DNA of 62,799 nt from Nitrospirota bacterium. Lineage in GTDB: Bacteria > Nitrospirota_A > Leptospirillia > Leptospirillales > Leptospirillaceae. This document shows, piece after piece, positions 1 to 62,799 of this stretch (position 1 is the stretch's first letter; the number at the start of each line of letters is the position of its first letter). The position numbers were made by a program, and so were the translations under genes. Below the pieces are notes generated by a model that worked only from the letters and a program-made list of their open reading frames with translations, did no database searches and was not told the origin of the DNA. Location of the stretch: NCBI GenBank assembly GCA_027415455.1, contig DAIBSV010000001.1, positions 1-62,799 on the forward strand. Reading direction: 5' to 3'.

Positions 1-1740
1 GAGGGACTGCTCAAGAACTTGTGTTCCGACGAGAATCCGCCCCTGACTGCTCCTCTCATCGTTTCCTGCTTTTCCGAAAAGTCTGACCCAATGCTCTTCG
101 TGTCGGGTCCTGTCAGACTTTGTAAACCGGGAGTGGAGAAGCCCACAGGAGACGCCTCTGTCTTTCGATCGTGCCGAAAGCCTCTTGAACGCCGACTGGG
201 ACTCACCCACCGTATTTTCGATCCACAGGACCTGCTGTCCGCATTCCGCCCGATTCAGCGCTTCTTCGATCGTTTCTTCCTCTTTTTTCAGGGATAGGGA
301 AACGATCGTATTCGCTCCTGCGTGAGGAACGACTTCCCTGAGTGAGCCCTGTGTCGGTTGTGCCGAAATCAGCGGATAGGCCGTTTCCGTGGAGGGGCTT
401 TCAAGAAAAACGGAACGTCTTTCCTGGGTCAAAGTCGCACTCAGGATGATGACGGTGCAGTGAAGCTTGCGGAGAGTCGCAACAAGAGCATCAAGAATAG
501 TTCCGGTAAAGCTATCGTAGGAGTGGACTTCGTCCAGAATGACAACCTTGCCGACCAAACCGAAGGTTCGGACAAAACCGTGTTTGACATTCATGACCGC
601 CATGAGGGCCTGGTCAATGGTCCCGACGGCAAAGGGCGCCAGAATGCCCCGTTTCCCTTGGGAAAACCACGATCGTCCAGGGTTTCCCTCTTCTCCTATC
701 TCGGTCTCCTTGAGCCAGGCATTGCCATGGAGAAGCAGGGCTTTTTTGTGGGACGAGCGATCATCGAGAATGGCTTGCAGGAAAAGATTGACCCGATCAT
801 GGATCTTGTCAGAGGTGAGCTGGGTCGGTAACGCAAAATAGAGCCCTGTCGCCTGCCCCCTTTCCATCATTTTATACGCTGCATAGAGAGCGGCTTCCGT
901 CTTTCCTGAGCCCATGGGGGCTTCAAGAATGTAGACACCGGGCCGATCGATGGATTCGTAAAGACACTTCTGTCCCTCATGGGGATCGAATCGAAAAACA
1001 TCGTGAAAACTTAATCCCGTGATCAGTTTGGGAGGTGAGAACCCGGCCAGATCGAGCACCTCGTCGATCTTTGACTTCCAAGTATGATCATCCGGATCCT
1101 CGAAGAGAGACCCCGACCCAACCCAGTCGGAGACCGTTGTCAGCCCGGCGAGAACTCGAGCCTGGAGCGATGTTTTGACCTCTGGAAAATCGACGCCAAG
1201 AGTGTTCTTGAGAGTTTCGAGAAGCTCGACTCGCCTGTTGAACCAAGAATCTCCACCAAAACCATTATTGTTCTTTGGATAAAAGGATAAATTGGGGAGA
1301 GATCCATGGTGTTGTCCGACGATTTCAGGAATATAGCGTCCGACCTGAAGACCTGCTTCCGTGGCTTGGCTCACTCCGGCGTGACCTCCCCACTCTGTTT
1401 CGATGGCAGTATCTATATCTTTTAATTTGGAAACGATGTTTTGAGTCTCGGAGGTTATTGCAGTTATTGCAGAATAGATCTTCTTCTGAAAAGTCGGGCT
1501 GACTTTGCCAAGATCGTGGGAAGCGGCAATCAACTCGCTCCCCGTTTGAAAAAATGCCAACCGCAGCCATTCGGGCATGCGCTCAACCATCTTTTTTGCT
1601 ACCTCGCCGACAATGAGACAATGGTCAACAATGCGCCTGCCGGGTAAGATCGCCTGGTCGACCCGACGGGTTTTGGCCAGGCACTCTTCGAGTGTTAAGA
1701 CCTGTATCTGTATCGGTTCCAAATTTCGTGGCTTGAACAT
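1..1740 (-). CDS. cas3: CRISPR-associated nuclease-helicase Cas3 (partial, C-terminus outside window)
   Basis: Type I Cas3 degrades DNA that Cascade has unwound. 580 codons are visible; the C-terminus runs off the left edge. The N-terminal HD nuclease domain shows His40, His75-Asp76, His120, His144/145 and Asp205. The SF2 helicase follows, with Walker A GSGKT near residue 277, a DEVH box at 403-406 and the TQVLEQSL motif at the cut edge. The ATG follows a backbone-type promoter, but no clear Shine-Dalgarno is visible. No Cascade gene, cas1/cas2 or repeat array lies in the window, so the subtype is open; partners would lie further left. The family call rests on motifs and order and is firm. 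Confidence 0.93.
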   Translation of the reverse strand, partial: MFKPRNLEPIQIQVLTLEECLAKTRRVDQAILPGRRIVDHCLIVGEVAKKMVERMPEWLRLAFFQTGSELIAASHDLGKVSPTFQKKIYSAITAITSETQNIVSKLKDIDTAIETEWGGHAGVSQATEAGLQVGRYIPEIVGQHHGSLPNLSFYPKNNNGFGGDSWFNRRVELLETLKNTLGVDFPEVKTSLQARVLAGLTTVSDWVGSGSLFEDPDDHTWKSKIDEVLDLAGFSPPKLITGLSFHDVFRFDPHEGQKCLYESIDRPGVYILEAPMGSGKTEAALYAAYKMMERGQATGLYFALPTQLTSDKIHDRVNLFLQAILDDRSSHKKALLLHGNAWLKETEIGEEGNPGRSWFSQGKRGILAPFAVGTIDQALMAVMNVKHGFVRTFGLVGKVVILDEVHSYDSFTGTILDALVATLRKLHCTVIILSATLTQERRSVFLESPSTETAYPLISAQPTQGSLREVVPHAGANTIVSLSLKKEEETIEEALNRAECGQQVLWIENTVGESQSAFKRLSARSKDRGVSCGLLHSRFTKSDRTRHEEHWVRLFGKAGNDERSSQGRILVGTQVLEQSL

Positions 1741-1770
1741 AGGCGAATATCACCAATCTAATAGAGATAT

Positions 1771-1805
1771 ATAATATATATACATTTTAAAGAAGGACAT
1801 GACAA
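1771..1805 (-). promoter_or_regulatory. Promoter of cas3
   Basis: TTGTCA, 17 bp, TATATA on the minus strand, with the -10 inside an alternating TA tract as in the other operon promoters of this element. Confidence 0.6.
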
Positions 1806-1808
1806 GAG

Positions 1809-1930
1809 TTCAACTCACATCCATCACCTAGCAAGATTGTCCAGTCCTTCGACAAAAATCTCAAGCCTCCGATCGAAATCGGCCCGGCATTCGGCGAGCA
1901 ACGGAAGATGGAGCCCATATCCTCACGATC
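1809..1930 (-). repeat. Partial duplication of the 2338-2460 gene junction
   Basis: This stretch copies, with scattered mismatches, the last ~28 codons of the 204-aa gene at 2354-2968 plus the first bases of the ATPase gene that follows it. The copied reading frame still ends in LDNLAR and a stop, and the copied ATPase start hits a stop after four codons. It begins where the intact ATPase gene ends, so it looks like the remnant of a tandem gene-pair duplication. Confidence 0.8.
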
Positions 1931-2354
1931 TGAATGGATCCGGGAGAACATACAGGACGGGCTCAGGATGTTCGAACCTGTTCGGAACGCCAATGATGAC
2001 ACGAAAACGCTTACGGAATATTGATCGGACAGGGATTTTCCTGATGCGGTACATGGCATCCTGGATACCATTGGCATGGATCGTGACAATGACAGGTTCG
2101 TCAACGGCGATTTCATAGAGCAGACGTTCCACGTCCGTGATATGACGGATCTCGCCGAAACAGAGATATCCTGTCATTTTTTGGATGGCCTGGGCCGCCA
2201 GTTCCTTTCTGCCTCCCGTTCCTCCCGCCAGCAGGATAATACCTGAATCGATCCCCGACACGGAATAATTTGGGTCGGCCAAGAGTTCTTCGACCGTTTT
2301 CAAAAGCACGACTCTCTCTGTCACGCTCTCATCTTTTTTCAACTCACCCCCCAT
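1923..2354 (-). CDS. Degenerate PilT/GspE-like secretion ATPase fragment
   Basis: A 143-aa protein resembling only the nucleotide-binding half of PilT/DotB/GspE ATPases. It has a hydrophobic strand, a P-loop-like GGTGGRKE, a Walker-B-like GEIRH and the TIHANG segment matching the family's STLHTN histidine box. Against the canonical GPTGSGKS, the invariant Gly before Lys is Arg and Ser is Glu, so ATP binding is doubtful. The ATG shares one base with the upstream stop (TGATG), implying translational coupling to the 204-aa gene. Family membership is inferred from motif order; the exact role is unknown. Confidence 0.55.
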   Translation of the reverse strand: MGGELKKDESVTERVVLLKTVEELLADPNYSVSGIDSGIILLAGGTGGRKELAAQAIQKMTGYLCFGEIRHITDVERLLYEIAVDEPVIVTIHANGIQDAMYRIRKIPVRSIFRKRFRVIIGVPNRFEHPEPVLYVLPDPFRS

Positions 2355-2460
2355 CACCTGACAAGATTGTCCAGCCCCTCAACAAAAATCTCAAGTCGCC
2401 GGTCGAAATCGGCCCGGCATCCGGCGAGAAACGGAAGATGGGAGCGCAGATCCTCGCGAA
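2338..2460 (-). repeat. Parent copy of the 1809-1930 duplication
   Basis: It holds the 3' end of the 204-aa gene and the start of the ATPase gene. The two copies share long identical blocks. Confidence 0.8.
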
Positions 2461-2968
2461 AGGTCGTCCCGAGATAGTCGAGAATGGCCGGATGGCGGTC
2501 GGTCGTGAAGGGTCTCCAGCGAGGGGACGAATACCGGAGGCCGTCCAGAGAAAAAGAGATGCGGTCCATGGAAATCGTTGGCCAAGGGGCCTCGTCGACC
2601 AGTCTACCTCCGAGAATCGCTTCGATACCTACGGGAAGGAGGGCGGAGGGGAGCTTCTCGACGTAAAGTTCGTGCCAAACGATGGTCAGGGGATCGAGGG
2701 ACGCCAAGGAGGGAAGCGAATGCCGGACGGCGGTTGCAATGGACTCGGCGTTGTTGGTCACGGACATGGAGAGATTGAAATCGAGGAGCACGACGGTTGG
2801 AACAGACTCCAGATCAACGAGAACACATCCGGCCCACCGGTTGGAAGGAGCCACGGCGTCAAAAGATTCCGGGGCCCGGACAAAACCGGCCTTAGCGTCA
2901 TCGCGCACAAAAATCGAATGGGAGCGTAAGGCATCAAAACGGACGGGGATGAGCTCCATGATAGGCAT
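2354..2968 (-). CDS. Hypothetical protein (204 aa)
   Basis: No family recognised. The protein is soluble, with no signal peptide or membrane segment, and ends in an amphipathic stretch (RRLEIFVEGLDNLVR) that is duplicated downstream at 1809-1930. It sits between an 87-aa gene and the ATPase fragment, overlapping the latter by one base. The duplicated tail suggests this gene and the ATPase once formed a repeated pair. The start is uncertain between two ATGs nine bases apart. Confidence 0.65.
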   Translation of the reverse strand: MPIMELIPVRFDALRSHSIFVRDDAKAGFVRAPESFDAVAPSNRWAGCVLVDLESVPTVVLLDFNLSMSVTNNAESIATAVRHSLPSLASLDPLTIVWHELYVEKLPSALLPVGIEAILGGRLVDEAPWPTISMDRISFSLDGLRYSSPRWRPFTTDRHPAILDYLGTTFREDLRSHLPFLAGCRADFDRRLEIFVEGLDNLVR

Positions 2969-2977
2969 CCAATCCAG

Positions 2978-3241
2978 TTAGGGGCCCTTCCGCCGGGGCC
3001 GGGTTTTTTGTTCTCCGGCGAGGGTTCGGAGGGTCTCGAGAGTCTTGGCAACGGCATTCAGGACCGTTTCTCCGTCCCGCTCAAGCGATTCGACGCACTC
3101 GGGCCAGGAGACCAGGGAGGGAAGCGGAAGGTCGGGACGGGCGCGTTGCAGACGGAAGAGAAGGTAGTAGGCCTCTTTCCACTTTGTATAGGTCTGGAGG
3201 CGAAGCTCCCGTTGGTGGTAGTCGGAAGGAAGCTCTACCAT
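2978..3241 (-). CDS. Hypothetical protein (87 aa)
   Basis: A small, largely helical, basic protein with a Lys/Arg-rich C-terminus. The start MVELPSDY overlaps the stop of the HTH gene in ATGGTAG, suggesting coupled translation. No family recognised; its position directly after an AlpA-type regulator hints at a shared function. Confidence 0.6.
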   Translation of the reverse strand: MVELPSDYHQRELRLQTYTKWKEAYYLLFRLQRARPDLPLPSLVSWPECVESLERDGETVLNAVAKTLETLRTLAGEQKTRPRRKGP

Positions 3242-3432
3242 CGGCGCACCTCGTGCGCAGGAGCCACCTTTTGCTCTTTGATCCAGCGATCGACATCGGA
3301 GCGCCTCCAGCGAAGGAGGCGGCCAATCTTGATAGGCTGAGGAAGGCATCCACGGTACCCCAGGTTGTAAACGCATTTGGGGGGAACCTTAAAAATCTCG
3401 GAAAGATCCTGAATCGTAAGCAGTTCTTCCAT
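3235..3432 (-). CDS. AlpA/MerR-like helix-turn-helix protein (excisionase type)
   Basis: 65 aa of the HTH_17 type: LTIQDLSEIFKV is the recognition-helix region, followed by YRGCLPQPIKIGRLLRWRRSDVDRWI, the typical wing and final helix of AlpA/Xis-type proteins. Such proteins act as small transcriptional regulators or excisionases. GGAGG lies six bases before the ATG. It is the fourth gene after the xseA promoter and probably part of that operon. Whether it regulates the operon or assists recombination cannot be told. Confidence 0.82.
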   Translation of the reverse strand: MEELLTIQDLSEIFKVPPKCVYNLGYRGCLPQPIKIGRLLRWRRSDVDRWIKEQKVAPAHEVRRW

Positions 3433-3444
3433 GGGAAACCTCCA

Positions 3445-3657
3445 TCACCGCAGGTCGTCAGGAAGTTTGTCCCCGAGCATCTTCCGGACGCTCTCGATGC
3501 GCTCCTTGCAGAAGGCGTAGGAGACAAGAGCTTTGTCGAGGGCGGGGATGATCTGGTCGATATCGAGGTCCCCGGCCCGGAAGCTTTCCGCCGTCTTTTT
3601 AATGAGCATGGCGTGATCACGATAGGTTTCAAGAGTATTAGGGGCGGTGTTATCCAT
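3445..3657 (-). CDS. xseB: Exodeoxyribonuclease VII small subunit
   Basis: 70 aa, the usual size for XseB. The mostly helical chain contains YRDHAMLIKKTAESFRAGDLDID and a later ALDKALVSYAFCKERI helix, matching the short coiled domain that coats the XseA subunit. Its ATG lies inside the last codons of xseA (8-base overlap), the classical arrangement. With XseA it forms the nuclease that digests single-stranded DNA from both ends. Presence on a plasmid-like element is uncommon. Confidence 0.85.
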   Translation of the reverse strand: MDNTAPNTLETYRDHAMLIKKTAESFRAGDLDIDQIIPALDKALVSYAFCKERIESVRKMLGDKLPDDLR

Positions 3658-4930
3658 GAATAACCTCCTTGGGGGTGGTGGGAGCCGGGAAAAGGCCGGT
3701 GACGGTCGCATCGACAGAACCATCGGAAAACTCGATGGAGATCGAGTCGTGAGGAGCCAGATCGGCCACGCGGCAGGTATGGTCGGACGTGGTCTTGCGG
3801 ACGATGGCGAAGCCTTGCTTGAGGATCTTCCGGGGATGCAGCCCCACGACAATCTCCATGTCCTTGTCGAGAGACTGGCGGGAGCGGTCGAGAAAGACGA
3901 GAGCAAAATCGAAGCAATGCTTGAGGTCGCTCTTGAGGGTCAGAAGACTCTGGTCGAAACTCCGGAACGCCAGATCGACGACCGATCGGATGCCGCCGTT
4001 GAGGGCCTCGAGCCGGTTGGAAAGAAGCTTGTCGGCGGAAGACTTGATTGCCAGGCTGTCCTTCGAGATCTCTTCCGCATTGTGGATGACGGTTCCGAGG
4101 ATGTGGGCGATCACCTTGGACGGGGTATCGAACCGCATGAGGGCCAGCTCGTCGAGGATCGTGGTGTCGCGTTCGTGTCCGATGCCGACCATGACGGGAA
4201 CGGGAGACTGGCAGAGAGCCCGGGCGATGGCCAGCTCGTTGACATAGGCAAGGTCGGTTTTGGCCCCGCCTCCGCGAATGACGATGATCGCCTGGGAGTT
4301 TGTTTCGAGGGCGAGGAGCCCGGCATCTGCGATGGCCGTCGAAAGGCTTTCGGCCGTTCCGGAGCCCTGGAAAGCGGCGGAAATATAGTGGAAGCGCACG
4401 AGACCGAAGGACTCGAGCAGGTCGGCCTCCCGGCGGAAGTCGCCAAGACCGGCCGCATCAGGGGGAGAGACGACCACCAAGGAAAAGAAGTCGAACGGAA
4501 CGGGATACTTCTTATTGAGGTCGTAGAGCTTTTCCTTGACGAGCGTCTCGCGGATCATGGCCATCTTGGCCTCGAGGTCGCCGAGAGTGAAGGCCGGATC
4601 GATATCCTGAATGGACAGGGAGAAGCCGAACTGGGCATGAAAGGAGGGGAGAACGGACGCCAGGATCTTGATGCCGTCCCGAAGGGAACCGCCCGTCGCC
4701 TTGGTGAAACGGGCGAGGACGTCCGGAGCCTGTCGGGCCCACAGGGTCGCCTTGGTCTTGGCGATCTCCCTGCCAGCCGAATCGTACTCGGCCAACTCAA
4801 AGTAAATGTGACCGGAAGAATGGCGTCTCACGCTGACAATTTCTGCGCTGACCCAGGCCGGGCTTCTGAAAGTGTTTTTGATCGTCTGGGAGACGCGATC
4901 GAGATAGGCAGAAAGAGTCAATGTGTCCAC
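3650..4930 (-). CDS. xseA: Exodeoxyribonuclease VII large subunit
   Basis: 426 aa, near the family norm. The N-terminal OB-fold (about residues 5-100, starting LTLSAYLDRV) precedes the catalytic core, with VVSPPDAAGLGDF, RGGGAKTDL, GIGHERDTTILDELA and FDTPSKVIAHI. A long helical region and the C-terminal ILKQGFAIV segment follow, as in all XseA. The GTG start is set by AAGGAGG five bases upstream. The promoter's -10 is only about 20 bp upstream, so the leader is nearly absent. The enzyme degrades ssDNA to short oligonucleotides in repair and recombination. Confidence 0.93.
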   Translation of the reverse strand: MDTLTLSAYLDRVSQTIKNTFRSPAWVSAEIVSVRRHSSGHIYFELAEYDSAGREIAKTKATLWARQAPDVLARFTKATGGSLRDGIKILASVLPSFHAQFGFSLSIQDIDPAFTLGDLEAKMAMIRETLVKEKLYDLNKKYPVPFDFFSLVVVSPPDAAGLGDFRREADLLESFGLVRFHYISAAFQGSGTAESLSTAIADAGLLALETNSQAIIVIRGGGAKTDLAYVNELAIARALCQSPVPVMVGIGHERDTTILDELALMRFDTPSKVIAHILGTVIHNAEEISKDSLAIKSSADKLLSNRLEALNGGIRSVVDLAFRSFDQSLLTLKSDLKHCFDFALVFLDRSRQSLDKDMEIVVGLHPRKILKQGFAIVRKTTSDHTCRVADLAPHDSISIEFSDGSVDATVTGLFPAPTTPKEVIHG

Positions 4931-4951
4931 GCTGTCCTCCTTTATATATAT

Positions 4952-4980
4952 ATTGTATAGAACACAGAAGGATGAGTCAA
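4952..4980 (-). promoter_or_regulatory. Promoter of the xseA operon
   Basis: TTGACT, 17 bp, TACAAT in a TA tract. The -35 box contains the TGA stop codon of the upstream ATP-grasp gene. Confidence 0.8.
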
Positions 4981-5687
4981 GGAAGACAGAGAATCTGGCG
5001 ATAGCGGGCTTCGAGCCACAAGGAGTACGTGTCGGGGCGCAGGGATCCATGGTAATAGCCGGTGCTCCAGGCATCGCTGACTTCGACGAGGGCCGTCTCC
5101 CCGGTGTCGAGAACGCCGAAGTCGAGGGCATAGGAGGCCAGGCCCTGGGGGCGCATCCGGTCGACCGCTCTCTGGACAACAGAAAGATCGGGAAGAGGAG
5201 CCTCTTCGGCGCCGTCCTCGTCGTAGCGGCCGTCCCCGACAATCTCATCGCCGAGAATGTAATAGCGTACTTCAGAGCGAAAACAAACAGGGCTCGAAAA
5301 CCACACAGGATAGTGGTCGGGGAGAAGGCGAGGAAGGCCAGGAGCGCCTGGGCCGGTCGTGAGCTTTCCCGGAAACGTTTTGTATTCCAGACGCGGCTTG
5401 CAGAAGACGGGACAGTTCGTCCAGGCGATGTCTCCGAATTCGCCGGGCCAGACGGTACGATGCAGAAAATCCTGGAGATCGAAGTAATCGAATGGAGCGG
5501 GAGGTTGCACATTCTGTTTCGCGAAGGCCCGCTTCATGAAAGGAAGGGATCCGAACACAAAATCATCGGGGGTAAGGGCAATATCTCCCAGCGTCGTCAG
5601 GAATCTATAGGGAAGACCGCGCAAAAGGAATCCATGGACAAGAATAAGCGCATCCCGATAGGTCAAAGAAGACTCAATGAATCTCAT
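4977..5687 (-). CDS. ATP-grasp domain protein, R2K-clade type
   Basis: 236 aa. The C-terminal half shows the reduced ATP-grasp pattern: VWFSSPVCFRSEVRYYILGDEIVGDGRYDE (RxExR-like strand), then YALDFGVLDTGETALVEVSDAWSTGYY, the metal-binding Asp/Glu strand. R2K-clade proteins are short ATP-grasp enzymes common in phages and are predicted ligases, with substrate unknown. The start overlaps the previous stop by ATGA. The stop lies within the next promoter's -35. The ATP-grasp call is reasonable and the clade call weaker. Confidence 0.62.
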   Translation of the reverse strand: MRFIESSLTYRDALILVHGFLLRGLPYRFLTTLGDIALTPDDFVFGSLPFMKRAFAKQNVQPPAPFDYFDLQDFLHRTVWPGEFGDIAWTNCPVFCKPRLEYKTFPGKLTTGPGAPGLPRLLPDHYPVWFSSPVCFRSEVRYYILGDEIVGDGRYDEDGAEEAPLPDLSVVQRAVDRMRPQGLASYALDFGVLDTGETALVEVSDAWSTGYYHGSLRPDTYSLWLEARYRQILCLP

Positions 5688-6097
5688 GTGGTGTCGTCCT
5701 TTCGCCAGCTCAACGGTGGATTTGTGGCACGAAAACCGATCTCTAAAGGAATATTATGCTCTTGAGACGCCTCGACAACTTTCATCGCAACATTTCGAAT
5801 GAAGTCAATGGTTTCCTTTATTATGAAGGGTCTTATAGGATCTTCTTCCTCCAAAACTTCATCGAGGATCTCGGTTATCCAATTTCCATTGACTGATACA
5901 ATCAGCGAGCCATTAAATTCGTTAGAAAACCAGAGATAGACTAATGGAATATCCCTTCTTCCGTCGATATCCTTGAAGGATTTTATCCATGGAACATACA
6001 CAGGAAAAAGAAAGTCACATCCTGGAGTATATGGGTTATCCATTTTCAGAAATCTATTACAAACATAAGCTATCAGCGTTTTTTCTTCCTCACCCAT
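5684..6097 (-). CDS. Hypothetical protein (137 aa)
   Basis: No family recognised. Acidic and soluble, with a central strand-rich region (VYLWFSNEFNGSLIVSVNG) and a helical C-terminus. GGAGG five bases before the second in-frame ATG sets this start; an ATG four codons earlier is also open. It ends in ATGA shared with the ATP-grasp gene, so the two are probably co-translated. Confidence 0.65.
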   Translation of the reverse strand: MGEEEKTLIAYVCNRFLKMDNPYTPGCDFLFPVYVPWIKSFKDIDGRRDIPLVYLWFSNEFNGSLIVSVNGNWITEILDEVLEEEDPIRPFIIKETIDFIRNVAMKVVEASQEHNIPLEIGFRATNPPLSWRKDDTT

Positions 6098-6157
6098 AAG
6101 AGCCTCCATTTAACAACTCTTAAAACCTCATGTTTACGGAACCAAGGAACCCTTTCG

Positions 6158-7114
6158 CTACACTTGGAATGCAGAGGCAGGCCACTCTCGGACGCGAAGA
6201 GACTCCGGCCATTCCTTCATGTCCGCACCGGATATGTTGGACAGCCGGACAATGGCGGAATCGTTCTCCGGACGCGGATATAAGGCCCCGACGAGACATC
6301 CCCTGGAGTCGGCGTAGGCTGCCCCAAGCTGTTTGACGAAGATCGGCACATCCGCTTCGCGGCATTCCGCAACGATCGAATCGATCCATTCCCGGAGGAC
6401 GGGCCGCGCCTGGGGTCCGGACTCTCCGCCGACCACGATCCAGTCGAGCTTGGGCAAGTCCTCCGGACAGCCTTTCCATCGCAGGGGTCCCAGCATGCCG
6501 ACCGGAACATCTTCCAGGACAATCGGCCCGATCATCGGCTCGATGGAGACCCATCGGAGTGCGGAGGGAGTTTCGAGAAGAATCGGGATCCGCTCGTCCG
6601 CCGCCTTCTGGTCTTCGACCGAGACGCCGAGCCAGACGTTCGGGAGCGGCCAATCAGGACTGGCATTCTCCCCGGGGAGACCGAGACCCATGGCCTTCAT
6701 CGCCATCGTCACGCGGTGCTCCGTCCTCAGATCGTTCAGGTACGCCGACATTCTCTCCGGGCGCTTCGTCAGGACCTGAAAGATGTGACATTCCGGCATC
6801 GAACAGTAGACGTTCCCCATCGTGGCGAAAACCCGGTCGATGAACTCATCGGGAACCTCCGGGTGAAAGAGATCCGACATCGAATTCACGAAAATCTTTC
6901 GCGGACGTTTCCACCGGAGCGGTTGATCCAGCATTTCCTCGTGGCACCGCACATCAGTGAAGCGCCTTCCCGCATACCGCGATTTCGGATTGGCGGAAAG
7001 ACGGGGCCAATCTCGTTCGGCATAGCAGAACCGGCACCCTTCGGAAACTTTCGAACAGCCGGAGACTGGATTCCATGTCGCTTCGGTCCAGGCGATTTTT
7101 GTTTTGTCGGACAT
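6158..7114 (-). CDS. DUF5131 / phage Gp37-Gp68 family protein
   Basis: 318 aa, starting TKIAWTEATWNPVSGCSKVSEGCRFCYAE, the signature of the DUF5131 (phage Gp37/Gp68) family. The three cysteines GC..VSEGC..CY resemble a radical-SAM-type cluster motif. Later blocks FVNSMSDLFHPEVP, FQVLTKRPERM, VWLGVSVEDQ and WIVVGGESGP are all typical. AGGAG precedes the ATG. The family is frequent in phages and plasmids; its reaction is not established. Family assignment is confident, biochemistry is not. Confidence 0.9.
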   Translation of the reverse strand: MSDKTKIAWTEATWNPVSGCSKVSEGCRFCYAERDWPRLSANPKSRYAGRRFTDVRCHEEMLDQPLRWKRPRKIFVNSMSDLFHPEVPDEFIDRVFATMGNVYCSMPECHIFQVLTKRPERMSAYLNDLRTEHRVTMAMKAMGLGLPGENASPDWPLPNVWLGVSVEDQKAADERIPILLETPSALRWVSIEPMIGPIVLEDVPVGMLGPLRWKGCPEDLPKLDWIVVGGESGPQARPVLREWIDSIVAECREADVPIFVKQLGAAYADSRGCLVGALYPRPENDSAIVRLSNISGADMKEWPESLRVREWPASAFQV

Positions 7115-7152
7115 CAGCGTTCTCCTAAGATGAGGATGAAAAGCGGGCATGA

Positions 7153-7941
7153 TTATAGTGCTGGAACAAACGTGGCGGCCTCGACCATCGAAAGACTTCC
7201 GCAGGTTGGATCGTCGCGGTACACCCAGGGTTTGAAGGCGCCGGTGTCCAGATTGATATGACTGGACCGGCATGTGATCGCCTTAACGATCGTATGGCCA
7301 CAAAAAGTCGGAGACAAGCGAGTGTTGGTCGGGGCAAAACGGGCACCGGAACCCGAAAAGATCGTCCGTTCCCAGATGAGGTCGAAATCACGAACCGGGA
7401 CGGATCCTTCCCGCCCTTCGCTCCAATAATCAATGTCGTCATTGTCGAGGAGAACGACATTGCCGCGATGGAACGCCACCAGTTCGCCGTGAACGACATG
7501 GAAACGCCTCCCGGAAGCCTCGTCAAAAACCACAAGAACGTGTGGCAGGCGTTCGAGCGAGGCCAGCAAACGAGTTTTGTCGAATCCGGCGGGGACGTTT
7601 CTGTACCACCACCCGCCGCCGTTCGTGAAGAAATCGGATGAGGCATACTTCGAGCCCGCTCGGCCCTTGATGTGATCAATGAGGAGATCCTCGTGGTTGC
7701 CTTTGACAGTAAAAAACCAGGACTCCTCCAGGAGCGACAAGGCGCCCCAGGAGTCGGGGCCGCGATCGGTGAGATCGCCGACAGACAGCAACCGGTCCAC
7801 GCTGACATCAAACCGAACGCGTCGCATCGCCAGCTGAAGGTCGGAAAAGCATCCGTGGAGATCGCCGATCACGAAATCACGCCCACGATCGTTCCAGGGA
7901 AGAATCCGTACCGACGGGATGAACGCATGTTTGTTTGGCAT
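7153..7941 (-). CDS. Calcineurin-like metallophosphoesterase (PrpA/lambda-phosphatase type)
   Basis: 262 aa with the PPP-family motifs in order: GDLHG near residue 26, GDLTDRGPDS near 56 and GNHE near 80, then a later VVHGE and GHT. These supply the two-metal site of serine/threonine protein phosphatases such as lambda phosphatase and PrpA. GAGGA precedes the ATG. It follows an 86-aa gene by 20 bases and probably shares its promoter. The substrate could be a phosphoprotein or a nucleotide such as Ap4A; the sequence does not decide. Confidence 0.88.
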   Translation of the reverse strand: MPNKHAFIPSVRILPWNDRGRDFVIGDLHGCFSDLQLAMRRVRFDVSVDRLLSVGDLTDRGPDSWGALSLLEESWFFTVKGNHEDLLIDHIKGRAGSKYASSDFFTNGGGWWYRNVPAGFDKTRLLASLERLPHVLVVFDEASGRRFHVVHGELVAFHRGNVVLLDNDDIDYWSEGREGSVPVRDFDLIWERTIFSGSGARFAPTNTRLSPTFCGHTIVKAITCRSSHINLDTGAFKPWVYRDDPTCGSLSMVEAATFVPAL

Positions 7942-7961
7942 GAAATCCTCAACGCAAAAAG

Positions 7962-8222
7962 TTATCGCGCTCTACCGCGAGGTTTCCGTTCGAAAGACTC
8001 GGGGACCGCGACGCGAAAACGGTCGAAGTCCTCGCGGGTCGCGGGGCGAAGATCCGCTTCCTGAATGGAGATCGGACCGCGAAGGGGATCGACGGCGGGA
8101 GCGGCCAGGATGCCGACCCGGACAAACCCGCCCAGGGCGGAACCGGGAATGAGGTATCCGAGACTCTCTCCCGTGCGGGACGCAACATCTTTGACGACGA
8201 CATACTCGACAGGATCTTCCAC
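7962..8222 (-). CDS. Hypothetical protein (86 aa)
   Basis: First gene of its operon, with a GTG start after AAGGAGG. No family recognised. The N-terminal half is hydrophobic but not clearly membrane-spanning (LGGFVRVGILAAPAV), and the C-terminal half is charged (RPATREDFDRFR). Probably an accessory protein co-expressed with the phosphatase. Confidence 0.6.
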   Translation of the reverse strand: MEDPVEYVVVKDVASRTGESLGYLIPGSALGGFVRVGILAAPAVDPLRGPISIQEADLRPATREDFDRFRVAVPESFERKPRGRAR

Positions 8223-8257
8223 GCGACAATCCTCCTTGGATCAGGTTATTTATATAT

Positions 8258-8287
8258 ATTATACAACACATCAGAACAAGGATACAA
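8258..8287 (-). promoter_or_regulatory. Promoter of the 8222 gene and phosphatase operon
   Basis: TTGTAT, 18 bp, TATAAT embedded in a TA tract. Confidence 0.7.
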
Positions 8288-8294
8288 GGAAAAC

Positions 8295-8858
8295 TCAGGA
8301 AACGTGGGTTGTTCGAGAGCGCAACGGCATCTCGGAAGCGACAGCATTGTGCATCATCGTCTGGAGATGTTCAGCGGTGAGGATGACGGTTTTTCTCCGC
8401 GAAACGAAGGACTGGAACCCCAGCGAAATCAGCACGATATAGAGCGGTGTCTTGTTGGTCTCCTGCGGAACGAAGGACTCAACGAAGTCCAGGAGGAACA
8501 AGGGCACGATGAAAGAGATTCTTTTGACCTCGAAAAGGTCGGGAAGCCGTCCCTCGATCGCGAGCGGATAGCCTTCGCCGGAATAGGAGGAGGTTTTCTT
8601 CCGGCGCACGAACCCTTTCTGGGTGATGTCCTTGCGCGCATCCACGAGAAGCGGACCGAAAGTTTTTGTCTGCTCGAAAAGCACGGAAACACCTTCAGTC
8701 AGGCACGCAAGGAGGATGGCGTTCATCGAGCCGGCGACAGACGTTGCGATCTGATCGGCAAGACCTTTGGGAAGAGTGAGCAACTTGTTGACGCGAGGGA
8801 TGCCCTGAAAACGGGTACGACCCTGGACGGCCAGGACGATTTTCTTCGTATCGTTCAT
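8295..8858 (-). CDS. Hypothetical protein (187 aa)
   Basis: No family recognised. The start MNDTKKIV is set by AAAGGAG. The middle is Gly/Arg-rich and soluble; a hydrophobic segment (FIVPLFLLDFVESF) and a second one (LYIVLISLGFQSFV) lie toward the C-terminus and may be buried or membrane-associated. It has its own promoter with a leader of about 70 bases, longer than usual here. Confidence 0.6.
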   Translation of the reverse strand: MNDTKKIVLAVQGRTRFQGIPRVNKLLTLPKGLADQIATSVAGSMNAILLACLTEGVSVLFEQTKTFGPLLVDARKDITQKGFVRRKKTSSYSGEGYPLAIEGRLPDLFEVKRISFIVPLFLLDFVESFVPQETNKTPLYIVLISLGFQSFVSRRKTVILTAEHLQTMMHNAVASEMPLRSRTTHVS

Positions 8859-8932
8859 GGAAGCTCCTTTGCTAGCTATTATAGTTAACGACAAGAGTGG
8901 CAGCTGGGCCGTCACTTTGTAATCTACTATAT

Positions 8933-8962
8933 ATAATATACATCCAAGACGGAATAAGTCAA
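8933..8962 (-). promoter_or_regulatory. Promoter of the 8858 gene
   Basis: TTGACT, 18 bp, TATTAT in a TA tract. Confidence 0.65.
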
Positions 8963-9001
8963 AAAACAAGGAAAAAAGGCGTGAACACACAGAAAAGGCA
9001 A

Positions 9002-9039
9002 CGCTCCGTCTTGTCAAAAAAGGCGGAGCGTATTTTTTT
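9002..9039 (-). terminator. Hairpin terminator after the 9057-9467 gene
   Basis: CGCTCCG pairs with CGGAGCG across a 15-base loop. A T-run follows on the plus strand and a weaker T-rich tract on the minus strand. It lies just after a minus-strand stop, so it may work in both directions. Confidence 0.5.
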
Positions 9040-9056
9040 GGAAAAAAAAGGAAAGG

Positions 9057-9467
9057 CTAGGAGAGTTGATGCGATGTCTTCTGGCGCTTACGCTCGGCCT
9101 GGTAAGCCCGGCGTCTGACTTTCCGGGCTTCGTATCTCCGGCGGTCTCCGGCGATGCGCTTGCACCGGAGGGTGTCGTAGAGCTGGGAGGGGAGAGGGGA
9201 GAAACCCTTTCCGCAGACGGGGCAGACCGCAATCTTGTCGATTCCGAGGGAGCGAAGGGCCTCCTCGATGCTCCCGAAGCCATCCGGTGAGGATCCGCTA
9301 TCGGTGGTGATCCAGAAGGGGGCGATGGAAAAGTCGACATGCTTCGCCCCGTCGAACTCGTCCCATGTCTCTTGGTCGGCTGTCATATTTTTCCCGGTCG
9401 AAAGGTAGACACCGGACTGGACCTCGATGGTCCCTTTCTCTTCGAGTGCCTTGAGGATGCTCTCCAT
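9057..9467 (-). CDS. Hypothetical zinc-ribbon-like protein (136 aa)
   Basis: The C-terminal third has VCPVCGKGF followed at a distance by LRCKRIAGDRRRYEARKVRRR, a CxxC knuckle plus a very basic tail suited to nucleic-acid binding. Only one further cysteine follows, so the zinc site would be incomplete or shared. The start is chosen at the ATG five bases after GAGGT. Downstream gene of a two-gene operon. Confidence 0.55.
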   Translation of the reverse strand: MESILKALEEKGTIEVQSGVYLSTGKNMTADQETWDEFDGAKHVDFSIAPFWITTDSGSSPDGFGSIEEALRSLGIDKIAVCPVCGKGFSPLPSQLYDTLRCKRIAGDRRRYEARKVRRRAYQAERKRQKTSHQLS

Positions 9468-9483
9468 CGCGCACCTCATCCAG

Positions 9484-9720
9484 TCACGGAAGATCGGACA
9501 TGGTCAAACGTCCAATCTCTGCAAGTGGAACAATTTTCTCCTCCCCTGTTTCGTTATTCATGATGAGAACCTGTCCCGCTTTATCTCCCCACGATTCAAG
9601 GATGGTGGGATTTTCTTCGTCCAGATACTCGAAATGGAACTTTCCTTCCAACGCCAACACCGGATCGGACAGATAATTCCGGAGTTCAGATTCAATCTGC
9701 GTGAAATTTAATGATTCCAT
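9484..9720 (-). CDS. Hypothetical protein (78 aa)
   Basis: Small acidic protein, first gene after a consensus promoter. AAGGAGG places the start at the ATG giving MESLNFTQ. No family recognised. Confidence 0.6.
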   Translation of the reverse strand: MESLNFTQIESELRNYLSDPVLALEGKFHFEYLDEENPTILESWGDKAGQVLIMNNETGEEKIVPLAEIGRLTMSDLP

Positions 9721-9774
9721 CTCCATCCTCCTTTTGGTTGATCGCTCGGGGCTCATCCCCTCACTAATAGTTAT

Positions 9775-9803
9775 AATATACACCCGACCGGGTAAACAGT
9801 CAA
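9775..9803 (-). promoter_or_regulatory. Promoter of the 9720 operon
   Basis: TTGACT, 17 bp, TATATT. Confidence 0.75.
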
Positions 9804-9885
9804 GGAAAAGATATTGTGATTTCTAATTTTTTTCTGTGGTACACTCGCACGGAAAACGATGAGCTGAAGATCGGAGGGAAACAGC

Positions 9886-10530
9886 ATGCACGATGGCAGA
9901 CAGAAAGGTCTCTCGCGGGAAGACGTGTTTCACTGTGCGGAAAAAATGATCAGGGAAGGGAAAAACCCGACGATCACGGGGATTCGGGAACAACTGGGAA
10001 CGGGGAGCCTGACGACGATCCAGAAGTACCTGGCCCTTTGGAAGCGAGAAAATCCGGAGGCCGGCACCGAGGCGCCCCTGGAATTTCCGGGGGTGACGAG
10101 AGCTGTCCGTGAAGAGATCGCGAAGGCGATCAAATCGGCGCAAGACGCCTATCGTCAGGAAAAGGCCACGATGGAGAAAGAGGCGACGGAGTGGCGTGAG
10201 GAGATCGAGCGGCTTCAGGAGGACCGGGAGCGACTCGAGAAAAAGCTTCAAGAGACCCTGGCGGACAAAAACGCCACGGCAGGGCGGTTGGAGGGACGGA
10301 CGGAGGAGCTGCTCCAGGAGATCGGAAGACTGAGGGAAGAACTGGAGACAGAGAGGCGAGAAAAGATCGAGGCCAAAGAGCAGGCAGCCGAGTTGCGTGG
10401 TCGTCTGGCCCAGCTCCAGGGGAAGGAGGCAGAAAAAACCGGCAAAAAGGGGACTACCGCCCCTTCGCCGCGTGGGACGACGCCCTCTCGTTCGGGGAGA
10501 GCAAAAACTCGCGCACGTCGTGAAAAATAG
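9886..10530 (+). CDS. kfrA: KfrA-type DNA-binding coiled-coil protein
   Basis: 214 aa. The N-terminal 60 residues carry the KfrA_N pattern (DVFHCAEKMIREGKNPTITGIREQLGTGSLTTIQKYLALW), a winged-HTH plasmid DNA-binding domain. Residues about 75-190 form an alanine-, glutamate- and lysine-rich coiled coil, and the C-terminus is basic. KfrA autorepresses its gene and helps plasmid maintenance in IncP plasmids. GGAGG precedes the ATG. The gene stands alone on the plus strand, divergent from 9720, and its 3' end overlaps tmk convergently by 77 bases. Confidence 0.9.
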   Translation: MHDGRQKGLSREDVFHCAEKMIREGKNPTITGIREQLGTGSLTTIQKYLALWKRENPEAGTEAPLEFPGVTRAVREEIAKAIKSAQDAYRQEKATMEKEATEWREEIERLQEDRERLEKKLQETLADKNATAGRLEGRTEELLQEIGRLREELETERREKIEAKEQAAELRGRLAQLQGKEAEKTGKKGTTAPSPRGTTPSRSGRAKTRARREK

Positions 10531-11122
10531 CGGCTTCGATTGCTTCCATGGAAGCGTCGGCGGAGTGGAAGAAGACCCGGCCTCCTGTTTTCGAGGAGAA
10601 CGCGAGCTCCAGATAAGAAGTACGGATCTTTTTCATGAGACCGGGCGTGGACTCGAACACGGAGAGGGTTTCTCCCCGGGCCACCGACCGGGCGATGGCC
10701 AGCTCCGGATCCATGTCGAGATAGACAGTGCAGTCGGGGGCGAGCCCATCGGAGACGAGCGCATGGGCGGAGCGGATGAGTCCGGTGGAGACACCCATGG
10801 AACCCTGGTAAGCGAGAGTCGACCAGAGGAAGCGATCACAGATGACATGGGTGCCGGCAGACAGCGCCTCGCGGACGAGGGCCACATTTTCCCGCCGGGC
10901 TGCCATGAAGAGCATCAGGCGCGTCGTCGGATGAAGATCCGGCTGTTCTGTCAGGATTTTTTTGATGTAGCGGCCGAAAGAGGTGCCTCCCGGTTCGACG
11001 GTCAGGAGGACAGGAAAACCTTCTTTCTGGAGATTGTCGGCCAGGAGTTTTGATTGCGTCGTTTTGCCAACGCCGTCGATCCCCTCGAAAACGATAAAAC
11101 GTCCGGGTGTGGTGGGGGGCAT
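10454..11122 (-). CDS. tmk: Thymidylate kinase
   Basis: 222 aa, the usual size. P-loop EGIDGVGKTT at 13-22, EPGGTSFG (dTMP-binding Arg region replaced around RYIKK), a CDRFLWSTLAYQG motif holding the DR(F/Y) pair, then LDMDPELAIAR and a short LID. It phosphorylates dTMP to dTDP. GGAGG precedes the ATG. It belongs to a set of DNA-precursor and replication genes scattered on the element (ligase, clamp, ribonucleotide reductase). Its 3' end overlaps kfrA tail-to-tail. Confidence 0.93.
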   Translation of the reverse strand: MPPTTPGRFIVFEGIDGVGKTTQSKLLADNLQKEGFPVLLTVEPGGTSFGRYIKKILTEQPDLHPTTRLMLFMAARRENVALVREALSAGTHVICDRFLWSTLAYQGSMGVSTGLIRSAHALVSDGLAPDCTVYLDMDPELAIARSVARGETLSVFESTPGLMKKIRTSYLELAFSSKTGGRVFFHSADASMEAIEAAIFHDVREFLLSPNERASSHAAKGR

Positions 11123-11227
11123 GCAGCGCCTCCATGAAACGGGTCAAAGTCAGAAGCCGAACCAGTCCTCCTCATCATAAGTCAAAACAAAGGCCACCGG
11201 GCCGAGTGTCCGATGGCCAGACCCCAC

Positions 11228-12370
11228 TCAAAAATCCTGGCTGTCCCGGAACCGGATGCCGATTGGAAAACGGGGAATGCCGTCGGCCGTTCTGCCTTGA
11301 AACTGGACGACCAGGCTTTGTCCCTGCCAAAGGTCGGGGCGTTTAAAAAGCTCCTTGAGCCGGGCGAGGGAACCTTTGAGCTTGGCATTGAAGGTCGCGC
11401 CAGTTTCCGTCTTGCAGACAAAACTTCCGGCGTGGCCAGCAAGGCGGCCTCGTCCCTCCTCGACCCCCACGATCAGGAATTCGGCATCGTCAAATTCCTT
11501 GACCTTCTGGAGATGGGGGGAACGGCGATAGGCATAGGGAGCGTCGAGATTGCGAACCATGGCCCCTTCATACCCGTCGGCCCGGCACCGCTGGAAGAAG
11601 TCGAAAACGGAGCCTTCGTCGTCGAGAAAGCGGGACGGGACCTGGATTAAGGGACCGGAAAACGACGTGGCCAGATCGGCCAGTCGCTCGATCCGGGCGA
11701 GCGTCGGAGCGTCGGGGTCGGCAAGGTCATAGATGTGGTACTGAACATCCGTGTGTCCCTCTCCCGGCTCATCCTTGCGAACGAGGGACATGAGACGCTC
11801 AAAGTCGCCCTTGAGGGCGTGATTATAAAGCTCGCCATCGAAGACGACGGTTTCATTGGGAAACGAGCGTTCGAGAGCGTTGACGATGTGAGGAACGGAG
11901 CGAATGGGTTTTCGTGTCCGGGTCCAAAGGCTCACCTTCCCGCGATCGACGACAGCGATGCAGCGGGCACCATCGAGCTTCGGTTGTCCCAGACACGGAA
12001 AGACGATCTTGTGCCCTTGATCCGCATATTTCTCGGCAAGCATGGGGAAGATGCCGCCCTCGATCGTCTCTTCGTCGACATGCCCATCCTGGGCCTGCGT
12101 GATCTTTTCGACATATCCCTTCTTTTTCTTTTTTTCCCATTGAGACCGTGCTTCGGCCATCGCCTGCTCAACGGGCGTTGTCGCATTCTTTTTCCCGGCG
12201 TTCCTTCCTTCCCGGATCACCTCCCGGGTCGACTGGGGACGATCGGTGCCGAGCTGACCATAGAGGGTCGAAATCACGCCGATGTCTCCGTCCTGGGAGA
12301 CGAAAATCTCCCAGAACTGGATGGCACCAGTAGATGTTTTCTTGAAAAGGCGGGGAAGGGACATGATCAT
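11228..12370 (-). CDS. lig: ATP-dependent DNA ligase with N-terminal WGR-like domain
   Basis: 380 aa. Residues about 15-65 resemble a WGR domain (FWEIFVSQDGDIGVISTLYGQ and EGRNAGKKNATTP). The nucleotidyltransferase core follows, with motif I KLDG (Lys131 as AMP acceptor), FDGELY, DGYEGAMVRN and LQKVKEF. The OB-like end has VCKTETGATFNAKLKG. It seals DNA nicks using ATP. GGAGGT six bases before ATGATCATG sets the start. A TGCATGCA-type repeat separates it from the upstream gene. Confidence 0.92.
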   Translation of the reverse strand: MIMSLPRLFKKTSTGAIQFWEIFVSQDGDIGVISTLYGQLGTDRPQSTREVIREGRNAGKKNATTPVEQAMAEARSQWEKKKKKGYVEKITQAQDGHVDEETIEGGIFPMLAEKYADQGHKIVFPCLGQPKLDGARCIAVVDRGKVSLWTRTRKPIRSVPHIVNALERSFPNETVVFDGELYNHALKGDFERLMSLVRKDEPGEGHTDVQYHIYDLADPDAPTLARIERLADLATSFSGPLIQVPSRFLDDEGSVFDFFQRCRADGYEGAMVRNLDAPYAYRRSPHLQKVKEFDDAEFLIVGVEEGRGRLAGHAGSFVCKTETGATFNAKLKGSLARLKELFKRPDLWQGQSLVVQFQGRTADGIPRFPIGIRFRDSQDF

Positions 12371-12389
12371 AACGAAACCTCCATAAGAG

Positions 12390-12407
12390 GGTGGGTGCAT
12401 GCAGTCA
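12390..12407. repeat. TGCATGCA-centred dispersed repeat, copy 1
   Basis: GGTGGGTGCATGCAGTCA, between the stop of the 12419 gene and the ligase ribosome-binding site. Confidence 0.9.
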
Positions 12408-12418
12408 GTCGACCAGGA

Positions 12419-12757
12419 TCACCGGGCGAGGGCGTTGAAATATTCATAGTCGTTGGAATAGGTCTGAAACGAGCGGTGGTCAATATAATAGCGAAGATTG
12501 TTGCGATGGAGGTCAACGATCAGCTCCCCTTCCGAGGAGAGATCCCCGTCCCACCAATACGAAATGTTCTGGTTGACGTAGGTCGAGAGAAGCGTCTCCG
12601 CCAGGGTGCTAATCTCCTCAGTGTCAGAGGGGATTTTTTTGCCCTTCTTGTCGAAGGCGGTGATGGTATCCACGCCGCCGGAATCCCCGCCACCGGAGTA
12701 GCGAATCGACATCTTTTTGATTCCCATCTTTTTCATAGAAGCCACAAGACTGTCCAT
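12419..12757 (-). CDS. Small YSGGGD protein (DUF6878-like)
   Basis: 112 aa with MSIRYSGGGDSGGVD near the N-terminus and a strand-rich C-terminal half (LIVDLHRNNLRYYIDHR). The motif and layout recur in the next upstream gene (12829-13176), so the two are paralogues. Plasmid proteins with an SGxGDSGxID-type motif have been grouped as DUF6878; membership here is a guess. GGAGG precedes the ATG. Confidence 0.6.
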   Translation of the reverse strand: MDSLVASMKKMGIKKMSIRYSGGGDSGGVDTITAFDKKGKKIPSDTEEISTLAETLLSTYVNQNISYWWDGDLSSEGELIVDLHRNNLRYYIDHRSFQTYSNDYEYFNALAR

Positions 12758-12784
12758 GGGAGCCTCCCTTCATTTGATATGTAT

Positions 12785-12814
12785 ATTATATATAAAAACA
12801 TAAGAAGATGTCAA
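12785..12814 (-). promoter_or_regulatory. Promoter of the 12757 gene and ligase
   Basis: TTGACA, 18 bp, TATAAT in a TA tract. Confidence 0.75.
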
Positions 12815-12828
12815 GTAACCAAAATAGT

Positions 12829-13176
12829 TTATTCGTCTTCTTCCTCATCCTCATCCTCGTAAGTCTCATGAGATACGTCCACGAGAAGACCTCCGTCCTT
12901 GTTCAAAAGAAACGCGAGGGTGCCATAGGACACGATGGAGCCGACGCACCATCCGGGATCGAGAGTGGAATGCAGGGCCTCTTCGAGAAGAGTGGCGATT
13001 TTATGGAAATACAACGAGGACAAGGCGGGGACAGGAGAGCCATCGGGTCGATAGCATGACCAGCCATCGACGCCGCCGTCATCGCCTCCGCCGGAGTAGG
13101 TGACGACAATCTTTCCGAGGTTAATTTTTTTCATTTCACGGGCCAGAAGATTGTGGGAGATTTGCATGGTGGACAT
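12829..13176 (-). CDS. Small YSGGGD protein, paralogue of 12419-12757
   Basis: 115 aa: IVVTYSGGGDDGGVDGWSCY, a central helical part and an extremely acidic tail (YEDEDEEEDE). It shares the N-terminal motif and overall layout with its downstream paralogue. AAAGGAGG sets the start. It follows the first TIM-barrel gene, from which it is separated by a TGCATGCA repeat. Confidence 0.65.
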   Translation of the reverse strand: MSTMQISHNLLAREMKKINLGKIVVTYSGGGDDGGVDGWSCYRPDGSPVPALSSLYFHKIATLLEEALHSTLDPGWCVGSIVSYGTLAFLLNKDGGLLVDVSHETYEDEDEEEDE

Positions 13177-13191
13177 GGGTCCTCCTTTCAA

Positions 13192-13209
13192 GGTGGGTGC
13201 ATGCAGTCA
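13192..13209. repeat. TGCATGCA-centred dispersed repeat, copy 2
   Basis: The TGA at the repeat's edge (minus strand) is the stop codon of the 13207-13950 gene. Confidence 0.9.
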
Positions 13210-13950
13210 GTGGACGGAACGGAACCGTCCCTCGTAGAAAACGACGGCCTCCGGGTGAACAGAGGAGAGGAAGGGGAGCCACCAGACATCCGCATCTTCG
13301 AGAGCCGCATGGCTGTCACGGTGGCCATCGTTGCCGGAAAGGTGGACTTCAAGACAACGGGGATTCGAGAGAAGGGCCGGGAGGAGATCCTGGGGCGGCT
13401 CTCCGGTCTTCTCACGCACGATGTTGAGGTGCGAGAGATCCAGGGCATAGAAAACGGAGGAGGACAGAAGGGAGGCGTAATCCTCCCAGGAGGTAAAGGA
13501 CGAAGGCACGCCGGGGTAGAGCCCCTCGATGCCGACGGGCACACCGGCCTCGTCCGAGAGCCGGGCGCACCACTCGAACTGGGCAGCGAGAGGAAGAGAG
13601 CTGCCGATAGCGGCGTGGAGCGTGTACGGCTCGCCGAGGAACCGGAGGAGATCGACGAGGGCCCGGTGGTACTCGGGGTGCTTGCAGACGCTCCCCAAGT
13701 CGAACTGCACGGCACCGGCCTCGAGAAGACGGGCGTTGGCGTGGAGACGGAATCGGGTCTGGTGATAGAGGGAGCGCAAAGAGTCGATCATGTCCCGGTT
13801 CACGACCATCGGCCCATTCTGGGGACAGATCTGGACGTGCGAGATCCCGATGGGGCCGAGGACGGGATCGGTGAGTCCATCCGCAGACCTCATGGCCCGA
13901 AAAGGATTAAAGAAGGGGAAGACGCTTCCGAGAGAGAGGGAAACGGGCAT
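13207..13950 (-). CDS. Xylose-isomerase-like TIM-barrel protein A
   Basis: 247 aa. Strand-end motifs fit an AP-endonuclease/xylose-isomerase-type or DUF692-like barrel: ISHVQICPQNG, FRLHANARL, YTLHAAIG, VGIEGLYPG, YALDLSHLNIV and EVHLSGNDGHRDSH. The His, Glu and Asp residues sit where this fold binds metals. The second copy at 14743-15504 shares all these blocks. GGAGG precedes the ATG. Substrate unknown; sugar, peptide-modifying and DNA-repair roles all occur in the superfamily. Confidence 0.72.
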   Translation of the reverse strand: MPVSLSLGSVFPFFNPFRAMRSADGLTDPVLGPIGISHVQICPQNGPMVVNRDMIDSLRSLYHQTRFRLHANARLLEAGAVQFDLGSVCKHPEYHRALVDLLRFLGEPYTLHAAIGSSLPLAAQFEWCARLSDEAGVPVGIEGLYPGVPSSFTSWEDYASLLSSSVFYALDLSHLNIVREKTGEPPQDLLPALLSNPRCLEVHLSGNDGHRDSHAALEDADVWWLPFLSSVHPEAVVFYEGRFRSVH

Positions 13951-14019
13951 GGGAATCCTCCACAGAATTCCAGTTCATGGGCATACATAGACACCGCTCG
14001 ATCGGGTCGGGGATCCCGA

Positions 14020-14035
14020 TGGGTGCATGCAGTCA
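14020..14035. repeat. TGCATGCA-centred dispersed repeat, copy 3
   Basis: TGGGTGCATGCAGTCA just after the stop of the 14044-14235 gene. Confidence 0.9.
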
Positions 14036-14043
14036 GCTGAGGG

Positions 14044-14235
14044 TCAAACGACATGAGCCCGGATCGAAATGTAACAGCAGGTCAGGGCGGCCCAGAGTTC
14101 GACGGCCAGAACCCGGAAAAACAACAGGACAAGGGCCAGAACCCGGAAAAACAGCACCGTAGACAGATACCCGACACGGTATCCGAAAGAGTATCCCTTG
14201 GAAGCCGCATAGGCGGTGAGGAGGAATCGAAACAT
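14044..14235 (-). CDS. Small hydrophobic membrane protein with internal repeat
   Basis: 63 aa, almost wholly hydrophobic. A 30-bp tandem duplication encodes two successive copies of LLFFRVLA(L/V). AAGGAG precedes the ATG and the promoter lies about 55 bp upstream. Probably an inner-membrane peptide; function unknown. Confidence 0.6.
   Translation of the reverse strand: MFRFLLTAYAASKGYSFGYRVGYLSTVLFFRVLALVLLFFRVLAVELWAALTCCYISIRAHVV
14104..14153 (-). repeat. 30-bp-period tandem repeat in the 14044 gene
   Basis: GGCCAGAACCCGGAAAAACA occurs at 14104 and 14134. It encodes the repeated LFFRVLA segment. Confidence 0.85.
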
Positions 14236-14289
14236 CGTCGGGCTCCTTGTGAAGGGTGAAGAATCACGGTTATCGAATGTTGATATATA

Positions 14290-14318
14290 TAATATATATC
14301 AAATTAAGAGGGGTGTCA
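14290..14318 (-). promoter_or_regulatory. Promoter of the 14235 gene and TIM-barrel A operon
   Basis: TTGACA, 17 bp, TATATT. Confidence 0.75.
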
Positions 14319-14321
14319 AGC

Positions 14322-14717
14322 TCAGTCCGCATCGAGCGTCCAGTCACCGTTCGCATAGACGGTCATCTCTCCATCCGCTTGATCCTGCGGGAAGCAGGCA
14401 TCGAAAAGAGAGGACAAAGACGATTCCAGATCGTCGAGATCCTCAAGGGAAAGCGAGGGGGAGTCGAGCGAGAGCGAGCAGGAGCGGGACAGGGACATGC
14501 CGCCGTTGTCGTTGTAGCTGGTATCGGACGAAAGGGAGAGGATGGCCGAGTCTGTTCCGTAGAGCGAGCAGAGTTCGGCCAGAATGGCTCCAACGGTGAG
14601 ACGGGCCAAGGCCACGAGGGCTCGTTCATGATCGTAAAGTTCTTCGACCATTTTCTCGACAGACTCAACCTGGGGTGTGTGTTGGGTGAGGATTTTTTCG
14701 ATCGCCGCATTGTCCAT
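14322..14717 (-). CDS. Hypothetical Ser/Asp-rich protein (131 aa)
   Basis: N-terminal half helical; centre rich in Ser, Leu and Asp (SLSLDSPSLSLEDLDDLESS). AGGAG precedes the ATG. It follows TIM-barrel B by 25 bases and ends just before the next promoter. No family recognised. Confidence 0.6.
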   Translation of the reverse strand: MDNAAIEKILTQHTPQVESVEKMVEELYDHERALVALARLTVGAILAELCSLYGTDSAILSLSSDTSYNDNGGMSLSRSCSLSLDSPSLSLEDLDDLESSLSSLFDACFPQDQADGEMTVYANGDWTLDAD

Positions 14718-14742
14718 GTCAGTCTCCTGTGAGAGTCAAGGG

Positions 14743-15504
14743 TTAGAGTCGGGATACGCAGTGACGCTCGAAGCGTCGTTCCATCTCGGGAGAGGAAATC
14801 TTGCCTTCATCGAACACGACAAGGCCGGGGCGGGGAGGACACGCATGAAGAAGAGGCACCCACCACTCCTTTCCCGTGGAGAGAAAATGGCTGTCGCGGT
14901 GGCCATCGTTGCCGGAGACATGAATTTCGATGGTCTTCGGATGGTTCAGGAGAGCCTGCACGAGATCGTCCCGACGGCCGTGGACGGTGGCCACGATATT
15001 GAGATGGGACAGGTCGATGGCCATGTGGAGGCCGGAGTGTAAAAGGATCTCGTATTCCTGCCATGAATCAAGGTGAAACGTGCCGTTCGGTGTCGGATAA
15101 TGACCTTCCAAGGCGACCGGCACCCCGAAGAGATCTTCGATCCGGCGCACCCGGTCGAACACATGGGCAAGGGGATCTCGCCGTTCCCCGGCGTGCAGGC
15201 TGTAGGCGGAAGCGTTCATCCGCCGGGCGAGGCCGGCGAGGGTCACGAAGTAGGGACGAGTGACCTCCCACGGCATCGAGGCGTCAATTCGCCGAGAGCC
15301 ATTCCAAGGGATGCGGACGTTGGCGTGCGGACGGAGCTTGAGACCGGAGTCCCGAAGCGAGTCGATCATGGCTTCATCGAGAACGCCGTAGTTCTGTGGG
15401 CAAATCTGGACCTCTTCCGTACCATCGGAGAGGGCGAGGATCTTTGCGAGAGCCGTCTTGAAGCCGAATCCGGGAAAGGCTGCCATCGTCGTATTTTTCG
15501 TCAT
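14743..15504 (-). CDS. Xylose-isomerase-like TIM-barrel protein B
   Basis: 253 aa, paralogue of 13207-13950. Shared blocks in the same order are VQICPQN, LRPHANVRI, YSLHAGE, VALEGHYP, MAIDLSHLNIV and EIHVSGNDGHRDSH. AGGAGG sets the start, directly behind a consensus promoter. Each paralogue is followed by a small unknown gene, so a module appears to have been duplicated and diverged. Catalysis is plausible since the metal-ligand-type residues are kept; the reaction is unknown. Confidence 0.72.
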   Translation of the reverse strand: MTKNTTMAAFPGFGFKTALAKILALSDGTEEVQICPQNYGVLDEAMIDSLRDSGLKLRPHANVRIPWNGSRRIDASMPWEVTRPYFVTLAGLARRMNASAYSLHAGERRDPLAHVFDRVRRIEDLFGVPVALEGHYPTPNGTFHLDSWQEYEILLHSGLHMAIDLSHLNIVATVHGRRDDLVQALLNHPKTIEIHVSGNDGHRDSHFLSTGKEWWVPLLHACPPRPGLVVFDEGKISSPEMERRFERHCVSRL

Positions 15505-15527
15505 GTCCGCCTCCTGTTATGATATAT

Positions 15528-15556
15528 ATTATATATATAACAACAGGGCGAGTCAA
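15528..15556 (-). promoter_or_regulatory. Promoter of TIM-barrel B operon
   Basis: TTGACT, 17 bp, TATAAT within a 17-base TA palindrome. Confidence 0.85.
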
Positions 15557-15650
15557 GGGAAAAGTCAAGGAGGGCAACTTTCTCCATCGGCATGGTACAC
15601 TATGGAAAAAGACGGATCACCGAGTCGGATGGCGGACACAAGGAGGGGGC

Positions 15651-16391
15651 ATGAAGCGGATTGGCGTGTGGATCGTCGGCATCGCCCTGGCGGTCGGGGG
15701 ACTGTCGGTGGTGCATGCGGACGACGTTTTAAATGATGCGACACCGAGCTGGGCAAACCGCAGCGCCTACGTTCGGGGAGACCGTCTGTTTGCCGTGGGA
15801 ATTTCCGTTGGGGCCAAGACGCTGGAGGAGGGGCGACAAAAGGCTTTCGACGCGGCGAAGCGAGAGATCCGGAACTTCGCCCAGATTCACAATATCGCGG
15901 GCGTGGACATCTCAACGGAGCGGACGTACCAGGTGCAGGGCAAAGACAACTCGTTCACCGTCTACCGCCTGATTAGCGTGGACCGGAATAAACTCGACGC
16001 ATGGAAAAAACAGGTCATCGAATCGGGAACGGACACGCCGGAAACGCCATCGTCACAAACGTCCCCACAGGCCACCGAAGCGAAGAACACTCCCAGCGAT
16101 GAGAACGCGACCGGAAAAACCATCATCGTCCATCGCGTCCAGGGAGACCAGTCGATACCGACGACCGGCGAGTCGGGAACCGTGTTCTACGCTCCGCCAC
16201 AACCATCGGACGAATATGGGCCGGGAGAGGGAGCGCCCACACAACCGCCCGTCGTCATCAACAACAACGGATATGCGGCCCCGTACTATTATGCGCCGCT
16301 CGTGCCGATCGTAGGGGCAAACACGACCTGGCAGAGACGGCCTCGTCCCCATCCACGGGAAAACAGGTCATATCGCCGTCGCCGCGAGTGA
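15651..16391 (+). CDS. Exported LPP20/FlgO-like protein
   Basis: 246 aa with a signal peptide (MKRIGVWIVGIALAVGG, cleavage after VHA). Residues about 35-130 resemble the LPP20/FlgO fold, with LFAVGISVGAKTLEEGRQKAFDAAKREI then VYRLISVDRNKL. A low-complexity Pro/Ser/Thr linker and an Arg-rich tail follow. GGAGGGGG precedes the ATG. It has no lipobox, unlike its relatives at 16530-17498 and 44837-45553. It points toward the 16530 gene and shares a terminator with it. Confidence 0.68.
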   Translation: MKRIGVWIVGIALAVGGLSVVHADDVLNDATPSWANRSAYVRGDRLFAVGISVGAKTLEEGRQKAFDAAKREIRNFAQIHNIAGVDISTERTYQVQGKDNSFTVYRLISVDRNKLDAWKKQVIESGTDTPETPSSQTSPQATEAKNTPSDENATGKTIIVHRVQGDQSIPTTGESGTVFYAPPQPSDEYGPGEGAPTQPPVVINNNGYAAPYYYAPLVPIVGANTTWQRRPRPHPRENRSYRRRRE

Positions 16392-16409
16392 TCCTCTTCC
16401 ACAAAAAAC

Positions 16410-16442
16410 AAAAGGCCCAGGAATCTCTTCCAAAGGCCTTTT
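16410..16442. terminator. Bidirectional terminator between convergent genes
   Basis: AAAAGGCC and GGCCTTTT flank a 14-base loop, with T-runs on both strands. It lies between two convergent genes. Confidence 0.8.
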
Positions 16443-16529
16443 GCCGACCGGGAACCCCCAGTCCCGCCTATTTTTTCCCACAAGAGACGCTCGATGTCAA
16501 ACCTCTTTGTCGTTTGTTTCGGGATATTG

Positions 16530-17498
16530 TTAATTCTCTAGCTTTTTGACAAAACGCATCACGAATTGATTGCTCTCCTCTTCCGCCTGGAACTTGGCTT
16601 GAGACCGCGTTTCTCCCGCGACACGGTTGGATGTGACAGACTCGGCAACTGACTGCTTCGACGCCAATGAATACAGCGACACCACGGCCGAGTATCCGAC
16701 CCAAAAGTAAGGACTGTCTGGCGGAGGCTGAATTTCAGCCCATTTCAAACCACCCTGCACAACAAAAGCAGGATTGTCGCGGAGACTGACTTGTTTGAGC
16801 CCTATGCCTGTAAGAGCCTGGGCGAGCTGAGCCGAGAGCCAGTCATCACTGGAAAGATGGATGGCAAAGGTCAGCCTTCTGCGTATCGACGCAAGCGTTT
16901 GGATGACCCTCGTCAGGTAATCAGTCTCGTCCGGAATGCCGACGCCAATCCCTGAGGCCACCCTCTGGTCTTTCTGTATATTCTCGACGAGGTGCCTGAT
17001 TTTCCCTACAGCCTTCAGAGTTTCCAGATCTCCCTTGTTTGCTCTTGCCAGCTCAACCTCGATCTCGGAAACAGTGTTATGAATGTCGAACATGATGTGT
17101 TTTCTGGCTTCGATTTTGTCCAAGGCCGCCAAGACACAAACATTCTTGTCTCCAGCCATGAACTGTTTCGGAAATGACACGCCGGAAAGCGTTTCGACAG
17201 AACTGACCGTAATGTCATTCTTGCTGTTGATGCTTTTCGCCAGATTCACTCTTTGGCTGGTATAAGAATTTTTAGCCGTCACACGAACCTGTATCTGGTC
17301 AGCCAAAGATTCCATGGCGTTGAATTTGGCGTTCTCAAGCGAGGATCCGCACCCGGTAGACAGGAGGTATGTTGTTTTCGGATAGGCCGGATCCGTATCT
17401 GACGTCAGCCATGTCGGAGGAACGGAAGAACATCCGGCAAGGGTTAAGCCCAAAGCTAACACAGAGACTTTTGGATACTTTTTGATTCTCCGAAACAT
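16530..17498 (-). CDS. LPP20-family-like lipoprotein
   Basis: 322 aa. Signal with lipobox LTLAGC at 17-22. The N-terminal domain has YLLSTGCGSSLENAKFNAMESLADQIQVRV, typical of LPP20-type lipoproteins; the second half has LKWAEIQPP and the A..KA..EE helix. GGGAG precedes the ATG. Last gene of a three-gene envelope operon with two PEGA proteins. Probably anchored in the outer membrane. Confidence 0.75.
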   Translation of the reverse strand: MFRRIKKYPKVSVLALGLTLAGCSSVPPTWLTSDTDPAYPKTTYLLSTGCGSSLENAKFNAMESLADQIQVRVTAKNSYTSQRVNLAKSINSKNDITVSSVETLSGVSFPKQFMAGDKNVCVLAALDKIEARKHIMFDIHNTVSEIEVELARANKGDLETLKAVGKIRHLVENIQKDQRVASGIGVGIPDETDYLTRVIQTLASIRRRLTFAIHLSSDDWLSAQLAQALTGIGLKQVSLRDNPAFVVQGGLKWAEIQPPPDSPYFWVGYSAVVSLYSLASKQSVAESVTSNRVAGETRSQAKFQAEEESNQFVMRFVKKLEN

Positions 17499-17509
17499 AC
17501 ATTCTCCCG

Positions 17510-18241
17510 TTAGGGTCTGAGGTCTTTATAGATATAAATGGTGCTTCCAATGACAGGCATTAGCTCATCTTCCGATATTTTATTGGAACGGCCGTCGATG
17601 TCCTGCCCGGTTGGCCAGGATAGCTCAGACATCACAGATTTTGCGGCACTGTTTGCCGGGAGCGCATGGATAAATGTATGTAACGGAGTTTGTCCGATCG
17701 CGGTTCCGTTGATATAGAGCATGGCACCAGGCGGTTTCGTTTCGACAACGATCCTGGTTTCGTTTCTTTCGGCCGCTGACAACGTGTGCCGTGCATTCCA
17801 CCCCAGCAGGCACGATCCATACGGATAAGGATGAGCTTGTGGAGAGGGCAGAGCCGGAGACAGGGGCCCGAAGGTATAGATATAGAGCTTGCCTCCGTAA
17901 TGAGCTTCGTTCGGAGAGGCTCCAAGGAGCTGCCCTGTCACGGGATCCGTGACGGAGACGTGGAAAGTTTCCATTAACGCATTTTTGTTGAAGTTAAGGA
18001 CATACAGATCAACAGGTGTCCGGCCAATGTAGCTTGTCCCGAACCGTGCTTCCAATCCAGGAGGATTGCTGGCGACAATCAGGTGTACGTAATCCTTCGG
18101 ATTTTCCCCTGAAGAGCCAGGACATCCGTACTTCTTTAAAAATTCTAGCGTCTTTGTGGGTTGCGGTGCAGCGTAACTGACGAGACTGGGGGGAGAAAGC
18201 ATGAGGGCAGTCACGAATGTCACGAATGCTTTATGGAACAT
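17510..18241 (-). CDS. Exported PEGA-domain protein
   Basis: 243 aa with a signal peptide (MFHKAFVTFVTALMLSPP, cleavage near SYAA). Two PEGA-like segments: VASNPPGLEARFGTSYIGRTPVDLYV and VETKPPGAMLYINGTAIGQTPL. The start MFHK follows GGAGG and overlaps the upstream stop. PEGA domains are found in envelope proteins; function here unknown. Confidence 0.75.
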   Translation of the reverse strand: MFHKAFVTFVTALMLSPPSLVSYAAPQPTKTLEFLKKYGCPGSSGENPKDYVHLIVASNPPGLEARFGTSYIGRTPVDLYVLNFNKNALMETFHVSVTDPVTGQLLGASPNEAHYGGKLYIYTFGPLSPALPSPQAHPYPYGSCLLGWNARHTLSAAERNETRIVVETKPPGAMLYINGTAIGQTPLHTFIHALPANSAAKSVMSELSWPTGQDIDGRSNKISEDELMPVIGSTIYIYKDLRP

Positions 18242-18656
18242 AAGGCCTCCACACATCTTGTTTTTTAAGTCTTAATGTTAACGGAAGGGTTTCTCCGGTC
18301 CGCAAGGCGACAGGGACTCTCACCGGATAAAAGCCTGTTTTGGATAACGTCATGACGACGTTGTTGCCCGCATTGACAAAGGTGTCCAGCGGAGTCTGAC
18401 CTATCAGGACTCCATTCAGGAACACATTGACCCGTCTGGGAATCGTCGTAATGACGATCCTCGTTTTCTTGTGTGTGTCTTGACTGCTCGAATGCGGCGA
18501 AGATCCGTGGACGATAGGAGTTCCTGGGATATCAGGAACCGAAGGAGGCGGCGGCAACGCAACCAGGGAATCCTGGGCTGACGCTGCCCCAGCCGTAGCG
18601 AGTCCGAAAATCGCACAAGAGAAACAAAGAAGCATGGCTATTGTTTTTATGTTCAT
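18231..18656 (-). CDS. Exported PEGA-domain protein
   Basis: 141 aa. Signal peptide MNIKTIAMLLCFSCAIFGLATA with cleavage near ASA, a Pro-rich linker, then one PEGA domain (ITTIPRRVNVFLNGVLIGQTPLDTFV). First gene of the envelope operon. No good Shine-Dalgarno precedes the ATG now, because an IscB-derived relic is inserted directly before it. Removing the relic places GGAGGGGG at the correct distance. Confidence 0.75.
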   Translation of the reverse strand: MNIKTIAMLLCFSCAIFGLATAGAASAQDSLVALPPPPSVPDIPGTPIVHGSSPHSSSQDTHKKTRIVITTIPRRVNVFLNGVLIGQTPLDTFVNAGNNVVMTLSKTGFYPVRVPVALRTGETLPLTLRLKKQDVWRPYVP

Positions 18657-18822
18657 CCGATTGCGCGGGAAACCCCGGCATTCATGCTGGGGCGGGATAG
18701 CGCCGTTCCCGCTTCTCCTTTCTGTGCCATCTGCGAAGACCCGTCTCCGTCTGCCCGCTGGTGGAGCCGACGGTGTCTCGATCTCCCCTCCTTAGGCTCC
18801 GCGTTCACGGCAGGGTGGTTGA
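18657..18822 (-). mobile_element. Internally deleted IscB-element relic
   Basis: About 166 bp. One end matches the last ~110 bp of the intact element at 29408-31026 (the gcgggaaacc...gcgggatagcgcc hairpin region). The other matches the start of its omega RNA (GTCAACCACCC and the CCGTGAACG hairpin). The iscB body is missing. It lies between the AAA+ gene and the ATG of the PEGA gene, abutting ATGAA. Confidence 0.85.
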
Positions 18823-18835
18823 CTGCCCCCTCCTG

Positions 18836-20455
18836 CTACATCTTTTCTGCCATCCCTGCCATTTTGACGGCACGGAACATGGCGCATTTCCGGAACAGGT
18901 CCAGCGTGATCGGTTCCTGTTTTCCGTAGTGCATCTTTAGAACCAGACGGAGAACCATTTTGATATCGCGGGGGGCGATCCCAGGGAAGAGATCGACCAG
19001 CCCCTCGATCATTTCCCGTTCAAGGCCCGCCCCAAAGTTCTCGGACATAATTTCCCAAATTTTGGCCGCGTCCTTGGGAGAAGGGGGCGCATACTCGATG
19101 ATCGCCGCGCATCGGGAAATGATCGCCTCATCAATATCGTCCGGACGGTTTGTCGTCATGAAGAGGAGACCGCTGAAATATTCGAGTGTCCGGAGAAACT
19201 CGGCCACAATCGCGTTGGTCTCGATATTCTCCTTACGCTTTGACACGAAGACATCGGCCTCGTCGAGAAGAAGGACGCATCCCCACCGTTGGCTTCGATT
19301 GAAAATTTTCGAAAGATTCTCCTCAATCGATCTTGCAGAGGTTCCGAGCGACCCGCTGTGGATCGAGTAGAGGGGCTTTTGGATCAGCTCGGAATAGATT
19401 TCCGCCGTCAATGTTTTCCCGACTCCCGGAATGCCTTTGCACAGGATGATGTTGCCCGCCGTCTTTCCGTCGATGATATCTCCGGTAAAGGAGGAAAGAT
19501 CCGTGGTGAGGATGTCGAGGAGATCCCGATGCGTCGGAGGGAGGACGATCTTTTCTCTCAGCGTCAGATCGTATTCGTAGGGGGAGAGAAAGTCCGCGTG
19601 TACCCAATAGCTCTCGTGCGTTTTCAGATCAAAAACCCTGACGTGCGGGTGGTCCGGGATGACTCCGCAGTCCGTGGACGATCCTTCGAGGAGGATCGAT
19701 TCGACGGAATCGACCATGGTCCGATAGGCGTCCGGTTCGACATCGTGAATGACCTTTCTCTCCTTTATCTCAGAGGACCCATCCGGCTGGTAGTGTTTCT
19801 CATGCTTGAAGATTTTTCCGGTAAAAATGAACTGCTCGGAAAAGCGGTCACTAACGAGCGACTTGAACCGTTTCATTGAGGAAAGGTATTCCTCCCGCAA
19901 CGCCGGCGTCTCATGCCGGATGTTCTTATTGTTCAGAATATCGACAATTCTTTTTCTTCTCACATCGTCAGGAGTGAAAACATGAGCACGGAAATCATGC
20001 GAGTATTCGTTATCCCCCTCTTTTGTCGCACAGGTCAGACGAACGGTCCGCAAGATGACTTGGGCGGGAGATCCTAATTGCCGGTCCCTTCGCTGGATCG
20101 ATGTGACAAGCTCGGGATACCGTTTCCCGTCGTGCTCCTCGACATAGATCCAGCCGTCGATGAGATCGCTCCGGAGGTATGCGATCAGAATTTCGGCAAA
20201 CACATTGTGGTTAGGAACCGGCTTCGCGAAATCCCCCTCGTAAGCGAAGAGGAGGGATTTGAGTGTCCGGATCATCGTACCATTCTTTTCTTTTGTCGCC
20301 ACGGCGAGCAGTTCCTTGATCGACTTTTCTGACAAGCGGGAAATGTCGATTGCGACGTCTCCGTCTTCCTCTCTAAGCTTCAGATACTGCCTCGTCTGAG
20401 CAAGCTCTGCGCCGACTGTCTTTTTGAGAATACTGGCAGGAATTAATAACGGCAT
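18836..20455 (-). CDS. AAA+ ATPase with long unique N-terminal domain
   Basis: 539 aa. AAA+ module at about 310-480: Walker A GIPGVGKT 341-348, Walker B LLLDEAD 395-401, sensor-1 Asn436 in TTNRPDD and a likely arginine finger Arg448 (SRC). The first 300 residues are unlike known AAA partners and may be substrate-recognition or scaffold. The classical-clade module (FtsH/p97-like order) suggests a remodelling ATPase. AAGGAG sets the start. Before the relic inserted, its stop lay just upstream of the PEGA operon's ribosome-binding site, so the genes were probably one operon. Confidence 0.85.
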   Translation of the reverse strand: MPLLIPASILKKTVGAELAQTRQYLKLREEDGDVAIDISRLSEKSIKELLAVATKEKNGTMIRTLKSLLFAYEGDFAKPVPNHNVFAEILIAYLRSDLIDGWIYVEEHDGKRYPELVTSIQRRDRQLGSPAQVILRTVRLTCATKEGDNEYSHDFRAHVFTPDDVRRKRIVDILNNKNIRHETPALREEYLSSMKRFKSLVSDRFSEQFIFTGKIFKHEKHYQPDGSSEIKERKVIHDVEPDAYRTMVDSVESILLEGSSTDCGVIPDHPHVRVFDLKTHESYWVHADFLSPYEYDLTLREKIVLPPTHRDLLDILTTDLSSFTGDIIDGKTAGNIILCKGIPGVGKTLTAEIYSELIQKPLYSIHSGSLGTSARSIEENLSKIFNRSQRWGCVLLLDEADVFVSKRKENIETNAIVAEFLRTLEYFSGLLFMTTNRPDDIDEAIISRCAAIIEYAPPSPKDAAKIWEIMSENFGAGLEREMIEGLVDLFPGIAPRDIKMVLRLVLKMHYGKQEPITLDLFRKCAMFRAVKMAGMAEKM

Positions 20456-20538
20456 TGTCGTCTCCTTTTGTGTAGAGAACTTCCCAGGTGGAGAATCTTT
20501 CCTCAATCGACAGATTAACCCTACATCTCATCAACAAT

Positions 20539-21042
20539 TTAAGGCGCTTTCATTCGGGCCGAAAGATGACTAAGTGGAATCTCCAGCTCCTCGAGAGACA
20601 AGCCCGGGTTCCCAGATCGCTGTGCCAGGAGGTCGACCGTATCACGGGTCGCACGAAACGAGTGGCGAATTTCCCGTTGGATGTCATCCACATCGAAAAC
20701 GACACCACAGCGTCCGTCATTCCGACCGCTTGGCATCAGGATGGAATCGACGAAAAGCAGAGGAAAGACGAACTGCTGAGGGTGAAGGTGGGCGACAAAC
20801 CAGAGCCAGTGAGGCCACACCTCAAAAAAACGCTTGGACCAGCTTTTGATCTCGGGAACTTCAAAAATCTCCCGAGGATCATCGTTGTAGCCGTCAAAGA
20901 ACACCAGGAGACGCCCCCGATAGCGTCGGAAGGACTCAAGATCGGCAATGAGAAAATCGAGAGAGCGGGAATCGGGCGGAAGAAAAAGATCCTCTTTCGC
21001 CACCTGATAGACAAAAAGATCGGCCTTGGGAATGATCATCAT
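20539..21042 (-). CDS. Hypothetical protein (167 aa)
   Basis: Family not recognised. The segment RLLVFFDGYNDDPREIFEVPEI followed by WPHWLWFVAHLHP is striking: a hydrophobic strand ending in acidic residues, then a Trp-rich strand. It is soluble and has no signal. AGGAG precedes ATGATG. Third gene after the 21536 promoter region, 11 bases from its neighbour. Confidence 0.62.
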   Translation of the reverse strand: MMIIPKADLFVYQVAKEDLFLPPDSRSLDFLIADLESFRRYRGRLLVFFDGYNDDPREIFEVPEIKSWSKRFFEVWPHWLWFVAHLHPQQFVFPLLFVDSILMPSGRNDGRCGVVFDVDDIQREIRHSFRATRDTVDLLAQRSGNPGLSLEELEIPLSHLSARMKAP

Positions 21043-21053
21043 GAGAGGTCTCC

Positions 21054-21536
21054 TTAGGCGGAAATGCGCAGCATAACGGAAAGCGCCCTCAGTGCCTTGG
21101 GGTCGAGGGTGCTCAAAAGGGCAGCGAACAGATCTTCGGGATGCCGATTGATGACGTCGCGCATGGAAGAGAAGCAGCCGAACACGAAGGTGCGCCGGAG
21201 TTCTCCGGACACGGCCAGGGCGAAGGCCTTGATGTCCTCGCCGTCTTTCACCGCAAAAATCTCCCCAGAAATCGAATCGGCATCGCCGTCATCGACCGCA
21301 TCACGTTTCCGGAGCTGGGTGAGGATGATGACATAAGGAGTCTCAGGAAACAGCAAAACTGAAAAACGCTTTTTGGAGCTGTCACAGAGGGGATCCGTGA
21401 ACTGCTCGACCACCTGGAAGGGGGTGCGAAAAATTTGTCCGGGATCCCAGGGGGCGGAATCGAAAGAAAACAGCGTCTGGAGATCGTGAGGGAGTTTCTC
21501 CTGATATTCCGGCCGGAAAAGATCGATGCGATTCAT
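21054..21536 (-). CDS. Hypothetical protein (160 aa)
   Basis: Soluble alpha/beta-like protein with no recognised family. AAGGAGG sets the start MNRIDLF. First gene behind a consensus promoter; the promoter's -35 carries the stop of the upstream gene. Confidence 0.62.
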   Translation of the reverse strand: MNRIDLFRPEYQEKLPHDLQTLFSFDSAPWDPGQIFRTPFQVVEQFTDPLCDSSKKRFSVLLFPETPYVIILTQLRKRDAVDDGDADSISGEIFAVKDGEDIKAFALAVSGELRRTFVFGCFSSMRDVINRHPEDLFAALLSTLDPKALRALSVMLRISA

Positions 21537-21561
21537 GTCGTCCTCCTTATATATAAAATAT

Positions 21562-21590
21562 ATCATAATAAAGACGGAGAAGCAAGTCAA
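21562..21590 (-). promoter_or_regulatory. Promoter of the 21536 operon
   Basis: TTGACT, 17 bp, TATGAT. The TGA inside TTGACT is the stop codon of the 21587-22198 gene. Confidence 0.75.
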
Positions 21591-22198
21591 AAATGAAGCT
21601 GGGTAAAGACATAAGCGGAAACAACGGGGCCATCCGGGGAGGGAAGATCGAAACACGACCCGGTGGAGTATTCGTTGGAAAAGGAGAACGGCCAATGGTG
21701 GGGATCCGTCATCGTCACATAGTGCAGAAGACGAGAGGAGAACCAGGCGCGATCCGCGTCGAATGGCGACGACTCAATGGTCGAGATGGTCCTCTCCTCG
21801 ACGGAGCGGGGATCGAGCGTCCCGAGAGCCGACAGAAAGAAATCGGACACAGAGGGAGGAGCGACGGCATCGGCCAGGTGTTTGATGCGCAGGATTGACG
21901 CATAGCGGACCAGGTCGGATTCCGTCAGCGTGGTCCGATCGGGAGCGAAGCCAAGAGAGAGGATCGTCTCACGAGAGGGGTTTCCGCCAAAAAAGTCCGG
22001 GTGATAGCGAAGAAGGTATGCGGGACAACCGACCACGGAGGGCAGGGCGATGGCCAGATGGGCAAAAGAATCGCTTTCGGGTCGACTTTGAAGGCGGGCC
22101 GTCACTTCTTCGAAGGCCTCGTCGGCCAGCTCCTCCGGGGAAAACCCCTCGAGGTCCGACAGCCGGATCCCGAGGCGAAAACAGCGCAATGCGTACAT
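21587..22198 (-). CDS. Hypothetical protein (203 aa)
   Basis: No family recognised. Mostly helical N-terminus (LEGFSPEELADEAFEEV) and a strand-rich C-terminus. GGGAGG precedes the ATG. Third gene of the operon started by the 22944 small membrane protein. The protein at 26584-27195 occupies the matching place after the duplicated promoter, but no clear similarity between the two was seen by eye. Confidence 0.62.
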   Translation of the reverse strand: MYALRCFRLGIRLSDLEGFSPEELADEAFEEVTARLQSRPESDSFAHLAIALPSVVGCPAYLLRYHPDFFGGNPSRETILSLGFAPDRTTLTESDLVRYASILRIKHLADAVAPPSVSDFFLSALGTLDPRSVEERTISTIESSPFDADRAWFSSRLLHYVTMTDPHHWPFSFSNEYSTGSCFDLPSPDGPVVSAYVFTQLHF

Positions 22199-22214
22199 AC
22201 AACCTCCCGACAAA

Positions 22215-22781
22215 TTAGCCCTGTGGCACGGGATAGACGTTTGTGGAGCCAAGTTCCTGGACGGCCCCTTGCCACGTTGTTTTCCTGCTGGTAAACCGGA
22301 GAAGTCCGTCACCGGCCACAGCGGCCCAGAAACGCAGGACATTTTTCTCGAAAGAATCGACAGGCACCAGGCGGAGATCGTGGAGGGGGAAAAATCCACG
22401 GCGCTTGTCCGAAAATTCGAGCGTCATAATCGTCTCGATTTCCGCAACGATTCCGACATCCTCATTGTCCCGACCCTGGAAGCAAAAGGCGTCGCCAATG
22501 CGCACTTGCCGGCCGTTCCTCAGGCAGGCGTTACGGAACTCGGGCGGATTGGCCGGATCGTCCAGCGCGAAAGGATTGTACGGCAAAATGGCAGGACGTG
22601 GATCTTCCTCGTATTCCCGGCCGTCGAGCGTCAGCAAGGCCACCCGCTTACCCTCCGCGAAGAACGCCAGAGGAAACTCAGGAATGTTGGGAAAAGCTTC
22701 CAACCCCCCCCACACACCACAGGCATCACTAGAGCCGATATAGAAGGCCCGCTCTCCGGGCAACCAAGTACGAAATGCCAT
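22215..22781 (-). CDS. Hypothetical protein (188 aa)
   Basis: No family recognised. Beta-rich, with RNGRQVRIGDAFCFQG and VGIVAEIETIMTLEF suggesting a small barrel. The start MAFRTW is set by GAAGGAGG within the 260-bp duplicated cassette, so its ribosome-binding site and promoter are shared with 26584-27195. Confidence 0.62.
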   Translation of the reverse strand: MAFRTWLPGERAFYIGSSDACGVWGGLEAFPNIPEFPLAFFAEGKRVALLTLDGREYEEDPRPAILPYNPFALDDPANPPEFRNACLRNGRQVRIGDAFCFQGRDNEDVGIVAEIETIMTLEFSDKRRGFFPLHDLRLVPVDSFEKNVLRFWAAVAGDGLLRFTSRKTTWQGAVQELGSTNVYPVPQG

Positions 22782-22794
22782 CACCACTCCTCCT

Positions 22795-22944
22795 TCACGA
22801 GACATACCAAAGCAAAAGAGCAAAGACGATCTTTAAAAAGAGCATCAGGGCAAGAGCCGATCCCAGGGCCATCACGACGGAGTCCACGGGATCGGAAAAC
22901 ATTTTGTCATGAAAGACTTCGAGCTTACTGGCGATCTTTTTCAT
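22795..22944 (-). CDS. Small single-span membrane protein (49 aa), copy 1
   Basis: MKKIASKLEVF, a short polar part with DPVDSV, then a membrane span ALGSALALMLFLKIVFALLLW. GGAGG precedes the ATG. The copy at 27209-27358 differs at only a few residues, with mostly conservative changes, which supports a real gene. Function unknown. Confidence 0.72.
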   Translation of the reverse strand: MKKIASKLEVFHDKMFSDPVDSVVMALGSALALMLFLKIVFALLLWYVS

Positions 22945-22967
22945 GTCCGGCCTCCTTTGTTATATAT

Positions 22968-22996
22968 ATTGTATATAATTTAAAAGGGAAAGTCAA
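22968..22996 (-). promoter_or_regulatory. Promoter in duplicated cassette, copy 1
   Basis: TTGACT, 17 bp, TACAAT. Confidence 0.75.
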
Positions 22997-23038
22997 CGGA
23001 GCGAACTAGAATCGACGGGCGAACAGGACGGGCGAGGA

Positions 23039-23268
23039 CAGGCTGTATTCCTGTCCATGTTGCGGGATGGAAAAGGATCGGGATCATAACGCCTCTCTGA
23101 ACATTTTGAGACTCGGGATGGAGTCTCGGGGTTAGCCCCCGGAAGCTCCGGCGCTTACGCCGGTGAGCAGTCACCTCTATCCTGTCACCGAGCGAGGCAC
23201 GCCTTATATCTCCGGCCTGCACGCCGGAGTTTTACGGCGTTTTTTCGATAAACGCGCCACACTTTCCT
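23039..23268. other. Gene-free, hairpin-rich stretch
   Basis: No gene seen. Several inverted repeats lie close together: gactcggg/gagtctcggg near 23110, AGCTCCGGCGCTTACGCCGG near 23143-23162, and CTCCGGC/GCCGGAG at 23210-23229 followed by a T-rich tract on the plus strand. The second resembles the hairpin at the start of the IscB omega RNA, so this may be a decayed end of a related IS200/IS605-type element. Confidence 0.45.
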
Positions 23269-23625
23269 TTAGTGCGGGATCTGTTTCCCACAGAGGGAAG
23301 CGATCTTCGCCTCCAGACTCTCGATGTGCCCGAGAAGTTTTGAGATATCGGTTCGGGCATGGGAGACGAAGAGGGCGTTGGCGGTAGCCCGTTCTGGCGG
23401 GATTTTCCCGTAAGGGAGACCAGGATCTCCCCACTCCCCATGGACAACTTCGAGGACCGGAACATCCACCGATTGGCTCCATATCTGTCCGCAGTCGCAT
23501 TCTCCGTGATGGCAAGCACGCCAAGGCCCCGGCGTGGCTTTCTCGGTCCGTTCCCGGATTTCGCGGATTTCGTCAGAAGTCATGATTCCCGCAAGAATCC
23601 CCTCGTGGTGTGCGTTCGTTTCCAT
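23269..23625 (-). CDS. Phage-type small protein with ATPGPW motif
   Basis: 118 aa. IREIRERTEKATPGPW followed later by TANALFVSHARTDISKLLGHIE is a pattern often seen in phage-encoded Ead/Ea22-like or similarly unnamed proteins. Function unknown. The start is ambiguous between METNA and MTSDE. Confidence 0.6.
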   Translation of the reverse strand: METNAHHEGILAGIMTSDEIREIRERTEKATPGPWRACHHGECDCGQIWSQSVDVPVLEVVHGEWGDPGLPYGKIPPERATANALFVSHARTDISKLLGHIESLEAKIASLCGKQIPH

Positions 23626-23685
23626 GTATTCCCCTTTTTGTAGTTTTCTCTTTTTTTGTCCGTATAGGGTGAGAAAGTGATTCCG

Positions 23686-24156
23686 TCAGTTGAAAAAGCC
23701 CAGATTTTGAAGCCGATAGATCATGGATGTAGAGGAAACATCGAAATGCTTGGAAAGTTTGTCCACCGACGTTATTTTTTCTTTGTCCACAAAAAATCTC
23801 ACGGCGGGTTCAGGCATAAGGAGGGCTACCGCAAAACGATTCGCCTCAACCTCTTTCCTGTCCCGGACATTCTCAAGAAAATTGGAGACGGGATCTCGAA
23901 ATTCTGGACCGTGGTTCAGGACAAAGTGTCCCAATTCGTGGGCCAGGGCGAATCTTCGGCGAAGAGGATTCTCGGAAGCATTAACTTTAACCAAAGGTCT
24001 CTTTTTTTCTTCCAAACTGAATTCACCACTGACGGAAAGAGAGGAATCGTTCACGATGGTGATTTTCATCCTTCGGGCGATTTCGTGAACATCGACCGGG
24101 ACGATTAGTTCCCAATATTTCTCGATGATTCGACAGGCCATGCTTTCGATATCCAT
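23686..24156 (-). CDS. ImmA/IrrE-family metallopeptidase
   Basis: 156 aa. HELGH in FALAHELGHFVLNHG supplies the zinc site, followed by KEVEANRFAVALLMPEPAV with the third-ligand Glu. ImmA/IrrE proteases cleave repressors in mobile elements or act as stress regulators. No adjacent XRE repressor or toxin is evident, so the partner is unclear. The start MDIESM overlaps the previous stop (TGAGATG). Confidence 0.88.
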   Translation of the reverse strand: MDIESMACRIIEKYWELIVPVDVHEIARRMKITIVNDSSLSVSGEFSLEEKKRPLVKVNASENPLRRRFALAHELGHFVLNHGPEFRDPVSNFLENVRDRKEVEANRFAVALLMPEPAVRFFVDKEKITSVDKLSKHFDVSSTSMIYRLQNLGFFN

Positions 24157-24157
24157 C

Positions 24158-24688
24158 TCAGCGAATTCCCTCGATTTCTTCCGCAAGCTCCTTGAGTCCT
24201 TTAGCAAGAAGTCTTTTGACAAGACCGGGCTTCCTGCCTTGCCAACTGTTTTGCCAAAGACTACTCGACAGAAGCGCCATCAGCTTCTCATGGATTGCGT
24301 CCAGTTCCGGATCGCTACGCTCCGCACGGTAGGAGGGATCCCCGTTCTCCACCCCGTCGAAGATCCGGACCACCGTGCGTTTATCGGAGGTCTTGGCCAG
24401 GACGACCGCCCGAAGAATGTTTTCCGGAAGAAGATTGCGATCCGGATCGGCAAGCTCACAATAATGGGACGAGTATTTCCCGATCGTTCCCTCTTCGATC
24501 AGTTCAACCGACACCTGGAATTCTTCTCCGTCTGGCGGAATGAAAAGGGCCGATTCTTCGGGATGTCCCATCGCCACTTTCCGGATTTCGCCGGAAAGGG
24601 TCAGCAGCCCCTCTTTGCTTCCGATGATCCGCGCATCTCCGTGAAATAATTTCTGCCCGAGAATCAGAAGCTCTTTGTTCTTTGACAT
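24158..24688 (-). CDS. Hypothetical protein (176 aa)
   Basis: No family recognised. Beta-rich N-terminal half and a C-terminal helix with KPGLVKRLLAKGLKELAEEIEGI. The stop touches the ImmA gene start, implying co-translation and possibly functional linkage. Confidence 0.6.
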   Translation of the reverse strand: MSKNKELLILGQKLFHGDARIIGSKEGLLTLSGEIRKVAMGHPEESALFIPPDGEEFQVSVELIEEGTIGKYSSHYCELADPDRNLLPENILRAVVLAKTSDKRTVVRIFDGVENGDPSYRAERSDPELDAIHEKLMALLSSSLWQNSWQGRKPGLVKRLLAKGLKELAEEIEGIR

Positions 24689-24704
24689 TGGCGTGATCCC
24701 TGTT

Positions 24705-24809
24705 TTAGGTGTGGGAAAGATGTCTTCTTTCGATGATTTGTTGCCGGATTTCGTACTCCACGATCTCGGCAGGATTCCCGACCGGCATGAGCGAGCCAAT
24801 CGTGCCCAT
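24705..24809 (-). CDS. Possible small protein (34 aa)
   Basis: MGTIGSLMPVGNPAEIVEYEIRQQIIE and a basic end. The ATG shares one base with the upstream stop (TGATG), a junction type used elsewhere on this element. GAGGA lies upstream. It could be a coupled small gene or a chance frame. Confidence 0.4.
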   Translation of the reverse strand: MGTIGSLMPVGNPAEIVEYEIRQQIIERRHLSHT

Positions 24810-25180
24810 CAGTCATCCTCGCACTCCATTCGGAGATTCTTGACCCATTCCTCCGAAGGGAGATCCCCGGTGGCGTCCGGAAACATTCCGGTGAATTCAT
24901 GAAGGGACCGACGTTCGCTTTCCGGAGGAAAAATGAAAACATCGGAGAAATGGGAACGAGAAACCTCAAGCGAGAAAGGAAAGGTTTCCTCCCGATGGAA
25001 GGTCGCCAGACCACTGATGCGGACTCGCTTTCCGATGAGGGATTCAAAGAATGATTCCCAATCCTCTTTGAGGACAAACCGCGTCACCGAGGGATCTTCG
25101 GGAAGAATCCCTGGGCGAAGAAAGTACCCGGATTCATCTCGTTGCAGAATCCCCTCGACTGATGTCAGATAGGATTTCAT
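24809..25180 (-). CDS. Hypothetical protein (123 aa), start displaced by IscB-tail relic
   Basis: Beta-rich, reminiscent of small OB-like folds (GKRVRISGLATFHREE). No family recognised. Its ATG abuts the IscB-tail relic and has no good Shine-Dalgarno. It overlaps the chimeric gene's stop in ATGA, so translation is probably by coupling. Confidence 0.58.
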   Translation of the reverse strand: MKSYLTSVEGILQRDESGYFLRPGILPEDPSVTRFVLKEDWESFFESLIGKRVRISGLATFHREETFPFSLEVSRSHFSDVFIFPPESERRSLHEFTGMFPDATGDLPSEEWVKNLRMECEDD

Positions 25181-25524
25181 CCGATTGCGCGGGAAACCTC
25201 GGCAATCATGCCGGGGAGGGATAGCGCCTGTTCCCGCATTCCTTTCTGTTTGGCTATCTGTGAATATCCGTACCCGTTGGCCCGCTGGAGAAGCCGGCAG
25301 TGCTTGTGGGAGATCACCTGGACCACGCCGGATCCTGTCCGGACGTTGTTTTGAAAGATGGATTTGGGAGAGGGAATTCCGCCCCGAAGGGCGGCGGTTC
25401 CACTCCTGTGAGTTGCCCAGGTTGATGATTCGGAACGAACGCGATCAATCATCTGACTTTCGCTGAGCCGTGTCTCGTCTGGTTTTAGTCCCGAAAATTT
25501 TGCGAGCTTGTTTTCTATCGACAT
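25177..25524 (-). CDS. Chimeric gene: unknown N-terminus fused to IscB C-terminal tail
   Basis: 115 aa. Residues 1-59 (MSIENKLAKFSGLKPDETRL...) are host-gene sequence of unknown function. From VRTGSGVV on, the last ~55 residues match the end of the intact IscB at 29404-30774 (ISHKHCRLLQRA, GYGYSQIAK, GMREQALS). The fusion arose where an IscB element's 3' end joined the gene in frame. The stop TGA sits in the ATGA of the next gene. Confidence 0.75.
   Translation of the reverse strand: MSIENKLAKFSGLKPDETRLSESQMIDRVRSESSTWATHRSGTAALRGGIPSPKSIFQNNVRTGSGVVQVISHKHCRLLQRANGYGYSQIAKQKGMREQALSLPGMIAEVSRAIG
25181..25347 (-). mobile_element. IscB element 3'-end relic
   Basis: About 167 bp matching the 3' end of the intact element with several substitutions. 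Similarity stops abruptly after CGGACGTT. Its outer end abuts ATGAA, as in the other copies. Confidence 0.85.
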
Positions 25525-25525
25525 G

Positions 25526-26575
25526 TTACATTCCCGGAGACGAAGTCTCCGCTCCCTGTTCGGGATCTTTTGAGGGATATTCATTCAAAAGGGGCGACAG
25601 GAGAACGCGATTGTCGACGACCGCCCCTTCAGGGAGGTCATCCGGATCGAGGCAGAAAGATGTTCCGAACAAATACGGAAGACGCTTGGCCTCATTAAGT
25701 TCTTCCAGCGAATAGGGCAAAGGATTGGACTCTCTCACGTGCTTGACTTGTTCGAGCTCCTTCTCCTCGACGATCCGACCTGTGATATCCCCATCTCCGT
25801 CGAGAAAGATCCGATACCCGGTCCAGTCTCCGAGAGCCAATGTTTCTTTCGCTTCCGGACTTTCGAAGTGTTCTCCTGCAACAGCATCGGCGAGAAGATA
25901 CAGAAGTTTTTCTCGATCCAGACCGTGAGCGATCAGGTCATCATACTGAGATCGGGACAACCCATAATCACCATGATCAATCGCTCTCTCCGCCAGATTG
26001 ACCAATGTTTCTGACACATTTTCCGGAGTCACGTCATCAACAAAGTTTTCATCATCCAAGGCCACATCTTCAATGATTTCCGCCACAGCCTCATCGAAAG
26101 TCTTTCCGGAAAGTGCATAACGAAGAACCTTTTCCGGAGAATCGTTCATCGTCAGGTATTCCTCAAGGCTCGTGACATTGGCAAGCGTCTCTTCCGTGAA
26201 AAACCGCTCGATCTCATCGGAAATCTTTCCCATGGCCTCCGAAGCTTCGGGTGTCAGCCGCCCGACAAGATTGTGTCCGTCCCATTCGACGGCGTGGCCT
26301 TGATGGACCTTCTCGAAAAGCTCAACAATTTCTGGATCCGCCAAAAACTGCCGGAGATATTCTCCGCGAACATTGCCCGGGATTGCCCAGGTCAGGGTGC
26401 GCCCGTGAAACTCCATCATCGGAATCGCCGGGCCGATCTCCCCGCTGACGGAAGCGCCCAATTCTCCCTCTTCCGTCAGGTAAATGTGGGCCGGCTGGAT
26501 TCCGTTCTGTCCGGGATAGCGCAGATAAACAGGAATCTTACCCTCGATCGAAGATTCTTTAACCTGAACAGGCAT
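25526..26575 (-). CDS. Hypothetical protein (349 aa)
   Basis: No family recognised. The N-terminal 120 residues are strand-rich (IPVYLRYPGQNGIQPAHIYLTEEGEL, HAVEWDGHNLVGRL). The rest is acidic and helical, with EIIEDVALDDENFVDDVTPENVSETL. TAGGAG precedes the ATG. One base separates its stop from the chimeric gene. Confidence 0.65.
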   Translation of the reverse strand: MPVQVKESSIEGKIPVYLRYPGQNGIQPAHIYLTEEGELGASVSGEIGPAIPMMEFHGRTLTWAIPGNVRGEYLRQFLADPEIVELFEKVHQGHAVEWDGHNLVGRLTPEASEAMGKISDEIERFFTEETLANVTSLEEYLTMNDSPEKVLRYALSGKTFDEAVAEIIEDVALDDENFVDDVTPENVSETLVNLAERAIDHGDYGLSRSQYDDLIAHGLDREKLLYLLADAVAGEHFESPEAKETLALGDWTGYRIFLDGDGDITGRIVEEKELEQVKHVRESNPLPYSLEELNEAKRLPYLFGTSFCLDPDDLPEGAVVDNRVLLSPLLNEYPSKDPEQGAETSSPGM

Positions 26576-26583
26576 GCCATCTC

Positions 26584-27195
26584 CTAAGGTTTGAGTTTGT
26601 CATCAAGGTGGACAGTAACCGCTCTCCGAAGCACATGGGCATAGACAGACGAGGCTGAAAAGCTCTCGGAGTTCATCTCCCCGGGCCAGATTTCTTGGTC
26701 AAAGAAGAAATCGCGAGCAGTCGGACTCGATGTTGCCACTTCAAGCGTGGACCCCACCCGGGACATGACTGCCTCGACGATGTTCTCAACGGTTTCTCTC
26801 GGATCTTCTCCGAGAAACTCTCCAATTTTCTCGGGAGCGGAGAGGCGATCAGCGATCCTGAAGATTTCCTCGAAAGAATTTGTTTCGAGGGGGAGCGTCT
26901 GCGTCTTTTCCGAAATCCATCCTTCGACGGCGGACGGCGACCCGTAGCTTTTCATGGGAAGATGGTTGAATATCAATCGCGACAATTCCGGGAGGCATCG
27001 CTTTCCGCATTCGTCGGCCGCCCCCATAGCGCCCATCAGGTCGTTCGAGAGAACCTTTAACAGGAATCCCCCAGGACGGACACCTTTTTTGGCGTATCGA
27101 TCAAGAGCCTCGAGAAAGGCAGGAGAAATATTCCGATATTCCGGATAATCCGGATTATCGTTTGCCGTCATGATGTCAAAAGATGTCTTAGTCAT
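26584..27195 (-). CDS. Hypothetical protein (203 aa)
   Basis: No family recognised. Helical; contains RNISPAFLEALDRYAKKGVRPGGFLLKVLSNDLMGAMGAADECGKR and a C-terminal VYAHVLRRAVTVHLD. GAAGGAGG within the duplicated cassette sets the start. Second gene after the 49-aa membrane protein. Confidence 0.62.
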   Translation of the reverse strand: MTKTSFDIMTANDNPDYPEYRNISPAFLEALDRYAKKGVRPGGFLLKVLSNDLMGAMGAADECGKRCLPELSRLIFNHLPMKSYGSPSAVEGWISEKTQTLPLETNSFEEIFRIADRLSAPEKIGEFLGEDPRETVENIVEAVMSRVGSTLEVATSSPTARDFFFDQEIWPGEMNSESFSASSVYAHVLRRAVTVHLDDKLKP

Positions 27196-27208
27196 CACCA
27201 CTCCTCCT

Positions 27209-27358
27209 TCACGAGACATACCAAAGCGCAAGAGCAAACACAATCTTCAGAAAGAGCATCAGGGCAAGAGCCGATCCCAGGGCCATCACGACGGAGTCCA
27301 CGGGATCGGAAAAGATTTTGTCATGAAAGACTTCGAGTTTCTCTGCGATCTTTTTCAT
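27209..27358 (-). CDS. Small single-span membrane protein (49 aa), copy 2
   Basis: MKKIAEKLEVFHDKIF, DPVDSV, then the span ALGSALALMLFLKIVFALALW. Few residues differ from copy 1. GGAGG precedes the ATG. Confidence 0.72.
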   Translation of the reverse strand: MKKIAEKLEVFHDKIFSDPVDSVVMALGSALALMLFLKIVFALALWYVS

Positions 27359-27381
27359 GTCCGGCCTCCTTTGTTATATAT

Positions 27382-27410
27382 ATTATATATAATTTTAAAG
27401 GGCAAGTCAA
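27382..27410 (-). promoter_or_regulatory. Promoter in duplicated cassette, copy 2
   Basis: TTGACT, 17 bp, TATAAT. Confidence 0.8.
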
Positions 27411-27419
27411 CGGAGCGAA

Positions 27420-27938
27420 CTAGAATCGACGGGCGAACAGGATGGGCGAGGAGATCCTGGCAAGACGGACCAGGATTTTCTCCTCTTCGGGAGGCAGGGA
27501 CGGGGTTCCCGTCAGACGGTGATAGCGCCGCCAGACGCGACGGACGTAACGCCGGTTCCGGTAAGACAAGTCATGCCAGAGGGGATGTCCGGCATTGTAG
27601 GCCGACACAGCATCCCAGACGAACGGATAGTGTTGGAGACGGGACTTGAGGTAACGAATCCCGTAGTAGAGATTCAGCCAGGGAGAATAGAGACGTCGGG
27701 GCGAACCACGGAAACCCATCATCCTGGCGGTTTCGGCCTTCACCTGCATGAGGCCATAGGAATACCGGCCATCGGGTTCCCGAACGCGGACGATTCTCCG
27801 GAAGTGACTCTCGGTGGACACGATAGCCGCCACGAGTCGGGGATCGACGCCAAACCGGCAGGAAAGGGACCGGATGGTATGTCGATAGGGCACCGGAGGG
27901 AGTAAAAGATGAAGACAGAGGGCCGTCGAGAGGATCAT
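27420..27938 (-). CDS. Lytic transglycosylase (SLT domain)
   Basis: 172 aa. Hydrophobic N-terminus (ILSTALCLHLLLPP) then the goose-lysozyme-type SLT domain: VDPRLVAAIVSTESHF (catalytic Glu44), YSYGLMQVKAETARMMGF, LYYGIRYLKSRL and AVSAYNAGHP. It cleaves peptidoglycan, the usual role of VirB1-like proteins in conjugation or of secretion systems. ATGA overlap with the methyltransferase. Confidence 0.9.
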   Translation of the reverse strand: MILSTALCLHLLLPPVPYRHTIRSLSCRFGVDPRLVAAIVSTESHFRRIVRVREPDGRYSYGLMQVKAETARMMGFRGSPRRLYSPWLNLYYGIRYLKSRLQHYPFVWDAVSAYNAGHPLWHDLSYRNRRYVRRVWRRYHRLTGTPSLPPEEEKILVRLARISSPILFARRF

Positions 27939-29407
27939 GCCGTCTGCTCCTTATGGAAGACGACTTTCGAGAAATTGGCATGGACGAGAGCACCGGCGAT
28001 GGGTGGACAGACAGAATTTCCGCATAGACGGATCTGGTGGCTCTTTGAAATCTTCGTTCCGTCGGGAAGCTGGTCGATCACGTAAGAGTCCGGAAAGCCC
28101 TGGGCGCGAAAAAGCTCCCTCGGCGACAGCATCCGCATCCCAATATCGACGATCTGGTAATTGACCCCATGAACAGTCACGAGTCCGAACCTGTCTTTTG
28201 TCGTAACCGTGTGCAGGGGCTCACGGAGTTTTGGGTCCTGGTCCGTCCCGTAATATTTCAAAAGGAAGGCCCGGACTTCGGCGACGTGGGTTCCTCCGGC
28301 CGTCAAGGACGGCATAGGTTCGTCGACGGGCTGGCCGTCCTTGCACGTTCCACGGAGTTTGACAAGACTTGATGCGACGAGAGCGACTTTACCACCGCCT
28401 CCGGCAGTAATGGTCCCGATCGGCATATCGAGGGGACCTCCGATACTGCTCTTGAAGTCCCTTTGTATATGGAGCATGACGAGAGAGTGATGATCCACGG
28501 CGGTCACGGTCGATACCGGCTCACTAAGGTCGCTCCCCGGCCTCTGGCCTTTGTCACCAAAGTGCTTGGCAAGAAAGGCCGATACGAGGGATTCCCTGGT
28601 TTCGCTCAACATAGAGACATCTTGCTTGACCGGTACAATGAACGGATCAGGGCAGTCGACCACATACCGCACGATCCCCTTGGCGATGCGCCTGAGAGTG
28701 GCGTCGGCCAGCGGCTTCTTTCGCTCGAAGATGGACGGGCACGGGATCGACCAGTCGATGCACTCGGCGGCCGTGCGCCACGGTTTCAACGTGGACTTGA
28801 ACAGACGACCCATTTTTACATTGGGATTGATATGGGTGGGCTCGGGCCAGACTATCGGTCGACCGTCGCACCGAGCGATCAGGAACAACCGTTTCCGGAT
28901 CGTGGGAGCCCCATAGTCGGCCGCACACAGGATCTTATATTCGATCTCGTACCCGAGGTTCTTGAGCTGTGCCATCCATGCCCGGAACGTCTTGCCCTTC
29001 CGGTGCGGGCATGGCTTGTTGTCCGGCGTCAGTGGACCCCAATCGGAAAATTCGGGAACATTTTCCAGAATAATCACGCGTGGATGGACAGCCTTGGCCC
29101 ATCGAGTCACAACCCAAGCCAGGGACCGGATGTTTTTCTTGACTGGCTTACCTCCTTTGGCCCGCGAAAAATGACGGCAATCCGGGCTGGCCCACATGAG
29201 TCCCACAGGCTGTCCCTTGGTTGTCTGAATTGGATCGACGTCCCATACGCTTTCGCAAAGATGGGAAGCCCATGGATGGTTGACCTCATGGATTCCGATG
29301 GCAATCTCATCGTGGTTGACAGCGAAATCGACAATGAAACCGGCCATCTCGATCCCTGTACTGGCTCCCCCTCCACCGGCAAAAAAATCGACAACAAGCT
29401 CATTCAT
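27935..29407 (-). CDS. DNA (cytosine-5) methyltransferase
   Basis: 490 aa. Motif I FFAGGGGAS (8-16), motif IV ASPDCRHFS with catalytic Cys77 (Asp in place of the usual second Pro), ENVPEF (motif VI), RKRLFLIA (VIII), a long target-recognition region of about 200 residues with repeated TVT / TIT / SLTAGG strands, and GNSVCPPIAGAL (X). No restriction endonuclease is adjacent, so it is a solitary methylase, perhaps anti-restriction. Its ATG is where the IscB element inserted. Confidence 0.92.
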   Translation of the reverse strand: MNELVVDFFAGGGGASTGIEMAGFIVDFAVNHDEIAIGIHEVNHPWASHLCESVWDVDPIQTTKGQPVGLMWASPDCRHFSRAKGGKPVKKNIRSLAWVVTRWAKAVHPRVIILENVPEFSDWGPLTPDNKPCPHRKGKTFRAWMAQLKNLGYEIEYKILCAADYGAPTIRKRLFLIARCDGRPIVWPEPTHINPNVKMGRLFKSTLKPWRTAAECIDWSIPCPSIFERKKPLADATLRRIAKGIVRYVVDCPDPFIVPVKQDVSMLSETRESLVSAFLAKHFGDKGQRPGSDLSEPVSTVTAVDHHSLVMLHIQRDFKSSIGGPLDMPIGTITAGGGGKVALVASSLVKLRGTCKDGQPVDEPMPSLTAGGTHVAEVRAFLLKYYGTDQDPKLREPLHTVTTKDRFGLVTVHGVNYQIVDIGMRMLSPRELFRAQGFPDSYVIDQLPDGTKISKSHQIRLCGNSVCPPIAGALVHANFSKVVFHKEQTA

Positions 29408-30774
29408 CCGATTGCGCGGGAAACCTCGGCATTCATGCCGGGGCGGGATAGCGCCTGTTCCCGCATTCCTTTCGGTTTGGCTATCTGTGAATATCCATAC
29501 CCGTCGGCCCGCTGGAGAAGCCGACAGTGCTTGTGGGAGATCCCCTGGACCACGCCGGATCCTGTCCGGACGTTAAAACTCCCGGAGGAGCGGACGGCGA
29601 CGCGGCCGACATGGATTCCCGCCTTTTTCCCGGAGGGCACCGTGGCCCGGACGAGATCGCCGGTGCGGAAACCGAAGTGCGTCTTGTCTTTCGGACAAAA
29701 CCGGATCGGGAAGCCGAATGTGTCCGTCCGGGCGACCTGCCGGGTCCCGTGACCGGTGGCACGAATCCGGAGAGGGATCGTTCCCGGGTCGAGACGGACG
29801 GCTTCCCCGGACGTTCCGACGCAGGCGGCATCGATCCAGTGGGCCTTCGGGTACTCCTGACCGGCCCGGTTGAACTTCGTGCGTCCTCCGGATCCTGTCT
29901 CGACGGGAAGGCCCGTGTGTGTCAGTCGCCCAAACAGCGCCCACCGGGTGGTGTTGACGGCCGCCGCGTCCTTCAGAGGGGACTGGGCCCGGGAGAGGAT
30001 CTTGGCGAGAAGATCCGACTTCTTCGCCAGGAACTCCTTGACCGGACGATTGCCCTTCTTTTGGTTACAGGCCCGGCAGGCAAGCGTCAGATTCGAGACC
30101 CGGTCGGATCCGCCCTTACTTCGCGGGTGAATGTGGTCGATCTCCAGGGGCACGTTCCCGGCCCCGCAGTAGGCGCAGGCCCGACCCCATTTTTCCAGCA
30201 GGTACTCCCGGACCTCGTAGCCGGCCAGGGTTCCCTGCTGGTAGTCGACCCCGGCGATCTCCGGATTGGCGATCTTTTGCATGTCGAACCGGACCAGCTC
30301 CTGGGCGATCCCCACCACAGGGGCCAGCCTCCGGAAGCGTTCGACCCAGGCGAGGGTCGTCTCGATCCGGTGTTGCAGACTCGGAGGAAGCCAACCCGAC
30401 GGCCTCGTCCGGTTGTTGAAGCGGGGAGCCCGGTAGCGGGTCTTGCGGGAACGCCGTCCCCGTCTCACGGCCCGTCGTGCGGCCAGGCTGTTCTTGATCG
30501 CCTGCCCCCGGTGTTCCAGTTCCGCCGCGAAGACGACCGTCTGCCCGCTTTTAAACCTGGCGACGACCGCAAAACCCGTCGTTCTGCTCCCGGGATCGAT
30601 CTTGACGGAGACAGGCTGGACCTCCCCGGACTCCCGTCCCTTGAGAATGATCGTAAAGGGGTAGTGTCTGAACACGGCCGCCTTTCCGTCCCGAAGCATC
30701 TGCCGGGCGCGGGCCGGAGAACACGGCATCAGAGGCTGTTTGGTGTTCGAGAGAACGAAAACCCTGTTTTGCAT
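29404..30774 (-). CDS. iscB: IscB RNA-guided nuclease (OMEGA)
   Basis: 456 aa. PLMP domain (QPLMPCSPARARQMLRDGKAAVF, 13-36), RuvC-I KIDPGSRTTGF with Asp60, Arg-rich bridge helix (about 99-121), RuvC-II Glu159 in AQELVRF, HNH domain CAYC...EIDHIHP...CRAC (200-240), RuvC-III His312/Asp315 in HWIDAACVG. All catalytic residues are present, so the protein should be active. IscB is the ancestor-type relative of Cas9 and cuts DNA guided by omega RNA encoded just upstream. GGAG precedes the ATG. The stop TGA uses flanking bases from the next gene's ATGA. Confidence 0.96.
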   Translation of the reverse strand: MQNRVFVLSNTKQPLMPCSPARARQMLRDGKAAVFRHYPFTIILKGRESGEVQPVSVKIDPGSRTTGFAVVARFKSGQTVVFAAELEHRGQAIKNSLAARRAVRRGRRSRKTRYRAPRFNNRTRPSGWLPPSLQHRIETTLAWVERFRRLAPVVGIAQELVRFDMQKIANPEIAGVDYQQGTLAGYEVREYLLEKWGRACAYCGAGNVPLEIDHIHPRSKGGSDRVSNLTLACRACNQKKGNRPVKEFLAKKSDLLAKILSRAQSPLKDAAAVNTTRWALFGRLTHTGLPVETGSGGRTKFNRAGQEYPKAHWIDAACVGTSGEAVRLDPGTIPLRIRATGHGTRQVARTDTFGFPIRFCPKDKTHFGFRTGDLVRATVPSGKKAGIHVGRVAVRSSGSFNVRTGSGVVQGISHKHCRLLQRADGYGYSQIAKPKGMREQALSRPGMNAEVSRAIG

Positions 30775-31026
30775 GGATTACTCCATCGGGGCTTGCGCCC
30801 GTAAAGTTTGCCTCGCCAAAGTTGCGTACCGGCGTATTGTCCCGGCCCGTTTCGTCCTTGCCCTCGCGGTTGTCTGCAACCGGGACTTCCAGAGCCCGGA
30901 ACTGGCACGCATCCCGGGGTGGGTCTTTTACCTGTCCGCAACGTCGTTCCCGAAGAACTCAGGCTGGTCAACCCGAGCTTGTCGAACCTCCTTTCAAGCT
31001 CCGCCGTTCACGGCGGGGTGGTTGAC
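29408..31026 (-). mobile_element. Intact IscB-bearing IS200/IS605-like element (no transposase)
   Basis: Ends were fixed by comparing the relic at 18657-18822: the left end (omega-RNA side) starts GTCAACCACCC, the right end finishes CGCAATCGG. No TnpA is encoded, so movement would need one in trans. It sits between the 31303 gene and the methyltransferase. Removing it restores a stop/start junction. Confidence 0.85.
30775..31026 (-). ncRNA. Predicted omega RNA of IscB
   Basis: About 250 nt directly 5' of iscB, the known place of IscB omega RNAs, with no other gene of its own. It is GC-rich with paired segments, including CCGCCGTGAACGGCGG at the start and GGTTGTCTGCAACC inside. The guide would be the ~16 nt flanking the left end (31027-31042, read on minus). 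Confidence 0.75.
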
Positions 31027-31303
31027 CACCATATTCCGGCATTGAGAGCGTCCACTCGGCAACCAGGTTCTGCTCCGCATGAACGGCCACCCCTCGCTCA
31101 ACACCCCACCCATTTTCGTTGGAATTGATCGTCACCGAAAACGGAATCTCCCATCCTTTCTTCGCGAGAAAAATATCCGCAAGGTCACGAGGCGCACAAT
31201 AGGAGTCAAACTCAAAGACCTCTCCGACTTTCCGGGTAACGCTGAGGTCGGAGAAAACGTCGGGATCAAAAAGGGATTCGATGAGGGCATCGGTATCGCT
31301 CAT
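30968..31303 (-). CDS. Hypothetical protein, C-terminus replaced by omega-RNA sequence
   Basis: 111 aa: native part to about residue 93 (...LSMPEYGG), then ~18 residues (QPPRRERRSLKGG...) read from the IscB element's left end. Without the insertion the frame would stop almost at once, next to the methyltransferase ATG. No family recognised for the native part (FLAKKGWEIPFSVTIN). Confidence 0.6.
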   Translation of the reverse strand: MSDTDALIESLFDPDVFSDLSVTRKVGEVFEFDSYCAPRDLADIFLAKKGWEIPFSVTINSNENGWGVERGVAVHAEQNLVAEWTLSMPEYGGQPPRRERRSLKGGSTSSG

Positions 31304-31394
31304 GGGGATCTCCGGCAAAGAGTTGGGGAAACATGTCAGACCATCGAGAACGCCGTAGAAAGACTGATGAATACAAATCTCATTTCTTATATAT

Positions 31395-31423
31395 AATATA
31401 TATTATACAAAGAAAGGAGTCAA
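31395..31423 (-). promoter_or_regulatory. Promoter of the 31303 gene
   Basis: TTGACT, 17 bp, TATATT. Confidence 0.75.
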
Positions 31424-31469
31424 GGACACGAAACGGAGAAAGAGACCGACACCTGAAAATGACAGGTTT

Positions 31470-31775
31470 TTATGAGACCCGGCGTTTTGACGTCCCCGAA
31501 AAGCGGGATCTGCGGATGCGAAAATGAGGAACGCCCATGCAAAGGATCTCTTTTAACGAAAACAGATAGGAAACATGGCGGGCTGCGGGATCTTCTCTCC
31601 AATCGCGCAACAGTCGCACGGCCTGTCCCAGACGATCATCGGCGGGGTGACCAACGCTTTCTCTCAGGATCGCGGCGAGATCGTTGAGGGCGGCGATGTC
31701 CTTTTTTCCGGACGGAGACGCATCCTGCTCCCACATTTGAAGACGACGAATGGCTCTTTTGATGATTTTTTTCAT
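31470..31775 (-). CDS. Hypothetical protein (101 aa)
   Basis: Basic N-terminus (MKKIIKRAIRRLQ) and a helical acidic-to-basic chain. No family recognised. It lies just downstream of a sequence related to the IscB 3' end, which may have displaced its ribosome-binding site, since none is clear. Confidence 0.5.
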   Translation of the reverse strand: MKKIIKRAIRRLQMWEQDASPSGKKDIAALNDLAAILRESVGHPADDRLGQAVRLLRDWREDPAARHVSYLFSLKEILCMGVPHFRIRRSRFSGTSKRRVS

Positions 31776-31794
31776 GTTTTTTTCGGGGGCAACC

Positions 31795-31866
31795 CTGGAA
31801 GGGACCAGGACGGGATAGCGCCGGCTCCCGCACTCCTTTCTCTGCTATCTCATGTACATAAAACAT
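31795..31866 (-). mobile_element. Possible fourth IscB-tail relic
   Basis: Reading on minus, the frame HEIAEKGVREPALSRPG parallels the IscB tail SQIAKPKGMREQALSRPG, and the DNA keeps the GATAGC ... GGCGCTATCCCG core. Beyond this it diverges. Confidence 0.55.
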
Positions 31867-31930
31867 ACTACATACTACATAACATAAAAAAACGAATTTT
31901 CAAGAAGAGATCGATGCGGCCACGTCAACA

Positions 31931-31946
31931 TGGGTGCATGCAGTCA
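31931..31946. repeat. TGCATGCA-centred dispersed repeat, copy 4
   Basis: TGGGTGCATGCAGTCA, about 50 bp after the stop of the 31996 gene. Confidence 0.9.
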
Positions 31947-31995
31947 CGAACCGGGAAAACCTCAACAGAATGGCGTTCCCGGTTCGCTCCGGCAC

Positions 31996-32502
31996 TTACT
32001 TCGGAAGCGCGAGATGTTGCAGACAGGCCTCTATCGTCTCCGGCAACATAACCTCTTTGAAAACTCCGGCAAAAAGGGCGGGATATCGGGCGATAACGAC
32101 CGCCATGTTCGAGAGGTTGTCCCGCACAAAATCCCGATTCATGCCGTCATGAAGCGTGGTCATCTTGGCATTCAGGGCCTCGTCGTTGTCGAACACATAA
32201 ATCTTCCCGGTCAAATAGGCATCAGATTCTTCATCGCGATACAATCCGGCTTCGAGGGTGCAATAGAGCAGAAGCCGACGGGAACGGTCGACCGCCAGAA
32301 TCGAATCCTCGAAAGCGCCATTATCGTTATAGCTATTAACGAGATAGTTGGCGATGGAAAACGATTCCGGAATGATCTCGCCGGATTCTCTCGGCGCATC
32401 GGGAATCACGATGTCAAAAACCGTGCCGTCTTCACTCGGAACAACATCCATGTTAGTGATCGAAGAAGAAAAGAGATCGGCGATCTCATCGGCAGTCACC
32501 AT
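31996..32502 (-). CDS. Hypothetical protein (168 aa)
   Basis: No family recognised. Soluble and acidic; contains YNDNGAFEDSILAVDRSRRLLLYCTLEAGLY, similar in flavour to the YSGGGD proteins (small acidic plasmid proteins with an Asn/Asp-Gly turn). AAAGGA precedes the ATG; own consensus promoter. Confidence 0.62.
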   Translation of the reverse strand: MVTADEIADLFSSSITNMDVVPSEDGTVFDIVIPDAPRESGEIIPESFSIANYLVNSYNDNGAFEDSILAVDRSRRLLLYCTLEAGLYRDEESDAYLTGKIYVFDNDEALNAKMTTLHDGMNRDFVRDNLSNMAVVIARYPALFAGVFKEVMLPETIEACLQHLALPK

Positions 32503-32542
32503 GGGCGATCCTTTCTGAGAGGGTGGTTGTTATGTTATATAT

Positions 32543-32571
32543 AATATATATCATAACAACAAGGAAGTCAA
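32543..32571 (-). promoter_or_regulatory. Promoter of the 32502 gene
   Basis: TTGACT, 17 bp, TATATT. Confidence 0.8.
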
Positions 32572-32606
32572 GGGAACTCCCAATCATTTCTCTCGCCGGT
32601 TCTTCT

Positions 32607-32759
32607 TTAACAACTCTGGTCGCACGGCCTTGCACCGCAGGTTTCGCACGTTCTTGGCGACCAGAGGCATCCGGTCGTGGCATCGCCGTCCGTCGTGGGT
32701 TCTCCACAATCGGGACACTCCCCATTCGATTCTCCGAGATCCCAGGGATCACAGCACAT
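32607..32759 (-). CDS. Small zinc-ribbon protein (50 aa)
   Basis: Ten cysteines in 50 residues: CC at 2-3, CPDCG, GC, CETCG and a C-terminal CDQSC. At least two CxxC pairs could hold zinc. AAGGAGG five bases upstream of the ATG makes it a convincing gene despite its size. It probably binds nucleic acid or a protein partner. Confidence 0.68.
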   Translation of the reverse strand: MCCDPWDLGESNGECPDCGEPTTDGDATTGCLWSPRTCETCGARPCDQSC

Positions 32760-32801
32760 TGTTGCCTCCTTTTCCGATGATTGAGAGCCTCTCGCGACTC
32801 A

Positions 32802-32819
32802 GGTGGGTGCATGCAGTCA
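32802..32819. repeat. TGCATGCA-centred dispersed repeat, copy 5
   Basis: Its TGA (minus strand) is the stop of the 32817-33089 gene. Confidence 0.9.
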
Positions 32820-33089
32820 CGAGGAGGATCTGGCCAAAGCAGCATGGAGGTCACGCACAAGTCCATTGAAGTAGCGTCGCTCCTGAAAAAACTCAAATTC
32901 GGGAGACTGAGGCCTCTCGGGAGGAAAGGAGCGGACGACGACACAGGGATTACCGTCGGGGAAAGGAACCTGGATCGCAATATTGTCGGTGATCTCAATT
33001 TCGCCGTCGACCGACTCATCGCCGGGAGAATATTTTCGGATGGTGAACCCATGTTTGGGGAGATTTTTGAGCAGAAAGGCCATGTTCAT
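32817..33089 (-). CDS. Hypothetical protein (90 aa)
   Basis: Strand-rich middle (VDGEIEITDNIAIQVPFPDGNPCVVV) and a helical C-terminus. The start MNMAFLL follows AAGGAGG and overlaps the upstream stop in ATGA. No family recognised. Confidence 0.62.
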   Translation of the reverse strand: MNMAFLLKNLPKHGFTIRKYSPGDESVDGEIEITDNIAIQVPFPDGNPCVVVRSFPPERPQSPEFEFFQERRYFNGLVRDLHAALARSSS

Positions 33090-33403
33090 GATCGGCCCTC
33101 CTTGTGGTGTGAGGGGTGGGTGCATGCAGTCACCGGAACATAGACCGGCGATTTTTTGTCGTCGAAACAGACAAGGTTGGCGGGAACGAAATCTTCTGGA
33201 AAAAACGCGCCATTCAGATCGACCGTCCCGTTTTTGAGAACCCGCTGGCCGAGATAGAGTCCTTTTCGGGCCGAGGGCAGGGGGCGCTCGATCCAGACTC
33301 TCCGCCGACCTCCATGCAACGGGGAGGGAGGGAGGGAGACTCTCACGAGGACGGAACGAACGAGAACACGTGTTCCAAACGAGAGACAGCGGGCAGTGTC
33401 CAT
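33086..33403 (-). CDS. Hypothetical protein (105 aa) reading through a TGCATGCA repeat
   Basis: Basic, Arg-rich N-terminal half and a strand segment GLYLGQRVLKNGTVDLNGAFFP. Its last 15 residues (VTACTHPSHHKEG...) are encoded by repeat copy 6 and the next gene's ribosome-binding site. This suggests the repeat inserted near its original stop. ATGA overlap downstream. Confidence 0.58.
   Translation of the reverse strand: MDTARCLSFGTRVLVRSVLVRVSLPPSPLHGGRRRVWIERPLPSARKGLYLGQRVLKNGTVDLNGAFFPEDFVPANLVCFDDKKSPVYVPVTACTHPSHHKEGRS
33115..33132. repeat. TGCATGCA-centred dispersed repeat, copy 6
   Basis: GGTGGGTGCATGCAGTCA, inside the 3' end of the 33086 gene. Confidence 0.9.
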
Positions 33404-33442
33404 AATGTCATCCTATGACAGGGGTTTACATAATCGTCATGC

Positions 33443-33598
33443 TCAATGCAGGCAGAAGCCAACCCCGATACTCACGATGCCCCCGGCGATCCAGAGGGCG
33501 AGGAAAAGGACGCGAAACGAGACCAGGGGATCGGGGGTGGGTGCATGCACCCAGTTGCCACGATCCGGGGAGCGACGACGGCGAAGAGAGGCCACCAT
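33443..33598 (-). CDS. Possible small membrane protein (51 aa)
   Basis: Arg-rich start (MVASLRRRRSPDRG), then a hydrophobic span VLFLALWIAGGIVSIGVGF. The frame crosses repeat copy 7 (NWVHAPTP). GGTGGAG lies too close to the ATG, so the start is uncertain. Confidence 0.4.
   Translation of the reverse strand: MVASLRRRRSPDRGNWVHAPTPDPLVSFRVLFLALWIAGGIVSIGVGFCLH
33538..33553. repeat. TGCATGCA palindrome, copy 7 (full palindrome)
   Basis: TGGGTGCATGCACCCA, a perfect 16-base palindrome. Confidence 0.9.
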
Positions 33599-33642
33599 CT
33601 CCACCGTATACCCGACAGACGACCGGGGGATGGCTTCTTCCT

Positions 33643-33795
33643 TCAGAACGACAGAGGAGGAAGGGGTCGGTCGATTTCGGCTTGAATGATGCGACGAATC
33701 TTCATCTTTCGCCGCCGGTCGAGCTTGTGCCGAATAATTTTTCCGGCAGGAACGGGCCGACGGCGCCGGGAAGGGCGGATCGGGGTTTTGGCCAT
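33643..33795 (-). CDS. Small very basic protein (50 aa)
   Basis: MAKTPIRPSRRRRPVPAGK..., about one third Arg/Lys. AAGGAGG lies eight bases upstream and the ATG shares a base with the stop of the ART-like gene (TGATG), so it is co-translated with it. It could bind nucleic acid or act as a partner or antidote to the ART-like protein. Confidence 0.62.
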   Translation of the reverse strand: MAKTPIRPSRRRRPVPAGKIIRHKLDRRRKMKIRRIIQAEIDRPLPPLSF

Positions 33796-34448
33796 CACGC
33801 AACCTCCTTGGCAACACGAACATCGAAGATCGTTTCGGGGAAGACAATGATTTCGTCTTCCCCTCTTCGGTTGAAGTACGCGATCACGTCGTCCTTTTTG
33901 ACGATTCCTGAGAAAACCACCCCCTGGCTTCCGAAACGTGACGCGAACCAGGTGGCGACGTGCATGCTGGTGGTCCAGCTCAGCGCCGATCGCGGGTCTT
34001 GGGAGCGCTCCCCCGCGCCCCGGTAAATGGGAAAATATTGAGGAAGACCGTTCAGGACAGCTCTCTCGTCGTCACTCATGAGGCCTTCCATCGAGAGGGG
34101 CGTGCGGGAAAACAGTCGGCGAAACGTCTCGTAATGGCGGTAAGGAAACTCGCAGTCGATATAGACACTGGGGAGGAGGGTCCAGAACCGGTCCCCCTCG
34201 ATCATCGGCGCATATTGCTCAAGGGCATCGGGGCGATAGGGACGCTCGAAAAGGAAGATGGCCCGCTCCCAATCGCGTTCATGGAGCGCCTTGCGGAGAG
34301 ATTGAAGCTTGTGTTTGTAGCAGGCGTTGGCCTGTTGAATCATGGCATGGCTCTCGATGAAGAAGAGATGAACGAGAGGATGCCGGATCATGGGAATGGG
34401 ACCTTCAGTGGACAGACACACTTCAAGCTCGGGGAGTAATGTTTCCAT
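33795..34448 (-). CDS. ADP-ribosyltransferase-like protein
   Basis: 217 aa. The C-terminal half follows the R-S-E order of ADP-ribosyltransferases: IYRGAG (Arg at about 148), SWTTSMHVATWFASRFG (STS-like strand and helix) and GEDEIIVFPETIF (ExE-like). The N-terminal half is helical with YRPDALEQYAPMIEGDRFWTLL. AAGGAGG sets the start behind a consensus promoter. ART-fold proteins include phage enzymes that modify host proteins and toxins. The fold is inferred from motifs. Confidence 0.66.
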   Translation of the reverse strand: METLLPELEVCLSTEGPIPMIRHPLVHLFFIESHAMIQQANACYKHKLQSLRKALHERDWERAIFLFERPYRPDALEQYAPMIEGDRFWTLLPSVYIDCEFPYRHYETFRRLFSRTPLSMEGLMSDDERAVLNGLPQYFPIYRGAGERSQDPRSALSWTTSMHVATWFASRFGSQGVVFSGIVKKDDVIAYFNRRGEDEIIVFPETIFDVRVAKEVA

Positions 34449-34472
34449 GTCGCCCTCCTTATTTATATCTAT

Positions 34473-34501
34473 ATTATATATAATAACAAGGAGGGAGTCA
34501 A
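34473..34501 (-). promoter_or_regulatory. Promoter of the ART-like operon
   Basis: TTGACT, 17 bp, TATAAT. Confidence 0.85.
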
Positions 34502-34526
34502 GGAGGCGAGAATCGGAACGGCGAGA

Positions 34527-35468
34527 TTAGCACACGGAAGTTGTGGATGCTTTTGACGTTTTAGCGTAGAAGAGAACGACATCGGAGACCGTGTCGAGAC
34601 GGAGACCGTACTGGGGGAGATCGTTTTCGGAGGCGGCCTTCTTGAGCGCCAGGCGGAAGTTGCGAAGAGGCGCGGTGCTTCCCACGCGATTTTGGAGGTG
34701 TTCGAGTCCGATTTTCCACTGGGGGAAGGATCCGCAGTTTTTGCGGGCCAGCTCGTAGAGTCGACGTTTGAGCGAGGAGGTAATGCCGAAGTATTCGTTG
34801 CTCAGAGTGAGGATCTCTCGGGCCCAGACGGCGTTGTAGGACCAGCTGGAAATCGTGACCTCGACCATGATTTTGGACAGATCGGTTTCGTCTGTTTTAC
34901 CGAGGATGGAGTAGTTGGCAATCAGGTTGAATCCGCTTTCGTTGCGCAGGCCGTTGGTGGCCAAGTCGGTCTGGACGATGGTACCGAGAAGGCGATTGAG
35001 ACTCTCCTGGAGGAGCCGGTAGCGATTGCCGCCGGAGCGGCGGGTGGCGTTCATGTAGTCGGCGATGGTGAACTGGAAGGTTCTCATTTTTTTGGAATTG
35101 TGGAGGGACACCGGACGGACTTGATCGAGACGGTACGCGAGGTGGCCGTTCAGGTAGAGCAGGATGTCGCGATCCCAGATGGTGGCCATCCCGAAAGAAG
35201 ACGGGAAGATTTTGACCTGTCCTTCGGGGAAGGTATAGACGCGGGGCTCCCGGTCCGGGGTTTTCGACAGGGAGAAGAAGGGGTAGTCCAGCATGTGCAT
35301 TTCTGACTTGAGGGAGACGCGGCGAGAGGGAAGCACAATCGGAGGCTCATCGTCGTCTTCGGTCAGAATCTGCGGAACGGGAGTGGGTTTCTTGGCCATT
35401 TTTTTCTCGTTGAGATGGCGTTCCTGGGCCAGCTCCCAAGCGGTGGGAGTTCCGTCAGGGTGAGGCAT
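34527..35468 (-). CDS. repA: Plasmid replication initiator RepA (RPA family)
   Basis: 313 aa. It resembles the replication initiator protein A family: DYPFFSLSKTPD, a central LNGHLAYRLDQ...FTIADYMNATRR, the GGNRYRLLQESLNRLLGTIVQTD helix-turn-helix region and VWAREILTLSNEYFGITSSLKRRLYELARKNCG. GAGGAGG precedes the ATG. Iterons lie directly upstream, with one inverted copy in the leader that could mediate autoregulation. It binds iterons and starts plasmid replication. Confidence 0.87.
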   Translation of the reverse strand: MPHPDGTPTAWELAQERHLNEKKMAKKPTPVPQILTEDDDEPPIVLPSRRVSLKSEMHMLDYPFFSLSKTPDREPRVYTFPEGQVKIFPSSFGMATIWDRDILLYLNGHLAYRLDQVRPVSLHNSKKMRTFQFTIADYMNATRRSGGNRYRLLQESLNRLLGTIVQTDLATNGLRNESGFNLIANYSILGKTDETDLSKIMVEVTISSWSYNAVWAREILTLSNEYFGITSSLKRRLYELARKNCGSFPQWKIGLEHLQNRVGSTAPLRNFRLALKKAASENDLPQYGLRLDTVSDVVLFYAKTSKASTTSVC

Positions 35469-36337
35469 GGGTTGATCCTCCTCGAAGGTTAGCTCACGTT
35501 ACCCGAAACGGTCGAAAGGGGCAAGCGTTTCGGGTATATCGGATGCAGGTTGGACCCGTATCTTTTAAGTATAAAACGTATAAAAGAGTAATGGTTTTCT
35601 GAAATGCCGACCAGTGCTGTGTTTTTGACGGTTTTTTGCACGCGATATACCCGAAAAGCGCACGCGATATACCCGGGTTTGCACGCGATATACCCGAAAA
35701 GTGCATCTGATATACCCGAGTGCATCTGATATACCCGAAAAGTGCATCTGATATACCCGAGTGCACGCGACAGATCCGGAAAGTGCATCTGATATACCCG
35801 AGAAAAAATTAGAGTAACACATTGATAAAACTTAAAAATATCAAAAAAACGCATGACGTGCGTCTCCCAGGACGGAAACAGTCGGACACCCGTCCGAAAG
35901 GACAATCAGAAGGGTGACAACAATAAAACATCGTCAATCAACAACAAAAACAAACATACCACAAAAAGCGGCGCAATGAAGAAAATGTCCGAATGTCGTT
36001 TTCATTCAAAACGTCATTTCACAAAAAATCATATTAAGTTCATGAGAACAAAACGAAAATTGAAAAGAAACGATGAAAGGGGTGCATTCGATATACCCAC
36101 AATATAATGTTAGAGCGTAAATCTTAAGATGTTGTAATATAACAAAAAAACATGAAATTGCATCTGATATACCCGGACGGAAATCGTATCGCCCGTGGAA
36201 GGAGAGACAAGGAACCATCGATGGAGAAAGGGAAAATGTAACATTGTGCATGTGATATACCCGAGCGGACACGAAGGCGATGATTGTTAAGATACTGAGA
36301 AAACGGGATAAAAATGAACAAGTGCATTCGATCCGCA
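35469..36337. other. Origin of replication (gene-free)
   Basis: About 870 bp without a convincing gene. It holds one inverted iteron (35530-35546), eight clustered direct iterons, an AT-rich stretch (about 35802-36080) with runs of A and CAAC, and scattered iterons at 36083, 36160, 36248 and a partial one at 36323. This is the standard layout of an iteron plasmid origin next to repA. Confidence 0.88.
35638..35801 (+). repeat. Iteron array (8 direct copies)
   Basis: 17-bp unit GCA(C/T)C(G/T)GATATACCCGA. Starts at 35638, 35660, 35681, 35703, 35722, 35744, 35763 (degenerate) and 35785, spaced 19-22 bp, about two helical turns. The first three are of the CACGCG subtype, most others CATCTG. Confidence 0.95.
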
Positions 36338-37906
36338 TTATTCTGGCGCTCCGGGTTCTCCGGGGACATCGACGGTATTGAGAAAAGAGGCACTCGAGAG
36401 ACTGGCGTCTTCCCGAGGTTTGAGCAGGCCAGCCAGGAGATGGTTGTCCGAAGCGAAACGCTTGAGGTCGTGGGGCGCATCGTGTTTGACCACGAGGGAA
36501 TCTTCGTCGGACCGGATCACATAGGGCGTGAGGAAGATCAAAAGGTCGTCCCTCTTCTTTTCGTGGTTGGTATTCGAGAACAGGGCCCCGAGCAGGGGAA
36601 TGTCGGAAAGAAAGGGGATCCCCTGGTCATTGACGCTGGTCTCCTTGGAGATCAGTCCGCCGATGACGACGGTCTGTCCGGAGCGAACAATGAGGTTTGT
36701 CTGGGCCGCGCGTTTGGTGGTCGTGGGCCCCACGGCGATGGTACCGATAACCTGGGAGGCGTTCGTAAGGGCGGAAATCACCTGCTTGACGGAGAGTCGA
36801 ACCCGTTGGCGGGAAAGGATGTGGGGGGTGATTTCGAGGGTGATTCCCACGTTCTGGCGCTGGATCATGGTCATGACGTTGCCGCCGACCGTCTGGCTCT
36901 GTCCGGTAATGAAGGGGACGTCCTCGCCGATGGTGATCTTGGCTTTGACGTTGTCGGTGGCCAGGATTTCGGGGGTCGACAACGTCCGGACGTCCGAATA
37001 GGTCTCCAGGGCGTTGAGAAGGGTGCCGACATTGGGATAGCTCACACCGTTGTATTTGAAGGATCCCCCGGTGAGGACACCGGCGACCAGGCCGTTGAGC
37101 CCGGACAAGCTTTGAGCGGCGCCGGCCAGTCCGGACATGACCCCCAGGGAGGATCCTCCCGTCGTGGCGGCGCCACCGAGGGAGGAGGCCCCCGTCGCTC
37201 CGTTGACGATGCCGCCGAGCATGCCATAGTTTGTGAAGCCGACGGCCCCGGCCCCGGAGGCGGCGAGGAGCCCTCCGGCCAGGTTGACCTGGATGTTGTT
37301 GAGCTTGTCGGTGGAAATCTCGATGAGCGAGGCCTTCACATAGACCTCACCGGGCCGCACATCCAGAGCATGGAGAAGGGGTTTGAGACGCTCGTAATCG
37401 GTGGCCGTGGCCGAAATGAGGAGGCTGTTCGAGACCTTGTCCGGCACGACCTGGACGGGAGCATCAAATCCCCCGTCCCGGAGTCCACCGGTGGGCTTCG
37501 GGGCAAATCCCTTGGCGAGAATGCCGTTGACGCTTTTGGCGATGGTTTTGGCCGACGTGTTCTGGAGGGGATAGAGATAGAGAGAACGGCTCTTCGGGGC
37601 CAAGGTGAGGGGCACGATATAGAGGGTGTGGTTTTTTTCGACGATCTCGAACCCTTTCATCCGGAGCGCCGAGACGAAGATGCGTCGGGCTTCTTCAGGG
37701 GTGACGGCGGTGGGAGAGAGAATCGTGACCTTGCCTTTGACCCGTTCGTCCATGATGATGTTCTCGCCCAGGAGATCGCTCATGAACCGGACGAGAACCG
37801 AGAGGTCGACGTTCCGGAAGTTGAGGGCCACGGTGCCGGAGGCGAGGGCGGGGGCGGGCATAAGGAAGATCGGGATGAGACAGAGCCACACAAGAAACTG
37901 TTTCAC
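36338..37906 (-). CDS. gspD: Type II secretion secretin GspD
   Basis: 522 aa with a signal peptide (MKQFLVWLCLIPIFLMPAPALA). STN/N0-like domain (VALNFRNVDLSVLVRFMSDLLGENIIMDERV), one N-domain (LYLYPLQNTSAKTIAKSVNGIL), then VYVKASLIEIS, a Gly/Ala/Ser-rich loop, and the secretin core: VGITLEITPHIL, RSGQTVVIGGLISKE and FLSDIPLLGALF. It forms the outer-membrane channel. Other Gsp genes except gspC are absent here. It may serve pilus or substrate export with host-encoded parts. Confidence 0.9.
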   Translation of the reverse strand: MKQFLVWLCLIPIFLMPAPALASGTVALNFRNVDLSVLVRFMSDLLGENIIMDERVKGKVTILSPTAVTPEEARRIFVSALRMKGFEIVEKNHTLYIVPLTLAPKSRSLYLYPLQNTSAKTIAKSVNGILAKGFAPKPTGGLRDGGFDAPVQVVPDKVSNSLLISATATDYERLKPLLHALDVRPGEVYVKASLIEISTDKLNNIQVNLAGGLLAASGAGAVGFTNYGMLGGIVNGATGASSLGGAATTGGSSLGVMSGLAGAAQSLSGLNGLVAGVLTGGSFKYNGVSYPNVGTLLNALETYSDVRTLSTPEILATDNVKAKITIGEDVPFITGQSQTVGGNVMTMIQRQNVGITLEITPHILSRQRVRLSVKQVISALTNASQVIGTIAVGPTTTKRAAQTNLIVRSGQTVVIGGLISKETSVNDQGIPFLSDIPLLGALFSNTNHEKKRDDLLIFLTPYVIRSDEDSLVVKHDAPHDLKRFASDNHLLAGLLKPREDASLSSASFLNTVDVPGEPGAPE

Positions 37907-37917
37907 GGCAACCTCCT

Positions 37918-38835
37918 CTAATCGACCAGGTCGTAGACAAAAACGAAGGGGTGGCCGCCACGTCTCCCATGGATCTCGAAATGTGCGGACGCGGCGGAGG
38001 ACGAGAGGATTTGAGTAAAGTCGGCCACGCTCGAGACGGGTTGAGTGCCGACGGACGTGATCGTGTCGAAGGGGAAAAGGCCCATCTGCGCATACAATCC
38101 TCCGGGAGCGAGATGGACGATGCGAAAACCCTTCGGTTGGCCGTTGAGAAAGTTGGCGACCGTGCTTATCGCATGCCGAAGGGATCGAGGATGAGCGATG
38201 ACCGCCTCGAAATACCCACGCTGAATGGATCGTTGGGTCGGCGTGAGGACGGCAACGGGGCCAGACGGCGACGCTCCGCTGGTTCGGACATCGCCGCCGG
38301 CGTCATCTTCGGCGGTGTAGCGGGCCAGGAGACGTCCGTAGGAGGACCCGATCTTGAGGACGACCGAATCGGAGGCGACCTGGACGAGGGTCGCGTGTCC
38401 AGGAACGACGTCCTCGCCGGAGCGATGAATCTTTTGGGATCCGTCCGGCGTTTCAAAAACGGCCAGGGGACGTACGCCGGACCCGAAAACGGTCCCCACG
38501 AGACGGAGGTGGATCCGTTCCGGTGACAGAAGGGCCGGACGCAGGGGAGACGCGATGATCGTACGGGTCCCCGCAGGAGGCGTGGAGAGGCTGTCCGGCG
38601 TGGGAAGGGACGCTCCGCGAGAGGCGGGATCGAAGGGATTGTGACGGACAATCATGGTCAGGTCGTCATCGACGAACGTCGCCCGGGAGGAAAAGGACGC
38701 AGGGAGGGGACGGACATCGAAGACATTTCCCGTCACGCCGGGCCGAGGGGCAGAAAGGGTCACCGTCAGGTCGGCGAGAGACAAGGCGCCGACGAGGATG
38801 GCGGCCGCCTGACCGATGCGCAGGGTCACCCCCAT
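37918..38835 (-). CDS. gspC: Type II secretion protein C (GspC-like)
   Basis: 305 aa. An N-terminal membrane span (ILVGALSLADLTVTL), a homology-region domain with IHLRLVGTVFGSGVRPLAVFET and VQVASDSVVLKIG, and a C-terminal PDZ-like part (YAQMGLFPFDTITSVGTQPVSSVADFTQIL). GspC couples the inner-membrane assembly to the secretin, fitting the adjacent gspD. No strong Shine-Dalgarno; its ATG directly follows the stop of a 33-aa gene. Confidence 0.75.
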   Translation of the reverse strand: MGVTLRIGQAAAILVGALSLADLTVTLSAPRPGVTGNVFDVRPLPASFSSRATFVDDDLTMIVRHNPFDPASRGASLPTPDSLSTPPAGTRTIIASPLRPALLSPERIHLRLVGTVFGSGVRPLAVFETPDGSQKIHRSGEDVVPGHATLVQVASDSVVLKIGSSYGRLLARYTAEDDAGGDVRTSGASPSGPVAVLTPTQRSIQRGYFEAVIAHPRSLRHAISTVANFLNGQPKGFRIVHLAPGGLYAQMGLFPFDTITSVGTQPVSSVADFTQILSSSAASAHFEIHGRRGGHPFVFVYDLVD

Positions 38836-38836
38836 A

Positions 38837-38938
38837 TCAGAGCCCAAGATGCCGGAGCCAGGTGGTGACGAACCCGGGATGGGTGGTGGTGAACCAGCCG
38901 AATCCCCACCCAAAGAGAAAGACGAAGACGCTTTTCAC
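38837..38938 (-). CDS. Small membrane protein (33 aa) leading the gspCD operon
   Basis: GTG start after GAGGAGG. KSVFVFLFGWGFGWFTTT is hydrophobic enough for a membrane segment. It is first behind the promoter and couples to gspC through TGATATG. It could be a leader peptide or a genuine small protein. Confidence 0.55.
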   Translation of the reverse strand: MKSVFVFLFGWGFGWFTTTHPGFVTTWLRHLGL

Positions 38939-38979
38939 GACAACCTCCTCACAAAGGATTTCGTTTATTGTTTATATAT

Positions 38980-39008
38980 ATTATACATAACTAAATAGGG
39001 AAAGGCAA
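38980..39008 (-). promoter_or_regulatory. Promoter of the gspCD operon
   Basis: TTGCCT, 17 bp, TATAAT. Confidence 0.75.
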
Positions 39009-39042
39009 GGAAAGCCCCGGAGTACGTCCGGGGCGAGCCGTG

Positions 39043-39678
39043 TTACCGAAGTGCGGCGGAGATGTTGGTCGGGCGGGCGAAAATGTGGTTGAAGTTGGCG
39101 ATGAAACCGGCGATTTGGCGAGAATCGTCCGTGATGAAGAGGGTGTTGTCCTGCTGTTCGTTGTGGGGGCGCTGGTCGAGTCCACACCAGGCACCTTCAC
39201 CGGAGGGAGACCAGTTGGCCGATCCTGTCCGGAGAAAAAGGCCGTCCACCGCATACCCCTTGATGTGCATGATGTTCTTTTCGACGTTGTTTTTGATCTT
39301 GATGGTGACGCGTCCTTGAGGAGAGCGGGCCAGAATATAGCCGGTCTGGTCGCCACGGTCGTTCACCTGGATGCGGTCGCGATAGATCCGGACGACGACG
39401 CCGCGCCGGGCGGCTCGGACGACCGCCTTGGCCAGCTTATGGTCGGTGAAGGCGTACATGGCGATGTCGAGGGAGCGTTGGGCCGCATTGATGAAGGCCA
39501 GATCGATAGCTTCGAGGTTTTCGGCGGGGGAGTAGTGTTCCCCCAGGAGGTCGTTCAGGGATCGGACCCCCTGGAGATCCCGAGGGGGAGGACAGGAGTA
39601 GGAATGCCATCCGGCGAAGGCCAGGGAGGGAAAGAACAAAAGAAACAGTCCAAAACAGGATGCGGCGACACGAATCAT
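39043..39678 (-). CDS. Exported phospholipase-D-family nuclease (Nuc type)
   Basis: 211 aa with a signal peptide (MIRVAASCFGLFLLFFPSLAFA). One PLD motif HIKGYAVDGLFLRTGSANWSPSG gives HxK(x4)D and the GSxN pair, as in the dimeric Nuc endonuclease of plasmid pKM101. LDIAMYAFTDHKLAKAVVRAARRGVVVRIYRD is the typical preceding region. Likely a periplasmic nuclease. ATGA overlap with the phosphatase gene. Confidence 0.88.
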   Translation of the reverse strand: MIRVAASCFGLFLLFFPSLAFAGWHSYSCPPPRDLQGVRSLNDLLGEHYSPAENLEAIDLAFINAAQRSLDIAMYAFTDHKLAKAVVRAARRGVVVRIYRDRIQVNDRGDQTGYILARSPQGRVTIKIKNNVEKNIMHIKGYAVDGLFLRTGSANWSPSGEGAWCGLDQRPHNEQQDNTLFITDDSRQIAGFIANFNHIFARPTNISAALR

Positions 39679-40229
39679 GAGGCGGACCTCCTGGATAAGA
39701 AAGAGTGGGAGTGACCGAACGGCGTCAGAACGGTGTCAGGAAGGCCAAGCGAACGGCCAAGAAGAAAAAGAACGCGATCGTTGGCGCGCTCGAGGCGATC
39801 GGGGAGAGGAATGCCGGCAAAGAGGGCCGTCACGACAGAGATGGCGGCCGAGCGACTCTTTCCGGCGAAACAGTGGACGTAGACGGAAAAGGGCAGAGGA
39901 TTGTCATGGAGACGCACGAGAACGGAGGCCAGATATGCGGCCTGCTCGGGCGAAAAGAGGGTCCAGACGCTCGGGGAGTATCCGGCGCGTTCGTACTGGC
40001 GAACTCTCCACAAATCGGCCCGGAGAAAAGGATCGGCCTCAGATCCCGGGGCAAAATCGGCCGGAGATCCGAGGCGATCGTGGAAGGACAGGCGGACGAG
40101 TCCGGCGTATTGTCCTGCCAGTACGGGACAAGAATCGCCGGGATCCGTGATGGAAACCAGAACGGCCCTGACCGGGGGTCGAAAGCTTTCAGCGGCTTTT
40201 TTCGAGAAAAAAGCGACAGAGCGAATCAC
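39675..40229 (-). CDS. Dual-specificity/tyrosine-phosphatase-like protein
   Basis: 184 aa. The PTP loop VHCFAGKSRSAA matches HCxxGxxRS with catalytic Cys and Arg, and an upstream Asp-rich region precedes it. GTG start after GGAGG. It stands between the clamp gene and the Nuc gene, overlapping the latter by ATGA. The substrate (protein, nucleotide or RNA 5' end) is unknown. Confidence 0.78.
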   Translation of the reverse strand: MIRSVAFFSKKAAESFRPPVRAVLVSITDPGDSCPVLAGQYAGLVRLSFHDRLGSPADFAPGSEADPFLRADLWRVRQYERAGYSPSVWTLFSPEQAAYLASVLVRLHDNPLPFSVYVHCFAGKSRSAAISVVTALFAGIPLPDRLERANDRVLFLLGRSLGLPDTVLTPFGHSHSFLSRRSAS

Positions 40230-40247
40230 GATGCCTCCGGAGGGTGG

Positions 40248-41432
40248 TTAGCCGGCCAATTCTTCGGCCACGGGCATGACGATGAGCGAGAGACCGGGAA
40301 GATCGGAGAAACCCCAGACTGTCGGATCGTTCTCGCAAAGAAGCGTTTTCATCGTCAGTTCAGAGTTTTTTCCAAGCTCGGCAACGAGCTGAATATAGCG
40401 GAAATTCAGCTTGAGATCGACAGCCGTGGAGTGGGTGCAGGGAAGGAATTCCGAGGCAGCCCCGACCTCAGTGCTTTCCGATGCGAGATAGAGCTCGGAG
40501 TCTTTGTCAAACACCTTGAAGGAAAAAACAGACTCGCCGGGAGTCTCGTCACTGGAGACGATGGCAAGACGGCGCAGGCTGGCGGCAAAGTCACTCCCGG
40601 AAAACGTCAGGGAGGTCTCCGTCAGGGGCAGGGCAAAAACGGCGTTGTAGTCGGGGAAGCTGGCGGCGGCGACCCGGGCATAGAAGCGAATCTCCCCCCA
40701 GGAAACTTCGATATAGCGTTCGTTGACGTCGATCGTGACGGGAAGGCTTGCCGAATGCCGGGTGTCATTGGACAACAGCTGGAGGAGGTCAAGCATGAGA
40801 TCGCGATCGCAGAGAATGCGCCGGGAGGGCGTTTCCTCCGAAAGCAGGAGATCGAAGGAATTGTCGATCATCACCCGCCCACGTGCCAGTCCGACCGTAT
40901 CGGTGGCCACGATGTCGAGTCGGACGCTCGTCTCGTCAACGTAGGCGAGATCGAACAGGACATTGCGGAAGGGCCCCCCTCCTTTGGCCGTAGAGGCGAA
41001 TGGAAGGACCCGATGAAGGGTATCACGGAGGGTATCGAAGGGAACGTGGAACGAATAGAGAGGGACGATTTTGGGAAAGGCGAGAACCTCTTTCTTGTCG
41101 AAGAGACGAAAACTGACAACGGACGAAGAGCCATTGTTCATCATGACGACATGAGACGCCACATCAAAGGTGATCTCGCTACCGGAGAATTCCCGAACAA
41201 GGGGAACGATGCGATTGGCGGGCAAGGTAAAGACCCCTTCGCCATCGTGGGACAAGACGGGGAGGATGTAGCGGGTTCCGGCAGAACGGGAGAAGCCGCT
41301 CAAGGCGAGCTGGCCTTTTTTGATGGCGAAAATAATCTGGTCGTACCCCGGCTCCTTGTCCTTTTTATCAAGGACCGTGTTGGCGATTTTGAGCCCGTGG
41401 GCGAGGAGAGCGCGAGAGACGGTGAATTTCAT
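40248..41432 (-). CDS. dnaN: DNA polymerase III beta subunit (sliding clamp)
   Basis: 394 aa. The opening MKFTVSRALLAHGLKIANTVLD is the classical DnaN start. The second domain begins near residue 130, with ILCDRDLMLDLLQLLSND, SWGEIRFYARVAAASFPDYNAVF (the RLIDGxFPDY equivalent). The C-terminus ends VMPVAEELAG, where DnaN ends in MPMR-like residues. CGGAGG sets the start. A plasmid-encoded clamp suggests the element tunes its own replication. It diverges from chromosomal clamps but all three domains are present. Confidence 0.88.
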   Translation of the reverse strand: MKFTVSRALLAHGLKIANTVLDKKDKEPGYDQIIFAIKKGQLALSGFSRSAGTRYILPVLSHDGEGVFTLPANRIVPLVREFSGSEITFDVASHVVMMNNGSSSVVSFRLFDKKEVLAFPKIVPLYSFHVPFDTLRDTLHRVLPFASTAKGGGPFRNVLFDLAYVDETSVRLDIVATDTVGLARGRVMIDNSFDLLLSEETPSRRILCDRDLMLDLLQLLSNDTRHSASLPVTIDVNERYIEVSWGEIRFYARVAAASFPDYNAVFALPLTETSLTFSGSDFAASLRRLAIVSSDETPGESVFSFKVFDKDSELYLASESTEVGAASEFLPCTHSTAVDLKLNFRYIQLVAELGKNSELTMKTLLCENDPTVWGFSDLPGLSLIVMPVAEELAG

Positions 41433-41485
41433 GGAATCCTCCGGAAAAAGGGGGGCGGGAACCCGAAAGGCCCGCCCCGGGTCGG

Positions 41486-41752
41486 TCAATCGATTTGAAG
41501 CTGGTTTACGAGAAAAAGGATGTCGACAGACGTCAAGAAGGCGGTGTTTCGTCCGCATCGTTCCCACATAAGACGCTGAGCCACGGCCTTGTCCTTGTTT
41601 TTTTCCCGAAAGGCGCCATCGAACTGGAAGATCCGATCGACCGTGGGGTCCATCGAAAAAATAAAGTAGGCCGCCCCGTCGTCGATATAGTCGGAACAGG
41701 CCATGAGATCATCTTCAAGAAATTGTTCTGGCGTCAGAATCAGATTTTCCAT
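41486..41752 (-). CDS. Hypothetical protein (88 aa)
   Basis: Acidic N-terminus, then VDRIFQFDGAFREKNKDKAVAQRLMWERCGRNTAF. CAAGGAGG sets the start. Promoter-proximal gene of the clamp operon. No family recognised. Confidence 0.62.
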   Translation of the reverse strand: MENLILTPEQFLEDDLMACSDYIDDGAAYFIFSMDPTVDRIFQFDGAFREKNKDKAVAQRLMWERCGRNTAFLTSVDILFLVNQLQID

Positions 41753-41795
41753 GAGGGCCTCCTTGAAAGTGGTTTGCAACTCTGTTGATATATAT

Positions 41796-41824
41796 AATAT
41801 ATATAAAAGAGGCATGGAAGTCAA
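41796..41824 (-). promoter_or_regulatory. Promoter of the 41752-dnaN operon
   Basis: TTGACT, 17 bp, TATATT. Confidence 0.8.
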
Positions 41825-41830
41825 GGAAAC

Positions 41831-41868
41831 AAAAAAAGTCCGACATCCTGAAAAAACGGACGTCGGAC
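41831..41868 (-). terminator. Terminator after the 41919-42551 lipoprotein gene
   Basis: GTCCGAC and GTCGGAC form a stem followed by seven T on the minus strand. Confidence 0.85.
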
Positions 41869-41918
41869 CAAAAACCCTCGTGCCCCGCATCAACAGCGAG
41901 GTGTGCGGCGCGATTGGG

Positions 41919-42551
41919 TCAGGACTGTGACAGTGACTGGAGGCTCTTCTCATCGACTCTCCAGCCATTATTTTCCTGGATAAAAAGAAGCTTTCCGACA
42001 ACCGAAGTCCCAGTATTTGGGGGGAGCAAAGGTTGCAAGGCCTTCTCCAATGGATTGAACGCGAGTTTGAATCGAACATTGACGTGGCTCACGATACGCC
42101 CATCAGAGGTCGTGGCCGGAGCCGTCGAGGAAAGAATCTTGTCAAAAACATACCGCCCGTAGATCAGATGACATGGACGAAAACCCAACATCTTGGCATC
42201 ACACCACATCCTACCTTTCAGTAAGGGATTTTTTTCGTTGAGCGAGAACTTGGCGCGATAGATTTGGACGCCATACAAGTACTGAAGAACCTGTCCTGTC
42301 GGAACGTAAATATTTTTCTCCACAAGCACCTTATGGTTCAACTGATTAGCACTACGGTTAAACTGAGTATCGCCAAGGAAGGAGTGAGGAGTGAGAAACG
42401 TCAGGGTAAAATCGAGCGGTCTCTGCTTCATATCGGCAAGAATCGCTTTGGTAAAATTCTCCTTGGTGGGGGCATTGGGCTTCGTACACGCCGCGAGCGA
42501 AAAGAGAACCAAAAAAGCGGCCACACTGGTGGGTAGGACCTGTCTGAACAT
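41919..42551 (-). CDS. Lipoprotein of unknown function (210 aa)
   Basis: Signal with lipobox FSLAAC at 17-22. The mature part contains TKENFTKAILADMKQRPLDFTL and repeated YxxGV / IYGRYVFDK strands. No family recognised. AAAGGAG precedes the ATG; own promoter and terminator make it monocistronic. Confidence 0.75.
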   Translation of the reverse strand: MFRQVLPTSVAAFLVLFSLAACTKPNAPTKENFTKAILADMKQRPLDFTLTFLTPHSFLGDTQFNRSANQLNHKVLVEKNIYVPTGQVLQYLYGVQIYRAKFSLNEKNPLLKGRMWCDAKMLGFRPCHLIYGRYVFDKILSSTAPATTSDGRIVSHVNVRFKLAFNPLEKALQPLLPPNTGTSVVGKLLFIQENNGWRVDEKSLQSLSQS

Positions 42552-42651
42552 CGTTGTGCTCCTTTCGAAGGATCGTTGTTGAATGGGAAATTGCCCACAG
42601 GCGCCATCAACTGCGGAATGGAAGAAACAAGACTCGATAGAACGTATTTAT

Positions 42652-42680
42652 ATTATATATAACCTAATTTCGAGAGTCAA
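42652..42680 (-). promoter_or_regulatory. Promoter of the 42551 lipoprotein gene
   Basis: TTGACT, 17 bp, TATAAT; leader of about 90 bases. Confidence 0.8.
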
Positions 42681-42779
42681 GGAAAACAGGTGGGTCCTGG
42701 CCGACTTGGTTGGCCGGCCAAGAATCTTGGAAGCCATGAGGAAGGACAATGGGGAGGGAAAACGTGCCCTGAGGTGGGA

Positions 42780-43124
42780 TTAGGATTTGGGCACGGCGTG
42801 CTTCTTGACCATGATGGCATCGATGAATTTCGCCAGGGCGTCCGCATCGAAGCCGAGGCTATCGACATCGAACGCGGAAGGATTGCCCGGGGACTCGAAG
42901 GATTTGATCCGGACGCGCATGTGGTTGGAGGTATTCAGAGTGACGAGCATGACGAAAGGAAATCCATCCTCATTCTGGCGATTGGCAAAGTAGAGAAACC
43001 CGGGAATGAGGAACGAATATTCGTCGCTCCCGGAATGAGGGAGTGAGACCCGAAGATCGTTGACATCGGTGAACAGCATGTCCCCGCTCGGGAATTTGTA
43101 GAGAAAAGGATAGGGCTGGGACAT
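42780..43124 (-). CDS. Hypothetical protein (114 aa)
   Basis: Beta-rich (DMLFTDVNDLRVSL, FLYFANRQNEDGFPFVMLVTLN) with a helical C-terminus. AAAGGA sets the start, 17 bases after radC. No family recognised. Confidence 0.62.
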   Translation of the reverse strand: MSQPYPFLYKFPSGDMLFTDVNDLRVSLPHSGSDEYSFLIPGFLYFANRQNEDGFPFVMLVTLNTSNHMRVRIKSFESPGNPSAFDVDSLGFDADALAKFIDAIMVKKHAVPKS

Positions 43125-43141
43125 GGTCGATCCTTTCTGGG

Positions 43142-43900
43142 TTAGAGTCGCCGACGTCGGGACTGGATGACGCCGGCCATTTCAAGTTCATGCGTCACAT
43201 CCTCTTCCGGAAGATCGGGGCGGGAGAGGATGGCGTCAAGATCGTTGTGGGCGCGGGTACGAATCTTTCTCATGAGACCGGCCTTGTCGAAACTGAACGA
43301 CTCCCGATCGGCCACGATCACGTGGTCGGCCAGCGGCACGCCAATGGCTTGTCCCATCAAGGCGATGCGCTGGGTCAGACGAAAATCGGCCGGGGACGGC
43401 GTTGGAACCCCGCTCGGATGGCAATGGGAGACCACAAATGCCACAGCCTGGTCTCGTAACATTTTCGAGAAGAGGGCCGACAGGTCGACGTCCACCTGGA
43501 GCTGGGTGCCGCTCCAGAGGGTGTGGCAATCGCGGGGGAATCCCCGGGCATCGAGGGAGACCGCAACAAAACTCTCCTGTTCAAGGCTACCATACCGGTT
43601 GATCAGAAAGGCGATCAGATCGTCTTGAGAGTATTCCCGCACATCCTTGACCTTTTTGAGCGCGACGGAGCGTCGGGCGATCTCGACGGCCGCCATCAGG
43701 CGTTCGGCGGCATCGGGGGAAAGGTGTCCTTCCCGGGACAGTTGCGTCCGTGTCATGCGGCAAATCTGGGAGACTTCAAGGGGGACATCGACCCGTTCCC
43801 CGGCGATGATGCCGAGGAGATCTTCGGTCCGGAGAAACTGGATATCGAAGGGTTCGATGATTTCCGGGCGGGTTTCTTCAACAAAGGGTTCTTCAGACAT
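43142..43900 (-). CDS. radC: RadC-family JAB-domain protein
   Basis: 252 aa. The C-terminal JAB/MPN domain (about 95-220) has VAVSLDARGFPRDCHTLWSGT and the metal motif SHCHPSGVPTPSPADF (HxHPSG x7-8 D). The N-terminal part (residues about 22-75) resembles the helical RadC start. RadC-type proteins are common on mobile elements, often anti-restriction-linked; activity is debated. Its ATG overlaps the stop of a 72-aa gene that carries a second RadC-N-like segment. Confidence 0.88.
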   Translation of the reverse strand: MSEEPFVEETRPEIIEPFDIQFLRTEDLLGIIAGERVDVPLEVSQICRMTRTQLSREGHLSPDAAERLMAAVEIARRSVALKKVKDVREYSQDDLIAFLINRYGSLEQESFVAVSLDARGFPRDCHTLWSGTQLQVDVDLSALFSKMLRDQAVAFVVSHCHPSGVPTPSPADFRLTQRIALMGQAIGVPLADHVIVADRESFSFDKAGLMRKIRTRAHNDLDAILSRPDLPEEDVTHELEMAGVIQSRRRRL

Positions 43901-44111
43901 GCGGCACCTCGTCGAGTTTATGGGCCAGTCCGATAGCAGAAATCAGTCTCATTGCCCGGACAACGCCTATTTTTTGAGTAAGCTCCGTCCACTCGTCCCT
44001 CGAAAAGGTCACGAGGTCGACCAAGGGGGGCACTCCATGGGTCGGACCGATCAATCGTTCGATCAAGTCGTGATCGGAGAGCGAAAGCAAGGGTGAATCA
44101 TCTGGCGTCAC
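43893..44111 (-). CDS. Small protein resembling the RadC N-terminal helical domain (72 aa)
   Basis: SLSDHDLIERLIGPTHGVPPLVDLVTFSRDEWTEL, then GVVRAMRLISAIGLAHKL, mirrors the UPF0758/RadC N-terminal helix-hairpin-helix layout. It starts with GTG in GTGA overlap and ends 8 bases inside radC. It may be a split-off N-terminal domain acting with RadC. Confidence 0.5.
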   Translation of the reverse strand: MTPDDSPLLSLSDHDLIERLIGPTHGVPPLVDLVTFSRDEWTELTQKIGVVRAMRLISAIGLAHKLDEVPHV

Positions 44112-44722
44112 GAGGATCTCCTCCCTTGGGAAGATTGTGGACGAGAACGAAAACCGTCGGGCACACAGATCGGCGAAGAAACCGTAGGCAGTATTGTGCC
44201 CCGGAAGTTCTTGGGAAGAGAGAGGGTTGTCGTCACCCCGTCGAGTCTCACGCGAACGGTTTTGCCCGGGGCAAGGACAAGCGTCTTTCGATCGTCGCGG
44301 GTGTTGACCCGGGGATAGTCGAGGGAAGGTGCGCAGGAGAGCCGGGCAGACCGTATGGCCACGAGGGTTCCAGACTTGGCGATGACATGCACGATCGCTT
44401 TCACGTTATTCTCTCGGGGATCTCTCCAGACGGAGACATCGACGGACGTTCCAGTCCGATAAGTGCCGACAGTCTCGGAAGGATAGACGCGGGGAGGCGT
44501 GGAGGACGTGGGCTGAACGATGGTCTCGGAGCATCCGAGGGTATAGGAATGGACGGAGATCCGGGTGGCGTAGGCGATTCCGGAAGATCCGAGATCGGCA
44601 TGACCACGAACAGCACCCGAAAAATCGACAAAGCCAAAGCCGGACGGGGAGGCCACGGCGGGAGACGCGGCGAAGAGCGAGACAAGAATGGCCACGAAGG
44701 CAGAACAACGGGAAGGTTTCAC
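44108..44722 (-). CDS. Exported protein of unknown function (204 aa)
   Basis: GTG start after GAGGAG. Signal peptide VKPSRCSAFVAILVSLFAASPAVA. The mature part is beta-rich (TSVDVSVWRDPRENNVKAIVHVIAKSGTLVAI) with a basic C-terminus. No family recognised. It starts the radC cluster; the GTGA overlap links it to the 72-aa gene. Confidence 0.65.
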   Translation of the reverse strand: MKPSRCSAFVAILVSLFAASPAVASPSGFGFVDFSGAVRGHADLGSSGIAYATRISVHSYTLGCSETIVQPTSSTPPRVYPSETVGTYRTGTSVDVSVWRDPRENNVKAIVHVIAKSGTLVAIRSARLSCAPSLDYPRVNTRDDRKTLVLAPGKTVRVRLDGVTTTLSLPKNFRGTILPTVSSPICVPDGFRSRPQSSQGRRSS

Positions 44723-44802
44723 GGAAATCTCCTCGAAAAAAGTGATCGGTGAATTCTGTCTCCATTCTCCCACGAAAAAGTCGACTTTCCGTGTTCTGTC
44801 CG

Positions 44803-44828
44803 AAAAAAAAGGGGCGGTTTTCCGCCCC
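44803..44828 (-). terminator. Terminator after the 44837-45553 lipoprotein gene
   Basis: GGGGCGG/CCGCCCC stem with a TTTT-type loop and an eight-T run on the minus strand. Confidence 0.88.
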
Positions 44829-44836
44829 TCCGGACG

Positions 44837-45553
44837 TTAGCCGCCGACGCAGACATTGTCGGGAATCAGCGAGAGGTTCTTGTTGGTGATGTCGGTCAGT
44901 ACGCTCTCAAATCGTTTCTGGTCGTATCGCTTGAAGCCGAACTGTCCGCCGAGGTTCGAGGCTACCAGGGGAAGAAGCTTGAGGGAATTTTTGCGGGAAC
45001 ATTCCCAGTTCGGCTCGGTATAGCGGACGAGAACCCAGGCCCGGTACAGAGTGCGCATGGGGGAGGGAACCTGTTCGGGGTGTTTCGGTTGATATTCGAG
45101 CCAATAGTACTGGTACTCCTCGCCGCCGACGAGCCACCCCTGCGAGCTTTGGCGAAGACTGTTTTTTGTGTCGTCCTTGATCCGCATCATGGTTTGCGTG
45201 TCGAGGCTGAGTCGGCGTTTCACGGTGTTGGCCACGAGATTCCAGTTCTGGTCTCCGATCCGGTCGGAGGCTTTTCTCTGGGCCCGGATAAAGGCGTCGT
45301 GTTTGGCTCCCTGGAGAGAGTTCTCCTGGGGGGAGCTGGCATAAAACCAGACATCGTCCTTATGGTGACCATCGTTACTCCATCGTCCGATATCCTCGAC
45401 CCAGGAGGGCATCGAGGATGAGGACTGGGCAACGACGTGATAGCCGTTGGGTCCTGTGGGGATCCCCGTCTGAACGGAAGAACAGGCCGCCAGACCATAA
45501 AGCGACACGAATCCGGACAGGATCAGAAATGTTCTTGAGAAAAGGCGCAACAT
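44837..45553 (-). CDS. LPP20-like lipoprotein
   Basis: 238 aa. Lipobox GLAAC at 20-24. DVWFYASSPQENSLQGAKHDAFIRAQRKASDRI is typical of LPP20-like lipoproteins; SMPSWVEDIGRW precedes it. TGATG overlap with the zinc-ribbon gene. Third member of this type in the window. Confidence 0.72.
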   Translation of the reverse strand: MLRLFSRTFLILSGFVSLYGLAACSSVQTGIPTGPNGYHVVAQSSSSMPSWVEDIGRWSNDGHHKDDVWFYASSPQENSLQGAKHDAFIRAQRKASDRIGDQNWNLVANTVKRRLSLDTQTMMRIKDDTKNSLRQSSQGWLVGGEEYQYYWLEYQPKHPEQVPSPMRTLYRAWVLVRYTEPNWECSRKNSLKLLPLVASNLGGQFGFKRYDQKRFESVLTDITNKNLSLIPDNVCVGG

Positions 45554-45741
45554 CAGTCTTCCTTTCGTTGAATGGCCAGGGCATGGGCAGGAGATCGGTC
45601 GAAGACGTCAATCTCCTGCCCGGCGATATACCGATGGCAGGGGAGACAGACCCACCCGGCGTACAGGGAAGAGCGAGGATCGTCCAGAAGCGCCGTTCCG
45701 CACAGCTCACAGGTGGGACGTGACTCGAGATCGTCACTCAA
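45553..45741 (-). CDS. Small zinc-ribbon protein (62 aa)
   Basis: CELCG and CLPCH pairs 21 residues apart form a zinc ribbon. The TTG start overlaps the upstream stop (TTGA) after GGAGGAG. It couples the immunity-like gene to the lipoprotein. Confidence 0.62.
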   Translation of the reverse strand: MSDDLESRPTCELCGTALLDDPRSSLYAGWVCLPCHRYIAGQEIDVFDRSPAHALAIQRKED

Positions 45742-46001
45742 GAGGCCTCTCCTCCCGAGGCGGTATTGCCGCTGGCGGTTCCGGAGGCTTTGGAGGCCAT
45801 CGGAGACATGAACGCCCAGACAAGAGCGATCACCCATCCAATGAAGCTCCATCCGAGGAAAATATTCAGAAGGATAATGGGAACCAGCTGGGAATGTTGC
45901 CGCTTCCAGGCGACGAAAGCGGGAAGAAAATAGAACAAGAGACTAAGAAACGCCACAACGATCAGGGTTCCTGTGGTCATCCCGGCGAAAAGTGCAGTCA
46001 T
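45738..46001 (-). CDS. Superinfection immunity protein (Imm family)
   Basis: 87 aa with two spans: TLIVVAFLSLLFYFLPAFVAW and VPIILLNIFLGWSFIGWVIALVWAFM. The KRQHSQLVPIILLNIFLGWSFIGW stretch is the hallmark of the T4 Imm-type family, which blocks DNA entry by related elements. Small and usually the whole protein. First gene of an operon with a Zn-ribbon protein and a lipoprotein. Anti-phage use is inferred. Confidence 0.85.
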   Translation of the reverse strand: MTALFAGMTTGTLIVVAFLSLLFYFLPAFVAWKRQHSQLVPIILLNIFLGWSFIGWVIALVWAFMSPMASKASGTASGNTASGGEAS

Positions 46002-46069
46002 GCGATCTCCTTTGTGGTTCAGGGAATAAAAGGGAGGGAGCCCATCCCCCTCCCCGAGGGTTAGGAGCG

Positions 46070-46978
46070 TTAGGCCTGCGCCGTGGCAAACGGATCGTAG
46101 GCCTGAAGGTCCGCCTCTTGCTTCTTTCTAATATACTGCTGGACATCCTTATAAGCTTGCATTTGTTCGACACGATCATGCGAGGCGAGATCCTCGAGAA
46201 CGATCCCCAGGGATTTTTCGGCTTCGATGACAAGATCCGGCCCGTATTGTTTCCGCAAGGTCTGGACCGCCTTGAGAAAGGCCTCGCTGTTTACTCCCGG
46301 CGCCGTTTCCGGAACCGGCGCAGTTTGTGGGGCTGGAGCCGCTTGAGGGGCCGGAGCCGGAACCGGGCTCTTGGCCGCAACGGCGGGCGGGGCCATCGTC
46401 TCCCGTGGCACCGACGGAAGATCGCCCTCGTCCTCGAGATCCTGGGTGAAGTATCCGGACAGAGCGAACGTCGTGAGGACCGCATCGACGAGAGCGCGTT
46501 TCCGGGCGATCTTGATGACGGTATTCAGAACATTCCGGGGATTCTGCCGGACCTGAAAGACATTTGTTCCCTTGTCCTTATTGCGAATGACCCGGCGCTG
46601 GTTTTCCGGCGTATTATCATACTCATCTTTCCCATACGCTCCCCGCCATTTATAGCGGTCATCGAGAGTGGACGCGAACCCCTCCCCGGCGCCAACGGTC
46701 TTTCCGGACGCATCTTTAAGGGTCACCTCGACCGACACGTCCACATCGTCGCCGAAATGCTCTTTCGTGGTCTTGTATTCGGGAACATATTGAAAGTACA
46801 TGAGCATCAGCTCGGCCCCGGGCTTAAGAAGCGTTTTCCGCTGTTGTCCGTTTCCACCGTATCCGCCCGTCGGAACGGCGGATCCGAAATGTAATCCATC
46901 TATCATCTTTCTTCCCGTAATTTCTTTAATGAGATCGCTGCGCTCTGTCGCGTAGCTAATGACTTCGTTCGTGTCCAT
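46070..46978 (-). CDS. Phage-like protein, candidate ssDNA-annealing/recombination factor
   Basis: 302 aa. Soluble N-terminal domain (VEVTLKDASGKTVGAGEGFASTLDDRYKWRG), then NTVIKIARKRALVDAVLTTFALSGYFTQDLED, a helix pattern recurring in phage proteins near recombination genes; an Ala/Pro-rich linker and a helical C-terminus follow. GGGAGG sets the start. With the YqaJ-type exonuclease it could form a Red-like pair, but no annealase family was firmly recognised. Confidence 0.55.
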   Translation of the reverse strand: MDTNEVISYATERSDLIKEITGRKMIDGLHFGSAVPTGGYGGNGQQRKTLLKPGAELMLMYFQYVPEYKTTKEHFGDDVDVSVEVTLKDASGKTVGAGEGFASTLDDRYKWRGAYGKDEYDNTPENQRRVIRNKDKGTNVFQVRQNPRNVLNTVIKIARKRALVDAVLTTFALSGYFTQDLEDEGDLPSVPRETMAPPAVAAKSPVPAPAPQAAPAPQTAPVPETAPGVNSEAFLKAVQTLRKQYGPDLVIEAEKSLGIVLEDLASHDRVEQMQAYKDVQQYIRKKQEADLQAYDPFATAQA

Positions 46979-47022
46979 GATTGCCTCCCTTGGGAATGTT
47001 GTTGGCCTCAATGCCTATATAC

Positions 47023-47052
47023 AATATATATAACATAGGGGGAGGATGTCAA
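47023..47052 (-). promoter_or_regulatory. Promoter of the 46978 gene in the divergent region
   Basis: TTGACA, 18 bp, TATATT. The TA tract could also carry a -10 for the plus-strand block. Confidence 0.7.
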
Positions 47053-47123
47053 GGGAACGAATCGGACATTCCCGTTCGGACGGAAAAAGATGTGCAAGAA
47101 TGGGAACAGAAGGAGGAATGCTC

Positions 47124-48089
47124 ATGATGACTCACGCTCAGATCCTCAAGGAACCGCCGATCACGATCGTCGAAAGCGACGTCCTGCTCGACGAAGTCAC
47201 GCAGGTGAAGCAGGCCCATGCGACCTGGATGCGGCAGGTGATGGACGCCCTGGTGTTCGGGGATGATCTTGAAAACTTCTCGCCCGCCGCCGAGAAGGAA
47301 CTGGAAGCGGTGTTCGACTCGTGGCAGACGCGATCGCGCGAGATCGGGCTCGACATCAACCGGACGATCGAAGACGCTAAATCCTTCTACGGTCTGGTGA
47401 TCGATCAGGCGGAAAAGTTGATCCGGCAGATGAAGGAGACGGGAAAACCGGACCGGTATGAGTACCGTCTTCTTTTCGGTCTGTATGAGGAAGGGGGAAT
47501 CTCGGAGCGGTTCATCTCCCATCTCGACCGGATTGCGGAACGGGTGAACTACATGCGGAGTTCCATCGATTTTCTGTCGGGGCTCCCGAACCGGATGTGC
47601 CTCTCGGACATGATCCGTCACGGGGAAGAAGCCGGCACCATCCTCTTTGTCGACATCGATAAGTTCAAGAGGATCAACGACGAGTATGGTCACGAGGAAG
47701 GGGATAAGGTGATCAAGAGGGTGGCCCGGATCATCGAAACATCGGTGCGGGACGAGGAAAAGATCGGCGGCATCGTCTACCGGCTCGGAGGTGAAGAGTA
47801 TGCAGTCAACCTCAAGGTTCCGCTGGAGATTGGCAAGTTGGTGGCCGAACGGATCCGGGCACGGGTGGAGGAGGAATATCGGACGACCTTAGGAACGACA
47901 GTGTCCGTGGGCATCGCCGAGAGACTGGGGAACGAGAGTTTCGACGAGACGATGAAGCGGGCCGATCTGGCCATGTTGACCGCCAAAAAAACAGGAAGGA
48001 ACCGGGTCATGATCGGACAAAACGACACCTTCGTGCTCTCGGACGTTCCGCAGGGGAGGAAGGAGGACCATGGACCTCGTCGCGCCTGA
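47124..48089 (+). CDS. GGDEF-domain protein (diguanylate-cyclase-like)
   Basis: 321 aa. The N-terminal ~145 residues are helical and of unknown type, without membrane spans. The GGDEF domain starts at LSGLPNR, with FVDIDKFKRINDEYGHEEGDKVI and the active-site signature GGEEY (222-226; Tyr for Phe). The inhibitory RxxD site is absent. AAGGAGG sets the start at ATGATG. It opens a seven-gene plus-strand block and overlaps the next gene by 20 bases. It could make c-di-GMP or another cyclic dinucleotide. Confidence 0.85.
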   Translation: MMTHAQILKEPPITIVESDVLLDEVTQVKQAHATWMRQVMDALVFGDDLENFSPAAEKELEAVFDSWQTRSREIGLDINRTIEDAKSFYGLVIDQAEKLIRQMKETGKPDRYEYRLLFGLYEEGGISERFISHLDRIAERVNYMRSSIDFLSGLPNRMCLSDMIRHGEEAGTILFVDIDKFKRINDEYGHEEGDKVIKRVARIIETSVRDEEKIGGIVYRLGGEEYAVNLKVPLEIGKLVAERIRARVEEEYRTTLGTTVSVGIAERLGNESFDETMKRADLAMLTAKKTGRNRVMIGQNDTFVLSDVPQGRKEDHGPRRA

Positions 48090-49107
48090 GGAGGGCGAAG
48101 AGATCCCGGAGACCCCGGCCTTCTTCCATAAGGTCGTTGCGCGCCAGCTGCCCCGCGACATCGTGGCCGAACGGTGCGTCATCGACATCCTGGTGCGGGA
48201 TCCGCAAAAGCTTGAGGAGTCGGGGCTGACGTCCGGAAGTTTTTCTCTGACGACGCACCAGAAGATCGTGATGGCGATCGAGGCGTTGAACGACCGGAAG
48301 GAGACGCCGACGATCCGGGCGATCGCCAGGGAAATGGGAACAAACTCGAAAGAGCTGGTCCGGGAAACCTATCTCGGGACGCCCGTTCGTTATTTATCGG
48401 CTTACGGACAGCGGGTGAGGGAAGCCGAGATTGCCCGCAACGTCTATTTCAAGGGCATGTCCCTGGTGGCGGCAGCATTTTCGGGGGATCTCGGAGACAT
48501 CCAGAAGGCGCTCGACAAGGTGCGCACGTTCGACCCGTTGACGGAGAAGATGAGGCTCACGATTCGGCGCCAAGAAACCCGGGAGGAGGGGATTCCGCCG
48601 CTTCGCCGATGGTACGACAAGATGATGGAGCGCAGTGCCTTGCTCCAGCCGGCCGGAGTGTCCCTGAATTCCGGAACAATCGAATCGGACGGACGCCATC
48701 TGATTTTCGACTTTCCGTTTGAAAAGGAAAAGAACGAGATCGTCAAGACAATTTCCGGAATTCGCTGGGAAAAGACGGCAAAAAAATGGCTCGTCTCCCT
48801 GAAGGAGGCGGCGGAAAACGCGATGGACGTGACGAGGACCATCGACCGACTGGTCGTGGCCGTCTCGCCGGTGGCGCTCCGGGATGTCATGAAGGCGGTC
48901 ATGGACCACCGGATTGCAAAACTGCGCCGGGACGTCCAGGCCTATCTTCGGGAACCGTCGCTCGACGCGGACGCGGTGAGGAAAAAGATCCGGGCCGATG
49001 TGACCGATCTTGTCCATTTGGGGCTGGGGGCGAATCCGACGCCGGAACGACGGCAGGAAGCGGAAGAAAGGATCTATGAACGTGTGGGACTGGGAGGACG
49101 GAGATGA
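48070..49107 (+). CDS. DnaB N-terminal-like + HARP-like protein
   Basis: 345 aa. Residues about 27-110 resemble the DnaB helicase N-terminal domain (PRDIVAERCVIDILVRDPQKLEESGL, FSLTTHQKIVMAIEALNDRKETPTIRAIA). No RecA-like helicase core follows. A later segment (IRWEKTAKKWLVSLKE) resembles a HARP motif. The C-terminus is helical and basic. ATGA overlap with the SNF2-like gene. A role in loading or remodelling replication forks is inferred. Confidence 0.62.
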   Translation: MDLVAPEEGEEIPETPAFFHKVVARQLPRDIVAERCVIDILVRDPQKLEESGLTSGSFSLTTHQKIVMAIEALNDRKETPTIRAIAREMGTNSKELVRETYLGTPVRYLSAYGQRVREAEIARNVYFKGMSLVAAAFSGDLGDIQKALDKVRTFDPLTEKMRLTIRRQETREEGIPPLRRWYDKMMERSALLQPAGVSLNSGTIESDGRHLIFDFPFEKEKNEIVKTISGIRWEKTAKKWLVSLKEAAENAMDVTRTIDRLVVAVSPVALRDVMKAVMDHRIAKLRRDVQAYLREPSLDADAVRKKIRADVTDLVHLGLGANPTPERRQEAEERIYERVGLGGRR

Positions 49108-50690
49108 GCCAGCGCCAGCTGTCGGTAGAAGAGGACGGCCGGATCAGGGTGCGTCTCCCCTACGGGGATCCTCTGGGAGAGACGTTCAAGAACATGATCG
49201 GCGCCTCCTGGGACCGGGAGGACAAAAGTTGGACCATCTCTCCGGCAAGCGCCCGGGATGTGCTGGCCGCGATCCGGCAGGCTCCCGATCTGTCGGAACA
49301 ACCGGCCGTCTCCGACATTCGTCGCTTGTCGGAAACGACGATGGACCGTTACCTCCTGAGTTTTTCCTCCACGCCGGGAGACGACCGACCGCTTGATCTG
49401 GCGATTCCGCTCCGTCCTTATCAGAAAGCGGCCGTCGACTACATCGAGCAGGCGGGAGGACATGCGATCCTGGGCGATGAAGATGGCATCGGAAAGACGG
49501 TCGAAGCCTTGGCGGCGGTGGAAGCGATGGAGCGCTATCCGGCGATCGTGGTCTGTCCGGGCATCCTTGTCGAATACTGGCGGGAGGAGACCCTCCGGGT
49601 CCTTCCCGCGCGGACGGTCGCCGCCTGGTATCAGCTGAAGGAGGAGACGCCGGATTGGGTCATCGTGTCCGAGGAGGCGGTCGGACGCGAGTGGACGGGT
49701 CTTCGGGGGAGAGGCTTTCGATCCGTTGTGCTGGATGGATCGAATGCGCCCTGGAAGTCGGGACAGGCCCGATGGGACGCGCTGAAGGAGATGGGCAAGG
49801 CGCCGGTGGCGATATGGATTGAACGGGGCGGCGAGACTGCGGAAATGCGGGCCTCTGAGATTATCGTTATTGACCGGATGAAGGAATTTGGGGACGAGAA
49901 GGGATACAAATTTCAGGAGATCCTTCAACGGGAAAGTCGGGAAAAGATCGACGCGATGTTGCGGGAACGATGTCTGATCGGGCGGACAAAACGCGATGTC
50001 CGGCGGGACATGCCGAGCGGTCCGGTCGAGACGGTGGTTCCCCTGAAGACGTTCGACAAGGAAAAATTCTCGCAGTATCGGGAATCCTGGAAAACGCTGG
50101 CGGGGTACGTTCAGGAGTGGCGGAAGGAACAGGCGTTCTTTCGCCGGGGAATCGCGTCGGAAAGTCAGGACCGGCATCCGGAATTTCTGGAACAACGGCG
50201 GGAGGTGGACCAGCGCCACATGCAACACATCTACCTCCGCATGCAGGATCTCCTGAACCTGTCGTACGACATGCGCCGGGAGGTCACGAATCGGTTTATC
50301 GTGGAGGTTGTCGAAAGACGCGGAGAAGAGATTGTGGTGGTCGTGCCGCCTTCTGATGTGGAGACCTGGAGGACAAGGCAGGGCGAACGGGTCATGACGC
50401 CGGACGACTATCTCGCCTCTCCGAGGAGCCTGGCGCACATTGTGCTGACGTATCGGGACACGGAAGGAACGGCGATCGGCAAGATCCGGCAGGGAGCCAG
50501 TCCCATGGCCAGGATCTGGCATCCGGCGACGGCCGGAACGCTGGAGGTCTCCTTGGCGCGTCGGGTCTCGCAGAAGGATCCGGAGGTGATCGAAAGCTGG
50601 ATGGCCGACACGATCAAGGCGCTCGAAACGCAGACGGTGACGATGGAAAAGGAAAAGGATTTTTCCTTGAGAAGAGCCTTCCGGCGGTGA
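49104..50690 (+). CDS. SNF2-like ATPase, degenerate and lacking the helicase C-domain
   Basis: 528 aa. N-terminal HARP-like segment (GASWDREDKSWTISP), then an SNF2-type first lobe: LRPYQKAAVDYIEQ, Walker A GDEDGIGKT, VVCPGILVEYWREE, and the SNF2 bridging RCLIGRTKRDVRRDMPSG. The DEAH-box position reads VVLDGSN, so hydrolysis is doubtful. The usual C-terminal helicase lobe is replaced by an unrelated 200-residue region. It resembles a reduced SMARCAL1-type layout. Confidence 0.72.
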   Translation: MSQRQLSVEEDGRIRVRLPYGDPLGETFKNMIGASWDREDKSWTISPASARDVLAAIRQAPDLSEQPAVSDIRRLSETTMDRYLLSFSSTPGDDRPLDLAIPLRPYQKAAVDYIEQAGGHAILGDEDGIGKTVEALAAVEAMERYPAIVVCPGILVEYWREETLRVLPARTVAAWYQLKEETPDWVIVSEEAVGREWTGLRGRGFRSVVLDGSNAPWKSGQARWDALKEMGKAPVAIWIERGGETAEMRASEIIVIDRMKEFGDEKGYKFQEILQRESREKIDAMLRERCLIGRTKRDVRRDMPSGPVETVVPLKTFDKEKFSQYRESWKTLAGYVQEWRKEQAFFRRGIASESQDRHPEFLEQRREVDQRHMQHIYLRMQDLLNLSYDMRREVTNRFIVEVVERRGEEIVVVVPPSDVETWRTRQGERVMTPDDYLASPRSLAHIVLTYRDTEGTAIGKIRQGASPMARIWHPATAGTLEVSLARRVSQKDPEVIESWMADTIKALETQTVTMEKEKDFSLRRAFRR

Positions 50691-50813
50691 GATCGGACAA
50701 ACTCGGGAGAAAAGACAAAACGATGGTAAGATTCGGAGGAAATCGGGATGAGAAAACGCAACGAGCGGTTTTCTTCACGTTTTTCTCGAAGTAAAAAAAC
50801 ACGGAGGCGGAGG

Positions 50814-52451
50814 ATGGCCGATCAGAATCTTAACAGGGAAGAACTGAAAAAGAAGGCGCAGGAAGCCAGCGAGCTCTTGGTGCGTTTTCTGAGCGGCGAT
50901 CTTCCGCCGACCATCTTGTCGGCGGACTACCTCACGGGGAACATGCCGATGAGCTTCGAGACCATTCTGGAGGGGTACAATCGCGCCAGGGAAGGAAAAA
51001 GCCCGAAATTTGTGAGAGGCATGGTGATCGACACGATCTCCCGGGATAAGGGAATGGCGGAGGTCGACGACAACGATAAAGGCGTCCACATCGAAATGGT
51101 GCGGAATCCGATGACCCACGACATGGAGGCGCATAAGCTCTATTGGGTGGATGAGCTTCGCCCGGAGATGCGGGAAGAGATCGAAAACATTCGGAAGAAG
51201 GTGACGGAAAAGACGGGAGTGGCCCCCGAACCCATCATCGACTTCACGCACCTGAACAAACAGATCTCGGATGATCGGGAGCGCATCGACGTCAAGAAGG
51301 AAAAGTCGGCAGAGCGGGAAACGCAGACGGGCACGTCGAAGGCTTCGGTGGCATCGTCAACCGACCCGGATCTGATGCTGCGGATTGCGGCCGAGGTTGG
51401 AAAGGCCTACCAGCGTTATAGGACCCTCAAGAACGACAAGGGGGCTCCGTCGAGTCCCGACGGCGGCAAAAAGGACGCAGGGTCAAGCAAAGTGGCCGAT
51501 GACATTCGGACGATGGCCAAAGACAAGCCGGCGACCCTTCTGGATCTTTTTAACGATCTGATGCGCGCGTTGAGTTCGTTTGTGCGTGGTATCTATGACC
51601 GAACCATTTTGGGGACGGCAAAGGGGCTCAGCGCCATGGCCGAAAAGCCAGGGATGACAAGAGTTGTCATTGGCGCTGCCGGGATCTTGGCAGGAGCGGC
51701 CGGCGGCTTCGTGGAGCATCTCGCATTCTCGCACGATGTGCACCGGATGTTGGCGGATATAGCCGAGACGAACAAGATGGAATGGCATGCGATGGAAACG
51801 CAGGTGGCCAATCATTTATCGCCGCAGGCGCCGCCTGGTGTGGCGCACCCGGTAGGTCATGAAACCCTGGTGCATCATGCGCCCGTCTCTCACCACCCGG
51901 TCCATGAATCCCCCCATCACGCGACTCCTCATGTCGAGCATGCCGTGGATCCGTTCTCGAAAGCCCCGAACCTCATGGAGGTGGCCAGGATGCACGGACT
52001 GACGGAACATGAGCTGGCGGACCGTTTGGGAAGCCACGATCCGGCGGTCATCGGCGGAATCGAGAAGGCGATTTATCACGCGAGGGAGCTGGGCATGAGT
52101 CCGGAGAGATTTTATTTTCCGAACCCGGAAACCTATCCGGATCAAGGCTCCATTCATGGGGTTGTCCAAGGCGTGTACGGCCATACGGCGACAATCTACG
52201 AGAGGGAGGCGGGCCGGATTGCCATTGCCCATTTCGACCATCCGCTTCCATCCTATGCCGTGGGAAGTCATATCGATGCGCTTGTCGGTCCCGATAGAAT
52301 TGCCCATAATGTCCCTGATGTGGTGGATCCGTCAAACACAATCGATATGCAGATTTTGGCCGACAACCACGAAAAAACGGCGGAAGATCTTTTGAAGCAG
52401 GAGTACGGAAACGATTTGGGCAATCAGGCCGCCAAATCGCTGAGGCGATAG
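50814..52451 (+). CDS. Hypothetical protein with membrane span and His-rich linker (545 aa)
   Basis: Order: charged helical N-terminus, a segment RVVIGAAGILAGAAGGFVEH that may span the membrane (about residue 282), a His/Pro-rich linker with about 14 histidines in 40 residues (HHAPVSHHPVHESPHH), then a C-terminal domain with VVQGVYGHTATIYEREAGRIAIAHF. GGAGG sets the start. No family recognised. The His-rich part could bind metal. Confidence 0.66.
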   Translation: MADQNLNREELKKKAQEASELLVRFLSGDLPPTILSADYLTGNMPMSFETILEGYNRAREGKSPKFVRGMVIDTISRDKGMAEVDDNDKGVHIEMVRNPMTHDMEAHKLYWVDELRPEMREEIENIRKKVTEKTGVAPEPIIDFTHLNKQISDDRERIDVKKEKSAERETQTGTSKASVASSTDPDLMLRIAAEVGKAYQRYRTLKNDKGAPSSPDGGKKDAGSSKVADDIRTMAKDKPATLLDLFNDLMRALSSFVRGIYDRTILGTAKGLSAMAEKPGMTRVVIGAAGILAGAAGGFVEHLAFSHDVHRMLADIAETNKMEWHAMETQVANHLSPQAPPGVAHPVGHETLVHHAPVSHHPVHESPHHATPHVEHAVDPFSKAPNLMEVARMHGLTEHELADRLGSHDPAVIGGIEKAIYHARELGMSPERFYFPNPETYPDQGSIHGVVQGVYGHTATIYEREAGRIAIAHFDHPLPSYAVGSHIDALVGPDRIAHNVPDVVDPSNTIDMQILADNHEKTAEDLLKQEYGNDLGNQAAKSLRR

Positions 52452-52467
52452 AAAAGAGGATCATACG

Positions 52468-52971
52468 ATGTCAATTCTGTTCAAGGAAAACGGATTTCCG
52501 CAGGGGATTACCGATATCATCAACAGCTACGCACGCTCAAAAGATATCGAGGTGATCACAAATGGAATCAAGCTGGAGAGATTCTTTCTCTCGGTGGCGC
52601 GGAATGTGACAGCGCTGGTGCAGGATGTCGAGCTGGTGCACCCGAGAGACGAGATGACCCAGGACGAGAAAAATGAACATTTTTATCTCTTGGGATGGAA
52701 CCTCGTGACGAGAATTACAGAAACGATCGAGCGGGTCATCGCCAATTTTGCGCCGGTCAAGGGAGATCCGGCAAGCATTCCCAACCGGATTATCCTTCCA
52801 GGAAAATTCATCGACGGATACGGCGAGGAGGGCTACGGGTTCAGTCTGGCGCGACGCTCGTTCGGAGCCTATAGCCTCATGAAAGGCATCTCGCCGGGAT
52901 CGGTGGCGTGGTATCTCGGGGGCATCTATCGTCTGGAATACAAGAGAAAAATCAAGGCCATGAAGGAATAA
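52468..52971 (+). CDS. Hypothetical protein (167 aa)
   Basis: Helical protein (FFLSVARNVTALVQDVELV, NLVTRITETIERVIANF) with a compact C-terminus. AGAGGA precedes the ATG. Lies between two larger unknown genes of the plus-strand block. No family recognised. Confidence 0.65.
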   Translation: MSILFKENGFPQGITDIINSYARSKDIEVITNGIKLERFFLSVARNVTALVQDVELVHPRDEMTQDEKNEHFYLLGWNLVTRITETIERVIANFAPVKGDPASIPNRIILPGKFIDGYGEEGYGFSLARRSFGAYSLMKGISPGSVAWYLGGIYRLEYKRKIKAMKE

Positions 52972-52991
52972 CGACACAAAGGAGGACGACC

Positions 52992-54044
52992 ATGGCAAAG
53001 GCAGAGATCGACGTTGGCACCATCGAAGGACCCGGGGGAAAGGTCACCGTGGTTCCCGTGTACCCGGACAACGACGACGAAGTGCTCTCGGGAACACCAC
53101 TCTACAAGATCAGCGCGGACCTGTTTCTGTCGGATGAAACCGGTCAAACGCTGACACTTCGGGACACGGTTCTCGACGGCACGGCGGCGAAGCGCCTGAT
53201 CGACCATGCCAGAGGCATGGTGATGATGGACAATCAGGAGATGAAAGCCAGAGCCGGCGAAACCCCAGACTCTCCGGGGCTGGGCACGCCGATGACCGAA
53301 AAGGCAAGGGCAAAGACACCGAATCCCGATGCGGACCACGATTTTGTGGAGCGCTATTTCAATACGGTCAAGAGGATGTCGGTCATCGACATCCTGTCGA
53401 ACGATTCCAGGGAAATCGTGGACGAGATCGACAAGACGCTGGTGGATCTGAGCCCCGACCAGGCGGACAAGGTTCAGCGCCTGCTGGACCAGAAAAACAC
53501 CTGGGAATCGCTCGATCAGTTTTTGCAGGTCAACCGTCGCCCGGTTGAAGATGAATACACGAATATGCTCAAAGAGATCGACGCCATGCCCCACGACAAG
53601 AAAATCGCCACAGCCTTGGCGATCGCGGAGCGGCTGGAGGAAGAGGCCAAGCTACATCGGGCGGCCGGCAAAGAAATGATGGAAGCCATGGTCGCAAAGA
53701 ACGGGAAAGAGCTTGTGGATAGAGACGATCTCTCCTCGCTTCCCGAAAACGTCATGAAGGGAATCAAGGAGTACCCTCCGGATTTCCAGGCCGACATTCT
53801 GGCGAAGATCCCGAACATGCTGGAGGAAGAATCGTCCATGCTGAAAGACTTTGCGACAGAACTGTCGAAGGCCGACGCGAAGGAAACGGGAGCGGGACAT
53901 CTGCGCTCGAGCGCGAAGTTGGCCGAAAACGGCAAAACGATGCAGTCGCGTGGCATGGCAAAAATGCGGGAAGGACTGGGGCAGATGTTCAACATGAATC
54001 TGGGAGAAGGGGGCGCCAATCCCACCCCACGCAGGAGACGGTAG
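52992..54044 (+). CDS. Hypothetical helical protein (350 aa)
   Basis: Short beta-rich N-terminus (VTVVPVYPDNDDEVL), then long helical regions (KKIATALAIAERLEEEAKLHRAAGKEMMEAM) and a basic Pro/Arg C-terminus. AAGGAGG sets the start. Five bases from the pilin gene. No family recognised. Confidence 0.66.
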   Translation: MAKAEIDVGTIEGPGGKVTVVPVYPDNDDEVLSGTPLYKISADLFLSDETGQTLTLRDTVLDGTAAKRLIDHARGMVMMDNQEMKARAGETPDSPGLGTPMTEKARAKTPNPDADHDFVERYFNTVKRMSVIDILSNDSREIVDEIDKTLVDLSPDQADKVQRLLDQKNTWESLDQFLQVNRRPVEDEYTNMLKEIDAMPHDKKIATALAIAERLEEEAKLHRAAGKEMMEAMVAKNGKELVDRDDLSSLPENVMKGIKEYPPDFQADILAKIPNMLEEESSMLKDFATELSKADAKETGAGHLRSSAKLAENGKTMQSRGMAKMREGLGQMFNMNLGEGGANPTPRRRR

Positions 54045-54049
54045 TCATC

Positions 54050-54529
54050 ATGCGATCTGTGGTTCGATGGAACGATCGGGGCGAGGCCCAACTTCTCCAG
54101 CTCTCGATCTACCTGGTCATTTCGGCGATGCTGGGCGTCATGGCCTTCCATTTCGTGCGCCCCATGTTTCACGGGGCCCACGTGACACAGATGGAAACGG
54201 TCGTCAACAACCTGCGGACGGCGGCGGGAAACTATGCGGAGGTCAACGGAAGTTACGGCAACATTTCCTGCGCGACTCTCCAGAACGCGGGATTGTGGCC
54301 GCCGAACGGATGTAATGGTCCCGTCGGGGGGGTGACGATCTCCGACGAGGGGAACCCGTCGATCACGATATATCCCAATACGGGAACGACATCGCAATAT
54401 GTGATCAACATTCAGCTGACAGCCGGTGGAAATTACGGTTTGCCGGATTTCCAGGCGATGTGCAACATGTTCTATAACTACACCGAATCCTGCACTCCCA
54501 CCCCGAGCGGCGTCACCCTCGTTTTCTGA
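54050..54529 (+). CDS. Type IV pilin-like protein (PilS-like)
   Basis: 159 aa. Short charged leader MRSVVRWNDRG then EAQLLQLSIYLVISAMLGVMAFHFV, the long N-terminal hydrophobic helix of type IVb pilins; cleavage after Gly11 is suggested. The globular domain has NLRTAAGNYAEVNGSYGNISC and four cysteines, with an LPDFQAMCNMFYN end. R64-type PilS proteins show this layout. It lacks a neighbouring prepilin peptidase here; the distant gspD could form the pore. Confidence 0.72.
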   Translation: MRSVVRWNDRGEAQLLQLSIYLVISAMLGVMAFHFVRPMFHGAHVTQMETVVNNLRTAAGNYAEVNGSYGNISCATLQNAGLWPPNGCNGPVGGVTISDEGNPSITIYPNTGTTSQYVINIQLTAGGNYGLPDFQAMCNMFYNYTESCTPTPSGVTLVF

Positions 54530-54554
54530 CCCTCCTTTTTCTCCTTGAGAGTCG

Positions 54555-54575
54555 GCCCGCCTTTTCGGCGGGCTT
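54555..54575 (+). terminator. Hairpin after the pilin gene
   Basis: GCCCGCC/GGCGGGC stem with a TTTT loop. It has only two T after the stem because the next promoter's -35 begins there. Confidence 0.55.
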
Positions 54576-54603
54576 GACTTATCACGTTGTTGGTATATAT
54601 AAT
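54574..54603 (+). promoter_or_regulatory. Promoter of the exonuclease-dinG operon
   Basis: TTGACT, 18 bp, TATAAT in a TA tract; the -35 directly follows the hairpin. Confidence 0.8.
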
Positions 54604-54675
54604 GTATATAAATTCGGACAAAAGAAAAAAGGACGTGAGAGGAACGGTAGGATAGGCAAAAAGGAGGGCGAAAAC

Positions 54676-55962
54676 ATGACGACAGAAGCGGAGATGATGG
54701 AGGCCATAGGCCGTCTTCCCCAGGCGCAGCACATCTATCAGGACGATGCGGTGGCGTGGGTTCGGGAGATCCTGAAGCAGAAATCCGGGCTGTCCCCGAA
54801 GCGCCACATCGAGAGGCTGGCCGGAATTTCGGGATCGGAAATCGGGGCAGCCGTTGGAACGCGCTCCGGCATGTCGACCTTCGATTTTTTCGGAGCGTCC
54901 GACAAGACGATCGTCCAGACGAAGCTCCTGCGGGTGCCTCCCTCCGTCCCCAATGCGGCGATGAGCCGGGGACGCGTCATGGAAAGCGTCGCCCGGCAGA
55001 TGTTCCACGAAACCTACTCTCCGGAACCCGATGCGGAAGCCATGACCGCCATTACCTCCTTCAAGGGCACAGACGAGATGCCGTGGCTGATCGGAACGCC
55101 GGACGAAATCGTGAAGATGGGAGGGCGCCGGATCCTGATCGACTACAAGGTGCCGGGGGATGCCTCGCTGATGACGGAGGTCTCATTTGGATACAAGGCA
55201 CAGCTTCACCAGTACGGACTGGTGGCCGCACAGTGCGGATTTCCCATCGACGACTACTATCTCTGCGTTCTGGACTATAAAAACTGGAAAGTGAACATGC
55301 TCCGGGCCTCGAAGTCCCCCGAGCTTGAACGGATCATCATCGAAACGGGAAACGACCTCTGGTTCAACTATGTGTTGGCGGGACGGATTCCGGAGCGCGA
55401 CTTCACGGTGACGGAAAAGGCCTCCATCGATCCGGAAACCGAAGAACTGGCCCGAAACATCTCCTGTTTGACCGCCGGCAACAAGCGTCTCGCGGAGGCG
55501 ATCAAGAACCGGAAAAAGATGTTGGGAGAGCAACTCGGCCCGGAGAACGGAGGAAAAAGGATCGACACCCCCATTCACAACGTCACCATCGCGACGGAAT
55601 TCGACGAGGAGCGGGTGGCCGAATGGGCGGAAACGGCGGGTCTTCCGGAGGAAGCCTGGAAGAAGGATGGAGACGGGTTCGACATGGAGAAGGTGATGGC
55701 GCTGGCCACCAAAGCCGGAATCGATCTCTCGACCGCCAAAAAACAGGTGTTGGATCCTGACAGGGTGATGACCCTGCTGACCGAGCGGGGCATGGATCCG
55801 TCCGCTTTCAAGTCGGTGACGGTCCGGTTCAACGAAAAAAAGAAAAATGCGGACTACCGCGAGGATGTGGTATGGCAGACCGTCTCGAAGGTCATCGTGT
55901 CGACGCCCGAAGAAGAGCCGCCGGCTCCCGAAGTCGACAGACCCTCCTTCCTCAAGCGCTGA
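54676..55962 (+). CDS. YqaJ/lambda-type viral exonuclease
   Basis: 428 aa. Residues about 45-230 follow the YqaJ pattern: GISGSEIGAAVGTRSGMSTFDFF, RGRVMESVARQMFHE (Glu), IGTPDEIV (Asp), ILIDYKVPG (Asp-x-Lys) and YKAQLHQYGLVAAQCG (Gln). These are the PD-(D/E)xK active-site parts of a recombination exonuclease. An extra ~200-residue C-terminal region has no match recognised. AAGGAGGG sets the start. It would resect dsDNA ends for annealing. Confidence 0.83.
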   Translation: MTTEAEMMEAIGRLPQAQHIYQDDAVAWVREILKQKSGLSPKRHIERLAGISGSEIGAAVGTRSGMSTFDFFGASDKTIVQTKLLRVPPSVPNAAMSRGRVMESVARQMFHETYSPEPDAEAMTAITSFKGTDEMPWLIGTPDEIVKMGGRRILIDYKVPGDASLMTEVSFGYKAQLHQYGLVAAQCGFPIDDYYLCVLDYKNWKVNMLRASKSPELERIIIETGNDLWFNYVLAGRIPERDFTVTEKASIDPETEELARNISCLTAGNKRLAEAIKNRKKMLGEQLGPENGGKRIDTPIHNVTIATEFDEERVAEWAETAGLPEEAWKKDGDGFDMEKVMALATKAGIDLSTAKKQVLDPDRVMTLLTERGMDPSAFKSVTVRFNEKKKNADYREDVVWQTVSKVIVSTPEEEPPAPEVDRPSFLKR

Positions 55963-56504
55963 TTTTCTGGGGAAGCCTCATCCTTTCGGGATGTGTGTCG
56001 GTGGGATCCTGGCCGGGTCCCATCTCCGGATTGACGACGCCGGAAGAGTACCACGTGTCCGAACCCACCTTTTGGCGGGGGATTGTCCGGACGGTGAGGG
56101 ACCTGCACATGAAAATCATTCGGTCGGACCCTCAAAAAGGCCTGTTGATCGTGGGACCGTATGCCGGACCGGTTGGCGTCAGCCTCAATCCTTTCAACCA
56201 GATCAAGAGGCGGCGGGCCTTCTTCCTGATCCGGGCCTTCCGTCTCGTCGTCCCCGGACAGGCGGTCCGAAATAGCCAGACGGGAATCGAGGGGTTGACG
56301 GTGCGTGTCGGCGTTCGTTTCGAGCATCGCGGGGTCAAAGACATTTACTGGCATCGGGATGATGTGTCTCTTTTGCATCCGCTCCGGCATCATCAGGCTC
56401 ACAAGCTGGCCCTCTGGATGAAACAGCAGATTTACATGGGAGTGGCCCGGGAGCTCCAGATGGAAACCATGACGTTCCCCTCACAAAAAAGGAAAGGGTC
56501 GTGA
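55872..56504 (+). CDS. Lipoprotein of unknown function (210 aa)
   Basis: Long basic leader, then ALIFWGSLILSGC with the lipobox. GAGGA lies six bases before the ATG, which is inside the exonuclease gene, giving a 91-base overlap; a later start is possible. The mature part has VRFEHRGVKDIYWHRDDVSLLHP. Followed by an exported gene in GTGA overlap. Confidence 0.62.
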   Translation: MADRLEGHRVDARRRAAGSRSRQTLLPQALIFWGSLILSGCVSVGSWPGPISGLTTPEEYHVSEPTFWRGIVRTVRDLHMKIIRSDPQKGLLIVGPYAGPVGVSLNPFNQIKRRRAFFLIRAFRLVVPGQAVRNSQTGIEGLTVRVGVRFEHRGVKDIYWHRDDVSLLHPLRHHQAHKLALWMKQQIYMGVARELQMETMTFPSQKRKGS

Positions 56505-56986
56505 TCGAAAAAACGGGAAAAGTGTTAGGGAGTGCCGTCGTGATGCTTTTTGCCGCCAGCACGCTCGCCGGAGCGACGACGGAAGAGGAGATCAAAAAAG
56601 AAATGAACATGACCGAAGCCCAGGTCCGCAGCGATTCTCAGAAAATGGCGGGGTGGCCTGTGGCGGCTCACTCGATCATCCATACAAAGGAAACGGATAT
56701 TCTCGTGCAGTCCATGTCGCCCAATGGCAATGGACCGTTCATCCGGGCCTATATCCGGAAAGACAACAAGAAGGTCATCGGCATGGCCTTCGCCCGCATG
56801 ACGGTCTTCCCGAATCTGAACGCCATGGCGCTTTACATGGCGCCGTTTCTTCCCCATCAGATCGATCCCCACTTCAAAAAATCGCGTTTCGTGTTCGTTG
56901 TGGACTGGACAGATCAAACGATCTCGGGACGCATGTATTTTCCCCAGCTGATCCCGGATGGCTTCTCGCCAGATAAAATCCGCTAA
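56501..56986 (+). CDS. Exported protein of unknown function (161 aa)
   Basis: GTG start overlapping the previous stop. Signal peptide IEKTGKVLGSAVVMLFAASTLAGA. The mature part has FIRAYIRKDNKKVIGMAFARM and VDWTDQTISGRMYFP. Pairs with the lipoprotein before it. No family recognised. Confidence 0.66.
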   Translation: MIEKTGKVLGSAVVMLFAASTLAGATTEEEIKKEMNMTEAQVRSDSQKMAGWPVAAHSIIHTKETDILVQSMSPNGNGPFIRAYIRKDNKKVIGMAFARMTVFPNLNAMALYMAPFLPHQIDPHFKKSRFVFVVDWTDQTISGRMYFPQLIPDGFSPDKIR

Positions 56987-56999
56987 GAAAGGAAAAAAA

Positions 57000-57410
57000 A
57001 TGAACATCAACGAATTTCCCCCGCGAACGATTGATCCACGGTGGTTTTCGCACGGCTGTCCGGAATGTGGCGGCCAGGTGTATCGGGACAATTTTGACGG
57101 GCGCATCGTCTGCAAAAACGGGCATACGCTCGCCCACGTGAAAATGGTGGGGGAGATTTTGATGGATAGTGTCGAGAAGTCCTGCAAGGAGGAAATCTCG
57201 TGGAAAATAAAATTCGAGAACATGCTTGAGGACATGAGTGTCACGCGGGAGGTTGTGGCCAGAACACTGGGCATTGCCCGATCGACGCTGTACGAATATT
57301 TGAAAGACGAAGGGAAAACCGAGGAAATGGTCAAGACCTTCATCGCCAGCGTCGACAACCGGTCACTGACGCTGATGGCCAAAAAACATCGGGGACAACA
57401 AAAACAATAG
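57000..57410 (+). CDS. Zinc-ribbon plus helix-turn-helix protein
   Basis: 136 aa. CPECGGQVY...VCKNGH forms a zinc ribbon (about 20-42); the C-terminal half has TREVVARTLGIARSTLYEYLKDEG, a clear HTH. GAAAGGA precedes the ATG. Probable DNA-binding regulator or replication accessory in front of dinG. Confidence 0.78.
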   Translation: MNINEFPPRTIDPRWFSHGCPECGGQVYRDNFDGRIVCKNGHTLAHVKMVGEILMDSVEKSCKEEISWKIKFENMLEDMSVTREVVARTLGIARSTLYEYLKDEGKTEEMVKTFIASVDNRSLTLMAKKHRGQQKQ

Positions 57411-57456
57411 AGCCGTTGGCTGTCGTTTTTCCTCTTCTTGCGCTAGGAAGCCCCTT

Positions 57457-59607
57457 ATGATCGACGATCCCTCTCTTCCGAAACCCATCCAGGACGCGTT
57501 GGCGCAACTCGTGAAGAATCCGAAAATTCGTTTTCGGGAGCCACAGGTCAAGATGATGGCCTTCATTTACGAGGCCTACATGAACGAGTCGCGACCCGGG
57601 GCGATTCGATTGATCGAGGCCCCGACGGGAACGGGAAAATCCTTGGGATATCTGATTCCCGGGATTCTTGCGGGTCAACGCCGGGGAATGCCGCTCGTCA
57701 TCTCGACAGGGACCGTCGCCCTCCAGGAACAGATCATCGAAAAGGACATCCCCTTTATTTTGTCGTCGCTCAACCTTTCCATGTCGTATGCCCTGGCCAA
57801 GGGTCGGTCCCGTTATTTCTGCGAGCGGGATGCGATCGAAAATGCGGCCCCGGAGTATCGGTCGAATACCATTCCGGGGTTTGGCCGGGAGACGGCAAAA
57901 AAGGAGGAAGAGATCCTGCCGCTGGTGGCCAGGGAGATGCTCAATGCGTTCCGTTCAAAAGAGTGGAACGGCGACCTCGATACATGGGAAGGCCGAATTC
58001 CAGGGGAGGCCTGGCAAAGCCTTCACAACAATCGGCACACGTGCGGAGGGCGGAACTGCTTCTGCGTGACGGATTGTCCTTACTTCGTCCAGCGCAAGGA
58101 ACTCGAGGGAAAAAACATCATCGTCACCAACCACGACCTGGTCTTGGCCGACTTTTCGAACGCCAGCCAGAACCCGGTGCTCCCCCGCCCGGATCGGGCC
58201 CTCTATGCGTTCGATGAGGGACACCATCTGACGACGAAGGCCATATCTCACAGCTCACATGCGACCCCGGTTCAGCGATCGGTGGAGTACTTCTCCCGAA
58301 TGGGGGTGAAGCGTAACCAGGCTTATACCGATGTTCTCGGCACAATACGGAACTTTGGGGCTCTCGCCTCCGACATGAGGCTTGCCGGAACCGTGAAAAC
58401 GGAGTCGCCCGGGCAAGACAAGGGCGTAAAAGATGAGACGAAGCCTTTCTCGCCAGGAGATGGAGCGGTGATGCGTTTTCGGGAGGAGAAGATGCCGCCG
58501 GAAATCCTCCGGTTCATCGACCAAGCCCTTGCGTCCAACTTCCTCGAAAAAATGCGGGGGCTGGCCAGTGACTTCGAGGCGATGATGAGTGAGAAAAAAC
58601 TCTCCCCGACGGAACAGGCGGACAAGTCGATTCTGCTCGCAAACGTCAATGGCGTCATCAAGGGATGGTCGACCTTTCTTGATTTCAGTACGCCAAAAGC
58701 CCGCTGGGTGTCATTCGCTGACAACGCCGGACGATCGAATGCGAGCGCCACTCTTCACGTGGCGTCCTTGTTGCCGTCGGATCTCCTCCGGCCGATCTGG
58801 GAGCAGACGGCGGGATGTGCGATCGCCTCCGCCACGATCCGGGCGTTGGGATCCTTCGACCATTTCATCGAAGGGGCGGGGCTCCGGGGACGCCCGAATG
58901 GCAAAGCGAAGGTTCTCCCCTCTCCCTTTGACTTTCACCACCAGGCCGAGCTCTGTTTCCCGACGATCAAGTCCGACCCGAAGGATGAGAAGGCCTATAC
59001 GGAGGAAATCTCCCAGTGGCTGGGCGACCATCTGCCAACACCGGGGGGCAGCCTTGTTTTCTTCACGTCAAAGAAACAGATGAAGGAGACGTTCGAACGT
59101 CTTCCCGAAAACGTGCGGGAGCAGATTCTTCTCCAGGAAGGATCGCGGGACAAGCTTCTCAAGGAACACAAAAACCGCGTGGACAGGGGAAACTCATCCG
59201 TGATTTTTGCCACGACGGGATTTTCGGAAGGGCTCGACCTGCCGGGAGACTACTGCAAAATGGTGGTTGTGACGCGCATTCCTTTCTCCGTGCCGTCGGA
59301 TCCGGTCGAAGAGGCGCGGGTCGAATACGAAAAGGCGCAGGGGGGGAATCCGTTTCAGAAGATCTCCCTGCCGGAGGCGTCCTTCCGGCTCACCCAGATG
59401 GCCGGACGGCTCATCAGAACGGAAAGCGACGAGGGCGTGATGGTTCTCCTGGACAACCGGATGACGAAAAAATGGTATGGAGCCAAGCTCATGGCGGCAC
59501 TTCCGCCGTTCAGAAGAATTCCGGAAAAGGAATTCGACGAGAAATATCGTCCGGTCCGGGAGAGGGAAATCAAGCAAGGCCAGCACCGTCCTCTCGTGAG
59601 GGTTTGA
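57457..59607 (+). CDS. dinG: DinG-type ATP-dependent DNA helicase
   Basis: 716 aa, the length of E. coli DinG. Walker A APTGTGKS (55-62), four iron-sulfur cysteines around Cys122, 196, 201/203 and 207, NHDLVLAD, DEGHHL (252-257) for the DEAH box, ASATIRALGSF, FFTSKKQMKETFE, and FSEGLDLPGD...TRIPF. An XPD-like 5'-3' helicase acting on R-loops and repair intermediates. AGGAAG precedes the ATG. The iron-sulfur domain and length fit DinG rather than the Csf4 of type IV CRISPR. Confidence 0.93.
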   Translation: MIDDPSLPKPIQDALAQLVKNPKIRFREPQVKMMAFIYEAYMNESRPGAIRLIEAPTGTGKSLGYLIPGILAGQRRGMPLVISTGTVALQEQIIEKDIPFILSSLNLSMSYALAKGRSRYFCERDAIENAAPEYRSNTIPGFGRETAKKEEEILPLVAREMLNAFRSKEWNGDLDTWEGRIPGEAWQSLHNNRHTCGGRNCFCVTDCPYFVQRKELEGKNIIVTNHDLVLADFSNASQNPVLPRPDRALYAFDEGHHLTTKAISHSSHATPVQRSVEYFSRMGVKRNQAYTDVLGTIRNFGALASDMRLAGTVKTESPGQDKGVKDETKPFSPGDGAVMRFREEKMPPEILRFIDQALASNFLEKMRGLASDFEAMMSEKKLSPTEQADKSILLANVNGVIKGWSTFLDFSTPKARWVSFADNAGRSNASATLHVASLLPSDLLRPIWEQTAGCAIASATIRALGSFDHFIEGAGLRGRPNGKAKVLPSPFDFHHQAELCFPTIKSDPKDEKAYTEEISQWLGDHLPTPGGSLVFFTSKKQMKETFERLPENVREQILLQEGSRDKLLKEHKNRVDRGNSSVIFATTGFSEGLDLPGDYCKMVVVTRIPFSVPSDPVEEARVEYEKAQGGNPFQKISLPEASFRLTQMAGRLIRTESDEGVMVLLDNRMTKKWYGAKLMAALPPFRRIPEKEFDEKYRPVREREIKQGQHRPLVRV

Positions 59608-59787
59608 CGAAAATCCTGTCAAAGCGCTTCCCCCTATCTTTCTGTCAAAAATCCGCATTCCAAAGATCCCCCGCCCCATTTTCTTCGAAAACACAAACAA
59701 ACAGGCTATTGTTATAAACGGACTTTGGCTATAGTATCTATAGAAGCGGACAATGGTGTTCGATGCAGTGTCGTAAAGGAGAGGACA

Positions 59788-60147
59788 GTGCCAAAGCCTA
59801 AGCTCTATGATGAGGACCTTCGGGTCTCGATTCTGGAATCCCAAAAGGAACAGCTTCTTGAGATTGCCATGAAAAAACGGAAGACCGCCGCCGACCTGAT
59901 ACGGGACAAGCTCGAGGAGTTTGTCGTGCGAGAACAACAGGCCGGCAGGATCGTCAAGCGTCGGCGTATCAAGAAAGTCTTTCGAGATGAAAAGACCGAT
60001 GAAATCAAGGTGTTCATGATTATCCACTGGAACAAGGACATGAAGAAACTGTTTCAGTCCTTCTCGTCAGATCACGAAATGTCGATGTCGGCGATGGTGA
60101 GAAAGATCGTTGACGAGTTACTCAAGGAAGAAACGACCGCCAGCTAG
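59788..60147 (+). CDS. Tandem ribbon-helix-helix protein
   Basis: 119 aa. Two RHH-like units: LRVSILESQKEQLLEIAMKKRKTAADLIRDKLEEFV and VFMIIHWNKDMKKLFQSFSSDHEMSMSAMVRKIVDELL, joined by a basic VKRRRIKKVFRDEKTD. A single chain could form the two-stranded sheet that dimers usually make. GGAG precedes the GTG start. Likely a transcriptional repressor. Own promoter-like region with TATAGT upstream. Confidence 0.72.
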   Translation: MPKPKLYDEDLRVSILESQKEQLLEIAMKKRKTAADLIRDKLEEFVVREQQAGRIVKRRRIKKVFRDEKTDEIKVFMIIHWNKDMKKLFQSFSSDHEMSMSAMVRKIVDELLKEETTAS

Positions 60148-60170
60148 CGAGGAAAGAGGGAGAAACAGGA

Positions 60171-60197
60171 AGGCCAGCCCGCAGCTGGCCTTTTTTT
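60171..60197 (+). terminator. Terminator after the RHH gene
   Basis: AGGCCAGC/GCTGGCCT stem followed by seven T. Confidence 0.92.
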
Positions 60198-60217
60198 GTT
60201 GCAAAAATTCCGCCGTC

Positions 60218-60246
60218 TTGACTCGGCGTCAGTTATGATATATATT
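60218..60246 (+). promoter_or_regulatory. Upstream promoter of nrdJ
   Basis: TTGACT, 17 bp, TATATT. Confidence 0.8.
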
Positions 60247-60392
60247 ATATATTGCTATAGATAGGCAGGGACCGACGAGCCCCTATCGACTCGCCAATCT
60301 GCAACGGTGGAGCCGCAACTCCTCGTGAACGGCAAGACAATCCTGAGCACGCTGGCGGAATCGGAAGAATTCGGGTGAAAAGCACTGTTCCC
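60247..60392 (+). other. Inter-promoter leader of nrdJ
   Basis: About 145 bp between two promoters of the same family. It contains short inverted segments and one 23-codon frame starting GTG (VEPQLLVNGKTIL...) without a Shine-Dalgarno. It shows no recognisable cobalamin riboswitch. It may be a small RNA, a leader or a gene remnant. Confidence 0.4.
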
Positions 60393-60421
60393 TTGACTTC
60401 GTTGACTTAATTATATATATT
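60393..60421 (+). promoter_or_regulatory. Downstream promoter of nrdJ
   Basis: TTGACT, 17 bp, TATATT. A second TTGACT begins 10 bp later. Confidence 0.8.
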
Positions 60422-60522
60422 ATGTATAAGAACGCGAGCCGGACAAAACACGCCGTAAGGGCTGTCTCTTGGTAGGATCGAACCGGAAGCCAACCAATCA
60501 CCTCACGTCATTGGAGAACATC

Positions 60523-62745
60523 ATGAAAAAGAAAAACACCACAACACAGCCGATCACGCCGGTCATATCAGAAAACGCACGAAAGGTCCTGGAAAAGAGG
60601 TATCTGGTGCGAGACGCCGAAGGAAAGGTCACCGAGACGCCGGAAGATCTCTTCCGTCGGGTGGCCACGTCCATCGCCTCCGTCAATCCCGAAGAGGAGC
60701 GGGGCGCCTTGGGAGACATCTATTACGAGATGATGGCCACGATGGACTTCATGCCGAACTCTCCGACACTCATGAATGCGGGGCGTCCGATGGGTCAGCT
60801 GTCCGCCTGTTTCGTCCTTCCCGTGGGCGATTCGATGCCGGAAATTTTCGAGGCGATCAAGCAGACGGCTCTCATCCACCAGACGGGAGGCGGCACGGGA
60901 TTCTCCTTTTCGCGGCTTCGGGGCAAGGGAACGATCGTCAAGTCGACAGGGGGGGAAGCATCGGGCCCGATCTCGTTCATGGAGGTCTTCAATACGGCCA
61001 CCGGCGCCGTCTCTCAGGGGGGGAAGCGCCGGGGAGCGAACATGGGCATTCTGCGGGTGGACCATCCCGATATCCTCGACTTCATCGAGTGCAAGACCGA
61101 TCAGACCAAGATCACGAACTTCAACATCTCGGTGGCGATCACGGACACATTCATGAAAGCGGTGCAGGCAGACGGGGAGTACGATCTGATCGCTCCGGAA
61201 ACGGGCAAGGTGGTGAAGTCTCTTCCGGCGCGCATGGTCTTTGACAAGATTGCCCATCATGCCTGGGTCAACGGCGAGCCGGGCCTGTTCTTCATCGACA
61301 CGGCCAATCGGGAGAATCCGACGCCCTCCCGCTGGAGCTACGAGGCCACGAATCCCTGCGGAGAGCAGGTCCTTGGACCGTACGAGTCGTGCAATCTCGG
61401 ATCCATCAATCTGGAAAACCATGTCATCGAAAAGCACGGCACGACGGTGACCGATTGGGAAAAGCTGGGGAGCACGGTGCGCCACGCCGTCCGGTTCCTT
61501 GACAACGTGGTGGACGCCAACAAGTTCCCCATGGAGGAGCTGTCGAAGGTCAATCGGGGAACCCGGCGGATTGGACTGGGGATTATGGGATTCTCCCGGT
61601 TCTTGATGCTCCTGGGCATCCCTTACGATTCGGAAGAGGGGCTGGAGATGGCGGAGAAGGTGATGGCGTTCATTCGGGAGATGGCGGAGAAGGCCTCCCT
61701 GGATTTGGCGAAGGTGCACGGTCCCTATCCCTACTATGAGGGCATCGGCTCTCCCAAGCGGAACAGCCATCTGTTGACGATCGCCCCCACCGGCACGATC
61801 AGCATGATCGCCGATACCTCGTCGGGGTGCGAACCGGAGTTTTCCATCATCTGGTACAAGAACGTGATGGACGGGACACATCTTCCCTACACCCTCGAGA
61901 TGTTCGAGGCGGTGGCCAAGAAGGAAGGGTTCTGGAGCGACGAGCTTCCGTCTCTCATCGTTGAGAACCATGGATCCTGCCGGGGACTGGCCCAGGTTCC
62001 AGAGAAGTGGCAGCGGGTGTTCGCCACCGCCCACGACATTGCTCCGGAATGGCATGTCCGCATGCAGGCGGCCTTCCAGAAGCACATCGATGCGGCCGTG
62101 TCGAAGACCATCAACATGCCGAACAGCGCCACGGTGGAGGACGTGCGGAACGCCTATCTTCTGGCCTATTCGCTGGGGTGCAAGGGAATCACGGTCTATC
62201 GGGACGGAAGCCGCTCGAACCAGGTGCTGAATGCCGGATCGTCGGACAAGAAGGAGATCTCTTCGCCGGTGAACCCTGCCGAGCTCCATTGGGGCCAGAA
62301 GAGGCCGAAAGAGGAGATCAGCCGGGGAACCCGGGTCAAAATCAGCGGCAAATACGGGAAGTCTTACGTGCATCTCTACTTCGATGAAGAGAAGCGGCCC
62401 ATGGAAATCTTCGTGACGCCGGCGGCGGATCATGGCGAGCGGGAATCGGCGATTCTCTTTGGGCGATTGGGATCGTTGGCGCTCCAGTATGGGGCTCCGA
62501 TCGAAGAGATCGTGGAACAGTTCATCAAGAGCCATGAGGAAGCCGGACGTCTCGGATCGGATCCGTATGCGATTGCCAAGGCGATCGGAACGATCATCTC
62601 GAGGGAAGGTCTGGTCGGCGACGAAGGACTGAAGATCGAAGTCGCCTGCCCGTCCTGTGGAGGTCAGGTGGCCTTCATCGAGGGGTGCCTCAAGTGCATG
62701 GGATCGAAGAAGACCGGGGCTCCTTGCGGGTGGAGCCAATGCTAA
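60523..62745 (+). CDS. nrdJ: Vitamin B12-dependent ribonucleotide reductase
   Basis: 740 aa class [13 protein letters not shown] and [11 protein letters not shown] near the N-terminus, [27 protein letters not shown], active-site NPCGEQ...[39 protein letters not shown], and [13 protein letters not shown]. The C-terminus has a zinc ribbon (CPSCGGQV...CLKCMGS) and a final CGWSQC redox pair. It reduces ribonucleoside diphosphates or triphosphates using adenosylcobalamin, without oxygen. GGAGA precedes the ATG. It can feed replication of the element. Confidence 0.95.
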
Positions 62746-62753
62746 AAGGGTCG

Positions 62754-62773
62754 GGTGGGTGCATGCACCCACC
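62754..62773. repeat. TGCATGCA palindrome, copy 8 (full palindrome)
   Basis: GGTGGGTGCATGCACCCACC, a perfect 20-base palindrome just after the nrdJ stop. Confidence 0.92.
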
Positions 62774-62799
62774 CCATCACGGATCGTTCGAGTCGTGAA

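Follow-up and report, generated by a model that had tools for sequence, protein, structure and literature searches.

An IscB/omega-RNA element of a Nitrospirota replicon whose nuclease gene takes its stop codon from the start site of a host gene

How does an RNA-guided mobile element come to lie directly against the start codon of a host gene, and what does this position mean for the two genes that meet there? The question is raised by a locus of a Nitrospirota bacterium (contig DAIBSV010000001.1), within a stretch of 62,799 nucleotides analysed here as a whole and hereafter called the window. On its minus strand, the last bases of an iscB gene are also the first bases of a cytosine methyltransferase gene. 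A preliminary description had proposed an intact IscB/omega-RNA element with base-exact ends, and family models, covariation and a homologous insertion elsewhere agree in placing an IscB/omega-RNA (HEARO) element of 1619 bp at 29408..31026 of the minus strand. Judged from its sequence, the element is complete. It belongs to a known class of mobile elements, those that pair IscB with a guide RNA, and this class is related to the ancestors of Cas9.

The nuclease, its RNA and the replicon

The iscB gene (29404..30774, minus strand) encodes 456 amino acids, its final three bases, TGA, lying outside the element. A Pfam scan of this frame returned RRXRR and HNH domains, and the family model NF040563 (guided_IscB) scored 470.3 bits against a cut-off of 175. 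The catalytic residues named in the preliminary description were all found in the protein (D60, E159, H312 and D315, with the HNH stretch LEIDHIHPRSKGGS...NQKKGN), at positions that fall within the stretches aligned to solved IscB chains. Directly 5' of iscB and 26 nt from it, the non-coding stretch described earlier as structured was identified by covariance search as the HEARO/omega RNA scaffold (30801..31026, minus strand, first bases GTCAACC), matching RF02033 over model positions 1-211 with 115.8 bits (gathering cut-off 83 bits). Among 14 aligned sequences picked from the window and from the 22 HEARO hits in the genus of a related Nitrospirae metagenome-assembled genome (MAG), 24 of the 58 predicted pairs displayed two-sided compensation, counted where at least one sequence had changed on both sides and kept the pairing. 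The 16 nt of upstream flank at 31027..31042 (minus strand, ...GCCGGAATATGGTG) are presumably the guide, a placement which we take by analogy from IscB omega RNAs; followed by ATGA, they have a single match in the window at up to three mismatches, the filled site itself.

The element adds one member to IscB/HEARO (OMEGA), an already known kind, with which it shares the protein family, the HNH and RuvC residues, the HEARO RNA 5' of the gene and the ATGA beside the right end; ATGA or GTGA was reportedly given as the HEARO target by Weinberg in 2009. It differs from that system in that the stop codon of iscB comes from the flank and the C-terminal tail is encoded by the transposon end. Cas9 has HNH and RuvC domains as well, and its models match the window protein weakly; the protein differs from it in having 456 aa and in scoring 59.7 and 32 bits, where the cut-offs are 375 and 100.

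The replicon is likely a plasmid, as the preliminary description had it, judging by a replication initiator (PF10134, 34527-35468, minus strand) and iteron-like repeats, although the window has no overlapping ends. These repeats, GTGCATCTGATATACCCGA, lie at 35635-35811, upstream of the initiator. A near-identity search of window positions 16000-40000 found nothing in phages and, in plasmids, a single match of 77 bp in the methyltransferase. The same replicon encodes a ribonucleotide reductase (60469-62745), a DNA polymerase clamp-like protein (40248-41567) and an ATP-dependent ligase (11228-12400), and contains a 267-nt direct repeat (22779-23045 and 27193-27459, 93% identical). Between 4944 and 60272, an AT palindrome, TATATATAATATATA, recurs in 13 copies of one repeat family (D2) and also in families D1 and D5; by eye its copies overlap a TTGAC...TATAAT-like promoter before ORFs, perhaps as one operator of a plasmid-wide regulon. 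Another motif, TGGGTGCATGCA, recurs at 12389, 14017, 33114 and 62753 (family D11).

Ends, empty sites and related copies

The closest relative was found in the Nitrospirae MAG on two contigs, which probably carry two halves of one element, one locus (L005) being 95% identical to the left part and the other (L001) 88% identical to the right part. Homology with L005 ends one base beyond GTCAACC, and homology with L001 ends at CAATCGG/GATTGG plus a common ATGA, the flanks beyond differing in both cases; the gene downstream of L001 is an E1-E2 ATPase according to Pfam (kdpB by eye). These limits fix the ends GTCAACC and CAATCGG as first proposed, and a relic elsewhere in the window has both ends too. 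The span 29408-31026 holds at both ends, with the qualification that the iscB stop lies outside it, in the flanking ATGA. This tetranucleotide, the target and presumed TAM (29404..29407, minus strand), provides the iscB stop TGA and the downstream gene's start ATG. The right end proper (29408..29475, minus strand) consists of a hairpin, CCCCGGCATGAATGCCGAGG, and the terminal CAATCGG, and also encodes the C-terminal tail of IscB; it is common to the copies in the window and partly also to a TnpA element.

Downstream lies the C-5 cytosine methyltransferase gene (27935..29407, minus strand; PF00145, 118.8 bits), whose start codon abuts the element. Upstream, the element has displaced the 3' end of an ORF (31027..31303, minus strand, ATG at 31303-31301). 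As it stands (30968-31318), this ORF had no Pfam or NCBIfam match and no confirmed relative in viral_contigs. When the flanks are joined, it ends ...EYGDE* just past the junction, and the expectation that deleting 29408-31026 would restore the 3' end of this gene with a stop at the junction was thus borne out.

Of 13 joined sites, six (L129, L130, L133, L134, L138 and L139) have an empty counterpart in sister genomes whose match spans the junction, and L275 has a weak one at 67%; for the six others, both window sites included, the 14 genomes searched in the genus gave no match. Within 25 nt of the junction, six of the 13 empty-site alignments chosen are free of gaps and 11 keep ATGA, L310 and L311 reading CTGA and CTCA instead; the least clean alignment (L139) has 9 gap positions near the junction, and the clean cases have no target duplication. 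The reconstructable empty site of the preliminary description is in this way supported by analogy with the sister genomes, while the proposed search for relatives carrying the window's own empty site gave no match either in the 14 genomes or in viral_contigs. The methyltransferase is common in viral_contigs (at least 80 loci kept), and uninformative for the empty site.

Other copies of the right end lie on the minus strand of the same window. The relic spans 18657..18823 (167 bp, one base more than the 18657-18822 of the preliminary description) and has both ends; its right end abuts the ATGAAC of an ORF that appears signal-peptide-like by eye, and its joined site has an in-frame stop 4 codons upstream and a Shine-Dalgarno match of 6. 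Two further copies add to the preliminary description: a copy of the iscB right end that lacks its 5' part (from 25176 or 25180 to 25347, 96% identical) and lies against the ATGAAATCC of an ORF, and a diverged remnant (about 31776..31866), before ATGAAAAAA of ORF 31470-31775. Beside the truncated copy, at 25348-25450, a hairpin (CCGCCGCCCTTCGGGGCGG) by eye resembles the end of another IS605-type element.

In the genus of the Nitrospirae MAG, HEARO matches occurred in 5 of 14 genomes (4 above the cut-off), giving 22 hits (17 above the cut-off), 14 of them in a single genome (G005). Eighteen hits start with GTCAAC at model base 1, and their left flanks all differ, except one common to L109 and L121; the remaining four begin at contig ends (L125, L126) or are diverged (L115, L117). 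Three elements of 429-444 bp (L132, L133, L134) have a HEARO and both ends with no iscB match. Ends kept without iscB, which the preliminary description had set against its own reading, do therefore occur, in these three and in the relic; we read them as non-autonomous derivatives, no refutation of an element, and the reading as an element stands.

The stop codon of iscB and the host start codon

The iscB stop, TGA, lies outside the element, within an ATGA that also holds the methyltransferase start codon. This arrangement recurs among relatives. In 14 of 20 rows, comprising the window and all 19 over-cut-off iscB hits in 198 Nitrospirota genomes, iscB ends in a TGA that the flanking NTGA contributes (13 ATGA, 1 TTGA). 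Six rows lack it (L128, L131, L136, L276, L278 and L279): in L131, L136, L278 and L279 the stop comes 2 nt before the element end, and L128 stops earlier. Another 33 rows were chosen from at least 45 hits in genomes on the Chloroflexota and Myxococcota side (26 of 35 and 7 of 10); by eye 5 to 7 of them have a borrowed stop (L247, L260, L261, L268 and L284 may share it, L269 and L270 being doubtful), while in most the frame closes earlier, frequently within the hairpin loop. This makes 53 iscB right ends read in total; L137 is a broken iscB of which the end was read; L143 and L144, which run off their contigs, and loci with no iscB match gave no row. In this lineage, iscB often has no stop of its own and relies on one that arises at the host start site.

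Among the best 120 of 8000 homologues scored, 37, judged from protein sequences alone, carry a read-through tail ending in Gly, whose codon in the loci is composed of GG from the element and A from the target; one of the 37, included by hand (P0002), has the same sequence as residues 87-456 of the protein in the window itself. A tree was built from sequences truncated ahead of the tail, at the DGY.Y motif if it was present; on it the tail required 7 changes, shuffling gave a mean of 31.9, and none of 500 shuffles was as low (quick method). All 37 fall inside one 45-leaf clade (SH-aLRT 96, midpoint root), near-copies adding to the clustering, and 8 of the 45 leaves have no tail.

Is this frame maintained for its own sake? 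It could also be a neutral by-product, in which the hairpin stop was lost once, the target always supplies a TGA and the tail is kept as transposition DNA, and we give this account even chances. The right-end hairpin that encodes the tail has to be kept anyway, and losses do exist, in L131, L136, L278, L279 and L128 as in the tail-less leaves of the clade. Against it, the exact frame has been kept in 14 of the 20 rows and in 37 of the 45 clade leaves, though small indels would break it.

The position of the element relative to host genes was compared with that of ATGAs on both strands of the same DNA, a comparison that leaves selection outside. For 16 two-ended elements, the joined flanks were start-like in 12, as against 12.8% of 905 control ATGAs (p about 2e-8, assuming independence), and not start-like in four; one (L128) was gene-internal-like, against 14.5% of controls. 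Downstream frames of at least 100 codons followed 17 of 24 right ends (three of the window's four, L001 and 20 from relatives, with L140, L142, L276 and the 31776 remnant excluded), against 27.3% of the 905 controls. Between -20 and -4, 12 of the 16 joined sites match the Shine-Dalgarno sequence over 4 nt or more, compared with 31% of 1156 controls; the window's own joined site has a match of 3 nt, which counts against the explanation we prefer. Eight of nine downstream products scanned had a Pfam domain (L279 had none), namely E1-E2 ATPase, ThiF (from residue 9), Glycos_trans_3N (from 3), Exo_endo_phos (from 6), a biotin domain, TPR, a weak GGDEF and a nucleotidyltransferase, and in L130, L139, L138 and L275 the domain begins within the first 22 residues. 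Copies of this lineage thus usually sit directly before the start codon of a host gene.

Some loci have approximate right ends, namely eight plasmid iscB regions and 26 chromosomal rows outside the genus; among such loci, L281, L282, L285, L315 and L318 show an apparent abutment of the start codon. In L281 and L282 (both in G404) the same element end precedes two different ORFs, of 179 and 280 codons, that each begin with ATGA. An AAAGG stands some 10 nt ahead of the start, and the element may there supply a ribosome-binding site of its own.

An abutment of this kind does not require a preference for start codons. Survivorship, with insertion at any NTGA and loss of the copies that land within genes, is in our view a rather probable explanation of the pattern: by eye the targets share only the bases ATGA/TTGA, and a copy that lands at a start codon leaves the coding sequence unharmed, in line with the single gene-internal-like case. 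The start-like excess is no strong objection to it, the control being all ATGAs and not tolerated sites alone.

Mobility and a proposed mechanism

No Y1 transposase was found in the element, in which 26 nt lie between iscB and the HEARO, and the long opposite-strand frame at 29527-30804 had no Pfam match. Y1 TnpA matches occurred in 8 of the 14 genomes of the genus, while G005, the genome richest in HEARO, had no PF01797 match. On one contig of another genome of the genus (G001:C77), a Y1 TnpA gene stands beside a TnpB gene (TnpB by eye), and the TnpA-side end of this element is 87% identical over 52 nt to the window right end and abuts ATCA, not ATGA; its opposite end is not clearly alike. 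IS200/IS605 elements with Y1 TnpA and TnpB thus resemble the window element in a hairpin near the end, the absence of target duplication, a fixed tetranucleotide at one end and, for the G001 element, apparent homology at one of its two ends; they differ in that neither tnpA nor tnpB was found in the window element and that its target is ATGA. The Y1 TnpA genes in the genus and the similar end of the G001 element make mobility in trans by a Y1 TnpA likely, as far as sequence can indicate. Among the relatives, insertion occurred beside a fixed short target without duplication, a result that does not extend to the window's own site.

The absence of a transposase found in cis and the truncated copies in the same window would also fit an element that is dead or domesticated and serves the plasmid, for instance by regulating the methyltransferase. 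We consider this improbable, given that the catalytic residues and the RNA are intact, that a near relative stands at another site in G001 and that G005 has 14 HEARO hits. Our preferred reading, held with good confidence, is an IscB/omega-RNA element without its own transposase, inserted immediately before an ATGA with no duplication of the target, which borrows its stop codon and would move in trans and be maintained by a guide-dependent cycle.

In the known cycle of such elements, the DNA is excised by TnpA as a single strand; guided by the flank, the nuclease cleaves the empty site, and the element is regained through repair. By the mechanism we propose, a Y1 TnpA of IS605 type, acting in trans, would cut at NTGA and move the element. 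The omega RNA would take about 16 nt of left flank as its guide, IscB would read ATGA as the TAM, and the nuclease would cut the empty site left by excision, a sister copy then restoring the element. Insertion would fall mostly between the Shine-Dalgarno sequence and the start codon, and for this reason leave the host coding sequence intact. From the abutment, the Shine-Dalgarno matches and the empty sites together, we infer that the presumed guide copies the translation start region and that the start codon serves as TAM. The lineage would have lost the stop codon inside the right-end hairpin, so that iscB reads through the transposon end to a stop in ATGA. Ribosomes finishing iscB could then restart on the host gene, and such translational coupling through the ATGA overlap is plausible because the insertion separates the Shine-Dalgarno sequence from its start codon.

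A stronger version may be put forward tentatively, and we regard it as possible but rather doubtful: a transposon lineage specialised on translation starts, with a Shine-Dalgarno guide, a start-codon TAM and a stop-less nuclease gene forming an ATGA stop/start overlap at each host gene, where host translation would depend on translation of the nuclease and loss of frame would cost the host. Among the matches listed in the literature searched (titles and abstract openings, with the founding HEARO/ISC papers outside its scope), nothing described a borrowed IscB stop or insertion at start codons, and the combination of the two is a variant of IscB/HEARO that this search did not turn up. It shows a way for an RNA-guided element to land beside genes without breaking them, with one stretch of DNA acting as transposon end, protein tail and, together with the target, stop codon. 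Natural close variants with and without the tail are on offer for its study.
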